Positions 1 through 45,236 of a stretch of DNA of 45,236 nucleotides are shown here, piece after piece; the stretch's first letter is position 1, and every line of letters starts with the position of its first letter. The translations under genes were made by a program, and so were the position numbers. The notes under the pieces were generated by a model. It made no database searches and had not been told where the DNA came from. It was given only the letters and a program-made list of their open reading frames with translations. This DNA comes from Bacteroidales bacterium (GTDB lineage Bacteria > Bacteroidota > Bacteroidia > Bacteroidales > UBA932): contig JAFRXI010000026.1 in NCBI GenBank assembly GCA_017437755.1, forward strand, positions 1-45,236. Reading direction: 5' to 3'.

Positions 1-429
<429 letters not shown>

Positions 430-450
430 GAATCATTCCTGCACAAAAAA

Positions 451-491
451 AAGAAAGGCCCCGGAACGGATTTCACAATCGGTTCCGGGGC
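451..491 (-). terminator. Intrinsic terminator of the ATP synthase operon
   Basis: A perfect 10-bp stem, GCCCCGGAAC at 458-467 with GTTCCGGGGC at 482-491, encloses a 14-nt loop. Read on the minus strand it is followed by a T-rich run (451-456 and the A-run before it on the plus strand), about 60 nt after the atpG stop. The T-run lies on the minus-strand side, so it mainly serves the operon. The same hairpin could still help to end enolase transcripts. Confidence 0.85.
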
Positions 492-549
492 TCGGTATTA
501 TGTATCAATATTTATGTCTGACACAAATTATGTGCAATATCCGTGCCAC

Positions 550-1443
550 TTAGACCATCGATCCACCAACTATATCAAGGATTTCACTGGTTATTCTCTG
601 CTGGCGTCCCTTGTTGTATTCAAGGGTAAGGTCGCGGAGGATATCGTTGCCGTTGTCGGTGGCGGTCTGCATTGCAACGGTGCGTGCGGCATGCTCTGCA
701 GCCACCGTGTCGAGCAGCGCCGTGTACACCTTCAACTTCAGCACCTTGGGAAGGAGTTCCAGCAGGAGTTCGGGCAGCGACGGCTCCACGATGTAGAGCG
801 GATTGCCTGAGGAACCCGGGGCGGCAGCAGGCAGTACGGCGGGAAGGAATACCTCCCTGACAGGAGGCTGCGAGGCCGTGGAGGCAAAATGGTTGTATAC
901 CAGTTCCACACGGTCGAACCTGCCGTCGAGGAATCCCTCCATAAGCATGGAAGCAAGTTCCGCCGCACCGGAATAGGAAGGTTTCTCCACCAGGGAATGA
1001 TAGTCGCCGGAAATGGGAATGCCGTTTTTCCTCAATGCTTCCGACATCTTCTTCCCCGCGGCAAAAACGGTTACCGAAGCACCTGAGACCTCGATTTCCC
1101 GTACTGTCTCAAGTGTCTTCCTGGCCGCGTTGGCATTGAAGGCGCCGCATAGCGAGGAATTGGAAGCAAAAGCGAGCACCGCAACGTTCCGCACCTCGGG
1201 ACGGTTCTCCGAGAATCCGCCCAGCGAAACCGGTTCCACCTTTCCTTCGGCGAGTTTTGAAGCATAGTCCGCCAGAAGGTCATTCAGCATGGCCGACAGC
1301 TGCCTCTGGTAAGGAAGCATGCTCCCGATGGCCTGCTGGGCCTTGTGAAGCTTGGCGGACGACACCATCTTCATGGCCGAAGTGATCTTCAGCGTACTCT
1401 TGACCGATCCGATCCGGCCTTTTATTTCCTTCAGCGACGCCAT
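550..1443 (-). CDS. atpG: F1 ATP synthase gamma subunit
   Basis: This is the central rotor shaft of F1, coupling c-ring rotation to catalysis in the alpha/beta hexamer. The 297-residue protein opens with MASLKEIKGRIGSVKSTLKI and continues TSAMKMVSSAKLHKAQQA, the conserved N-terminal coiled-coil helix. It ends in a matching helix, SEILDIVGGSMV. The length suits the Bacteroidota family. It is the last gene of the operon; the atpA stop lies 1 nt before its start, and a strong hairpin follows. Confidence 0.97.
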   Translation of the reverse strand: MASLKEIKGRIGSVKSTLKITSAMKMVSSAKLHKAQQAIGSMLPYQRQLSAMLNDLLADYASKLAEGKVEPVSLGGFSENRPEVRNVAVLAFASNSSLCGAFNANAARKTLETVREIEVSGASVTVFAAGKKMSEALRKNGIPISGDYHSLVEKPSYSGAAELASMLMEGFLDGRFDRVELVYNHFASTASQPPVREVFLPAVLPAAAPGSSGNPLYIVEPSLPELLLELLPKVLKLKVYTALLDTVAAEHAARTVAMQTATDNGNDILRDLTLEYNKGRQQRITSEILDIVGGSMV

Positions 1444-1444
1444 C

Positions 1445-3025
1445 CTATGCGAACAACAATGCCACCGAAGCGGCTTCGTCCTGGATAATCTTCTCTATTT
1501 CAGGGGTTATCCTGCCCTGCGAGAGGGGTTCCAGCACATCCTGGGCATGCCCCATCCTCATCCTCTCCAGGAAGGCATCCTGGAAATCGCCCACCCTGGC
1601 GATGGGGATATCCCTCATCAGCGCATGGGTGCCGCAATACAGAATAGCCACCTGTTCCCCTACCGGCATGGGGCTGTACTGGGGCTGGATGAGCAGACGG
1701 TTGTTCTTGCGCCCCTTGTCCAAAGCCATTTCGGTGACCTTGTCCATATCGGACGAGAACTTTGTAAACGCCTCAAGCTCATTGTATTGCGCCTGATCTA
1801 TCTTGAGTGTTCCGGCCACCTTCTTCATGCTCTTCACCTGAGCGCTTCCACCCACCCTGGATACCGAAATACCCACATTGATGGCCGGCCTGACGCCTTG
1901 GTTGAACAGGTCGTTCTCAAGGTATATCTGGCCGTCGGTGATGGAAATCACGTTGGTGGGGATATATGCGGCAACATCCCCTGCCTGAGTCTCGATTATG
2001 GGAAGCGCGGTCAGCGAGCCGCCGGCGCGGACCCTGCCCTGGAGGGAAGGCGGAAGATCGTTCATCTTCTCAGCCACCTCCTGCTGCCCTATGATCTTGG
2101 CCGCCCTTTCCAGGAGCCTGGAATGGAGATAGAAGATATCGCCGGGATAGGCCTCCCTTCCGGAAGGACGACGGAGGATCAGCGAGACCTCACGGTAAGC
2201 CACAGCCTGCTTGGAGAGGTCGTCGTAGACCACCAGCGCATGGCGGCCGGTATCGCGGAAATACTCGCCTATGGCGGCCCCGGCGAACGGGGCGTAGTAC
2301 TGCAGGGCGGCGGGATCTGCCGCAGTGGCGGCCACCACGATGGTATAGTCCATGGCGCCCTTGGACCGCAGCGTCTCCACTATGCTCGCCACGGTGGAGC
2401 CCTTCTGGCCGACGGCGACGTAGATGCAGTAAACCGGCTTCCCGGCCAGGAATTCCGACCTCTGGTTGATAATGGTATCTATCGCGATAGCCGTCTTTCC
2501 GGTCTGGCGGTCCCCGATGATGAGTTCCCTCTGGCCGCGTCCGATGGGAATCATGGCGTCGATGGCCTTGAGTCCCGTCTGGAGCGGTTCGGTCACCGGC
2601 TGGCGGAAAATCACCCCCGGGGCCTTCCTTTCAAGGGGCATGTCAACGAGGTCGCCCCCTACAGTTCCCATACCGTCCAGCGGATGCCCGAGGGGGTCCA
2701 CCACCCGGCCCACCAGGGATTCGCCCACTCCGATGGACGCAATCCTTCCGGTCCGGCGAACCGTCATTCCCTCCTTGATGAGGTCGGTGGGTCCCATGAG
2801 CACTGCGCCCACGTTGTCCTCCTCGAGGTTCATGACCACCGCCATGACCCCGTTGTCAAATTCCAGGAGCTCGCCGGCCTCGGCGTTAGTGAGGCCGTAA
2901 ATCCTTACCACACCGTCACTTACCTGAAGGACCTTGCCGATTTCCTCGAACTTGATTCCGGCACTTATCTCCTTCAGCTGGCCCAACAGGACCTCGGATA
3001 TCTCGCTTGCCTTGATATTCTGCAT
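1445..3025 (-). CDS. atpA: F1 ATP synthase alpha subunit
   Basis: This is the non-catalytic nucleotide-binding subunit of F1. The 526-residue protein contains the Walker A motif [10 protein letters not shown], the DTIINQ segment after it, and the family region [17 protein letters not shown]. Its N-terminal beta-barrel region includes [12 protein letters not shown] and a [10 protein letters not shown]-like stretch. The start lies 3 nt after the atpH stop and the stop lies 1 nt before atpG. That tight spacing is typical of the operon and suggests translational coupling. A long open frame on the opposite strand (about 1352-3109) is a shadow of its codon bias. Confidence 0.98.
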
Positions 3026-3028
3026 AAT

Positions 3029-3589
3029 TTACACGATTCTTCTGTTGCGGTCTGTAAGCTGGCGGCGGATATCCTCAAGCTGGCGGGCAATGCTCGCATC
3101 CATCCGTAAATCGCCGATATCCAGCACGAATCCCCCTATCAGGGAGGGATCCACCGATGTTTCAAAATCCACCCTGCTGCACCCGGTATTCTTCCGGATC
3201 ATTCCCTCGAGCGACGAGAGAAGTTTCTCCGACGGGGCGGACACAGTAACCAGGGAGGCCCTCCGGACCCCCTGCTGCCTTAGGTACAAATCCACGAAGT
3301 TCCTGAGGATCAGTACCAGGAACTCCATCCTGCCGTTCTTGGAAACGAGGTCCACGAACCGGCCCAGTTCATCCGACATCACGCCTCCGAGGGCGGTGGC
3401 AAGCAGGTCCTTCCTCCGGCAAAGGGGGACCCCGTTGGAGTCATCGATCACCACGGAAAGGCCGGAAACGTCCCGGAAGGCAGCCAGCAGGGCCATGGCC
3501 TCGGAGCATACCTTTTCCCCCGCCCCGGTATCGTCTACATACCTGAGGAGGGCCTTTGAGTACCTTGAAGCTATGACTCCCGTGTTCAT
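3029..3589 (-). CDS. atpH: F1 ATP synthase delta subunit
   Basis: The 186-residue peripheral-stalk subunit links F1 to the b subunits. The sequence starts MNTGVIASRYSKALLRYVDD, the usual IASRYAKAL-type opening of delta/OSCP. It ends with the conserved DPSLIGGFVLDIGDLRMDASIARQLEDI region, typical of the C-terminal domain. It sits between atpF (4 nt upstream) and atpA (3 nt downstream), in the expected operon position. Delta is the least conserved F1 subunit, but the two terminal motifs and the context settle the assignment. Confidence 0.96.
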   Translation of the reverse strand: MNTGVIASRYSKALLRYVDDTGAGEKVCSEAMALLAAFRDVSGLSVVIDDSNGVPLCRRKDLLATALGGVMSDELGRFVDLVSKNGRMEFLVLILRNFVDLYLRQQGVRRASLVTVSAPSEKLLSSLEGMIRKNTGCSRVDFETSVDPSLIGGFVLDIGDLRMDASIARQLEDIRRQLTDRNRRIV

Positions 3590-3593
3590 ATCC

Positions 3594-4103
3594 CTAACTG
3601 AGCCTTACGTCGGAAGATGATGCCTCCTCCACCATCTTGGCGAGGAACTCATCCGTGGACACATCGTCCGACAGTTCCTTCCGCAGTATTTTCTCCGCCA
3701 CCCCTACCGAGAGGGCTGCAACCTCGCTGCGGATATCCCGCAGGGCGCTTTCCTTCTCGGCCGCTATCTGGGCCCTGGCGTCGGCGATGATCTTTCCGGC
3801 TTCTGAAGAAGCAGCCTCCCGGGCCTCGGCCACTATGGCCTTGCCCCTGTCGGTGGCGTCCTTCAGGATCAGGGCCTGCTCCTTCCGGGTATCGGTCAGC
3901 ATCTTCTCGTGTTCAGCCTTCATCCCGGCCATCATGGCATCGATTTCCCTGGCGTCGGCGAGGGACTTGTCGATGAGCGAACTCCGCTTCTCCACCATCG
4001 AGGTAATGACGGGGAAACCGAACCGGGCCAGTACAAAGAAGAGCAGGCCGAAGATTATGACCATCCAGAAAAGGAGGCCGAAATCCGGTGTTACAAGATT
4101 CAT
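3594..4103 (-). CDS. atpF: Fo ATP synthase b subunit
   Basis: The 169-residue peripheral stalk protein has one N-terminal membrane segment (roughly residues 8-28, LLFWMVIIFGLLFFVLARFG). A long charged helical region rich in Ala, Glu, Lys and Arg then forms the dimeric stalk. Length and architecture are those of bacterial b subunits. Only one b gene is seen, so the stalk is probably a homodimer. It lies 12 nt after atpE and 4 nt before atpH. Confidence 0.96.
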   Translation of the reverse strand: MNLVTPDFGLLFWMVIIFGLLFFVLARFGFPVITSMVEKRSSLIDKSLADAREIDAMMAGMKAEHEKMLTDTRKEQALILKDATDRGKAIVAEAREAASSEAGKIIADARAQIAAEKESALRDIRSEVAALSVGVAEKILRKELSDDVSTDEFLAKMVEEASSSDVRLS

Positions 4104-4115
4104 CCCGCGTAAACT

Positions 4116-4373
4116 CTATTTAAAGATCAGAGTGAGGAAGCAGACGATGATGGCGAACAGGGCGGCGCCCTCGATCATACCGGCGGCGATGATCATGCCG
4201 GAACGGATGTTCCCAGCCGATTCCGGCTGCCTGGCGATGGACTCCATCGTGCTCTTGCCTATCTTTCCGATTCCGATAGCGGCGGCAAGGGCTGCGATGG
4301 CAGCGCCGAAAGCCGCACCGACTTTTGCGAGAGCAGCACCTGCGGCTGCCTGAAGTAGAATTGCAAGTACCAT
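4116..4373 (-). CDS. atpE: Fo ATP synthase c subunit (proton-type ring)
   Basis: The 85-residue proteolipid has two hydrophobic helices joined by the polar loop ARQPE. Helix 1 is Ala/Gly-rich (AAIAALAAAIGIGKIG) and helix 2 carries the ion-binding glutamate in GMIEGAALFAI. Known Na+-binding rings have a Gln in helix 1 and a Ser next to the key Glu. By alignment this protein has Ile and Gly at those positions, so H+ coupling is inferred. It lies between atpB (20 nt upstream) and atpF (12 nt downstream). Confidence 0.97.
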   Translation of the reverse strand: MVLAILLQAAAGAALAKVGAAFGAAIAALAAAIGIGKIGKSTMESIARQPESAGNIRSGMIIAAGMIEGAALFAIIVCFLTLIFK

Positions 4374-4393
4374 GGTAACAGTTGTTTAAAATA

Positions 4394-5434
4394 TTATTCT
4401 TTTTGTCTTGACAGTCCTATGTAAATGGATGAAAGCATGGTGAAAACGTAGGCCTGTATGAATGCCACCAGGCATTCCAGCAGGTCCAGGAACAGGCCGA
4501 ACAGCACCGAAACCGCGGTCATGGAACCGAACAGCACGGGGCCGTATTTTGCCATGATGAATATGATGCACACCATGGCGAGTATCATTATATGCCCGGC
4601 CAGCATGTTGGCGAAAAGCCTTATTGTGAGCGAGATGGGCTTTACTATGGCACTGAAGACCTCTATCACCGGCATTATCGGCTTGAGGAAACCCGGGACG
4701 TCGGGCAGGAATATCTCCTTGTAATAGTGCTTGTTGCCGAACAGGTTTACCGCCAGGAAGGTACAGATGGCCAGTACCATCGTTACCGCTATGTTTCCGG
4801 TAAGGTTGGCCCCACCGGGGAAGATCGGTATTATGCCCAGGAAATTGTTCAGCAGTATGAACAGGAAGGCCGTGCACAGGTAAGGCGAATACTTCCTGTA
4901 GTCGTCTTCGCCGATGTTTTCCCTGGCCATGTTGTGGATCATCATGATCAGGGGTTCCATGGCTGCGGCAAGCCCCCTCGGGGCCTCCCTTGAAGAATCG
5001 TGGAGGCGGTACCAGCGGGCGGTGAGCAGTACCAGCAGCGCCAGCAGCAGGCTGGAGAACATAAGCGAAGCCACGTTCTTTGTGATGGAGATATCCAGGG
5101 GACGGACTTCCTCCCCTCCGACGTCCTCCACCAGTTTTCCCTCGTTATCTCCGGAAGAAGCCACATGGAATCCCTCCCAGGAAGCCCCGTGCCCAATCCG
5201 GGAAGACATGAAACAATGCCATCCGGAAGTCCGGGAACGGACGATTACAGGCAGGGGGATAGCAATCGCATGGCCGCCTATGTCGGTTATGTGCCACTCG
5301 TAGGAATCCCCTATGTGGCTGAAGATTATACCCCCGATATCAACCGGTTCATCGCCGGAAGCCTCCGCCCCCCTGGCCGGGACCAGGATGGCCATGGCGG
5401 CGAAAACCGACAATATGAGCGCCTTCAACCTCAA
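4394..5434 (-). CDS. atpB: Fo ATP synthase a subunit with long N-terminal extension
   Basis: This is the stator subunit that forms the two proton half-channels against the c-ring. The 346-residue protein is longer than the approximately 270 residues of E. coli AtpB. It begins with a signal-peptide-like segment (residues 1-25, ending ARGAEA) and a hydrophilic region of about 100 residues, as is common in Bacteroidota. The membrane domain holds the essential arginine in LTIRLFANMLAGH. Its ATG overlaps the atpC stop by 4 nt (ATGA), indicating translational coupling. Confidence 0.97.
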   Translation of the reverse strand: MRLKALILSVFAAMAILVPARGAEASGDEPVDIGGIIFSHIGDSYEWHITDIGGHAIAIPLPVIVRSRTSGWHCFMSSRIGHGASWEGFHVASSGDNEGKLVEDVGGEEVRPLDISITKNVASLMFSSLLLALLVLLTARWYRLHDSSREAPRGLAAAMEPLIMMIHNMARENIGEDDYRKYSPYLCTAFLFILLNNFLGIIPIFPGGANLTGNIAVTMVLAICTFLAVNLFGNKHYYKEIFLPDVPGFLKPIMPVIEVFSAIVKPISLTIRLFANMLAGHIMILAMVCIIFIMAKYGPVLFGSMTAVSVLFGLFLDLLECLVAFIQAYVFTMLSSIYIGLSRQKE

Positions 5435-5675
5435 GGTTCTACAGAGACAATTACCTTGTTTTCAATTACTTCCACGAATCCGGAAGATATATGCACCTTC
5501 TTCTCCCCATCCCCCGAAGGATAGGCGATGTTCCCTTCCGTCAGTGACGAAATGATGGGAGCGTGGCCCGGCAGTACCGTAAACGGCGCCAACCCTCCGG
5601 GAAGGGTGACGCTTCCGGTCCGTGTATCCACCAGGGTTTCCTCCGGCGAGAGTATTATGAGCGAAAGATCTTCCA

Positions 5676-5676
<1 letters not shown>
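5431..5676 (-). CDS. atpC: F1 ATP synthase epsilon subunit, short form
   Basis: The 81-residue protein contains only the N-terminal beta-sandwich domain. It has the conserved VTLPGGLAPFTVLPGHAP turn that contacts gamma and the c-ring, and it ends at SSGFVEVIENKVIVSVEP. The C-terminal helical hairpin that inhibits ATP hydrolysis in E. coli-type epsilon (about 139 residues) is missing. Short epsilon subunits are usual in Bacteroidota, so this is not a truncation artefact. The gene overlaps the atpD stop by 1 nt and the atpB start by 4 nt. Confidence 0.95.
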
Positions 5677-7199
<1,523 letters not shown>

Positions 7200-7225
7200 T
7201 CAACCCGTAAATTTAAGAATTTTTT

Positions 7226-8635
7226 CTATTCCTTCCAAAAATCGCCCAATACCGCCTTTCGCCAGACTATGCTCTGATATACGGTACGGGCTGCAAGGTG
7301 CACGAAATAAGCCGCCATGAGGACGTGTATGGCATCGGCGCCCGAATATCCTTCCGGAAGGACCGCCAGCCCCAGGAACCACGCCCCGAAAAAGCATACC
7401 GCCGAAAGCAGCGAGGAATTCCTCACATGCGATGAGGCCGTGGCCCCCATGAAGATACCGTCCCATGTGAAGGCGGGGCAGCCGGTCAGCGGCATGACCA
7501 TAAGCCAGGGCAGGAAAGGCACCGCCGCCCTTATGACGGAATCATCGGAAGTCATCATCCTGAGCATGGGTTTTCCGGTCAGGTAATATATCAGTATGAA
7601 GGATAACGCCACCCCCATGCTCCAGGCAAAAGTATGCCTGACCGTAGCCTTTACCTGTCCGTAGTCCTTCATTCCCAGATACTTGCCGGTAAGGGCCTCA
7701 CCGGCGTATGCAAATCCGTCGGAAAAGTACGAGAACAGCATCAGCAGTTTCATCATTATGGACGACACCGCAAGCAGGACGTCGCCGTAACGTGCGGCAA
7801 TAACCGTAAATCCGATATATATCGCCAGAAGGCCCATTGAACGGAGCACCAGGTCGGCGTTCATCGCAAACAGTTTCCGCACCCCGCCGGGGAGTGACGA
7901 ATCACGCCGAAGGGCATCCTTCCTGTATTTTATGAGCACCACGGCCAGGGCGAAAGCAAAGCCGCTCCATTGGGCAATGACAGTTCCGAGCGCAACGCCG
8001 TCGTAACCGATCCCCCTGAAACTCCCCGCCCCGAAGGCCAGGATTATACTAGCAGCGATATTCAACCCGTTCACTATCAAGTCGGTAAGCATAGGCGACA
8101 CCGTATCCTGCATGCCGATGAACCAGCCCTTGAAGGCAAAGAGCGAGAGCGTGGCGGGTGCGGCCCATATCCTTATCCTGAAATACCTTCCGGCCAGGAC
8201 GGCGACTTCGGGGGTGCAGTCCACAACGGCGAATGCCGCCCACAGCACCAGTCCCTGGAGGGCAACCAGCAGGAATCCGGCCAGGACGGCCACCAGCAAG
8301 GCGGAGGAGAAACTGCCGGCGATGGCCCTGGATGCAGCCAGTTCCCCCTGGGGATCGTCCGCATCCGCCGCCCTCCTCCTGGCCCCGAACGCCTGGGCGG
8401 TGAGTCCGCCGGTTCCTACCCGCAGGAACGAAAAGTTCCAGTACAGCAGGTCAAAGAGCATGGACCCTATCGATATTCCGCCTATCATCGCCGCGGCGGT
8501 AAACCCTTCGCGGCCTTCCAGCAGACCCAGATGGCCGCTCACGGCGATGTCCACCATTCCCACAAGCGGAACGGTTATGTTGGCAAGTATGCTCGGGATG
8601 GAGAGCCTGAGGATCTGGCGGTCAATGGGTTTCAT
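7226..8635 (-). CDS. MATE family efflux transporter (DinF-like)
   Basis: The 469-residue integral membrane protein has about twelve hydrophobic segments and the MATE-type N-terminus LRLSIPSILANITVPLVGMVDIAVSGHLG. Family members export drugs or metabolites in exchange for H+ or Na+. The N-terminal motif and the later FDLLYWNFSFLRVGTGGLTAQAFG-like region place it with the DinF branch. Its ATG overlaps the rsgA stop (ATGA at 8632-8635), so the two are co-translated. The substrate cannot be read from sequence. Confidence 0.93.
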   Translation of the reverse strand: MKPIDRQILRLSIPSILANITVPLVGMVDIAVSGHLGLLEGREGFTAAAMIGGISIGSMLFDLLYWNFSFLRVGTGGLTAQAFGARRRAADADDPQGELAASRAIAGSFSSALLVAVLAGFLLVALQGLVLWAAFAVVDCTPEVAVLAGRYFRIRIWAAPATLSLFAFKGWFIGMQDTVSPMLTDLIVNGLNIAASIILAFGAGSFRGIGYDGVALGTVIAQWSGFAFALAVVLIKYRKDALRRDSSLPGGVRKLFAMNADLVLRSMGLLAIYIGFTVIAARYGDVLLAVSSIMMKLLMLFSYFSDGFAYAGEALTGKYLGMKDYGQVKATVRHTFAWSMGVALSFILIYYLTGKPMLRMMTSDDSVIRAAVPFLPWLMVMPLTGCPAFTWDGIFMGATASSHVRNSSLLSAVCFFGAWFLGLAVLPEGYSGADAIHVLMAAYFVHLAARTVYQSIVWRKAVLGDFWKE

Positions 8636-9573
8636 CGGAACTTCCTGTCATCTTCCAGCATGCCCAGATAGGAATTGTACCTTTCCGGACTGATGATGCC
8701 TTCCTCCACGGCGGCCTTTACGGCGCATCCGGGCTCATGGGTATGGGTGCAGGGGACAAAGCGGCAGCGGTCGGCCACGGCAAGCATCTCCGGGAAGTAT
8801 TTCCCTATTTCCTCCTTTTCCAGGTCAACCAGCCCGAAGCCCCTGAGTCCCGGACTGTCAACCACATAGCCTCCGCCGGAGAGACGGTACATCTCATACA
8901 GCGAGGTTGTGTGCTTTCCCTGGAGGTGCACCTCGGATATCTCGCCGACCTTGGGGTCGAGCGAAGGGTCCAGCGCCTTTATCAGGCTGGATTTCCCACA
9001 TCCCGACTCTCCGGAGAAAAGGTTCACCCCGCGTGAGGCAAGTTCCCCAAGTTCCCCGATTCCGGTCCCGTCAACCACCGACGCCTCTATTATCCGGTAA
9101 CCGGCCCCGGTACCGTAAACATCCCTGAACCAGGCGATTTCATCCTTCGCCTCGTCACGATAGAGATCGGTCTTTGAAAGAATTATGGTAGCCGGGATAC
9201 CGTAAACGCCGCAGGTGACAAGGATCCTGTCGAGGAAAGGCAGTTTTATCTGAGGGAAATACAGCGACACCACCACGAATGCCATGTCGACATTTGCGGC
9301 AATGACATGGGCCTGCCGGGAAAGGTTGGTGGAACGTCGGATCACGTAGTTCTTGCGGGGCAGGACGGAGGTTATGGTGGCGGGATTCTCCGCCGTGGCT
9401 TCACCGTCAAGCGAATAGCAGACGCGGTCGCCAACCGCCACGGGATTGGTTATCCCGCTGCCCTTGAGGCGGATACGTCCCCTTAGCACTGCGGGAAAAG
9501 GGTTCCACCCGGGGAGTACGGTCAGCAGATATCCGCTTCCCGCATTCTTTATTACTGTCGCTTCTCCGGTCAT
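8632..9573 (-). CDS. rsgA: Ribosome small-subunit-dependent GTPase RsgA
   Basis: RsgA is a circularly permuted GTPase that acts late in 30S ribosome assembly. The 313-residue protein has an N-terminal OB-fold (about 1-75). The G motifs follow in permuted order: SKTD (133-136), GESGCGKSS (188-196), DSPGLRGFG (239-247). A C-terminal zinc knuckle has ligands at C270, C275, H277 and C283. I chose the ATG at 9573 over a longer open frame (to 9666) because MTGEATVIKNAGSGY matches the family start. The minus-strand TATCTTTG box also ends only 4 nt before it. Confidence 0.95.
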   Translation of the reverse strand: MTGEATVIKNAGSGYLLTVLPGWNPFPAVLRGRIRLKGSGITNPVAVGDRVCYSLDGEATAENPATITSVLPRKNYVIRRSTNLSRQAHVIAANVDMAFVVVSLYFPQIKLPFLDRILVTCGVYGIPATIILSKTDLYRDEAKDEIAWFRDVYGTGAGYRIIEASVVDGTGIGELGELASRGVNLFSGESGCGKSSLIKALDPSLDPKVGEISEVHLQGKHTTSLYEMYRLSGGGYVVDSPGLRGFGLVDLEKEEIGKYFPEMLAVADRCRFVPCTHTHEPGCAVKAAVEEGIISPERYNSYLGMLEDDRKFR

Positions 9574-9577
9574 GGTG

Positions 9578-9585
9578 CAAAGATA
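9578..9585 (-). promoter_or_regulatory. -7 promoter box for rsgA-MATE (leaderless candidate)
   Basis: TATCTTTG on the minus strand matches the Bacteroidota -7 consensus TAnnTTTG. Only 4 nt separate it from the rsgA ATG, so the transcript should start at or next to the start codon. It is the mirror image of the box at 9597-9604. No clear -33 TTG is visible. Confidence 0.7.
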
Positions 9586-9596
9586 GGAATAATTCG

Positions 9597-9604
9597 TATC
9601 TTTG
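9597..9604 (+). promoter_or_regulatory. -7 promoter box for polyprenyl synthase operon
   Basis: TATCTTTG followed by six bases and the ATG at 9611. With its partner at 9578-9585 it forms the inverted repeat GCAAAGATA / TATCTTTGC, so the two divergent operons share a symmetric 37-bp intergenic region. Confidence 0.7.
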
Positions 9605-9610
9605 CGTGGT

Positions 9611-10585
9611 ATGAATATCGAAGAAAGAATACAGGACATAATCGGGGACCTTTTCGGGAACATCACCTTCGCCGGAGAGCCCGCGGGGCTTTACGATCCC
9701 CTCAGGTACATGATAGCCATTGGCGGCAAGCGGATCAGGCCCAAGCTCTGCCTTACGGCATATTCGCTCTTTGCCGACGGCTTCGGGGAAGAAATCCTCT
9801 CCCCTGCCGCCGGGCTCGAGGTTTTCCATACCTTCACCCTCATCCACGACGACATCATGGACCGTTCGCCCATGAGGCGCTCGCACCCCACCGTTTGGAA
9901 AAAGTGGAGTCCCGATACAGCCATCCTCTCCGGCGACGTCATGTGCATCGACAGCTACCGGCGCATCGCAAAAGCCCCGGAAAACGTGCTTGGAAAGGTC
10001 CTGGACCTGTTTTCAACCACCGCGGCCGAAGTATGCGAGGGCCAGCAGATGGACATGGACTTTGAGACGGAGCAGAGCGTCGCCATGGACCGCTACATGA
10101 AGATGATAGGCCTGAAGACCGCAGTCCTGATAGCCTGCTCCGCAAAGATGGGCGCCCTGATCAGCGGAGCGGCCCCGTCAGAATGCGATGCCCTGTACAG
10201 GTATGGATACGAACTTGGACTCGCTTTCCAGGTGGCCGACGATTACCTCGACGCTTACGGCGATCCCGCAGTCTTCGGGAAACCGGTGGGCGGCGACATA
10301 CTGAACAACAAGAAAAGCTGGCTTACGGTCAGGGCCATGGAGAAGGCCGGTGACAAGGCTGCGCTGCTGAATGCCCTGTCGCTCCAGTCTGACACTCCGG
10401 AACAGGCCACCGGGAAGATACTGAAAGTCAAAGAGATATATGGAGATCTGGGCATTCCCGGCGACGCTCAGGTGGAGATTGCCAGGCTCCATTCATCGGC
10501 CCTGGAAGCGGTCTCTTCGCTGGGAGATCGGGCTGCAGCCGTACTCAAGGACTTTGCCGACAAACTCGTCGGGCGCACAAAATGA
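9611..10585 (+). CDS. Polyprenyl diphosphate synthase (trans-isoprenyl type)
   Basis: The enzyme condenses isopentenyl diphosphate onto an allylic diphosphate, making a prenyl chain for quinone or carrier lipids. The 324-residue protein has the first aspartate-rich motif HDDIMDRSPMRR (D80, D81, D84), the second FQVADDYLDAYGD (D210, D211, D214), and GGKRIRPKL near the N-terminus. The ATG at 9611 is preferred to a TTG nine bases upstream because it follows the promoter box. The gene overlaps the U32 gene by ATGA. Product chain length cannot be read safely from sequence. Confidence 0.93.
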   Translation: MNIEERIQDIIGDLFGNITFAGEPAGLYDPLRYMIAIGGKRIRPKLCLTAYSLFADGFGEEILSPAAGLEVFHTFTLIHDDIMDRSPMRRSHPTVWKKWSPDTAILSGDVMCIDSYRRIAKAPENVLGKVLDLFSTTAAEVCEGQQMDMDFETEQSVAMDRYMKMIGLKTAVLIACSAKMGALISGAAPSECDALYRYGYELGLAFQVADDYLDAYGDPAVFGKPVGGDILNNKKSWLTVRAMEKAGDKAALLNALSLQSDTPEQATGKILKVKEIYGDLGIPGDAQVEIARLHSSALEAVSSLGDRAAAVLKDFADKLVGRTK

Positions 10586-11892
10586 GAAGGGACGAGCTTG
10601 AAATAATGGCCCCCGCAGGCAATTTCGAATGCCTGATGGCCGCAGTGGAAGGCGGTGCCGATTCCGTGTACTTCGGGATAGGCCACCTGAACATGAGGGC
10701 CCATTCCGCCGGCAATTTCCGCATGGAAGACCTGCCGGAGATAGTGAGGATATGCCGCGCATACGGCCTCCGGTCGTACATGACGCTCAACATAATAATT
10801 TACGACAGGGAGCTGGAAGAGGCGTGCGCCGCAGTGGACGCGGCACTTGCCGCCGGGGTGGACGCCATAATAGCGTCCGACATGGCGGTGATACAGTACT
10901 GCCGGAAGGTGGGCATGGAGGTCCACCTTTCCACCCAGTTGAACATATCCAACACCGGGGCTCTGAGGTTCTACTCGTCGTTCGCAGAGGTGGCCGTCCT
11001 GTCCAGGGAACTTTCCCTGGAGCAGGTCGCCGCAATAAGCCATGCAATTGAAACAGAGCATATCACAGGCCCTTCCGGCAAGCCGGTGAGGCTCGAGATG
11101 TTCGTCCACGGGGCGCTGTGCATGGCCGTTTCGGGGAAGTGCTACCTGAGCCTCGGGACAATGGGCGCATCGGCAAACCGTGGGGAATGCCTCCAGGTAT
11201 GCCGCCGGGGCTATGAAGTCACCGACGTGGAGACCGGCGAGAAACTGCTGGTGGACAACAAGTACATAATGTCACCCAAGGACCTCTGCACCGTTGAATT
11301 CCTGGACAGGATAATCGATGCCGGAGTAAAGGTGTTCAAGATCGAGGGCAGGGCCAGGAACGCGGAATACGTACGGCGCTGCTCCCAGGTGTACCGGGCT
11401 GCAGCCGACGCGGTATGCGACGGAACCTTCTCACCTGAGATGGGGGCCGCGATGAAGGCCTCCCTCTCGGAAGTGTTCAACCGGGGATTCTGGGACGGCT
11501 ACTACCAAGGTGCAAGGCTGGGTGAATGGTCGGCCGTATACGGCAGCCAGTCGACCCGGAAAAAGACCTATATCGGGAAGGTAACCAACTGGTTCTCAAG
11601 GATTGGCGTAGCAGAAATCCTTATCGAGACAGGAGAGCTCTCGCTTGGCGACGACATCCTGTTATCGGGGCGTACCACCGGAGTCATGGAATTTACCGTG
11701 ACGGACCTGCGGGTTGAAACAGCGCCAGCCGGCAAGGCCGTAAAGGGGACATCCTGCTCGGTAGCCGTCCCACTGGACGGAATGCCGGAAGACAGGGTCT
11801 CGGAATACGCCGCCAGCGGTGCACCCCCCGAGAAGGTCCACCCCCACAGGGGCGACAAGGTATATCTTTGGCAAAAAATACAGGAACAATGA
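10582..11892 (+). CDS. U32 family peptidase / RNA-hydroxylation-type protein
   Basis: The 436-residue protein opens with the U32 motif MAPAGNFECLMAAVEGGADSVYFG, as PAGN..cl.aA..gGAdaVY. It carries the family signature EMFVHGALCMAVSGKCYLS. Cysteines at about 180, 187, 203 and 207 (the last pair in NRGECLQVC) match the four-cysteine set that binds an iron-sulfur cluster in RlhA, TrhP and UbiU/UbiV. A role in prephenate-dependent tRNA or rRNA hydroxylation is therefore at least as likely as proteolysis. That role is inferred from the family. The gene overlaps both neighbours by 4 nt. Confidence 0.9.
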   Translation: MRRDELEIMAPAGNFECLMAAVEGGADSVYFGIGHLNMRAHSAGNFRMEDLPEIVRICRAYGLRSYMTLNIIIYDRELEEACAAVDAALAAGVDAIIASDMAVIQYCRKVGMEVHLSTQLNISNTGALRFYSSFAEVAVLSRELSLEQVAAISHAIETEHITGPSGKPVRLEMFVHGALCMAVSGKCYLSLGTMGASANRGECLQVCRRGYEVTDVETGEKLLVDNKYIMSPKDLCTVEFLDRIIDAGVKVFKIEGRARNAEYVRRCSQVYRAAADAVCDGTFSPEMGAAMKASLSEVFNRGFWDGYYQGARLGEWSAVYGSQSTRKKTYIGKVTNWFSRIGVAEILIETGELSLGDDILLSGRTTGVMEFTVTDLRVETAPAGKAVKGTSCSVAVPLDGMPEDRVSEYAASGAPPEKVHPHRGDKVYLWQKIQEQ

Positions 11893-12632
11893 AGCGTTAC
11901 ATCATCAGGATCACCATCCTGCTAACGGCGGCCGCGACCATCGCCGGCTGCAACGGAGCATCCCGCAAGGCAAAGGCCGAGGAAGCCCTCAAGCAGGCCC
12001 AGGCCGATTCCATAGCGGCGGCGGAGAAGCTGTCGCTGGAGCAGAAGCAGCAGCAACAAAAGGAAAAGGAAGTCATGCCCACAATCGAATCCCTACCGGA
12101 AGAACCCGTGTTCGACATAGTTACCAACATGGGTACAATCAAGGTCAAACTGTACAGGAAAACGCCCAGACACCGGCTCAACTTTGAGAAACTGGCCCTC
12201 TCCGGCTACTACGACAGCCTCCTTTTCCACAGGGTGATAAACGGATTCATGATCCAGGGAGGCGACCCCAACACCCGCGACACCCTGAGGGAGACATACG
12301 GGATGGGAGGTCCCGCCTACACCATACCCGCCGAGATAAAAGAGGGAATGGAAGCGGGATACCGCCACAAGAAGGGAGCCCTGGCGGCAGCCCGGAAGGG
12401 CGATGCGGCAAATCCCATGAAGGAATCGTCCGGATCGCAGTTCTACATTGTCCAGGACGCCGCAAACTGCTCGCACCTGGATGGGGAATACACCGTTTTC
12501 GGGGAGACCGTTGCCGGAATGGCAGTGATTGACAAGATTGCACGCGTAAAGACCGACCGTCGGGACATGCCCCTGAACGACGTCAGGATAATAACCATCA
12601 AACCCGACAAATCCGACCAAAACGACAATTAA
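11889..12632 (+). CDS. Lipoprotein peptidyl-prolyl cis-trans isomerase (cyclophilin type)
   Basis: The 247-residue protein has a signal peptide with lipobox TIAGC (Cys21), a charged, Gln/Lys-rich helical linker (about 25-70), then a cyclophilin domain. Active-site motifs are FHRVINGFMIQGGDP and SGSQFYIVQD. It should assist folding in the periplasm while anchored to a membrane. I chose the ATG at 11889, inside the last codons of the U32 gene (ATGA overlap), because an upstream in-frame start would put extra residues before the signal peptide. It is the last gene of a three-gene overlapping operon. Confidence 0.94.
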   Translation: MKRYIIRITILLTAAATIAGCNGASRKAKAEEALKQAQADSIAAAEKLSLEQKQQQQKEKEVMPTIESLPEEPVFDIVTNMGTIKVKLYRKTPRHRLNFEKLALSGYYDSLLFHRVINGFMIQGGDPNTRDTLRETYGMGGPAYTIPAEIKEGMEAGYRHKKGALAAARKGDAANPMKESSGSQFYIVQDAANCSHLDGEYTVFGETVAGMAVIDKIARVKTDRRDMPLNDVRIITIKPDKSDQNDN

Positions 12633-12716
12633 TTATTCTTTTGGAGTAATCATCTCAATAATTTTATTGATTCTGGCTTGCTTTTTGTTATTTATTTCGT
12701 CGAATAGTTTTTTCAT
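12633..12716 (-). CDS. Possible 27-residue small protein (tentative)
   Basis: An ATG-initiated frame on the minus strand encodes MKKLFDEINNKKQARINKII followed by EMITPKE. It is a highly charged, lysine-rich helical peptide lying between the cyclophilin gene and a hairpin. Its bases are far richer in A/T than the surrounding genes. Its stop abuts the cyclophilin stop. No promoter box or SD-like site is evident. It may be a real microprotein or chance in an AT-rich gap. It has no recognised family. Confidence 0.25.
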   Translation of the reverse strand: MKKLFDEINNKKQARINKIIEMITPKE

Positions 12717-12741
12717 AGGTTAAGTTTTAGGTTAGAATTGC

Positions 12742-12785
12742 GAACGCCGCTTGCAGGGATGCACGCGGCGTTCATCTTTTCTTTT
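12742..12785 (+). terminator. Intrinsic terminator after the cyclophilin operon
   Basis: A perfect 9-bp stem, GAACGCCGC (12742-12750) with GCGGCGTTC (12765-12773), is followed by ATCTTTTCTTTTTG. It lies 110 nt after the cyclophilin stop and is oriented to end plus-strand transcripts. Confidence 0.7.
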
Positions 12786-12793
12786 TGTATCCA

Positions 12794-12870
12794 TCCATGA
12801 AAATGCCCTGAAACGTGGACAGAACATGCTGTACAGCCTTTCCGTCCATGAAAATGCCCTGAAACGTGGA
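12794..12870. repeat. Two 26-bp direct repeats, 51-bp period
   Basis: Identical 26-bp copies lie at 12794-12819 and 12845-12870, containing ATGAAAATGCCCTGAAACG and separated by 25 bp. The edges (CCATCCATG and CGTGGATGG) form an imperfect inverted repeat, so each unit can also fold. The gap 12633-12940 otherwise holds only the tentative small frame, the terminator and the next promoter. Two units with no cas genes nearby do not make a CRISPR. Confidence 0.8.
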
Positions 12871-12887
12871 TGGAAGGAAGCAGGAAG

Positions 12888-12918
12888 TTGCAACATAGCC
12901 CGGTTTTTGCTATTTTTG
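12888..12918 (+). promoter_or_regulatory. Promoter of the secreted protein at 12941
   Basis: A TTG at 12888-12890 and TATTTTTG at 12911-12918, 20 nt apart, fit the -33/-7 pattern of Bacteroidota housekeeping promoters. The ATG follows 22 nt after the -7 box. Confidence 0.7.
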
Positions 12919-12940
12919 CCAAAATCAAACATTTGTGACA

Positions 12941-13537
12941 ATGAGAAGGATATACATATTGATGATTTTGGCGGCGCTTGTGCCCTCTGCGATGAGGGCC
13001 CAGGTCAGGACGGCCTCGGACATTGATTCCAAGACCTTCGTGATAGGTCTGGACAATTATTTTGTGGGACACGCCGGCGGCCTGGGATTCACCACCGCGG
13101 GAAAGGCCTTCAGGGTTTCCCTCGCAGAAGGCGCAGTCACGGTGGCCCAGGAAGGATCCTCCGAAGGGACCGAACTATATAACAAGGGCCTTACGATCCC
13201 TTTTGCAAACACCTACATGATTCCCGTGATAATGGGTGAATTCGTGATTGGCGTACACGACTTTACGGGCGACGGCCAGCCGGAACTCGTCATTGCGGTG
13301 AAGGATGCTTCTGTAAGCGGCGTGGAAGCCTACATAATACAGTATTACTCCGGCAAATGGGAATCCATCGGCGAGATTGCCGCCTTTGGCAACAACATCT
13401 CCGAGTGCCGGATCTTCAGGCAGGCGATTACAATAAAGAACCCCTCTTCAGGGGCCCTCTATTCATGGACCTGCCACGGCAGGAAATTCGATTTCAAGGC
13501 GTCCGACGGGACAAAGGACCCGTCGTCACTGTTCTAG
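12941..13537 (+). CDS. Secreted protein with FG-GAP-like motif, function unknown
   Basis: The 198-residue protein has a signal peptide of about 20 residues (MRRIYILMILAALVPSAMRA, then Q). The mature domain is beta-rich and includes VHDFTGDGQPELVIAVKD, which resembles the calcium-binding FG-GAP/VCBS turn (DFTGDGxPEL). No catalytic motif is recognised. The ATG at 12941 was chosen because it begins the signal peptide and follows a good promoter. Its last 12 bp overlap the convergent queH. Confidence 0.75.
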   Translation: MRRIYILMILAALVPSAMRAQVRTASDIDSKTFVIGLDNYFVGHAGGLGFTTAGKAFRVSLAEGAVTVAQEGSSEGTELYNKGLTIPFANTYMIPVIMGEFVIGVHDFTGDGQPELVIAVKDASVSGVEAYIIQYYSGKWESIGEIAAFGNNISECRIFRQAITIKNPSSGALYSWTCHGRKFDFKASDGTKDPSSLF

Positions 13538-14086
13538 CCGTTCTTCCCTCCTGGAGAACTCGCAGCCGCAGAAAGTCTGGTTGTAGAAGCACTGCTCGCG
13601 GATTATTTCCGAGCGGCGCTGCTGCAGCCCGCCCTTGCGCCAGTTACGTCCCCACCAGGTGACACCGGGAAACAGCGAGCAGGCATAGAGTCCCGCATCG
13701 TCGACCTGCGAAAGGTCTTTCCACCGCGACGAGGCAAGGGTTGTGGTAAGTACTTCAAATCCATGCTCCCCGGCATAACGGGCCGCCCGTTCAAGGCGGA
13801 ATCGGAAGCAGCGCAGGCAACGTGCTCCCCTTTCCCTCTCTTTCTCAAAGCCCTTCACCGCCGCGAGCCAGGCCTCGTGATCATACTCATCCTCAATCAC
13901 TTCCACACCCACCTTGCGGGCATATCGGACAAGTTCCGAGAGCCTCAGGTCATACTCGGCCTTTGGAAAGATGTTGGAATTGGAGAAGAAGACCAACGGA
14001 TAAGCCCCGCTCCCCACCAGGTGTTCCAGAATGGCACCGGAGCAGGGAGCGCAGCATGAATGCAGGAGTATTTTCCCGTCTGCCAC
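13526..14086 (-). CDS. queH: Epoxyqueuosine reductase QueH
   Basis: QueH reduces epoxyqueuosine to queuosine in tRNA and is the non-homologous replacement for QueG. The 186-residue protein shows the family cysteine motifs: HSCCAPCSG (C11, C12, C15), ARCLRCFRFRLE (C90, C93), and FYNQTFCGCEFS (C173, C175). These are proposed to hold iron-sulfur and metal sites. The best start is a GTG at 14086, just after the upstream lipoprotein stop on the same strand. The C-terminal end overlaps the convergent secreted protein. Function is well supported by motifs. Confidence 0.94.
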   Translation of the reverse strand: MADGKILLHSCCAPCSGAILEHLVGSGAYPLVFFSNSNIFPKAEYDLRLSELVRYARKVGVEVIEDEYDHEAWLAAVKGFEKERERGARCLRCFRFRLERAARYAGEHGFEVLTTTLASSRWKDLSQVDDAGLYACSLFPGVTWWGRNWRKGGLQQRRSEIIREQCFYNQTFCGCEFSRREERLEQ

Positions 14087-14090
14087 CAGG

Positions 14091-14792
14091 CTAGTTGATA
14101 ACCTTGATTGAAATGGAGGCCTTATATCCGTTACCCTGGAAGTAAGTATCCTCCTTGTCGATGAAACCGGCGCTCACGGTTGTGGATCCCGCTGTCTTTG
14201 CGGTGAATATCTGGTTCATCTTGTTGTTGTCGTCCTGAGCCTCGGCGGTCACCAGATTCTTGTTGGCGAACTCATAGGTAAGGGTCCAGAACTTGGTGGC
14301 GGTCTTCTGGACAGAAGCCACCGGCTTGTTGGTACTGCCGTCGATGAACCTCATGATGTACTTTGTGCCCACTTTCAGTTTCTGGGCATCCACAGGAGTC
14401 TCATTCTTGTCACCGTCATAGGCAAAAACCCCTATGGTCCAAGGAGTTATGGTTGTCGCATTCTCCTCGGGACTGATATCCGAGCGGTCAGCATTGCGGG
14501 CAGTGATGTAGACCTTCTTGGACTGGTTGGGATTGGCGGCGGGAAGGGAAGCCTTGAAGAAGGCTTTTTCACCATTGGTTTCAAGCACGATGGCTGCAGG
14601 TGCCGCCTCGGAATTGAGGGACCAGGTGTAATTGCACGTTCCGGTACGGGCAAGCTGGAACACCTGTCCGTTGTAGGTAGTCTCGGGAACGAAGAAACTG
14701 GGTACGGTGGCGATGCTCTCCGCCAGCTGTTCGCATCCCCATAGCGACGTCATTGCAACAATGGCGCAAGCGAGAACGAGTATTCTTTTCAT
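14091..14792 (-). CDS. Lipoprotein, function unknown
   Basis: The 233-residue protein has a signal peptide with lipobox LWGC (Cys20). The mature part looks like one or two beta-sandwich domains: short alternating strands, many Thr, Ala and Asn, ending GNGYKASISIKVIN. No recognised catalytic motif is visible. It may be surface exposed. It lies upstream of queH by 4 bp on the same strand and has its own promoter (14815-14822). Confidence 0.8.
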   Translation of the reverse strand: MKRILVLACAIVAMTSLWGCEQLAESIATVPSFFVPETTYNGQVFQLARTGTCNYTWSLNSEAAPAAIVLETNGEKAFFKASLPAANPNQSKKVYITARNADRSDISPEENATTITPWTIGVFAYDGDKNETPVDAQKLKVGTKYIMRFIDGSTNKPVASVQKTATKFWTLTYEFANKNLVTAEAQDDNNKMNQIFTAKTAGSTTVSAGFIDKEDTYFQGNGYKASISIKVIN

Positions 14793-14814
14793 CTCAAAAA
14801 CTGTTGGTTTGACA

Positions 14815-14822
14815 CAAAGGTA
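14815..14822 (-). promoter_or_regulatory. -7 promoter box of lipoprotein-queH
   Basis: TACCTTTG on the minus strand lies 22 nt before the ATG, and a TTG lies about 20 nt further upstream (within CTTGGCTG). The 205-bp gap 14793-14997 between divergent genes is otherwise A/T-rich. On the SusC side I see only CCAAATTTGC about 25 nt before its ATG, which is not a good consensus. Confidence 0.65.
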
Positions 14823-14997
14823 GCATCAGGGAAGGAAACAGCCAAGAAAAAAACGACACTTTTGGCTCCGTCTGCGTATAAAAACGTAGTAAATAACTCA
14901 TAACATGCCGCTCTTAGTCCATCTCCAAGTATTTAAAATTTATTATAAATAAAAAATTTATTACTATATTTAGCCCAAATTTGCAATTCATAACCCG

Positions 14998-17900
14998 ATG
15001 AGTATTCTTAAAACCTTAAGAATCGCCGTTGCCGCCATGGCGGCAGTGCTGGTATCCGCTCCCCTTTGGGGACAGGCGGGCCACACCATCAGCGGCCGGA
15101 TCACCGATTCCGACGGCGAGCCGCTTGCGGGAGCGGCCGTCATGAACCGGAGCAAGGTTCAGGGAGTGGTGGCTGGAGCCGACGGCTCATATTCCATAAC
15201 AATCAGTGGAAAATCCGTCCTGGAGTACTCCTTCATGGGCTTCGAGACCGTGAAACTCGAGTTTTCGGGCGACAGGGACGAGGTCCGCAATGTCACCCTC
15301 AAATCGTCCAACGAACTGCAGGAGGCCGTGATCAGCGCCGGTTACGGAGTGATCCAGAAGAGGGAGAACTTTGCAGGAAGCGCTTATCAGGTAACCAGCG
15401 AGGAACTCAAGTTCCGCCCCCACGACCGTCTTGACAACATGCTGGCGGGAATGGTCCCGGGCATGATGGTGACCGAGTCCAGTGTCAACGGAGCACGCTC
15501 CTCCATCAAGATCCGCATCCGTGGCGACGGTTCCCTGTCGGCCTCCAACGAGCCCCTATGGGTGATTGACGGCGTTCCTGTTTACACCGGGACAAACTTA
15601 GGGCTGGTTACCGGAACCTACAGCACCGTGAGTCCGCTGTCGCATATCAACCCCGAGGATATCGAGAATATAACCGTCCTCAAGGATGCCACTACCACAA
15701 CCCTTTACGGGGCCGACGGCGCCAACGGCGTGATCCTCGTCACAACCCGTAACGCCGAGTCCGGGAAGAACAAGTTCAACGTCAACGTCAAGTACGGTAT
15801 CGATAACGTGGACCACTCCACACGCATCAAGTACCTGGACTCCGCAGGATGGTGGCAGGTTGCCCAGGAGGCCTGGACCAATTCCGGAAGGGACATGAAG
15901 AATTTCCCATGGCAGGACAATGAGTTCCAGAAATATACCGGAGTCGACACCGATTGGTTCAGGGTCTACGTGGGAACCGGCCAGACCTTCGAGGCCAACT
16001 TCTCCGTAACCGGCGGCACCGATAAACTGAAGCATTATCTCTCCGCCGGAGTATACTCCACGACAAGCCCGTACATCGGAAATACCCAGACCCGGTTCAA
16101 CGTCAGGGAAAGGACTATTATCCAGGTAACAAAACACCTCCAGGCCGACATCCAGCTTTCAGGTGGTTACCAGCACAACAATATATTCTCAATTTCCGGA
16201 TTCGGCAACTACCTCACAATTTATTCGCCTTACAACGAAGACGGTTCTTACCGCCTGTACAACTATTACAGCAATACCGATGAGTATAATGTTGTACAGC
16301 GAAAATTCACATACAACAGCCTTCCTGAACGGGAATACTGCGAGCATTACCAGAACACCACATCCCTTCAGGGGGCCCTCACCCTCAACTATTCTCCCAT
16401 CAAGGACCTTACTCTCACATCCCAGACGTCCATCAACCTGCAGGCTATTTACGAGTCCCGGTATGACTCCATCAAGACCTTGGACGGAACAAACAGCGAC
16501 GACCCCGCATTAAGCGGCTACACCGGAAAATACGGAGTGTTTGACCAGCGTTTCCTGGAGAACCTGAGAGCAAACTACAGTCACCTCTTTGCATCAAGGC
16601 ACAAGGTGGACGCCGTCCTCGGCTGGGAATTCATAGACAAGCGGCATCCCTATCTCCAGGCAACCGGAAACGGCTTTTCAAATGACTATATCAGGGAAAT
16701 ATCTTATGCCAACTCAACCACTAAGAAAGGGACGTCAAACCTCTCCCATTCCAGGAGCATGAGTTACCTTGCCACAGCAAGCTACACTTATGACAACCGA
16801 TATACCCTGACACTCACCGGACGCCGCCAGGGAGATTCCGCTTTCAGCGAGTACAGCCAGTGGCAGACTTACGGAGCCGCAGCAGTGAGATGGAACATCC
16901 ACAGGGAAAAGTTCTTCAATGTCCCGTGGATCAACCAGCTGAGCCTGAGGATGTCCTACGGGGCCAACGGTAATTCCAGGGTTGACAGTTCTTCGTCCTA
17001 CGGGTCATACTCCCTATCCGGAAACTACGGCCCCAATCCTGCAGCCACGCTGTCTTCCCCGGCCAACCCCGGGCTGACATGGGAGAAGACCTACATCGCC
17101 AATCCCGGACTCAACGTCAGTTTCCTGGACGGACGGATCTCAATGGACTTTGACTACTACAACCGCCGCACCCATGACGTAATCTACAGCGGAAGGGTAT
17201 CGTCCGTAATAACCGAAAGTCCCGTCAAGCATAATGTGGGAATAATCGAGAACCAGGGAATCGAGATTGTCCTGAATACAATAAACATAAAGAGAGAGAA
17301 CTTCACCTGGAGCACCTATTTCAACGGAGCCCGCAACCGGAACATAATCCGCAAGCTCGAGGGAGATTCCTACACCGGCTTCTTCGACCATATATGGATC
17401 GAGGGACAGCAGAAGGACGCCATGTGGCTCATCCAGTTTGCAGGGATTGACCCGGTGACGGGTCAGAGGATGTACTACGACAAGAACGGCGACCTGACCT
17501 ATACGGCAAATTTCGCAGACCGGATCTACATGCCGCAGTACTCTTCGCAGCCATGGCTGTACGGAGGTGTTTCCAACTCATTCTCCTTCCTTAAGCATTG
17601 GAATGCCCAGATAATGTTCGATTATACCCTTGGAGGCTGGTACTTCTATGAGTCCTGTCTGATCTGGGACGGAACCTCCATCGACCATAACCTCCCCGTG
17701 GAGTTGCTTGACCACTGGACAACCCCGGGTCAAAGCTCGTCGAATGCCAGGTTACAATATAAGAACAACCTCTCACTGGCCGATGCCAATACCGAATACG
17801 AACTCTGGAACAAAACCAGCCTGCAACTCAGGAGCGTTTCCATCGGCTACACCCTTCCAAAAAAGATAACGGACAAGATGCACCTGAAAAGCGCAACGGT

Positions 17901-18030
17901 ATCGTTCCTGGGGAACAACCTCTATTTCCTGACACTGGGCCAGAGTTCCAAGCGTAACAGCTACAAGACCCTCAGGGACCCTTATGGAATGCACCGCACC
18001 TTCTCTCTTTCCCTCAACATCAGTTTCTGA
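14998..18030 (+). CDS. SusC/RagA-type TonB-dependent outer-membrane transporter
   Basis: The 1010-residue protein has a signal peptide (to about residue 25, APLWGQ), a carboxypeptidase-regulatory-like beta domain (about 28-105, HTISGRITDSDGEPLAGAAV) and the TonB-box region ELQEAVISAGYG. A plug domain follows (LDNMLAGMVPGMMV, IRGDGSLSASNEPLWVIDGV), then a long beta-barrel ending in SLSLNISF. No STN signalling domain is present, so it should not signal to an anti-sigma factor. It works with the SusD partner 6 bp downstream to import an oligomeric nutrient. The substrate is not evident. Confidence 0.96.
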   Translation: MSILKTLRIAVAAMAAVLVSAPLWGQAGHTISGRITDSDGEPLAGAAVMNRSKVQGVVAGADGSYSITISGKSVLEYSFMGFETVKLEFSGDRDEVRNVTLKSSNELQEAVISAGYGVIQKRENFAGSAYQVTSEELKFRPHDRLDNMLAGMVPGMMVTESSVNGARSSIKIRIRGDGSLSASNEPLWVIDGVPVYTGTNLGLVTGTYSTVSPLSHINPEDIENITVLKDATTTTLYGADGANGVILVTTRNAESGKNKFNVNVKYGIDNVDHSTRIKYLDSAGWWQVAQEAWTNSGRDMKNFPWQDNEFQKYTGVDTDWFRVYVGTGQTFEANFSVTGGTDKLKHYLSAGVYSTTSPYIGNTQTRFNVRERTIIQVTKHLQADIQLSGGYQHNNIFSISGFGNYLTIYSPYNEDGSYRLYNYYSNTDEYNVVQRKFTYNSLPEREYCEHYQNTTSLQGALTLNYSPIKDLTLTSQTSINLQAIYESRYDSIKTLDGTNSDDPALSGYTGKYGVFDQRFLENLRANYSHLFASRHKVDAVLGWEFIDKRHPYLQATGNGFSNDYIREISYANSTTKKGTSNLSHSRSMSYLATASYTYDNRYTLTLTGRRQGDSAFSEYSQWQTYGAAAVRWNIHREKFFNVPWINQLSLRMSYGANGNSRVDSSSSYGSYSLSGNYGPNPAATLSSPANPGLTWEKTYIANPGLNVSFLDGRISMDFDYYNRRTHDVIYSGRVSSVITESPVKHNVGIIENQGIEIVLNTINIKRENFTWSTYFNGARNRNIIRKLEGDSYTGFFDHIWIEGQQKDAMWLIQFAGIDPVTGQRMYYDKNGDLTYTANFADRIYMPQYSSQPWLYGGVSNSFSFLKHWNAQIMFDYTLGGWYFYESCLIWDGTSIDHNLPVELLDHWTTPGQSSSNARLQYKNNLSLADANTEYELWNKTSLQLRSVSIGYTLPKKITDKMHLKSATVSFLGNNLYFLTLGQSSKRNSYKTLRDPYGMHRTFSLSLNISF

Positions 18031-18036
18031 CGCGCC

Positions 18037-19623
18037 ATGAAAAAGACAATCCGCATAATATCAATTGTTTCCATTTCATGCGCCATCCTTTCCGGATGCC
18101 AGCTTGAAAAGAAACTCCTCACGGTGGAGCAGATTGGGAAAGCCACAATCGAGACCTTCTTCTCAACGCTCGAGGGCGTGGAATCGGCCGGACAGGGGCT
18201 TCACAAGGAACTGAGGACTTTCGTTGACAAGACATATATCCGCTACGGAGATATCCGGGGAGACCTCCTTAACATCACCCTCACCGCTGACGAGGGCGAA
18301 ATACTCACTTTCAATTACGAACTTACCGCAGAACATGTAGCTACCTATCCCAGGTATCTCTGGGCGGCCGGATGGGTGGTGGTTTCATCGGCAAACTACA
18401 TAATCGAATACGGCGGAAAACTCCGCGAATCCAGCGAATATCAACTTGGAAGTGAGCTTGCAAGGATCGATGCGGTGCTCGCCCAGGCCTATTTTGCAAG
18501 GGCTTTCGCCCATTTTGCAATCTGCAACTGCTACGCCTGGCCGTATAACCATACCTCAAACCATTCCCACATCGGCATACCGGTCATGAACCATGTCCCG
18601 GGATTTGATGAAAAGGTTGAACGGAAGAGCGTGGCCGCCGTTTACGACCAGATTCTCTCCGACATCACAAAGGCCCGTGAAACCTTTGCAAAAGCCGCAG
18701 AAGAAGACCCTTCCGCAGCGCAGAAGAACTGTCAGATAAACTCCATCAGCGACTGCTACCATATCTCCGACATTGCCTGCGAGGCGCTTCAGGCAAGGGT
18801 TTACCTTTACATGGAGGACTGGGCAAAGGCAGAGAAATGCGCCCGGAACGTGATGGACAAGATCCAGCTCACCCCCCGTGACAAATATATTGCCATGTAC
18901 CGCTCCAGCCAGGCCAACCACGGCACAGAGGCCATCCTCCGGATGGATTCCTACAATTCAACCACGTCCATGGCCAGCTGTTATGACGTATCCAGGTCCA
19001 ACGGTTGCGACTACATCCCTGACCCTTCGGTATATGGATTGTTCCCTGACGATGACATCAGGAAGGAACTGCTCACTTACGTTCCCCTGCCCACGGAAGA
19101 CATCTACCGGGAAGGGCTTACCTTCAACTGCGTAACCAAGTACCTTTACGACAGGACCATAACCGACCCTGCCCTGCAGTGCCATGACAGCTTTGTCTTC
19201 AGGGGATCGGAGATGTACCTCATCCACGCCGAGGCCTGCGTAAAAGGACGCAGCGACATTGCCACCGCCCTCGAAGATGTCAAGGCCCTTGAGGCCCGGG
19301 CCCTTGGAAAGGAGGCCACCCTCACTGCTTCAGGAGAGAAGGAAATGCTTGACCTGATTGAACTTGAACGCAAGAAGGAACTCTGCTACGAGGGTCACCG
19401 CTTCTTTGACATCCTCCGTCAGAAACAGGACCTGAAGCGTCCTAAATCCAGCAACTCCAAGATAAAGAGCCTCAAGTACGGCGATTACCGGTTCATCCTC
19501 CCCATCGACCGCATGGAATGCCAGTACAACGAGTTCATGAAGCAGAACGAAGGTTATGACGACTACAAACCCGGTTCGGACGGGACTGACACTGAAACCC
19601 CTGAAGAAACCGAAGAGCCTTAA
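18037..19623 (+). CDS. SusD/RagB family nutrient-binding lipoprotein
   Basis: The 528-residue surface lipoprotein forms the lid over the SusC channel. The lipobox AILSGC (Cys21) and the C-terminal SusD signatures (YLIHAEACVK, then LIELERKKELCYEGHRFFDILR) are clear. The tail is acidic (DGTDTETPEETEEP). It follows the SusC gene by 6 bp, so the pair is one transcript. The next gene starts 12 bp after it. No glycoside hydrolase, sulfatase or protease lies in the locus, so a carbohydrate role is not implied. Confidence 0.96.
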   Translation: MKKTIRIISIVSISCAILSGCQLEKKLLTVEQIGKATIETFFSTLEGVESAGQGLHKELRTFVDKTYIRYGDIRGDLLNITLTADEGEILTFNYELTAEHVATYPRYLWAAGWVVVSSANYIIEYGGKLRESSEYQLGSELARIDAVLAQAYFARAFAHFAICNCYAWPYNHTSNHSHIGIPVMNHVPGFDEKVERKSVAAVYDQILSDITKARETFAKAAEEDPSAAQKNCQINSISDCYHISDIACEALQARVYLYMEDWAKAEKCARNVMDKIQLTPRDKYIAMYRSSQANHGTEAILRMDSYNSTTSMASCYDVSRSNGCDYIPDPSVYGLFPDDDIRKELLTYVPLPTEDIYREGLTFNCVTKYLYDRTITDPALQCHDSFVFRGSEMYLIHAEACVKGRSDIATALEDVKALEARALGKEATLTASGEKEMLDLIELERKKELCYEGHRFFDILRQKQDLKRPKSSNSKIKSLKYGDYRFILPIDRMECQYNEFMKQNEGYDDYKPGSDGTDTETPEETEEP

Positions 19624-19635
19624 AAAGAAGATATC

Positions 19636-20115
19636 ATGAAAAGGATAATATTCACAATAGCAGCAGCAATCTCAGCAACGGCCTTTCTGTCAGGTTGTTC
19701 CGACAGGCCATGGGACTTTGTATTCAAGGATTTCTTCGTTGCCGTAAAAAGCGAGGCCGGAGCGGAGGCATCGCAGGTGCTTTCGACTTCTGACAATTTT
19801 GTGGTACAGTATCCGGTAAACCTTGTTTCAAGTGAAAGGTCGGAGGATCTGGTGGTGACCTTCGAGGTCGTTCCCGGCAACGGCCTCAAGGAGGGAGTGG
19901 ATTACTCCCTGCCGGCAAAGAAAACCCTGACCTTCACGCCGCACGAATACCTCAAATACATCAGGATCAACTACCTGAAACACGTGTTGGACGAGAGCAA
20001 AGACAACACCCTTGTCATAAAGCTTGTTTCAACCTCCGACCCCTCCATAAGAATAGGATATCCGGGACCAAGCAATAGATTCAGTTCACATACTGTAACT
20101 AAGATAAACGACTAA
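19636..20115 (+). CDS. SusCD-associated small lipoprotein, beta-sandwich type
   Basis: The 159-residue protein has a lipobox FLSGC (Cys21). It then carries a single beta-rich domain with VTFEVVPGNGLKEGVDYSLP, a pattern typical of Calx-beta/DUF4843-like lipoproteins encoded next to SusC/SusD pairs. Such proteins are thought to assist substrate capture on the cell surface. It is third in the operon, 12 bp after SusD. Family assignment is by resemblance and not certain. Confidence 0.75.
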   Translation: MKRIIFTIAAAISATAFLSGCSDRPWDFVFKDFFVAVKSEAGAEASQVLSTSDNFVVQYPVNLVSSERSEDLVVTFEVVPGNGLKEGVDYSLPAKKTLTFTPHEYLKYIRINYLKHVLDESKDNTLVIKLVSTSDPSIRIGYPGPSNRFSSHTVTKIND

Positions 20116-20136
20116 ATATTTTAATATCAATTGCTT

Positions 20137-21678
20137 ATGAAAACATTTAGATTTGCAGCCCTTGCGCTCTGTGCAGCGCTCGCAGTAATTTCCTGCCAGG
20201 AAAAGGAACCCAAGGAAAAAGACACTACTCCTGCTGAGCTTCTTTCCTTCAAACTCCTGAAGGCCGACAACTCCGGCTTCGAAGAAGACATCGTTGCCGA
20301 TCCCATTTCTGAAAACATGGTCCTCCGCGTAAAGGGCGGCGGAGTGGGCAAGACCCTTGTAGCCACCCTTGAAGCCGGCGAGAATGACAAGATCATGGTG
20401 AACGACGAGGCTGTTTCCGCCGACGGAAAGGCGTCCTTCGATGCCACTTTCCCAGTTGACGTGGTGGTAACAAACTCTAAATCAGGTCTCAAGGCCTCGT
20501 ATGTGGTTAAGATTGGAAAGATTCTGGAGATTGTGGCCAAACAACTCCCTACCTACATGGAGGCCGAAGATGCAACCCATGCCCTTTCTGCTTTTGTGGC
20601 AGCCAACCCCGCCGACGGCAAGGCGTACATTGCCTATGAGCGCCAGCTGATGGTCAACGGGACAAAAGAAAGCTACAAGAACGTCAGCGTGGTCAGATGG
20701 AACGGATCGGCATATGAACTCGTCGGAAAATCCGGAATCTGCGACAACTCCAAGAGGTCGACCAACATCGCCGGATTTGACTTTGACGCTGACGGGAATG
20801 GATATATCGTCCATTATGGTGAACTGACGGCGAACGTTCCCGGCGTCAAGAAATTTGACGGCACATCATGGAGCATTCTGGGACAGCAGGAATTCAATGA
20901 CAAAATCAATACTAGTTTTGGAGAAGCCACTATATACTCCGACAACGGACATCCGGCATTCATCGTAATGGACCGTACAACCACCTATCTTGCAGGAAAG
21001 TTTTATTTTGACGGAACCAACTGGACTTGTACGACCAACTTACCCGATGCCCCGGTTTATGACGCTGCAGCAAAGGTCGACCAATACTGGAGATCAGTTT
21101 CCCTTACCGATGGTGACAAGACCTACATCGTATCCGGCTTCAACCAGCATGGCCTGTACATGCACAGTGTAAAGAACAATACCTTTACCACTTTGGTGAA
21201 GGAATTCAAACCGGAAGGTCAGGAATACGTTCTGCCCAACATGACACTTCGTAAAGGTACAGATGGAAAACTATACCTTCTCGCCAGCGTTCTTCAACCG
21301 GCCGCCATGCAGATATTCCGCTATGATGAAGAAGCGAAAGAATTCAAGGTCTTCTCCGATCCTATCTCAGGATACACTATTGGAGGCTCACTCAACACCA
21401 TTCAGCAGCCTACCACCTTCTTCATTCTTCCTACAGGCCAGTTTGTGGTGGTCAGGATAAACAACGACGCTCTCCCCGAGTACTGCGTACTTGATGAAAA
21501 CCGCCAGTGGAGCGAGTGGAAGATTGCCGGATCCAAGAAGCAATACAGCCAGTACAGCGCTGCAATGACAAAAGGCGGCGAAATACTGATGGCTTACATA
21601 TCCCGTGATGACACTGAGAAGATTGCCAGGATCGAGTCCGTCCTCCTCAAACTCGAAGACGACGTCCTCCCCGAATAA
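20137..21678 (+). CDS. SusCD-associated lipoprotein, probable beta-propeller
   Basis: The 513-residue protein has lipobox AVISC (Cys20) followed by QEKEPKEKD, a charged stretch of the kind linked to surface export of Bacteroidota lipoproteins. The first 120 residues resemble the Ig-like domains found in SusCD-locus proteins. The remainder has repeated strand-turn units with WNG, FDG and YFDGTNWTC motifs that suggest a six- or seven-bladed propeller. No catalytic residues are recognised, so a binding role is likely. The ATG at 20137 begins the signal peptide. A terminator follows 17 bp after the stop. Confidence 0.75.
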   Translation: MKTFRFAALALCAALAVISCQEKEPKEKDTTPAELLSFKLLKADNSGFEEDIVADPISENMVLRVKGGGVGKTLVATLEAGENDKIMVNDEAVSADGKASFDATFPVDVVVTNSKSGLKASYVVKIGKILEIVAKQLPTYMEAEDATHALSAFVAANPADGKAYIAYERQLMVNGTKESYKNVSVVRWNGSAYELVGKSGICDNSKRSTNIAGFDFDADGNGYIVHYGELTANVPGVKKFDGTSWSILGQQEFNDKINTSFGEATIYSDNGHPAFIVMDRTTTYLAGKFYFDGTNWTCTTNLPDAPVYDAAAKVDQYWRSVSLTDGDKTYIVSGFNQHGLYMHSVKNNTFTTLVKEFKPEGQEYVLPNMTLRKGTDGKLYLLASVLQPAAMQIFRYDEEAKEFKVFSDPISGYTIGGSLNTIQQPTTFFILPTGQFVVVRINNDALPEYCVLDENRQWSEWKIAGSKKQYSQYSAAMTKGGEILMAYISRDDTEKIARIESVLLKLEDDVLPE

Positions 21679-21694
21679 TCACGATCAACACGTT

Positions 21695-21727
21695 AAAAAG
21701 TCCGACCCTCCCGGGGCCGGACTTTTT
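21695..21727. terminator. Bidirectional intrinsic terminator
   Basis: AAAAAGTCCG (21695-21704) pairs with CGGACTTTTT (21718-21727), with a GC-rich loop region. A/T tracts on both sides let it end the plus-strand SusCD operon and the minus-strand ketosynthase gene, whose stop touches it. Confidence 0.88.
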
Positions 21728-22944
21728 CATATCAGACGGATCACCAGGGTTGAATTGGTTCCGCCAAAGCCGAAGGAATTGGAAATGAAAGTGTTGACCT
21801 TGGCAGCCATGCGTTCTGAAGGGATGAGCAGGCGGGCCGAATCCTCGTCGGGATTCTCGAAATTCAGGCTCGGGGCAATGAAGCCCTCCCTTGTCATGAG
21901 CAGCGAATACACCACCTCGCTGGCTCCCGCCATCCACATCTCGTGGCCGGTCTGGCCCTTGGTGCTGGTCACCGGGACGGTCCTCTCGCCAAATACGCGG
22001 GCAATGGCCTTGGCCTCGTTGGCATCGCCCACCAGGGTGGATGTCGCGTGAGCGTTGATGTAACCTATCTCATCCTTCCTTATGGCGGCGTCGCGCACAG
22101 CCATTTCCAGCGAACGCACCGGCCCGTCCACGTTGGGGGTGGAAATATGGTCGCCGTTGCCGGAGAAGCCGTAGCCCAGGACCTCTCCCAGGATGCGGGC
22201 CCCGCGGCGGCGGGCGGAAGAAAGGCTCTCCAGAATGACTGTGGCGGCTCCGCCGGACGGTACAAGCCCGTCACGGTCGCGGTCAAAGGGGCGGCTGGCC
22301 TTTTCGGGCGCATCCTCCCGGATGGAAAAGGCGGATATTCCGTCGAACGACCCCACGCCGTAGGGGTTGACCTCCTGCGCACCTCCGCAGACCACCATTT
22401 CCTGAAGCCCCGACCTTATCAGGAGGGTTCCAAGGCCGATTGCATGCGATCCGCTGGCACAGGCGCCCGATACCGTAAGGTTGATTCCCCTCAGGCGGAA
22501 GATGCAGTCCAGATTCATGGTGACAGTGGAGTTCATGGACTGGAAAATGGCTCCCGACCCGCACAGGGTGGTATCCTTTTTCTCCCTTATCACATCCACT
22601 GCCTTAACCACCGGTGCAGCGGAACTGTCATTCCCATAGAGAAGTCCGACCTCGTGAGCGTCAAGATAATCCTGGTCTATCCCGGCATCGCGGAGGGCAT
22701 CCCTCGTGGCGCAGTAGGCATAGAGCGCCTGCTCCGGCATATAGGCCCGGCGCATGCGGGGCAACTCACCCTTGAGGTCAGGCAAGGGGACCTTTCCGGT
22801 AAGGCCGGAACGGAAGCCGACTTCCTTCCTCGACAAGTCCAGGACTATTCCCGACCGCCCCTCGTAAAGGGACTGGCGCACCTGGTCAAGGCTCGTCCCA
22901 AGGCATGACCAGATTCCCATGCCGGTAATCACTACTCTTTCCAT
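21727..22944 (-). CDS. Beta-ketoacyl-ACP synthase (FabF/FabB-like)
   Basis: The 405-residue ketosynthase catalyses decarboxylative condensation of an acyl chain with malonyl-ACP. The catalytic triad is visible: nucleophile C162 in SGACASGS, H299 in INAHATST, H334 in KGQTGHEMW. Where primary-metabolism FabF has a GH..GAAG motif, this protein has GHEMWMAGASE. This suggests a specialised rather than housekeeping member, of the kind found in aryl polyene/flexirubin-type gene sets. That is inference. It stands alone on its strand, divergent from lemA. Confidence 0.9.
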   Translation of the reverse strand: MERVVITGMGIWSCLGTSLDQVRQSLYEGRSGIVLDLSRKEVGFRSGLTGKVPLPDLKGELPRMRRAYMPEQALYAYCATRDALRDAGIDQDYLDAHEVGLLYGNDSSAAPVVKAVDVIREKKDTTLCGSGAIFQSMNSTVTMNLDCIFRLRGINLTVSGACASGSHAIGLGTLLIRSGLQEMVVCGGAQEVNPYGVGSFDGISAFSIREDAPEKASRPFDRDRDGLVPSGGAATVILESLSSARRRGARILGEVLGYGFSGNGDHISTPNVDGPVRSLEMAVRDAAIRKDEIGYINAHATSTLVGDANEAKAIARVFGERTVPVTSTKGQTGHEMWMAGASEVVYSLLMTREGFIAPSLNFENPDEDSARLLIPSERMAAKVNTFISNSFGFGGTNSTLVIRLI

Positions 22945-22948
22945 ATTT

Positions 22949-22956
22949 CAAAGATA
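22949..22956 (-). promoter_or_regulatory. -7 promoter box of ketosynthase (leaderless candidate)
   Basis: TATCTTTG on the minus strand lies only 4 nt before the ATG at 22944, so transcription should begin at about the start codon. Confidence 0.65.
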
Positions 22957-22968
22957 AATACTTTTTAT

Positions 22969-22976
22969 TACATTTG
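22969..22976 (+). promoter_or_regulatory. -7 promoter box of lemA
   Basis: TACATTTG fits TAnnTTTG and lies 27 nt before the lemA ATG. It sits 12 bp from the divergent ketosynthase box. No convincing -33 TTG is seen. Confidence 0.55.
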
Positions 22977-23003
22977 TACGATTAACCATTAACAACAGCA
23001 CCT

Positions 23004-23558
23004 ATGGCAACAATCGGAATCATAGCAGTGGTGGCCATCCTGGTCATCCTCCTCCTCTGGGGCATATCCAAGCAGAACCAGCTTGTCAAGGCCGACGAGC
23101 GCTGCAACAACGCCCTCAAGCAGATCAACGTCCAGCAGATGTCGCGTTACGACGCCCTGAAGGCCCTGATCAAGCTCACCCGCGAATATGCCGACTATGA
23201 GGGCAGCACCCTCCAGAAGGTAGTGGAAGCCAGGAGGATAACCTCTTCGGCATCACCCACCGTGGAACAGGTAAGGGAGAACGAGAGCGCCCTGCAGGCA
23301 ATCCAGGCCGGAGTCATCGCCGTGGCCGAGCAGTATCCGCAGCTCAAGGCCAACGAGAACTACTTAAAGGCCATGGACGATATCAAGGCTTACGAGGAGA
23401 ATGTAAGGCTCAGCAGGATGACCTTCAACGACACAGTCACGCGCTTCAACAATGAGGTCAGGATGTTCCCTGGCAGCATAGTGGCTTCCCTCCTCCACTT
23501 TGCCAAGAGGGAATACCTTGCCGACGACGTTTCCAAGAGCGAATATCCTGATTTCTAG
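23004..23558 (+). CDS. lemA: LemA family membrane protein
   Basis: The 184-residue protein has one N-terminal membrane helix (about residues 4-21, IGIIAVVAILVILLLWG) and a helical domain with the family motifs ADERCNNALKQINVQ, YDALKALIKLTREYADYE and TFNDTVTRFNNEVRMFPGSIVA. LemA proteins are anchored coiled-coil proteins of unclear function, often encoded beside a DUF2207/TPM-type membrane protein with a Gly-rich tail, as here. The next gene starts 4 bp after its stop, indicating a two-gene operon. Confidence 0.94.
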   Translation: MATIGIIAVVAILVILLLWGISKQNQLVKADERCNNALKQINVQQMSRYDALKALIKLTREYADYEGSTLQKVVEARRITSSASPTVEQVRENESALQAIQAGVIAVAEQYPQLKANENYLKAMDDIKAYEENVRLSRMTFNDTVTRFNNEVRMFPGSIVASLLHFAKREYLADDVSKSEYPDF

Positions 23559-23562
23559 AGTC

Positions 23563-25263
23563 ATGAGACGCCTCATTGCAGCCGCGGGAGCATTTCTCGC
23601 GGCTATTGCCATAATCCCGCTCAATGCCCAGGAGATCCGCGATGTGGACGTAACCGTACGCCTGCAGAAGGACGGCAGCGCCCACGTCACCCAGGTCTGG
23701 GACGCCACCGTGGTAGCCGGGACCGAATGGTACATTCCGGTGAACAATCTGGGGAAAATGGAAATCGTAGATTTCTCAGTGAGCGAGAACGGGGAGCTGT
23801 ACGCATCCGACGGAAGGCATTGGGATTCAGATCGTTCCAGAAGCGCCAAGGCTTTCCGGAGCGGTATAATCGAAAAGGGGTCCGACGGGGTGGAACTGTG
23901 CTGGGGGCAGGGAGAATACGGCCCCCACGTGTGGACCGCCTCGTTCACGATCCTCAATCTCGTACAGTCGCTGCAGGACTATGACGCATTCAATTACCAG
24001 TTCATCAACGACGAACTGGTGGCGGCGCCGCAGCATGCAAAGGTCACCATAATCAACGAAACCGGCTCCGAGCCATGGACCGAGGAGAATTCGGGAATCT
24101 GGGCCTTCGGATACAATGGAAACATCCTCTTCCAGGACGGTGACATAGTGGCCGAATCCACCGAACCGTTCCAGTCCAAAAGTTCCATGATCGTGATGTG
24201 CCGCTTTGAAAAGGGACTTTTCTCGCCGGCGGTTTCAAGGGACATTCCCTTTGAAAAGATGCAGAAGAAGGCTTTCAAGGGCAGTTCCTACAAGGAAAAG
24301 AAAGGATTCGAGGATTATCTTGCCGATATCACCGCCTGGGGAATGGTGGGGATCATCCTGCTCTGCATATTCGGAATTCCCCTGCTGATAATAGCATATC
24401 TCCTCTGGCTCCTCTGGGTGAAGGTAAGCGGCAGGCGGTGGAAACCGTCGGTCTTTGGCGACAGCAAGCCCCAGGGCTGGTACCGCGAACCGCCCATGAA
24501 CGGCGACATCGCCGCCGCCTTCAGCGCCCTTTCCGAGGGTGACCGCCTGAGCAAGAAACACAACGCCGAACTTATAGGGGCGCTGTTCCTCAAATGGTTG
24601 CAGGACGGTTTCATCAAGGTGGTGCCGGATCCCAAGAACGATTCCAGGGTAGACCTGGCGTTTGACCCATCCGATACCCTGGACGTGGGCGAAAGCTACG
24701 AGAACGACCTATACAACATGGCCCTGGAAGCAGCCGGCGACAACCATATCCTGGAGGCGGGCGAGTTTGAGAAATGGGCCAAGAGGAAATGGCGCAAGAT
24801 TTCCGCCTGGCCCGACAAGGTAAAGACCATCGGCGAGGTTGCCTGGAAGAGGCAGACCGTCGAGGAAAGGGAGAACCTCATAAAATTCAAGAACTTCCTT
24901 GAGGAGTTCACCATGGTTTCCGACCGCGACGCCATAGAGGTTAAACTCTGGAAGAGCTATATGGTCTACGCCCAGCTCTTCGGCATTGCCGACAGGGTGG
25001 CAAAGAACTTCCAGAAACTGTATCCCGCCGACTTTGAGAAGTACGTCCAGGGCATGGGACTCACCAACTATACCATGTTCACCAACGTACTGTCCAACAC
25101 CAACCGCTCTGCATCGGCCATGCTGAACAAGGCCTATGAGGCCAAATCGGCCAGTTCTTCCAGCGGCGGAAGCGGATGGTCGTCGCGCGGTGGCGGAGGA
25201 TTCTCATCCTTCGGCGGAGGAGGCGGCTTCTCCGGAGGCGGACACGGCGGCGGCAGCCGATAA
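23563..25263 (+). CDS. DUF2207 membrane protein with Gly-rich C-terminus
   Basis: The 566-residue protein has a signal peptide (about 1-22, ending NAQ), an extracytoplasmic beta-rich domain (about 25-250), a membrane segment around 257-285, and a cytoplasmic helical region. The tail of about 35 residues is almost only Gly, Ser and Phe (FSSFGGGGGFSGGGHGGGSR). This is the DUF2207 plan. It is coupled to lemA, with the ATG 4 bp after that stop. The shared function of the pair is unknown. The longer frame upstream would begin inside lemA, so the ATG at 23563 was chosen. Confidence 0.9.
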   Translation: MRRLIAAAGAFLAAIAIIPLNAQEIRDVDVTVRLQKDGSAHVTQVWDATVVAGTEWYIPVNNLGKMEIVDFSVSENGELYASDGRHWDSDRSRSAKAFRSGIIEKGSDGVELCWGQGEYGPHVWTASFTILNLVQSLQDYDAFNYQFINDELVAAPQHAKVTIINETGSEPWTEENSGIWAFGYNGNILFQDGDIVAESTEPFQSKSSMIVMCRFEKGLFSPAVSRDIPFEKMQKKAFKGSSYKEKKGFEDYLADITAWGMVGIILLCIFGIPLLIIAYLLWLLWVKVSGRRWKPSVFGDSKPQGWYREPPMNGDIAAAFSALSEGDRLSKKHNAELIGALFLKWLQDGFIKVVPDPKNDSRVDLAFDPSDTLDVGESYENDLYNMALEAAGDNHILEAGEFEKWAKRKWRKISAWPDKVKTIGEVAWKRQTVEERENLIKFKNFLEEFTMVSDRDAIEVKLWKSYMVYAQLFGIADRVAKNFQKLYPADFEKYVQGMGLTNYTMFTNVLSNTNRSASAMLNKAYEAKSASSSSGGSGWSSRGGGGFSSFGGGGGFSGGGHGGGSR

Positions 25264-25279
25264 AAATGTTTTAATTATT

Positions 25280-26698
25280 ATGGTGAAAAAAGCACTTTTC
25301 ATACTCGGCATTGCGGCTTTGATGGTTCTCGGTTGCGGGAAGCAAGGACCGGAAACACCTCAGAATAAACCGGATACAACCACCGACCAGCCCCAGACGC
25401 CCCCGGGACCGGAGGATCCGGAGGTGCCTCAGGAGCCACAAAAGGACGTGATAAGCATCCTTGCCATCGGGAACAGTTTCTCGGTGGACGGCATGCAGTA
25501 CCTCTGGGACATCCTCAAGGCCGACGGGGCAAAGGAAATAGTGCTGGGTAACCTCTATATCGGCGGCTGTACCCTGGCGACGCATTCCGGAAACTTCACG
25601 TCCAACAGCGCTTCGTACACCTACTACAAGAACACGTCAGGCAGTTGGTCCACCACAGCTTCATACAAGCCCCTGGACGCCCTCAAGGAACGGGAATGGG
25701 ATTACATCACCATGCAGCAGGCCAGCGGGTCGTCGGGAGTGGAGACAAGCTACGAGCCGTACATCGACAATATCATCTCAGTCGTGACGGCCAACTGTCC
25801 CGACGCCACCCTCCTCTGGCACATGACCTGGGCATACCAGGGCAATTCCACCCACAGTTCCTTCCCCACCTACGGCTCCGACCAGATGACCATGTACAAC
25901 TCCATAGTCTCCACCGTCAGGTCAAAGGTTCTCACCAGGGAGGTTTTCAAGAAGGTGATTCCGTCCGGTACCGCAGTCCAGAATCTCAGGACCAGCCTTT
26001 ATGGCGACAACATCACCCGCGACGGACACCACTTGTCGTACGATGCCGGCCGCTTTGTGACCGCGCTCACATGGGCCGGGACAATCAGGGGGACGGATCC
26101 GATGAAAGTCAGCTGGAAACCCTCCCAGTACGCCTATTCCGAGCAGCAGGAGGCGGCCATCAGGGAAGCGGCTGCAAACGCCCTGAAGAAACCCTACCAG
26201 ATTACGGAGTCGTCCTATCCTCCGGATCCCAATGCACCGCAGGCTGATGCGGATCACGAAACGCTGATAACCGCCGCCGGCTTCAACCCGGCCGATTACA
26301 CCAAATTGGAGATACCGTTCACCAAGTTCGGCTATTACAATTCGTCAAACAGCACGTTTATCTCCAAGATGTACAATCACCAGACCAGCACGGCCTCCAA
26401 CCTCAACGACTTCTGCACCACTCCTATATACGAGAAGAAAGACCTTCCCGACGGCACGCTGATCGTAATAAGGAAGGGGTTCCAGTACAGGCCGGAAGGA
26501 TGGGTTTCCCTGGACAAGGCAAACTCCTCGTCCAACAGACCGGGGAACGTTTCGGCCAACGTGGTGAAGGTTGACGCATCATGGTGGGGAAGCTGGAACT
26601 ACCGTGCATTCAACATCTCCCTGGACCCCAGGAAGACCATGACCGAGCAGCAGGCCGCAGAAGCATGCGAGGCCTTTGGTATCTATCTTCCTAAATAA
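25280..26698 (+). CDS. DUF4886 lipoprotein (SGNH-hydrolase-like)
   Basis: The 472-residue protein has a lipobox VLGC (Cys19), then a Pro/Thr/Gln-rich linker (about 25-55), then a DUF4886 domain. The nucleophile block is ILAIGNSFSVDGMQYL and the late motif is DGHHLSYDAGRFV, corresponding to SGNH blocks I and V. This suggests an esterase-type activity on cell-surface carbohydrate, though no substrate is known. The last about 120 residues (FTKFGYYNSSNS onward) form an extra beta-rich domain. It overlaps the convergent oxidoreductase by 8 bp at the stops. Confidence 0.82.
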   Translation: MVKKALFILGIAALMVLGCGKQGPETPQNKPDTTTDQPQTPPGPEDPEVPQEPQKDVISILAIGNSFSVDGMQYLWDILKADGAKEIVLGNLYIGGCTLATHSGNFTSNSASYTYYKNTSGSWSTTASYKPLDALKEREWDYITMQQASGSSGVETSYEPYIDNIISVVTANCPDATLLWHMTWAYQGNSTHSSFPTYGSDQMTMYNSIVSTVRSKVLTREVFKKVIPSGTAVQNLRTSLYGDNITRDGHHLSYDAGRFVTALTWAGTIRGTDPMKVSWKPSQYAYSEQQEAAIREAAANALKKPYQITESSYPPDPNAPQADADHETLITAAGFNPADYTKLEIPFTKFGYYNSSNSTFISKMYNHQTSTASNLNDFCTTPIYEKKDLPDGTLIVIRKGFQYRPEGWVSLDKANSSSNRPGNVSANVVKVDASWWGSWNYRAFNISLDPRKTMTEQQAAEACEAFGIYLPK

Positions 26699-28073
26699 CT
26701 GATTCCCCGAGGATTGCACTGCAGGTACGCAGTGCAGTCATGGATGTACCCAGGACGCCGTGAAGGGCAAGGCCGCTTCCTGTAAGGAACAGCCCCCTGA
26801 GCGGCGTCCTGGGTGACAGAAGGCAGGTATCTATTGTTGAAAAGTCCTTCCTGAGCCCGTAGGCGGCCCCTCCCGGCAATCCAAGAGACTCCTGCCAGGT
26901 CAGGGGCGTGCTTGTATAGATAAGCTTTGCTGCTTCCTTGAGGCCGGGAAGCGCCTGTTCCGCAAGGTCAAGGCACTCGGACAGTTTCTTACGCTTGATC
27001 CCTTCATAGGCCTCTCCCCTTTCCTCAGGAGCGTACATGGGGGAAAGGATGTCCAGGCGCCCTCCCCCTGGATATGGATGGACCATCACCGAACCGGTGG
27101 AGCCAAGGTCGGTCCGCCATAGGTCGGCGCCGGGGCAATGCACATAGATGTTCCTTTCCGGCACGGGGAATCCGCCGTCAACGACAATATTCGCGGTGAA
27201 CATCCCGTATGTCCCGGCAAGGGACGATACCCTGCGGCGGTAGACCGACCTTACCGAAGAGTCCTTCCCAAGAAGCGAAACCGTTACCGCTGGCGGGGCG
27301 TCAGAAATCACAAGATCTGCCGGAACCACTTCTCCGTCGGACAGTTCCACTCCGGCAGCACAGCCTCCCGACTCTATTATTCCCACCACTTCCGCTCCTG
27401 TACGCAGAACGCCTCCCCGTCCGGCAATGCCGTCCAGAAGCCGGGCCGTGATTGCATCGCCCCCGCCTTCCAACTGCCATACACCCTGGACGTAGGAGCC
27501 GTTTATCTCCGCAAACGGATACAGCGGAAGTTGCGGGGTCAGTTCCATCTTCAGCGAGGTTCCGGACACGACCTTACGGAGAAGAGGGTCGCGGAACGTC
27601 TCTTCCAGATACTGAAGCGCCCCTCTCCGGAAGAGGGCCATACGGTCCCCGTCGGATGTCTCCAGAATATTCAGGGACACTTCCTCAAGCAGTCCCACGA
27701 ACCGGTGTACGGCATCCGATTCTGAGGGGAAAAAGCCGCAGAGGGCATCTCCGTAAGCCTCGAATCCGCTGGGAAGGACAAAGCAGTCACGTCCTATGAC
27801 CACCTCCTCGGCCCCTTCCGGGTCCAACCTTCTCCACGGCAGGTCAATGAGGCCGAAATATTCCATTACCTTCCTCAGCGCCCCCCCTTTCCCCAGGCCG
27901 CCCACGCAGTGGAACCCGGTATCGAAGCGGATTCCCCCGCGGGTGAAGCCCTGGAGACATCCTCCCGGACGGGCGGAACGCTCCAGCACCGTCACATCCA
28001 TGCCTCGTCCGGCAAGGATAAAGGCGCATTCCAGGCCACCCAGCCCGCTTCCTATGACTACCACCCGTTTCAC
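26691..28073 (-). CDS. FAD/NAD(P)-dependent oxidoreductase, phytoene-desaturase-like
   Basis: The 460-residue protein has the N-terminal dinucleotide-binding motif VVVIGSGLGGLECAFILAGR followed by an acidic VLER strand end and ARPGGCLQGF. The C-terminal half ends with GLFLTGSGLALHGVLGTSMT, typical of the CrtI/retinol-saturase superfamily. These enzymes desaturate or saturate polyene or isoprenoid chains. The best start is a GTG at 28073. The product is unknown, but proximity to a ketosynthase and FabG suggests modification of a polyene or fatty chain (inference). Confidence 0.88.
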   Translation of the reverse strand: MKRVVVIGSGLGGLECAFILAGRGMDVTVLERSARPGGCLQGFTRGGIRFDTGFHCVGGLGKGGALRKVMEYFGLIDLPWRRLDPEGAEEVVIGRDCFVLPSGFEAYGDALCGFFPSESDAVHRFVGLLEEVSLNILETSDGDRMALFRRGALQYLEETFRDPLLRKVVSGTSLKMELTPQLPLYPFAEINGSYVQGVWQLEGGGDAITARLLDGIAGRGGVLRTGAEVVGIIESGGCAAGVELSDGEVVPADLVISDAPPAVTVSLLGKDSSVRSVYRRRVSSLAGTYGMFTANIVVDGGFPVPERNIYVHCPGADLWRTDLGSTGSVMVHPYPGGGRLDILSPMYAPEERGEAYEGIKRKKLSECLDLAEQALPGLKEAAKLIYTSTPLTWQESLGLPGGAAYGLRKDFSTIDTCLLSPRTPLRGLFLTGSGLALHGVLGTSMTALRTCSAILGESVI

Positions 28074-28135
28074 CCTGGAAAATTACACATTTAACCGCAA
28101 ATTATCAAGTCAAAGGATAGAACTGCCCTCTTAAA

Positions 28136-28358
28136 GGATAACCTGCCCATGCTGTCAGACTACGGCCTTCAGCCTATCCCTCGAAGTTCAAGATGGGGCT
28201 CCGCCCCAAACCCCTGCGGCTCCTTGCTCCCGTATTTTGCTTGTGCAAAATACCCGCACCGCCGACCGGTCTGAGGACCGGTTGTTAAACCACCCACCGG
28301 GCCCCTCCCTCTAACGCAGCGAGGGTGCTGACGGTCTGACAGCATGGGCAGGTTATCC
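28136..28358. repeat. 223-bp non-coding element with perfect 25-bp terminal inverted repeats
   Basis: The ends at 28136-28160 and 28334-28358 are exact reverse complements over 25 bp (outer edge GGATAACCTGCCCATGCTGT). Between them lie several smaller perfect palindromes: GGGGC/GCCCC (28195-28207), GTATTTTGC/GCAAAATAC (28232-28253), ACCGGT/ACCGGT (28265-28282) and CCCTC/GAGGG (28307-28325). A partial copy of the left end (GGATAGAACTGCCC) lies about 20 bp outside it. The only open frame inside (63 codons, minus) looks spurious. No clear target-site duplication is seen. The rest of the 343-bp gap 28074-28416 holds the fabG promoter. Confidence 0.85.
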
Positions 28359-28378
28359 AATAATATGAAGCAGGTGTT

Positions 28379-28409
28379 TTGATAATAATGACAATGTTGG
28401 TTATATTTG
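28379..28409 (+). promoter_or_regulatory. Promoter of fabG operon
   Basis: TTG (28379-28381) and TATATTTG (28402-28409) are separated by 20 nt. The ATG at 28417 follows the -7 box by 7 nt, so the leader is at most a few bases. Confidence 0.75.
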
Positions 28410-28416
28410 CATCGCT

Positions 28417-29148
28417 ATGGCAAAATACGCACTTGTAACCGGAGGAAGCCGCGGAATCGGCCGCGCAATCTGCATCAAACTGGCGGAGATGGGTTACTCC
28501 GTCATAATCAACTATGTGTCAAATGATTCTGCCGCAGAAGAAACCCTCGCTGCAGTGAGGGCGGCCGGTGCCTGGGGAGAACTCCTGAAATTCAACGTCG
28601 GTGAAACCTCCGCAGCGGCCGAAGCCCTGTCGGCCTGGCAGGAATCCCATCCCGACGACTTCATCGAAGTGCTGGTGAACAATGCCGGCATCCGCAGGGA
28701 CAACCTCCTGCTCTGGATGGAACCCGACGACTGGTTCAATGTCCTGCGCACCAATCTCGACAGCTTCTACAACGTCACAAGGCCGCTTCTCCAGTCCATG
28801 GCCATGCACCGCAGTGGACGGATCGTGAACATCGCGTCGCTTTCCGGCCTCAAGGGGCTTCCCGGCCAGACCAATTACTCGGCCGCAAAGGGAGGTCTCA
28901 TAGCCGCCACCAAGGCGCTCGCACAGGAAATGGCCCCGAGGGGCATTACGGTAAACGCGGTGGCCCCGGGTTTCATCCGCACGGAGATGACCGGAGAACT
29001 GGACGAAGACGCCCTCAAGAAGACAATTCCGGCAAAACGCTTCGGTTTTCCCGAGGAAGTTGCCGCTTTGGTAGGATTTTTGGTAAGTAAGGAGGCCGGA
29101 TATATAACAGGAGAAGTGATCTCCGTCAACGGAGGCCTCTACTCATAA
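28417..29148 (+). CDS. fabG: 3-oxoacyl-ACP reductase, SDR family (FabG-like)
   Basis: The 243-residue short-chain dehydrogenase reduces a beta-ketoacyl thioester with NADPH. Motifs are the cofactor-binding TGGSRGIG (8-15), NNAG (88-91), the catalytic S143 region, and YSAAKGG with Y154 and K158. It ends GEVISVNGGLYS, the standard FabG C-terminus. It starts an operon with the LolA-like gene 20 bp downstream. That link, rather than a standard fab cluster, hints at specialised lipid or polyene synthesis. Confidence 0.93.
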   Translation: MAKYALVTGGSRGIGRAICIKLAEMGYSVIINYVSNDSAAEETLAAVRAAGAWGELLKFNVGETSAAAEALSAWQESHPDDFIEVLVNNAGIRRDNLLLWMEPDDWFNVLRTNLDSFYNVTRPLLQSMAMHRSGRIVNIASLSGLKGLPGQTNYSAAKGGLIAATKALAQEMAPRGITVNAVAPGFIRTEMTGELDEDALKKTIPAKRFGFPEEVAALVGFLVSKEAGYITGEVISVNGGLYS

Positions 29149-29168
29149 CTCATAGAATTGAGACACAA

Positions 29169-29798
29169 ATGAAGAAATTGATTTCGGCACTTGCCGCACT
29201 GGCCGTCCTCGGCCTTTCCAACGCCCTTGCAGCCGACTCAGGCACCACCCTCGACAAGATTGAAAAGGCCTGCTCGGCCATAACCTCCACCCAGAGCCAT
29301 TTTGACCACAACCGCACCATAAAGGCATCGGGAAACACGGTCAAGATGGAGGGCATCCTCTATTACACCGCCCCCGGCAAGCTGGCAATGTACTACACCA
29401 ATCCTCCGCAGGACCTGATGATAATCAACGGCGACAGGTTCTACGTAAAGAGGGGCCAGGCCAATCCCAACACCTTTGACACCTCCAAGAACCCCACCAT
29501 GGCCGGGCTCAAGAATTCCCTGCTGTGGTGCATCCAGGGCAAGGTCCGCGAGGTTGCAAAGGCCAATAACGCCGACATAGCCATAATGGCCGACAACACC
29601 AGCTACATAGTCACGGTGACTGCCAGGGTAAAACCGGCAAGGGGCTACTCCAAGATAAGGGTGACCTACCGCAAGAGCGACTGCCTCCCGGTTGCGATGA
29701 CCATGGAAGACGTATCCGGGATAGTTAACGTTTACAGGATGTCCGACATCATCACCAAGCCGGCCGACGAGATTGTTTACAGGATCCCCGAACGATGA
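29169..29798 (+). CDS. LolA-like outer-membrane lipoprotein carrier protein
   Basis: The 209-residue protein has a signal peptide (to about residue 21, SNALA) and a LolA-fold pattern: TLDKIEKACSAITSTQSHFDHNRTIKASG, then EGILYYTAPGKLAMYYTNPPQDLMIINGDRF, a close match to the Bacteroidota LolA-like family. Such proteins carry lipidated or hydrophobic cargo across the periplasm. In aryl polyene-type clusters they are thought to move the product. Here it sits between fabG and a lipoprotein gene that it overlaps by ATGA (29795-29798). Confidence 0.87.
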   Translation: MKKLISALAALAVLGLSNALAADSGTTLDKIEKACSAITSTQSHFDHNRTIKASGNTVKMEGILYYTAPGKLAMYYTNPPQDLMIINGDRFYVKRGQANPNTFDTSKNPTMAGLKNSLLWCIQGKVREVAKANNADIAIMADNTSYIVTVTARVKPARGYSKIRVTYRKSDCLPVAMTMEDVSGIVNVYRMSDIITKPADEIVYRIPER

Positions 29799-30544
29799 AA
29801 GGACGAGTTGTAATTCTTGCCGCCATTGCATTGATGGCGGCTTCGTGCCTTGGGAAGAACACCTACTACAAGGCGACCAGCACCGAAATCGCCGATTTTG
29901 AATACACGGACCTGACCGTTCAGGATTTTGGTCAGGATTCACTCTATGTCCCCAAGGATGAAGCATTTGCAGGAGGCGGGTGCATGGCGTTCTTCAATAC
30001 CAAGAAGCAAGACGGCACCCTGGACGGCGGCTGCGCCCTCACGATCGGCTGCGACCCCAGACTCAGGGAGGGATATGTTCCCCTGAAGCCCTGGCTGGTG
30101 TTCCTTCCCAAGAAATCCGAGAAGGACAACACCCTGATGGTGCTTAAGTTTTCCGACAACATGCCGGAAAAGACGGCAATCTTCTTCGTTCCGAGCGAAA
30201 AGAGCACGGCCAGCCCTTCCATACTCCGCGTAAACAACTGTGTACAAATGGTTAACGCGGTCAGATTCGGGACCGGGCTCACCGGCGGGCCGTTTGTGAA
30301 GGACGACTGGGTGAAACTCACCATAAAAGGCCTCCTGAAAGGTAACGCAACCGGGTCGGCGGAAGTGGCCCTGGCCGACTTCAAGACCTATCAGGACTCG
30401 GTCGTCACCACTTGGACAAACGTGGACCTGTCCGGCCTGGGAGTCACAGACCAGCTTGAATTTGAACTGACCTCAAGCCGCACAGACATACCCCGGTACG
30501 TCTGCATGGACGATTTCCTTGTAAAACTGAACGTGGAATACTAG
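29795..30544 (+). CDS. Lipoprotein, DUF4465-like
   Basis: The 249-residue protein has a lipobox MAASC (Cys18) and a beta-sandwich-like mature domain with FEYTDLTVQDFGQD near the N-terminus and PRYVCMDDFLVKLNVEY at the end. That end pattern (..ALDDF.v) is the usual close of DUF4465 proteins, so I assign it there tentatively. Function is unknown; a binding role on the cell surface is possible. Its stop codon shares the tetranucleotide CTAG with the convergent rimM stop (30541-30544). Confidence 0.7.
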   Translation: MKGRVVILAAIALMAASCLGKNTYYKATSTEIADFEYTDLTVQDFGQDSLYVPKDEAFAGGGCMAFFNTKKQDGTLDGGCALTIGCDPRLREGYVPLKPWLVFLPKKSEKDNTLMVLKFSDNMPEKTAIFFVPSEKSTASPSILRVNNCVQMVNAVRFGTGLTGGPFVKDDWVKLTIKGLLKGNATGSAEVALADFKTYQDSVVTTWTNVDLSGLGVTDQLEFELTSSRTDIPRYVCMDDFLVKLNVEY

Positions 30545-31029
30545 ATTTCCAGCAGCCCGTCGGGGATGACCATCACCACGGTACGGGAATCTTCATCGAT
30601 TGACAGGACAAGCTCTTCCCTCAACGGAAGCATGGCTTGTCCTTTTTCCGTGTCCACATATATGCACGGATTGCCCGGAATGGGCTCGTAACCGGATACT
30701 GTTCCAACCTTGACGCCCACCTGCGAGAGGACCGTCCACCCCTCAAGGTTGTCGAGCGGATCCACGTCCTCATCGGGAGAGTCCAGGTAAATGGGCGAGC
30801 CGGCAAGCTCGTCGGCATCGGTCAGATTGTGTACGCCGGTGAGACGGACCAGGGCCCTGGAAGTGCCCCTCGGCACAAGGGACTCGATAAAAAAGGGAAC
30901 CGGCAGTCCATAGCATTCGATGAACACCGGTTCCGTAAGGTCGATATCGCCGGCACTCACGTTGGTAAGACCAATGAGGAGTTCCCCCTCGGTGCCGTTT
31001 GATTTCAGAACCCGGGCGACCTGCAGCAT
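30541..31029 (-). CDS. rimM: Ribosome maturation factor RimM
   Basis: The 162-residue protein assists 16S rRNA processing and 30S head assembly together with S19. It has the N-terminal RimM barrel (VARVLKSNGTEGELLIGL) and a C-terminal PRC-barrel (GWTVLSQVGVKVGTVSGYE to QAMLPLREELVLSID). It starts inside the rpsP stop (1-nt overlap), the usual rpsP-rimM order. The protein is on the short side for the family but complete. Confidence 0.94.
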   Translation of the reverse strand: MLQVARVLKSNGTEGELLIGLTNVSAGDIDLTEPVFIECYGLPVPFFIESLVPRGTSRALVRLTGVHNLTDADELAGSPIYLDSPDEDVDPLDNLEGWTVLSQVGVKVGTVSGYEPIPGNPCIYVDTEKGQAMLPLREELVLSIDEDSRTVVMVIPDGLLEI

Positions 31030-31565
31030 CAGGCCTCAGGATTCTCGGTGGCAGCTTCGGCGGCCTTTGCGGCCTCCTCGGCGGCAGCCCTTGCGGCTTC
31101 CTCTGCCTCGGCCTTCTTCTTGGCGATAGCCTCGGCCCTGGCCTCGTTGACCTTGGCCTCGGCGGCCTTGGCGGCCTTTGCCTTCTCGATGGCGGCGTTG
31201 CGGAGACCGGAAACCTTGGAAGCGATCTTGGCATCCTTCTCAACCTTCCATGCAGCGAACTTGGCGTCGGCCTGCTCCTGGGTGAGGGCTCCCTTTGCTA
31301 CACCTTCCTGGAGATGCTTGCGGAGGAGAACACCCTGATAGGAGAGGATCCTGCGGGTGGTAAGGGTGGGCTGGGCGCCCACGTTGAGCCATGCAAGAGC
31401 CCTGTCGGAATCAAGGATGATGGTTGCAGGGTCGGTGTTGGGGTTGTACGAACCGATCTGCTCGATGAAACGACCGTCGCGGGGCGAACGGGAATCAGCC
31501 ACAACAATGTGGAAGAATGCGAAATTCTTCTTTCCGTGGCGCTGTAAACGAATCTTAACAGCCAT
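31029..31565 (-). CDS. rpsP: 30S ribosomal protein S16 with long Ala/Lys/Glu tail
   Basis: The 178-residue protein carries the S16 core at residues 1 to about 85 ([39 protein letters not shown]). After it comes about 90 residues of low complexity rich in A, K and E ([20 protein letters not shown] and similar). The tail is characteristic of Bacteroidota S16, which is twice the length of the E. coli protein (82). It is co-transcribed with rimM from a consensus promoter. Confidence 0.97.
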
Positions 31566-31627
31566 TGTGAATCTGTTTGTTTATTTGTTATTGTATACTA
31601 AATACTTCCAACCCGTGGAAGCGGCTG

Positions 31628-31660
31628 CAAAGGTAGTGATAATTATTGATTGATGCAAAA
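31628..31660 (-). promoter_or_regulatory. Promoter of rpsP-rimM
   Basis: On the minus strand TTTTGC (31655-31660) is followed 19 nt later by TACCTTTG (31628-31635), a near-ideal -33/-7 pair. The mRNA leader is about 60 nt and A/T-rich. The divergent gene's box is 50 bp away. Confidence 0.75.
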
Positions 31661-31684
31661 CTTTTTATTTTCCCCGCTTTGTAG

Positions 31685-31692
31685 TATTTTTG
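31685..31692 (+). promoter_or_regulatory. -7 promoter box of hemerythrin-like gene
   Basis: TATTTTTG lies 19 nt before the ATG at 31712. No clear -33 TTG is seen in the A/T-rich sequence upstream. Confidence 0.55.
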
Positions 31693-31711
31693 GAGTCCAG
31701 TTTATCAAGCC

Positions 31712-32425
31712 ATGACACGAAAACCTTCGGGGCCTTCCAGGCCGCTATTTTCCGGAAAGATGAAGCTTTCCGACCTCATAGACCTCAATCCTGACCTCCT
31801 GGCCATCCTCGGGCGCACAGGCATCGGGCCCGGATTCGGAGAGGCCACGGTGGAAGAAGCATGCCTCGGTCGTGGACTCGACACCGACACCTTCCTCGAG
31901 GTATGCAGGGTATATACTTTCCGGGACTACGTCCCCTCTGCAGCGGCGCTCGAGAAGGTCAGGCCCTCCGACATCATCCGCTACCTGAAACTCTCCCACA
32001 ACTACTACGTGAGCACTGCCCTCACCTCGCTCAGGGACGCCATCAACAAGATGCTCATTTCCTGTGACGAGAAGCGCAAACGGGTGATATTCAGATTCTT
32101 CGAGGAATACGAGAAAGAGATGCTGAAGCACTTTGAATACGAGGAGGAACTGGTTTTCCCCTACGTTGGAGCACTCTCGTCAAAGGCTTCGGACATAGTC
32201 GTACCGCCGATGGAAAGGGAGTTCGAGCACAGCAGCATGGGCGAGAAGATCAACGACCTGAAGAACATCGTGCTGAAGTACCTCCCTGCAGGAAGCGACT
32301 CCGACACCGCCCTGGAAGTACTGCGGAGGCTGTACGACCTCTCGTCGGACATAGCCCGCCACACCTCCATAGAAGACAATATCTTGCTCCCGATAATAAA
32401 GAGGATGGAAAGCCATGGCGAGTAA
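31712..32425 (+). CDS. Hemerythrin-like di-iron protein (ScdA/RIC-like)
   Basis: The 237-residue protein has an N-terminal ScdA-N-type/DUF1858-like region (about 15-72, LSDLIDLNPDLLAILGRTGIGPGFG). A four-helix hemerythrin-like domain follows. The predicted iron ligands are in place: H96 (KLSHNYY), H140 and E144 (HFEYEEE), H173 (EHSSM), H217 and E221 (HTSIEDN). RIC proteins repair iron-sulfur clusters after nitrosative or oxidative damage. The classic N-terminal Cys pair of ScdA is not visible, so exact equivalence is uncertain. The next gene overlaps it by 11 bp. Confidence 0.88.
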   Translation: MTRKPSGPSRPLFSGKMKLSDLIDLNPDLLAILGRTGIGPGFGEATVEEACLGRGLDTDTFLEVCRVYTFRDYVPSAAALEKVRPSDIIRYLKLSHNYYVSTALTSLRDAINKMLISCDEKRKRVIFRFFEEYEKEMLKHFEYEEELVFPYVGALSSKASDIVVPPMEREFEHSSMGEKINDLKNIVLKYLPAGSDSDTALEVLRRLYDLSSDIARHTSIEDNILLPIIKRMESHGE

Positions 32426-33014
32426 GAAGAGTTTGTTCCTCATAATCCCCTCGATGATAGTGGCCAGGGGGCTTGAAGCCATCTTTTCCGAAGCGGGCGA
32501 ATTCCGGGTGGAGGGAATCCTGTCGGACCTTTCACGCACCGGTGAGAGCCGGCTTCTCAACGTGGATGCCGATGCCGTGATAATAGACCCTTCGGTCTTT
32601 GACAGCGGATCCCGTCCTGGCGGTCGGAACCTGCTTTCTTCCCTGAACCCGGCTCCGGTGGTAGCCATCGAAACCGTACTTTCAAGCGAGGAGGACCTCA
32701 AGCAGTACGATGCCGTCATAAACCTGTTCGACCCACCTTCCGCCATAATCCGCAAGGTCCGTTCTGCCATAGAATCCAGGCAGGAATCGCCGCGTACGGA
32801 AGGAGAGGAACTCTCCGCCAGGGAAAAGGAGATCCTCATCTGCGTGGCCAAGGGGATGCTGAACAAGGAAACAGCCGACCTGTATAACATTTCCATATAC
32901 ACCGTAATCACCCACCGCAAGAACATCACCCGTAAAACCGGCATCAAGACAGTGGCGGGACTTACGGTATACGCCCTCCTGAACAACCTCATCGACATGA
33001 ATTCGGTGGAATAA
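32415..33014 (+). CDS. LuxR-family regulator with degenerate receiver-like domain
   Basis: The 199-residue protein has a receiver-like N-terminus (about 5-115) and a C-terminal LuxR helix-turn-helix (about 131-190, LSAREKEILICVAKGMLNKETADLYNIS, then VITHRKNI). The acidic pair usual near the start of response regulators is replaced by IIPS. A possible phospho-acceptor D58 remains in VIIDPSV. It is translationally coupled to the hemerythrin-like gene, so it may be its regulator or respond to its redox state. This is inference. No histidine kinase is adjacent. Confidence 0.87.
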   Translation: MASKKSLFLIIPSMIVARGLEAIFSEAGEFRVEGILSDLSRTGESRLLNVDADAVIIDPSVFDSGSRPGGRNLLSSLNPAPVVAIETVLSSEEDLKQYDAVINLFDPPSAIIRKVRSAIESRQESPRTEGEELSAREKEILICVAKGMLNKETADLYNISIYTVITHRKNITRKTGIKTVAGLTVYALLNNLIDMNSVE

Positions 33015-33085
33015 TACCCACTAATTGGTATAGCCCGCCCATCGTTTCACAATATCTCGGGAGTTATTATTCCGGGAAAAACCGG

Positions 33086-33093
33086 TATTTTTG
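33086..33093 (+). promoter_or_regulatory. -7 promoter box of feoAB
   Basis: TATTTTTG lies 20 nt before the feoAB ATG. No -33 TTG and no clear Fur-type palindrome are seen in the 99-bp gap 33015-33113, so iron control cannot be claimed from sequence. Confidence 0.6.
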
Positions 33094-33113
33094 CACCGGC
33101 AAGAACAGACAGG

Positions 33114-35549
33114 ATGAAATTATCGGATCTCAAGACAGGTGAAAGAGGCGTTATCGTCAGGGTAGGCGGCCACGGAAGCTTCCGGAAGAGGCTCATCGAG
33201 ATGGGCTTCATACAGGGGAAGACCGTGAAGGTGGTGCTGAACGCTCCCCTCAAGGATCCTATCGAGTATGAGATAATCGGCTACAAGGTTTCACTCCGGA
33301 GGGACGAGGCCTCCAACATAGAGGTGGCCAGCGAGGAAGAGGCACGTGAAGCCCTGGTATCCGACGAACATCTCCAGGGTCTTCCCCAGGACCTGGAGGA
33401 AGAAGAGAGGCTTTCACGCGCACTCGAGCACCTTGCCGAGGAAAGGGGGCACGTGATCAGGGTGGCCCTGGTGGGAAACCCCAACTGCGGAAAGACCAGC
33501 CTCTTCAACATAGCTTCCGGCAGCCACGAGCACGTGGGGAACTACAGCGGAGTCACCGTGGATGCCAAGGAGGGACGGTTTTCCCACAACGGATACGACA
33601 TAATCCTGGTGGACCTGCCGGGGACCTATTCCCTGTCGGCATACAGCCCCGAGGAACTCTACGTGAGGAAAAACCTCATCGAGGCGATGCCCGACGTGGT
33701 TGTAAACGTGGTGGACGCATCCAACATCGAGCGGAACCTCTACCTTACCACCCAGGTCATAGACATGAATCTCAGGACCGTCATGGCCCTGAACATGTAC
33801 GACGAGCTCCGTTCCAGGGGCGACGCGGTAGATACCGCCCAGCTTGGCCGGCTCCTGGGAATTCCCGTCTGCCCTACCATAAGCCGCGACGGAAGGGGTA
33901 TACCGGAACTGTTCGACACCGTAATCAAGGTTTACGAAAACAGCGACCCCAACCTTGCCAGGCATATCCACATAAACCACGGTGCTGAGATTGAAAAGAG
34001 CATCGACAGGATAAAGCTCATCCTCCAGCAGGACGAGGGGATCCGCTCCAGGTATTCCACCAGATATCTGGCAATCAAGTACTTGGAAAACGACTCGGAC
34101 ATAAGGAAGGTGGTGGAAGCCCTCCCCTTTGCCGATGAGGTCCGCCGCGCCCGGGAAGAAGAGAGCCAGCGCATCAACAGCATCCTGGGCACCAGCCCGG
34201 AATCTGCGATAGTGGATGCCAAGTACGCCTTCATCCAGGGCGCGCTGGCCGAGACCTACGAGAAATACATTGAAGAAAAGCCCCGCCGCACCCTTACCGA
34301 CAGGCTTGACGCCGTGGTCACTAACCGGTGGCTGGCTTTTCCGATCTTCATAGCCATTCTTTACGTTGTGTTTTGGGCCACCTTCACCATAGGCCAGTAT
34401 CCGATGGACTGGATTGACTGGCTTATGGTCAAGGTCGGTGGTTTTGTGGGTTCTTTCATGAAGGAGGGATGGCTGAAGGACCTGATAGTGGACGGGGTGA
34501 TAGCAGGAGTCGGAAGCGTACTGGTTTTCCTGCCCAACATAATGATCCTGTACCTGTTCATCTCGCTGATGGAAGACAGCGGTTACATGGCCCGGGCGGC
34601 CTTCATCGTGGACAAGCTGATGCACAGGATCGGGCTGCACGGCAAGTCGTTCATCCCCATGGTGATGGGATTCGGATGCAACGTCCCAGCCATAATGGCC
34701 ACCCGCTCCATTGAGAGCCGGAAAAGCCGTCTCATCACGATAGCCATAATACCGTTCATGTCCTGCGCCGGAAGGCTGCCGATATTCGTGCTGCTTGCGG
34801 GAGCTTTCTTCCCGGAAAGCCCTGCGGCCGCCCTGCTGGGGATCTACGCCCTGGGGGTGATACTCGCAATCCTGTCGGCCCTTGTGCTGGCCCGCTTCGT
34901 AAAGGACGACGACCTTCCCTTTGTGATGGAACTGCCTCCTTACCGCGTCCCCACCGGAAAGGCCACCTGGCGCCATACCTGGGAAAAAGGGAAGCAGTAC
35001 CTTCAGAAGATGGCCACCACGATCCTTATATTCTCGGTGGTGATCTGGTTCCTGGGATACTTCCCCCGGAACAAGGAACTCGCAGAGGCCCGCACCCAAA
35101 CCCCTGAGCTTACGGAAAGAATTGATTCCCTGGCACTTGTGCAGCAGGAGAATTCCCTTATCGGAATGCTCGGGAAGGGCATCTCCCCGGCGCTGGATCC
35201 CCTTGGATTCGACTGGAGGATGGACGTGGGACTGCTTGCCGGCGTCGGGGCCAAGGAACTGGTGGTGAGCACTATGGGAGTCATGTATTCACAAGGCGGA
35301 AAGGCCCTGGAAGGAGAAGACCTTTCCCAGGACACCCAGCTCCAGAGCGCGCTCAAAGGCTCCGTATCAAAGTCTGCGGCCCTGGCCTTCATGGTCTTTG
35401 TACTGCTTTATTTCCCTTGCATCGCAACCTTCGTAGCCATCAAGAACGAAACCGGAAAGTGGCGCTGGGCGATACTCTGCGCGGTATACACGATAGTGGT
35501 CGCCTGGATAATGGCTTTCGCCGCCTACCATATCGGAATGCTTGTCTAG
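33114..35549 (+). CDS. feoB: Ferrous iron transporter, FeoA-FeoB fusion
   Basis: The 811-residue protein joins a FeoA SH3-like domain (about 1-75, MKLSDLKTGERGVIVRVGGH) to FeoB. The G domain has P-loop GNPNCGKTS (121-129) and DLPGTYSLSAYSPEE (G3). The membrane part carries the two gate regions, including GFGCNVPAIMATR and SCAGRLPIFVLLAGAF. The protein imports Fe2+ across the inner membrane. The FeoA-FeoB fusion is common in Bacteroidota. A terminator follows 18 bp after the stop. A long antisense open frame within it is a codon-bias shadow. Confidence 0.97.
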   Translation: MKLSDLKTGERGVIVRVGGHGSFRKRLIEMGFIQGKTVKVVLNAPLKDPIEYEIIGYKVSLRRDEASNIEVASEEEAREALVSDEHLQGLPQDLEEEERLSRALEHLAEERGHVIRVALVGNPNCGKTSLFNIASGSHEHVGNYSGVTVDAKEGRFSHNGYDIILVDLPGTYSLSAYSPEELYVRKNLIEAMPDVVVNVVDASNIERNLYLTTQVIDMNLRTVMALNMYDELRSRGDAVDTAQLGRLLGIPVCPTISRDGRGIPELFDTVIKVYENSDPNLARHIHINHGAEIEKSIDRIKLILQQDEGIRSRYSTRYLAIKYLENDSDIRKVVEALPFADEVRRAREEESQRINSILGTSPESAIVDAKYAFIQGALAETYEKYIEEKPRRTLTDRLDAVVTNRWLAFPIFIAILYVVFWATFTIGQYPMDWIDWLMVKVGGFVGSFMKEGWLKDLIVDGVIAGVGSVLVFLPNIMILYLFISLMEDSGYMARAAFIVDKLMHRIGLHGKSFIPMVMGFGCNVPAIMATRSIESRKSRLITIAIIPFMSCAGRLPIFVLLAGAFFPESPAAALLGIYALGVILAILSALVLARFVKDDDLPFVMELPPYRVPTGKATWRHTWEKGKQYLQKMATTILIFSVVIWFLGYFPRNKELAEARTQTPELTERIDSLALVQQENSLIGMLGKGISPALDPLGFDWRMDVGLLAGVGAKELVVSTMGVMYSQGGKALEGEDLSQDTQLQSALKGSVSKSAALAFMVFVLLYFPCIATFVAIKNETGKWRWAILCAVYTIVVAWIMAFAAYHIGMLV

Positions 35550-35567
35550 GGCGCATAAGGCATTAAG

Positions 35568-35591
35568 AATCGCCTGTTATGGCGATTTTTT
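35568..35591 (+). terminator. Intrinsic terminator of feoAB
   Basis: AATCGCC (35568-35574) pairs with GGCGATT (35581-35587), with a 6-nt loop and a six-T run. The promoter of the next gene starts only 2 bp after it. Confidence 0.85.
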
Positions 35592-35593
35592 GC

Positions 35594-35601
35594 TATCTTT
35601 G
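35594..35601 (+). promoter_or_regulatory. -7 promoter box of TPR-LuxR gene (leaderless candidate)
   Basis: TATCTTTG ends 5 nt before the ATG at 35607. The expected start site falls on or next to the ATG. It abuts the feoAB terminator. Confidence 0.7.
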
Positions 35602-35606
35602 GCTCC

Positions 35607-37025
35607 ATGAAGAACTTACTCCTCCTTCCGGCCGTCCTCCTGGCCATGACGCTGTCGCTGCAGGCCGCGCCTCCACCCCGCGACAATGCCCAAGCCGCCT
35701 TCGACAGGCTGGATTCGCTCTACGCCCAAGGCGATTTCAGAGAAGCCTATTCCTGCCATGCCGAAGTGGTTTCGCTTGTCAGGAAAAAAGCCCCTGACCT
35801 GCTGGCCGACTGCCTGAGCCTTTCCGGCGCCGTCTGCATGAGGGTTGGGGCATTTGAAGATGCCATCAAATTGCAGGAGGAGTGCTACGGCCTGGACCTT
35901 GCCTCCGGCGACAAGGCTGCCATCAGCTCATCCCTCAACAACCTGGCAGCCACTTATCTGGCGGCCGGGGACTACGACGCCGCGGAGGAAATGATATCCC
36001 GTGCGGTGGATTTTGCCCGTGAGGTCGGCGACGATGCAGCCCTGGCCATAAGGCTGGGCATGGCCGGCGACATAGTCCTGAAAAAGGGAGATGCCGCCAA
36101 GGCACTGGAGTACTCCACGGAAGCCTGGAACCTTGACAGGGAAGCAGGCAGGGAGGAAAAGGCGGCCGTGAGGCTTTCCCAGATGGGAGCCGCGAGGATT
36201 GAACTGGGGCAGAACGAAAAGGCCCTCGAGAATATCAGGGAAGCCGTGGAAATCTTCCTCCGCACCGGCAACAGCCACTCTCTTTCCGTCTGCTATAACC
36301 AGCTTGGTATCTTGTATCGGAACATGGGGAACAACCGCCTGGCAGCCAATTACTTCCGCATGGCGCTGGGGCTTTCCCAGAAGACCGGCAACCGCTTTGT
36401 GGAGCGCAAGATCCGCAAGGAACTTGCCGAGGTGCTCAAGGCCACCGACCCCAACACGGCGGTGGAACACCTCTCGCGGTACGTGAGCCTCACCGACAGC
36501 ATGTATACCGACCAGAGCGCCTCCCGCCTCAACGAATTCCGTATCAAATACGAGACAGCCGAACAGCAGCATGAGCTGGAACTGCGTGAGCAGCAGCTCC
36601 TTACCAGGAAGATTTCAATCATCCTGCTGTCGGCCCTCCTTGCAACGCTGCTGGTGGTAACCGTACTGCTCATCAGGAGCAACAGGCTCAGGAAGAAGAA
36701 CCTGGAGATGCTGAAAAAGGCCAACGAACTGAAAGACAGGATCCTCGCCCTCAGCGAGATGAAGTCGCAGGACTCCGGCGAAGCCATCCGTGAGATTGCC
36801 GGGGAAATCTCATCCATCGGGGCCGACAGCCCCATCCACCTGACCAGCCGTGAAAAGGAGGTTATCCGCTACTGCTGCGAGGGCCTGCTGTCAAAGGAAA
36901 TAGCCGACCGCATGGGTATTTCACAAAGGACGGTTGATACCCACAAGACCAACATTTTCCGCAAACTGGGCATCAATACCACCGTGGAACTCATCCGGTA
37001 CGCCCATAAAGCCGGAATCGTATAG
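35607..37025 (+). CDS. Membrane-bound TPR-LuxR transcriptional regulator
   Basis: The 472-residue protein has a signal-like N-terminus (1-21), a set of TPR helices (about 30-290, e.g. LGILYRNMGNNRLAANYFRMAL), a coiled-coil (about 305-335), one membrane segment (about 336-356), a second short coiled-coil (360-390) and a LuxR HTH (about 410-470, LTSREKEVIRYCCEGLLSKEIADRMGISQRTVDTHK). A periplasmic TPR sensor would thus signal directly to a cytoplasmic DNA-binding domain, a known Bacteroidota arrangement. The target is unknown. It is transcribed alone. Confidence 0.9.
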   Translation: MKNLLLLPAVLLAMTLSLQAAPPPRDNAQAAFDRLDSLYAQGDFREAYSCHAEVVSLVRKKAPDLLADCLSLSGAVCMRVGAFEDAIKLQEECYGLDLASGDKAAISSSLNNLAATYLAAGDYDAAEEMISRAVDFAREVGDDAALAIRLGMAGDIVLKKGDAAKALEYSTEAWNLDREAGREEKAAVRLSQMGAARIELGQNEKALENIREAVEIFLRTGNSHSLSVCYNQLGILYRNMGNNRLAANYFRMALGLSQKTGNRFVERKIRKELAEVLKATDPNTAVEHLSRYVSLTDSMYTDQSASRLNEFRIKYETAEQQHELELREQQLLTRKISIILLSALLATLLVVTVLLIRSNRLRKKNLEMLKKANELKDRILALSEMKSQDSGEAIREIAGEISSIGADSPIHLTSREKEVIRYCCEGLLSKEIADRMGISQRTVDTHKTNIFRKLGINTTVELIRYAHKAGIV

Positions 37026-37055
37026 AGGTCCGGCGTCAAAAAAACTCACAAAAAA

Positions 37056-37086
37056 TTTGCTGATAACGAAAAAAGTTGTACTTTTG
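37056..37086 (+). promoter_or_regulatory. Promoter of tRNA-Leu
   Basis: TTTG at 37056-37059 and TACTTTTG at 37079-37086, about 19 nt apart, form a good -33/-7 pair. The tRNA 5' end lies 30 nt beyond the -7 box. Confidence 0.75.
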
Positions 37087-37116
37087 CAGTCCAATCCCGT
37101 AGCAGGGGTTCTACCG

Positions 37117-37199
37117 GCGGATGTGGTGAAATGGTAGACACGCTACTTTGAGGGGGTAGTGGGCGATGGCCCGTGGGAGTTCGACTCTCCCCATCCGCA
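37117..37199 (+). tRNA. tRNA-Leu (anticodon GAG)
   Basis: An 83-nt class II tRNA. The acceptor stem GCGGATG pairs with CATCCGC at the 3' end and the discriminator is A. The anticodon stem CTACT/GGTAG (one G-T) encloses the loop TTGAGGG, giving anticodon GAG. The long variable arm GGGCGATGGCCCG-like segment (37160s) and T-arm GGGAGTTCGACTCTCCC are present. CCA is not encoded. Confidence 0.95.
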
Positions 37200-37200
37200 C

Positions 37201-37230
37201 AAAAAGACGACCTTTCAAGGCCGTCTTTTT
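37201..37230 (+). terminator. Intrinsic terminator after tRNA-Leu
   Basis: AAAAAGACG pairs with CGTCTTTTT across a short CC/GG-extended hairpin, ending in a T-run, directly after the tRNA. The A/T tracts are symmetric, but no minus-strand gene enters here. Confidence 0.85.
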
Positions 37231-37276
37231 CATTAAAATCGCTATCTTGCGGAGTCAATTCAAAGAATCCAGACTT

Positions 37277-38302
37277 ATGAAAAGGTTCGCTCTATTGTTT
37301 TTTGTGCTTTTCCCGGCAATCATCATCCATTCCGGAGACTGTTTTGGCAAATCCAGGAAACAAGCCTATGTCCCCAAACACGAATTCAGCATACAGGGAG
37401 GCTGCTCCTATAACACCATATACATGGCAAAAAGCGGGGATGAGACAATTGAAAGGGGTAAGTACAGGCCCGCAAGCATGAAATTCAGCCCCCTGCTTCC
37501 GGCCGGATTTGAATATACCTATCATTTTGACTCACATTGGGGTATTACCACCGGATTCGGGCTGTCCCATCATCCCTATTTCAATAACGGCTCCACCGGG
37601 ACACATACTGTAGTGGAGCCGGGAACGTATCCTCATGCAAACAGTAACAAGGCCGTTTTCCATCAATACGTCTTCGAAGATGAGAGTTTGGATTTCGTTC
37701 TGGATTATATAACCATCCCCATTTTGGGCAAATATATGTTCCCTGTCGGAAAAGGGTTCCAACTTTACACTCAGGCAGGATTCCGTCTAGGGCTTCTGTT
37801 AGCCGCAGAAATGGATTTCGCAACTGGCAGCAACGGTTGTTCGCTCACGGAAATGACCCTGGATGGCAGCACGAAAGAGAGTTACATTCCCCTCGACAAT
37901 TTCGAAGCCCAGCTTTGCAGTATAGACGACGAATTGATGTTCAGTCACGGCCGCAGCGTGGGAGGCGGGGAAGAAGACGAAGTCCGTTACTTCCGTCCCG
38001 TCAACCTGTACTCCTCCCTGGAAGCCGGAGTCCGCATCCCGGTTTACGGCTCATTGGGGCTCTATCTGGGAGGATTCGTCGATGTCGGCATGATCCGTCC
38101 CGTTTCAAGCCAAAAGAACATCTATCCCGTAATGTCGGAGGGAAGACGTGTTTCAGTTCCTCTGCTCGAGAACTGGTGCGCCGTCCAAGACATGTCCATA
38201 ACCAAAGACAAGGACAACTATGTGGTGACCGCAAACCAGCAGCCCTTCATCAAGCGCGTCATCCCCTTATCCGCCGGCCTCAAGTTCAAGATTGCATTCT
38301 GA
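37277..38302 (+). CDS. Outer-membrane beta-barrel protein (PorT-like), function unknown
   Basis: The 341-residue protein has a signal peptide (about 1-24, LLFFVLFPAIIIHSG). An alternating pattern of aromatic and glycine-rich strands follows: HEFSIQGGCSYNTIYM, FEYTYHFDSHWGITTGFGLS, KYMFPVGKGFQLYTQAGFRLG and GSLGLYLGGFVDVGM. It ends in AGLKFKIAF, a terminal Phe typical of Bam substrates. A porin or barrel role is inferred. A longer frame runs back into the tRNA, so the ATG at 37277 was chosen. Confidence 0.78.
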   Translation: MKRFALLFFVLFPAIIIHSGDCFGKSRKQAYVPKHEFSIQGGCSYNTIYMAKSGDETIERGKYRPASMKFSPLLPAGFEYTYHFDSHWGITTGFGLSHHPYFNNGSTGTHTVVEPGTYPHANSNKAVFHQYVFEDESLDFVLDYITIPILGKYMFPVGKGFQLYTQAGFRLGLLLAAEMDFATGSNGCSLTEMTLDGSTKESYIPLDNFEAQLCSIDDELMFSHGRSVGGGEEDEVRYFRPVNLYSSLEAGVRIPVYGSLGLYLGGFVDVGMIRPVSSQKNIYPVMSEGRRVSVPLLENWCAVQDMSITKDKDNYVVTANQQPFIKRVIPLSAGLKFKIAF

Positions 38303-38323
38303 GGACCGTATCGATTCTGCCGG

Positions 38324-39121
38324 TTACATTTTGCCGATGTGGTCCAGGAGGATATGGAAGCCGGGGCCTGCCATGGCGCCGTGTCCGTGTCCGCCGATCT
38401 CATAGAGAAAGGTTGACTTGTGGCCGCACAGTTTCATCATCCTGGCAAGATACTGGTTCTCGTCATAGCGGCCGTACAGTTCCAGTTCGCGGTCGCCGCA
38501 GACCAGCACCAGCGGCGGGCAGTCGCCCCGGACCCAGTACAGGGGGGCATACTCGTCGATAGTGGGCTGCAGCGGAGGGATCCCCTGCATCTTCCTCACG
38601 TTGAAATGCGAGATGGCCTGTCCGCTGAAAGGAACGTACATCCTGACAGAATCGGCATCCACTCCGTACTTCTCAAGAATCGATTTGCGCAGGCAGAGCA
38701 TCATTGAGATGTAGCCTCCGGCCGAATGGCCGGAAACGACTATCGCAGAAGGGTCGCCGCCATATTCGGAGATGTGCGAGAACACCCAGGCGACGGCCTC
38801 CGCGGCATCGTCCAGGATACAGTCCACGGTAACCCTCGGAAGTAGCCGGTAATTGACCGCAACCACCACAAGTCCTTTTTCCTTGAGTTCGGCCGGGATA
38901 TGCTTGTGGCCTCCCTCAAGCCCTCCTCCGTGGAACCAGACCACCACCGGAAGGGGCCTTTCCGAAACGGCGGAAGGCGTATAGACGTCCAGCATAAGAC
39001 GCTCCTGCGAATAGGAATCGGTCTTTACAGTATACCTGATATCCTTTCTGGTAATTCCCTGGGCGACCGCCGTAACAGCCGCAAACATCGCAAGGAAGAG
39101 TGTGAAAACTGCCCTTCTCAT
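38324..39121 (-). CDS. Secreted alpha/beta-hydrolase esterase
   Basis: The 265-residue protein has a signal peptide (about 1-20). The hydrolase fold shows the oxyanion motif HGGG (64-67), nucleophile S133 in GHSAGG, a plausible Asp in VCGDRELEL, and His in GGHGHG. This is the feruloyl/acetyl-xylan or BD-FAE-type carbohydrate esterase layout. It starts 12 bp after the GH43 stop on the same strand, so it probably removes acyl groups from the same glycan. The substrate is not proven. Confidence 0.87.
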   Translation of the reverse strand: MRRAVFTLFLAMFAAVTAVAQGITRKDIRYTVKTDSYSQERLMLDVYTPSAVSERPLPVVVWFHGGGLEGGHKHIPAELKEKGLVVVAVNYRLLPRVTVDCILDDAAEAVAWVFSHISEYGGDPSAIVVSGHSAGGYISMMLCLRKSILEKYGVDADSVRMYVPFSGQAISHFNVRKMQGIPPLQPTIDEYAPLYWVRGDCPPLVLVCGDRELELYGRYDENQYLARMMKLCGHKSTFLYEIGGHGHGAMAGPGFHILLDHIGKM

Positions 39122-39133
39122 GATGGTGAAATG

Positions 39134-40207
39134 TTAAAATTTTGGTGCAATATCACTATCGGCCGGCTTGCCGTCCTTTACAAAAGGCCAGCCGTCCTCG
39201 TCCCAGAACAGCCTCTGCAGCATCATGTAACGATTTGATGAAGAACCGTTTATGGAGCTGTTATGGCAATGGTAGAGGATATAGTCCTGGCCGGTGGTGT
39301 CGGTAAATATCTCTCCGTTGTGACCAGGGCCGAAGAAGGCGTCGCCCTGGCTGCTGGAGATGACCTCTGTGGCGTTCCCTTCCGTCATCTTCTTCCCTTC
39401 CCTGTCGACGAATTCCCCGGTAAGGGACTTGCTCCGTCCCACCACGATGCGGTAGGTATGGTTGCTGTACAGTCCGGCACTGGCAAAGAGATACCACCAG
39501 TCCCCGTGCCTGTGCAGATATGTTCCCTCATAAACCTTGCTGCGGCTGCTGTTGACGGAGACATCCACACCGGCCACATGGGTGTAGGTGGCCCCGGGCG
39601 CAAGCGAAGTGCCGTCGCCGGTGAGTTCCACCCGGAACACTTTTCCGGTACTTCCAAAGAAGAGCCAGACCTTGCCGGTTTCGGGGTCCACCACAACCTC
39701 GGGGTCGATGGAGTCCTTGATGCCGCCGTTTGTCTTTGAATGGGTTATCACTCCCGCCCAGTTGAAAGGGCCTGCCGACGAGGTGGAACGGAAAAGGCCT
39801 ATCCCCGAATCCTGCGCGGAATTGTACAGCGATATGTACAGGTTCCAGTAATTCCCTATCTTGATCATGTCGGGGGCCCAGAAATTCTTGCCCACCTTCT
39901 GGGCCTCCTGGGTGTCTGCAGTGCTCTGCGCCTTGAAATACGTCTTAGTCCAGGTTACCAGGTCCGGACTTGACCATATGTACTGATTGGTTCCGGTAGC
40001 CAGCGAAAAGTAACTCTCCCCTGCTTTCCAGATTGTGGGGTCAGGCCAGCTGGATGAGAGCACGGGATTGTTGAATATCTTGTCGGGGGCCTCGGCTCCG
40101 GGCTCATCGGAAGGATGCACAGGACCGTAATAATGCCTTGTGTTGGCATCGTTGGTACATCCTGCAAACATAACCAGTATCAGCACGAATGCTGCCTTTT
40201 TCATCAT
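39134..40207 (-). CDS. GH43 family glycoside hydrolase lipoprotein
   Basis: The 357-residue protein has a lipobox FAGC (Cys17) and a five-bladed-propeller GH43 pattern. Catalytic candidates are D56 (SSSWPDPTIW), the pKa-tuning D168 (KDSIDPEVVVD) and the general acid E227 (KVYEGTYLH). GH43 enzymes cleave arabinan, xylan side chains or related furanosides. Start choice between two adjacent ATGs (40207 and 40204) makes one residue of difference. It forms an operon with the esterase. No SusCD pair is adjacent. Confidence 0.93.
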   Translation of the reverse strand: MMKKAAFVLILVMFAGCTNDANTRHYYGPVHPSDEPGAEAPDKIFNNPVLSSSWPDPTIWKAGESYFSLATGTNQYIWSSPDLVTWTKTYFKAQSTADTQEAQKVGKNFWAPDMIKIGNYWNLYISLYNSAQDSGIGLFRSTSSAGPFNWAGVITHSKTNGGIKDSIDPEVVVDPETGKVWLFFGSTGKVFRVELTGDGTSLAPGATYTHVAGVDVSVNSSRSKVYEGTYLHRHGDWWYLFASAGLYSNHTYRIVVGRSKSLTGEFVDREGKKMTEGNATEVISSSQGDAFFGPGHNGEIFTDTTGQDYILYHCHNSSINGSSSNRYMMLQRLFWDEDGWPFVKDGKPADSDIAPKF

Positions 40208-40231
40208 GACAAATAAAGGATTGACACTTTG

Positions 40232-40262
40232 CAAATATACTCTCCCCAATCGAAAAAAACAA
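40232..40262 (-). promoter_or_regulatory. Promoter of GH43-esterase operon
   Basis: On the minus strand TTG (40260-40262) and TATATTTG (40232-40239) are 20 nt apart. The -33 region CCGGATTGTTTTTT matches that of the gene at 42333-43466 base for base. Confidence 0.8.
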
Positions 40263-40321
40263 TCCGGCACCGTTTAACATTCCGACGCTTGCCGTATCTT
40301 TATACCGTAACCACTATTTTT

Positions 40322-42325
40322 ATGAAGACCCGCTGTCTATTGCTCATCCCCGCCCTCCTGCTCTGTGAAGCCGCTTTCGGCCAGATTGGAAGGATGGTCT
40401 GCGACGAAACCTGCCGCACCGAATATCTCAAGACCGAAGAAAAGCCCGTCACCGCTCCGCCGGCTAAGCCAAAGCCCAAGGCTGCGGCGCCAAAGCCCGC
40501 GACGGCAACCGTTGTAACCGCCGCGGCCGCTCCGGCTTATGCGGTGGTCTCCCCTGTGGGACAGGCCACGGTCGAGCCCATAAAGCAGGCGCCAAGGCTT
40601 TCAACACTGGAAGGGAAGACCATCGCCGTGGTGGGCGTGAGCTTCATGACCGGAGTCACGCATCCAGAGATCAAAAGGCTGATCCTGGAGAATTATCCCG
40701 GGGCGAAGGTCCTGCTGCTGGATGAAATCGGCTATGCAGGGCCATATCCGGCCCCGGGCATAGTCAGGAAGCAGAAGCAAGAGTTTGAACAGAAACTCCG
40801 TGATTACAAGGTAGATGCGGTCATATCCGGGAACGGTGGATGTGGCCTGTGCACTCCCAAGGAGACCGGGTCGTGCATCACTGCGGAGTACATGGGAATC
40901 CCTTCGGTGGTGATTGCCGGGCCAGGCTTTGCCGACCAGGCGCGCTACACCGCAAGGAACAACGGTGTTGCCGTCATGCGGGTGGCCGAATATCCCGGCG
41001 CGTTTGCCGCCCAATCCGAGGAAGTCCTGCTCCGGAACACCCGTGAGGTACTCTGGCCCCAGATCGTAAATGCCCTTACTGAGCCAATCTCCCAGGAAGA
41101 GCTGATGCAGGCCAAAAAGATGGAAGGAGGCCTGCGCGACGACGTTTTCTACGGTACGCTTGATGAGATCAACCAGTATTTCAAGGAGCAGAACTGGACC
41201 GACGGGCTGCCCATAGTCCCGCCCACATATGAACTGGTGGAAGATTACCTGCGATATACTCCATATAAATGGGACCAAACCGTCGCCGTCCTTCCCATCG
41301 CCCACAGGAACACCACCGCGTGGCACGTGGCGGTGAATGCGGTGATGGCCGGCTGCAAGAGGGAATACATGCCCATCCTTATTGCGATGACAAAAGGCCT
41401 GGGCGACGGCAACTTCCGGCGTACCCTAGCCAGCACCCACGCATGGGTCCCGTACAGCTGGCTGAACGGTCCGCTCGCAAGGCAGCTGGGTATCGACTGC
41501 GGCCAGGGGCAGATAAACGAGGCCGCCAACGTAGCCATCGGCAGATTCATGAACCTGGCCCTCATGAACCTCTGCGGCTACTATGTAAAGCAGGACAGGA
41601 TGGGGACCTTCGGATATCCCATGCCATGGTGCATGGTGGAGGATGACGCGGCCTGCCTGCGCGTGGGCTGGGACCCTTGGCACGTACGCAAGGGATTCGG
41701 CATCAACGACAACACCATCACCCTCGGGTCCACCCTGCTTTGGGGCAACAACATGGCCCCTTCAACCACCGACCCGCAGAAAGTGATGGAACTGCTGGCC
41801 TGGGACATATCGGAGCGCTGCCAGTTTGCCCTGGGAAGCGGCAAGCAGTATACATTCCGCACCATCCTGATGACCGAACCCGTGGCTGCCATCCTGGCAC
41901 GGAGGTACAAGTCGCCGGAGGCCCTTGAAAAGGTGCTCATAGAAGAATCCCGCCGTCCCCTCAAGGAGCGCGCCTTTGCCAATTACTATGCAAACCCCGG
42001 AAGCCGCAAGGACGGAGGGGAGCATAATCTCAGGCAATATACAGCACATCTTGGTAAGACCGAGGAAGCCACAATGAGCCCTGCCCCGGAGTGGTACGAC
42101 ACTTCCGAGGGGGAAATCAAGACCATTCCCACGATGAGACGCGGGATGACGGCGTTCATAATAACCGGTGACAGCGCCAGGAACAAGGTCCAGACTATGC
42201 CCGGCGGAGGATATGCGACCGTACAGATAGAACTGCCCGAAGATTGGGATGCCCTGATGGAGGCGCTGGGTTACAAAAGCTTGAAAGAATTCAGGTTAGG
42301 CGCCCGGCTGCAGTTGAGGCCGTGA
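40322..42325 (+). CDS. Secreted UGSC-like / 'DGLPIVPPT' domain fusion protein, function unknown
   Basis: The 667-residue protein has a signal peptide (about 1-20, EAAFGQ) and a Pro/Ala/Lys linker (about 40-90). The next domain (about 100-260) shows TIAVVGVSFMTGVTHPEI and GNGGCGLCTPKETGSC, with C174 and C177 in CGLC. This resembles the UGSC-motif (seleno)protein family, here with Cys in place of Sec. The second domain (about 270-660) begins DGLPIVPPT (D294) and has VNAVMAGC (C345) and WLNGPLARQLG. It resembles a widespread uncharacterised family often encoded beside UGSC proteins. Function is unknown. A TATCTTTA box lies about 35 nt upstream. Confidence 0.75.
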   Translation: MKTRCLLLIPALLLCEAAFGQIGRMVCDETCRTEYLKTEEKPVTAPPAKPKPKAAAPKPATATVVTAAAAPAYAVVSPVGQATVEPIKQAPRLSTLEGKTIAVVGVSFMTGVTHPEIKRLILENYPGAKVLLLDEIGYAGPYPAPGIVRKQKQEFEQKLRDYKVDAVISGNGGCGLCTPKETGSCITAEYMGIPSVVIAGPGFADQARYTARNNGVAVMRVAEYPGAFAAQSEEVLLRNTREVLWPQIVNALTEPISQEELMQAKKMEGGLRDDVFYGTLDEINQYFKEQNWTDGLPIVPPTYELVEDYLRYTPYKWDQTVAVLPIAHRNTTAWHVAVNAVMAGCKREYMPILIAMTKGLGDGNFRRTLASTHAWVPYSWLNGPLARQLGIDCGQGQINEAANVAIGRFMNLALMNLCGYYVKQDRMGTFGYPMPWCMVEDDAACLRVGWDPWHVRKGFGINDNTITLGSTLLWGNNMAPSTTDPQKVMELLAWDISERCQFALGSGKQYTFRTILMTEPVAAILARRYKSPEALEKVLIEESRRPLKERAFANYYANPGSRKDGGEHNLRQYTAHLGKTEEATMSPAPEWYDTSEGEIKTIPTMRRGMTAFIITGDSARNKVQTMPGGGYATVQIELPEDWDALMEALGYKSLKEFRLGARLQLRP

Positions 42326-42332
42326 AAGGCTG

Positions 42333-43466
42333 TTAGAGGGCAAAGCTTACAGGATTGCCGTAATCGTTCCAGTTGCGCAGGTCGAGCGTAATCGCCTGCT
42401 GGTCATAGACATTGCTGTACTGGGTGTCTTCAATGTCGCCGTTATCCCAAACGAGGTTCTCCCAGTGCACCATGCTGAGGCATTCCCTGGCCTCCTCGAG
42501 GGTAAGGACACCACCGTGCTCACGAAGGTAATTCCCGGCCGTTTCATATCTCCACCAGCTCTTGCTCTGGGGATTGCCAACCCTCTCGTCCGGTTCGGTG
42601 GTATAGTATTTCTCTGAAAGGAGATGGTTGGTGACAAGCATATACTTCTCCTGAGGATCCTTGCGAAGGATCATCGACTTCCATCCGTCATCCTTGTCAA
42701 ACTCCAGGATGGCGCAGTCGCCCGATGCATCGGCAACCATGTAGTGATAACCGGAACCAACTGACGCATCGTGCCTTATATCAAGCGAGGAAGCCAGGTC
42801 AAGGGCCTCCTGGACGGTGGCGCAGCGGTCGAGCCACAGACGCATTATGATGGTGGTACCCACCTTGTGCTTCCCGCTTTCCTGGCAGGCCGCCTGGTTG
42901 GGAAGGGCCATGATGGAGGTGCAGAGCCCCTTCTCGTTGATACCGTCCACAGGGGCGTATACGGAGGCAAGGCAGCTGAGTTTTCCGGCAAAGGTGTCGG
43001 GAAGCTTTTCCAGCGAATACCCGAAGTGCGACATGTCGCTCACCGCGATGGACGCATAACCCTTCTTTGGCCGGGAGATGGTCACCATTGTGGGATTCTT
43101 GTAATAGTCGTAGTTGCGCCCGTAGTAGAAACCGCTGCCGTCGGCCTTGGCGGCCTGGAAACTGGTGCAGTTGAAAGCGGCCAGTTCACCGTTCTCATCG
43201 GCCACCTGGGCGCTTTTCATCTTTATGGGAATGCCCTTGCCGATACGCCCCACGACGTAGTCCAGCAGTTCGGCATTGCTGTCTATGTCTTTGGAAATCA
43301 GGTCGTCAAGGTCGTAGGAGGCCTTGTATTCCATCTGATAAAGGTACTTGTTGCCCCCGACGGACTCGATGGTGGAGAGAGACCTGATCTCCCCTCCCCA
43401 GACGATGGCTATGGCTATGCAAAGGGCAGCGACTGTGCCCAAAAACCATTTGATGGATCTTTTCAT
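42333..43466 (-). CDS. Choloylglycine-hydrolase/linear amide C-N hydrolase family protein
   Basis: The 377-residue Ntn-type hydrolase has an N-terminal signal or anchor helix (about 7-25). The likely nucleophile is C100 in FNCTSFQAAKADGSGFYYGRNYDYY, followed by the family's NYDYY and NGINEKGL-type segments (VDGINEKGLCTSIM). Typical members expose the catalytic Cys after processing. Here about 99 residues precede it, so either a propeptide is removed or the family is used without cleavage. Substrate (bile-acid conjugate or other amide) is unknown. Its promoter closely resembles that of the GH43 operon. Confidence 0.85.
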   Translation of the reverse strand: MKRSIKWFLGTVAALCIAIAIVWGGEIRSLSTIESVGGNKYLYQMEYKASYDLDDLISKDIDSNAELLDYVVGRIGKGIPIKMKSAQVADENGELAAFNCTSFQAAKADGSGFYYGRNYDYYKNPTMVTISRPKKGYASIAVSDMSHFGYSLEKLPDTFAGKLSCLASVYAPVDGINEKGLCTSIMALPNQAACQESGKHKVGTTIIMRLWLDRCATVQEALDLASSLDIRHDASVGSGYHYMVADASGDCAILEFDKDDGWKSMILRKDPQEKYMLVTNHLLSEKYYTTEPDERVGNPQSKSWWRYETAGNYLREHGGVLTLEEARECLSMVHWENLVWDNGDIEDTQYSNVYDQQAITLDLRNWNDYGNPVSFAL

Positions 43467-43490
43467 TGCTGACAATATTCTGACTGTATG

Positions 43491-43520
43491 CAAATATACT
43501 TTCCATAAATGAAAAAACAA
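43491..43520 (-). promoter_or_regulatory. Promoter of the Ntn-hydrolase gene
   Basis: On the minus strand TTG (43518-43520) and TATATTTG (43491-43498) are 19 nt apart, with CCGGATTGTTTTTT at the -33 end, shared with the GH43 promoter. Confidence 0.8.
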
Positions 43521-43604
43521 TCCGGATTGCGCTTAAATTCCGTCTTTCGGTATTGACACCCCCCGGCTTCTGCTGGAAACACTTGAAAGTATTCAGATTA
43601 TGAG

Positions 43605-43612
43605 TACCTTTG
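43605..43612 (+). promoter_or_regulatory. -7 promoter box of the 43618 gene (leaderless candidate)
   Basis: TACCTTTG ends 5 nt before the ATG at 43618, with a TTG near 43583 (in ACTTGAAAG) as a possible -33. An earlier ATG at 43600 lies upstream of the box and so is unlikely to be used. Confidence 0.6.
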
Positions 43613-43617
43613 CCTTG

Positions 43618-44289
43618 ATGAGTAAAGGCCGGATACTGCTTCTTCTTTTAGCGTTTCTTCTTGCCGAAGGGCTTTCCCCGGGGCAGGAAGTGCTCAAGGC
43701 CGCACGTATCCGGGCAAAAGGTGGCGGGAGGAACTTCCCGTCACTTGGACTTCCGGTCCGGACCGTGGGTGAAGACCCTGTGGTATGGTATAAAGACCGG
43801 CGATGGAGAGGCGCCGAATCAATGACGACGGATCCTTTCTGGACATTGGCCGTGCCGTCCAGGGACTCAGTACTTTGCGAGCGGTCCATTTCACCGGAAG
43901 TGCTGAGTTTCTGCCAGGAATGGATTGACGAGAAGCCGGCCGGAGGATTGGAATTGGTCTGGGGCCCCTTCCAGGGAGGCTATTTTGTAGCCCTCTGCAA
44001 AAAAACCAGAAACGGCCTGGGGTGGAAGTCGATCGGCCTTGTAATCTCAAAAGACGGCATGGACGGTACAAGGGGAATCTACCATTACAGCAGGAGCGTC
44101 AACTGGATAGAACACCAGATAGGTTACAACCTGTTTCCAAGGCTTCCCCGGCATCTCCAGGAAATCATCGAGGAAATGACCGCCGCCGAACTCCTGTGTC
44201 CTTTCCAGGAATACGACCCCCGCATTGACGACGGACCCGACCACGAAGTTGACTACGACATGGAAGAAGACGCCCGTGAGATAGCTTGA
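43618..44289 (+). CDS. Secreted protein of unknown function with acidic tail
   Basis: The 223-residue protein has a signal peptide (about 1-23, LLLLLAFLLAEGLSPG). Its globular part contains PVVWYKDRRWRGAES, FQGGYFVALCKKTR and GWKSIGLVISKDGMDG. The last 30 residues are strongly acidic (EYDPRIDDGPDHEVDYDMEE). No known family is recognised, and it has no operon partner. The second ATG was chosen from the promoter position. Confidence 0.65.
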   Translation: MSKGRILLLLLAFLLAEGLSPGQEVLKAARIRAKGGGRNFPSLGLPVRTVGEDPVVWYKDRRWRGAESMTTDPFWTLAVPSRDSVLCERSISPEVLSFCQEWIDEKPAGGLELVWGPFQGGYFVALCKKTRNGLGWKSIGLVISKDGMDGTRGIYHYSRSVNWIEHQIGYNLFPRLPRHLQEIIEEMTAAELLCPFQEYDPRIDDGPDHEVDYDMEEDAREIA

Positions 44290-44469
44290 CATGCCGCGGG
44301 GGGGCATTGACAAAACTTGGAAGTCGACGGTATTAAAAAGCCCAGAATCTTACAAGGAATCTAACCTCGTTGCTGTCAATCGTCAAGAGATAGACTTAGT
44401 ATTTGGCCTATATGGTTCTCCTAAAACGTACGTCCCGTAGCCTTTTCCTAGCGGCCAGTCTAAGTGCGC

Positions 44470-44554
44470 ATACCCTGCACCTTAATTGGACCCCTATAAG
44501 CAAAAATAGCCTGAAATGCTTATACCCTGCACCTTAATTGGACCCCTATAAGCA
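44470..44554. repeat. 33-bp direct repeats with internal palindrome
   Basis: Identical 33-bp copies lie at 44470-44502 and 44522-44554 (period 52 bp), each containing ACCCTGCACCTTAATTGGAC. The second is bounded by TGCTTATA/TATAAGCA, giving an 8-bp inverted repeat. The wider region is framed by AGTGCGCA (from 44464) and TGCGCACT (about 44570). The TGCACC...TTGGAC core resembles ends of IS3-family (IS150-type) elements, but no transposase is present. The 360-bp gap 44290-44650 holds nothing else I can name. Confidence 0.75.
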
Positions 44555-44649
44555 CCTACCCCGGAGGGGTGCGCACTAACCTCACGGGGCCGGACAATGC
44601 AAATCCATCCTTATTCATGTAATCCGGAAAATATCTCTGAGACCTTGAA

Positions 44650-44790
44650 TTGAAACACCTGCGCCACATAGCGCTGCTTGCGCTTATCATTGTTTACCCG
44701 CTTGCCTCAACGGCCCATGATGCGTGCTCCCCGGAAAAGGTCTACCTGCACTTCGACCGCAGCTGCCACACTGCCGGCGACACCGCCGTC
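44650..44790 (+). pseudogene. Truncated 5' fragment of a secreted MG2/carboxypeptidase-repeat-like gene
   Basis: From a TTG at 44650 the frame gives a signal peptide (LRHIALLALIIVYPLASTA) and then CSPEKVYLHFDRSCHTAGDT. This is close to the EKVYLHFDRpyY.aGDtvWfkay opening of large Bacteroidota extracellular proteins. After GDT the similarity stops and the frame continues into repeat-rich, Arg/Pro-rich sequence. It looks like a gene remnant left by rearrangement. A normal full-length gene would be several hundred codons. Confidence 0.6.
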
Positions 44791-44903
44791 GAACTCCGCT
44801 CGCCGAGGGGGCACTCCCGGAGGGCGCCGTCAGGCTGTGGAACTGTCGGATTTGCCCGGCCTGCGGCCGTCCACATCCGAACTCCGCTCGCCGCGGGGGC
44901 ACT
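44791..44903. repeat. Two 25-bp direct repeats at the remnant junction
   Basis: Copies at 44791-44815 and 44879-44903 differ at one base (GAACTCCGCTCGCCG, then A or C, then GGGGGCACT), 88 bp apart. The first copy begins exactly where the gene remnant loses similarity, so the repeat may mark a recombination or insertion point. Confidence 0.75.
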
Positions 44904-44904
44904 T

Positions 44905-44947
44905 AAACAAAGGCCGCCGGGAATAATTTCCCTCATGGTTTTTTGTT
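44905..44947 (+). terminator. Plus-strand terminator, left half of a mirrored pair
   Basis: The hairpin GGGAA-TAAT-TTCCC (44919-44932) lies inside AAACAAAGGCCGCC ... TGGTTTTTTGTTT. Read on the plus strand it ends in a T-run. It would terminate read-through from the gene remnant. Confidence 0.65.
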
Positions 44948-45022
44948 TATCCAGCCATGCAAGCAAGCTTGCTGCCGGATAAACAAAAAACCACCAGACA
45001 AAATGTCTGGCGGCCTTTGTTT
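44937..45022 (-). terminator. Minus-strand terminator after tRNA-Ala, right half of a mirrored pair
   Basis: The hairpin CCAGACA-TTT-TGTCTGG (plus-strand 44994-45010), then TGGTTTTTTG on the minus strand, follows tRNA-Ala directly. It is flanked by the same outer (14-bp) and inner (16-bp) sequences as the plus-strand copy, in inverted orientation. Confidence 0.8.
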
Positions 45023-45023
45023 G

Positions 45024-45096
45024 TGGAGGTAGTCGGATTCGAACCGGCGACTTCATGCTTGCAAAGCATGCGCTCTACCAGCTGAGCTATACCCCC
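45024..45096 (-). tRNA. tRNA-Ala (anticodon TGC)
   Basis: A 73-nt tRNA on the minus strand. The acceptor GGGGGTA pairs with TACCTCC (one G-T), the D-arm is GCTCAGCTGGTAGAGC, and the anticodon stem CATGC/GCATG encloses TTTGCAA, giving anticodon TGC. The T-arm is GCCGGTTCGAATCCGAC. CCA is not encoded. Confidence 0.96.
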
Positions 45097-45100
45097 GTAC

Positions 45101-45128
45101 AAAAAAAAGCCGGTCTGGTGGCCGGCTT
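45101..45128 (-). terminator. Intrinsic terminator between tRNA-Ile and tRNA-Ala
   Basis: AAGCCGG pairs with CCGGCTT (plus-strand 45107-45113 and 45122-45128) and is followed on the minus strand by eight Ts. It starts 2 bp after the tRNA-Ile 3' end and leaves 4 bp before tRNA-Ala. Confidence 0.8.
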
Positions 45129-45130
45129 CG

Positions 45131-45204
45131 TAGGCCCTGGCAGAGTTGAACTGCCGACCTCTACATTATCAGTGTAGCGCTCTAACCAACTGAGCTAAGA
45201 GCCT
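45131..45204 (-). tRNA. tRNA-Ile (anticodon GAT)
   Basis: A 74-nt tRNA on the minus strand. The acceptor AGGCTCT pairs with AGGGCCT (one T-G), and the D-arm GCTCAGTTGGTTAGAGC is typical. The anticodon stem CTACA/TGTAG encloses CTGATAA, giving GAT. The T-arm is GGCAGTTCAACTCTGCC and the discriminator is A. Only 32 bp remain upstream before the window ends, with no 16S rRNA sequence in it. Confidence 0.96.
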
Positions 45205-45236
45205 GTATAATAATGAAAGACTTAGGAAAGCAGCCC

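Follow-up and report, generated by a model that had tools for sequence, protein, structure and literature searches.

The protein encoded at positions 40322-42325 on the forward strand of the window (the whole 45,236-nucleotide stretch of Bacteroidales DNA analysed here) joins a UGSC domain, in which cysteine stands in the place of selenocysteine (Sec), to a large partner domain that matches no named family. With moderate confidence, we read this putatively exported fusion as an extracytoplasmic, thiol-driven small-molecule reductase of the GrdB/PrdB type, working by the relay proposed below. By alignment comparison, the UGSC domain belongs, at a distance, to the GrdB/PrdB family, the cysteine replacing Sec is conserved together with its CxxC companion, the putatively exported cysteine forms make up a single clade, and genes for thiol redox proteins are linked to a part of the relatives.

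The gene is an intact open reading frame of 667 codons for amino acids, homologous to its relatives across the whole length, and the motifs first noticed in it, VVGVSFMTG, GNGGCGLCT (with C174 and C177), DGLPIVPPT and VNAVMAGC (with C345), were located as claimed. The protein begins with a signal-peptide-like stretch (approximately residues 1-21; 40322-40384), which reaches a Kyte-Doolittle peak of 2.42 over 12 residues and ends in ...EAAFGQ; because of this hydrophobic N-terminus, which is alike across the clade, the protein is probably exported, as the initial annotation had proposed. Just after this stretch lies a cysteine pair that had been overlooked, C27 and C31, in the motif CDETC (40400-40414), followed by a linker rich in Pro, Ala and Lys (approximately residues 38-72; 40433-40537), the length of which varies across relatives. 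The UGSC domain occupies residues 75-253 (40544-41080), where the Pfam model PF24696 scores 55.3 bits (cut-off 25), in keeping with the cysteine-form UGSC-type domain first suggested, and the NCBIfam UGSC equivalog NF041046 reaches 40.5 bits where its cut-off asks for 125. The U/C-x-x-C motif of the UGSC family is represented by CGLC at residues 174-177 (40841-40852), in register with the UGA codon of relatives, and the partner domain extends over approximately residues 276-660 (41147-42301).

The kinship of the UGSC domain was assessed by comparing alignments with hhalign, the probabilities of which refer to single pairwise comparisons. The UGSC alignment matched that of GrdB (seven sequences) at 96.4% (E 1e-9) and that of PrdB (five sequences) at 96.1% (E 3e-9), in both cases with the cysteine aligned on Sec, while none of eight control families exceeded 1.2% and the reversed alignments of GrdB/PrdB stayed at or below 0.9%. 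The reference genes for GrdB, PrdB, GrdE and PrdA were drawn from Bacillota genomes, and the Sec site of these references reads UGTC in six of the seven GrdB sequences (UGTS in L136) and in all five of PrdB. An earlier comparison with three PrdB-like Sec proteins from MAGs, based on smaller alignments, had given 65.9%. When 76 members were scanned singly (E ≤ 1), PrdB was matched by 47, GrdB by 18, GrdF by 14, a mixed B model by 12 and GrdH by 9, the best E-value being 4.4e-8. The window protein by itself stays below the cut-off of TIGR01917 (GrdB; E 0.11, 11.4 bits, cut-off 602.2) and gave no match to TIGR04483 at E 1. Since the UGSC half thus appears to be a distant relative of a well-known enzyme family, it is not wholly uncharacterised, and the initial view of two uncharacterised halves holds for the partner domain. 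A thioredoxin-like fold for UGSC was considered and rejected on a sequence comparison, nine thioredoxin/TlpA entries (some proteins being included twice) having reached 0.7%. The UGSC profile also matches GrdE columns 276-360 of 447 (hhalign 68.6%), which may hint at a shared ancestry of both subunits. Among other arrangements seen, three MAGs (L112, L113 and L115) carry a Sec fusion plus PrdB-like proteins in which the Sec motif reads VUPLC or VUPVC, and an Arthrobacter UGSC protein (L021:8997-9812) has, at its C-terminus, sequence resembling NifU (27.2 bits, cut-off 27).

The fusion occurs well beyond this genome. At least 591 stretches of the genome collection matched our search pattern, and 583 of those listed encode a relative by tblastn, so that the matches are not due to chance. 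From these at least 583 stretches, of which the best 80 were kept, we read 83 relatives that carry both domains, at least as far as query residue 450, some of them ending at contig edges; L090 (no start within limits) and the partial L048, L062 and L063 were excluded. Because the scan began with an alignment headed by the fused protein of the window and kept the best 80, it favours fusions, and the frequency of fusion is not derivable from it. Matches were also found by tblastn in 24 plasmid records, and the ten that we read comprise four fusions (L012, across a UGA; L013; L016; L018), five adjacent UGSC-partner pairs (L014, L015, L019, L020 and L021) and one fusion split across two frames (L017). 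The fusions of Sporomusa (L016:6322-8027) and Vibrio (L018:5397-7106) have aconitase X and DUF126 genes nearby. No viral or phage relatives were found.

Our analysis of these relatives places C174 in the position of Sec. Of the 83 relatives, 52 carry a UGA codon there, flanked on either side by sequence homologous to the window protein, and in the alignment of 84 rows (83 relatives and the window protein) residue 174 is Cys or Sec in 83, with one gap, and C177 is kept in all 84. One relative counted as a cysteine form, L097, has an open reading frame that starts directly after a TGA and is probably a Sec form. The genomes support this division: across 50 of 58 candidate loci, 25 per form, selA scored above cut-off in 22 of the UGA-form genomes (L068 and L100 lying below the cut-off and L077 having no match) vs none of the exported-Cys genomes, among which L027 gave a single weak match (E 7.9e-4). 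In the genome of the window itself, 84.9% complete, selA gave no match and selB none above cut-off. Taken together, the UGA codons and the split in selA indicate that C174 occupies the Sec place of the relatives. The three cysteines highlighted by the initial annotation do not vary freely in the 84-row alignment, and C174 and C177 are conserved. C345 (41354-41356), however, is kept in 80 of the 84 rows and replaced by Val in L041-L043 and by Ala in L058, and we therefore reject three obligatory cysteines. Part of the family manages without the UxxC pair, given that the Sporomusa and Vibrio relatives, which form a separate long branch in the tree, have Met and Ser instead and keep the MAGC motif.

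Pfam, NCBIfam and PHROGs offer no family for the partner domain, judging by scans of nine proteins (five of them partner-only), seven and three, respectively, and profile searches against PDB sequences returned nothing credible, which agrees with the initial view of a second uncharacterised domain. Among 48 members of the partner alignment scanned against Pfam, any one family was found in at most two; one such family, DUF6733 (2 of 48), and the Hsp104/ClpB stretches (E 0.013-0.58) look like chance. Partner genes in the plasmid records are labelled 'hypothetical protein' wherever annotated, and solo partner genes occur without the UGSC fusion. Strong constraint is nonetheless visible in the 84 rows: in the DGLPIVPPT signature (residues 294-302; 41201-41227), D294 and P300 are each conserved in 99% and P301 in 100%, G344, next to C345 in the NAVMAGC signature, is invariant, and so are, among others, R408, N416, E440 and W450 (41543-41671). 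We also considered whether this domain is the pyruvoyl subunit and rejected the idea, hhalign giving 5.3% for GrdE (seven sequences; E 0.0073), the top comparison of the partner domain but one that we do not take as meaningful, and 0.1% for PrdA (two sequences). The partner domain thus lacks the likeness to pyruvoyl-forming GrdE/PrdA that membership in a glycine/proline reductase complex would entail, and the mechanism of GrdB/PrdB is not simply transferable to the fusion.

In a tree of 86 fused proteins (a quick method with LG+G4 and SH-aLRT support only, three rows shorter than 430 amino acids being omitted), the 30 exported cysteine rows fall on one side of a branch with an SH-aLRT of 100, amid Sec forms. 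As the tree is unrooted, we infer the Sec-to-Cys direction rather than read it from the topology. According to their records, members of this clade belong to Bacteroidota, Verrucomicrobiota, Lentisphaerota, Kiritimatiellota, Bacillota and Spirochaetota, and among its 29 loci from the genome collection, seven titles name a ruminant or ruminant gut and ten are coded RUG, which we take to denote rumen bins. Of 32 clade sequences, 31 start with a hydrophobic stretch, the remaining one (L043) being cut by the contig end, and in 27 of the 32 the signal-like stretch is followed by C-x(3-5)-C (25 by pattern, L039 and L049 by eye), the pair being absent in L035, L044, L045, L047 and L052. At three loci (L044:9906-12761, L045:6735-9878 and L052:9867-12572), the exported fusion gene adjoins a second long partner-domain reading frame without a UGSC match; that of L044 has a signal-peptide-like start, and the tail of that of L052 looks dockerin-like by eye.

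Among the kin of the window's organism, the gene is patchily distributed: six of 61 genomes match, its own included, all of them of the same genus, with near-whole copies in its own genome and in G034, and in the wider phylum three of 395 genomes match, two of them in short, weak stretches that look like chance (E 1.4e-4 and 5.8e-4). This patchiness would fit horizontal spread combined with loss. Shortened copies within the genus, which may be either real deletions or assembly joins, include one that retains, in a single frame, the signal-like stretch, CDETC and ~43 C-terminal residues but lacks the middle (L006:1375-1632), one in which the CGLC region and the C-terminus adjoin in two frames (L009:1-238) and one of which only the C-terminal end is left (L005:1504-1668).

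The neighbouring redox genes bear on how such a protein could be supplied with electrons. A TrxB-like gene occurs at 13 of 62 loci (61 non-exported and one exported, L052), no more than 1.5 kb away and in the same orientation in 11 of these 13 cases, and sometimes behind a solo partner gene; a linked TrxB-like protein also accompanies the cytoplasmic Cys form of Nocardioides sediminis (L064), and the gene order in Arthrobacter is trxB-trxA-partner-UGSC. Ten of the 62-locus genomes hold 22 TrxB-like genes altogether, so that, as a rough estimate, chance would account for approximately half a case in 62. Within the exported clade, where at least 600 bp of downstream sequence were covered in 26 of 28 rows, a CcdA gene lies 76 bp downstream in L032, TlpA/ResA and then CcdA follow in L036, and a TlpA-like gene lies downstream in L043 and L046, split over two frames in the latter; three of these four loci come from close relatives. 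The window's own gene has no CcdA/TlpA-type neighbour among the scanned flanking genes. At the genome level, DsbD_TM/CcdA genes are present in 20 of 27 exported-form genomes, that of the window included (19 of the 26 others), and were not found in seven, mostly MAGs (L041-L044, L046, L047 and L052), so that L043 and L046 have a TlpA-like neighbour and yet no DsbD_TM match in their genomes. Overall, the electron supply seems to follow the location of the protein.

From these observations, a relay can be proposed in which C174, in the stead of selenocysteine, would attack a substrate held by the partner domain, the bond being cut reductively, and C177 would resolve the intermediate on C174, leaving a C174-C177 disulfide. 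In the cytoplasmic relatives, this disulfide would be reduced by the linked thioredoxin reductase and thioredoxin, and in the exported clade it could be reduced from outside by a TlpA/ResA-like thioredoxin fed by CcdA/DsbD, with the N-terminal C-x3-C tail possibly passing electrons on. The initial suggestion of thiol redox chemistry on a small molecule is a plausible one.

As to the substrate, the neighbours of mostly Sec forms (105 scanned out of 141 neighbour reading frames picked by a GC3 filter) include 24 TctC, nine SBP_bac_5, six luciferase-like monooxygenases and six Pyr_redox_2, which would suggest imported organic acids as the substrate of the cytoplasmic form. TctC receptors are numerous in Burkholderiales, and for this reason the neighbours do no more than suggest small organic acids. 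The exported gene has no conserved neighbourhood, any family occurring at most twice among 71 scanned of 107 adjacent genes, and without constant neighbours it offers no substrate hint of this kind. Around the window's gene lie FeoAB, GH43, an esterase and an AAT/CBAH hydrolase; the last, an AAT/choloylglycine-hydrolase-type Ntn hydrolase (42336-43520, reverse strand), is convergent with the fusion gene. As both genes flanking 40322-42325 are on the opposite strand, the window neighbours were not used for function, and the searched loci of 12 relatives, some of these only 2-5 kb long, contained no match to any of five flanking proteins from the window.

Could the partner domain instead be the catalytic part of a non-redox enzyme (a lyase, hydrolase or isomerase), with UGSC in a regulatory or structural role? 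The existence of solo partner genes would agree with this, as would the Sporomusa and Vibrio proteins, which lack the redox residues and keep MAGC beside aconitase X and DUF126; these proteins, however, are confined to their long branch, while retention of Cys/Sec 174 and C177 throughout the 84-row alignment and the linkage to TrxB argue for redox turnover, and we regard this explanation as unlikely. Still less probable, in our judgement, is an envelope thiol-disulfide oxidoreductase with a thioredoxin-like fold that acts on proteins. CxxC and CxxxC motifs in a putatively exported protein, and TlpA/CcdA neighbours at four loci, are what such an enzyme would be expected to show, but the UGSC domain resembles GrdB/PrdB (96%) and not thioredoxin/TlpA (0.7%) in hhalign, and a small-molecule enzyme would account better for the size of the partner domain (~385 residues), for its invariant R, N, E and W and for the solute-import genes beside the Sec forms. 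A metal- or metalloid-binding protein for detoxification or scavenging, with the cysteines as ligands, is very improbable: the CDETC and CGLC motifs, the ferrous iron transporter FeoAB ~5 kb upstream in the window and a 'zinc ABC transporter substrate-binding protein' annotated near an Acidovorax relative point that way, but the ten plasmid-record tables name no metal-resistance gene, no metal-resistance family is among the 25 listed of 86 and 25 listed of 71 neighbour families, five flanking proteins of the window do not recur in the loci of the 12 relatives covered, and Sec in the place of C174 would speak for catalysis.

A GrdB/PrdB-type reductase, the reading that we prefer, would resemble several known systems and coincide with none. 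The UGSC proteins of PF24696/NF041046 share the domain, the UxxC/CxxC motif and, elsewhere, the same partner, fused or adjacent, whereas the window protein has Cys rather than Sec, a putative export signal, an N-terminal CxxxC and a score below the equivalog cut-off. GrdB, GrdF, GrdH and PrdB, the Sec subunits of glycine, sarcosine, betaine and D-proline reductase, have a Sec domain that aligns with UGSC; the window protein differs in its lack of Sec, its putative export and a partner without GrdE/PrdA-like sequence. The CcdA-ResA/TlpA extracytoplasmic thioredoxin pathway, genes of which lie downstream of the fusion at the four loci named above, is a possible electron donor and a different protein system from the fusion. 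A fusion called UGSC/Unknown_1 was already reported in 2008, in the Global Ocean Sampling selenoproteome study (PMC2398784), which ranks UGSC proteins with the major families of selenoproteins in aquatic metagenomes. It likewise joins UGSC to an uncharacterised domain with a conserved Cys, which may or may not be our partner domain, but concerns selenoproteins of aquatic samples. Reviews still class the function of UGSC as uncharacterised (PMC13188914), and the titles and abstract openings of the papers found neither link UGSC to glycine or proline reductase nor mention exported UGSC forms.

Linking UGSC to GrdB/PrdB, to a partner domain that no family model covers and to thioredoxin reductase provides the family with a hypothesis that can be put to the test. 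The exported cysteine branch consists of selenium-free proteins, which could be produced in E. coli with no need for Sec insertion, and it hints at possible reductive chemistry in the gut that takes place outside the bacterial cell. More tentatively, this branch may represent an extracellular or periplasmic, selenium-free offshoot of the glycine/proline-reductase superfamily, with an undescribed substrate domain, electrons reaching it across the membrane by way of CcdA/ResA-type relays and a CxxxC tail of its own. If so, bacteria of the gut from six phyla or more could use a compound outside the cell as an electron sink, or unlock a nutrient from it.
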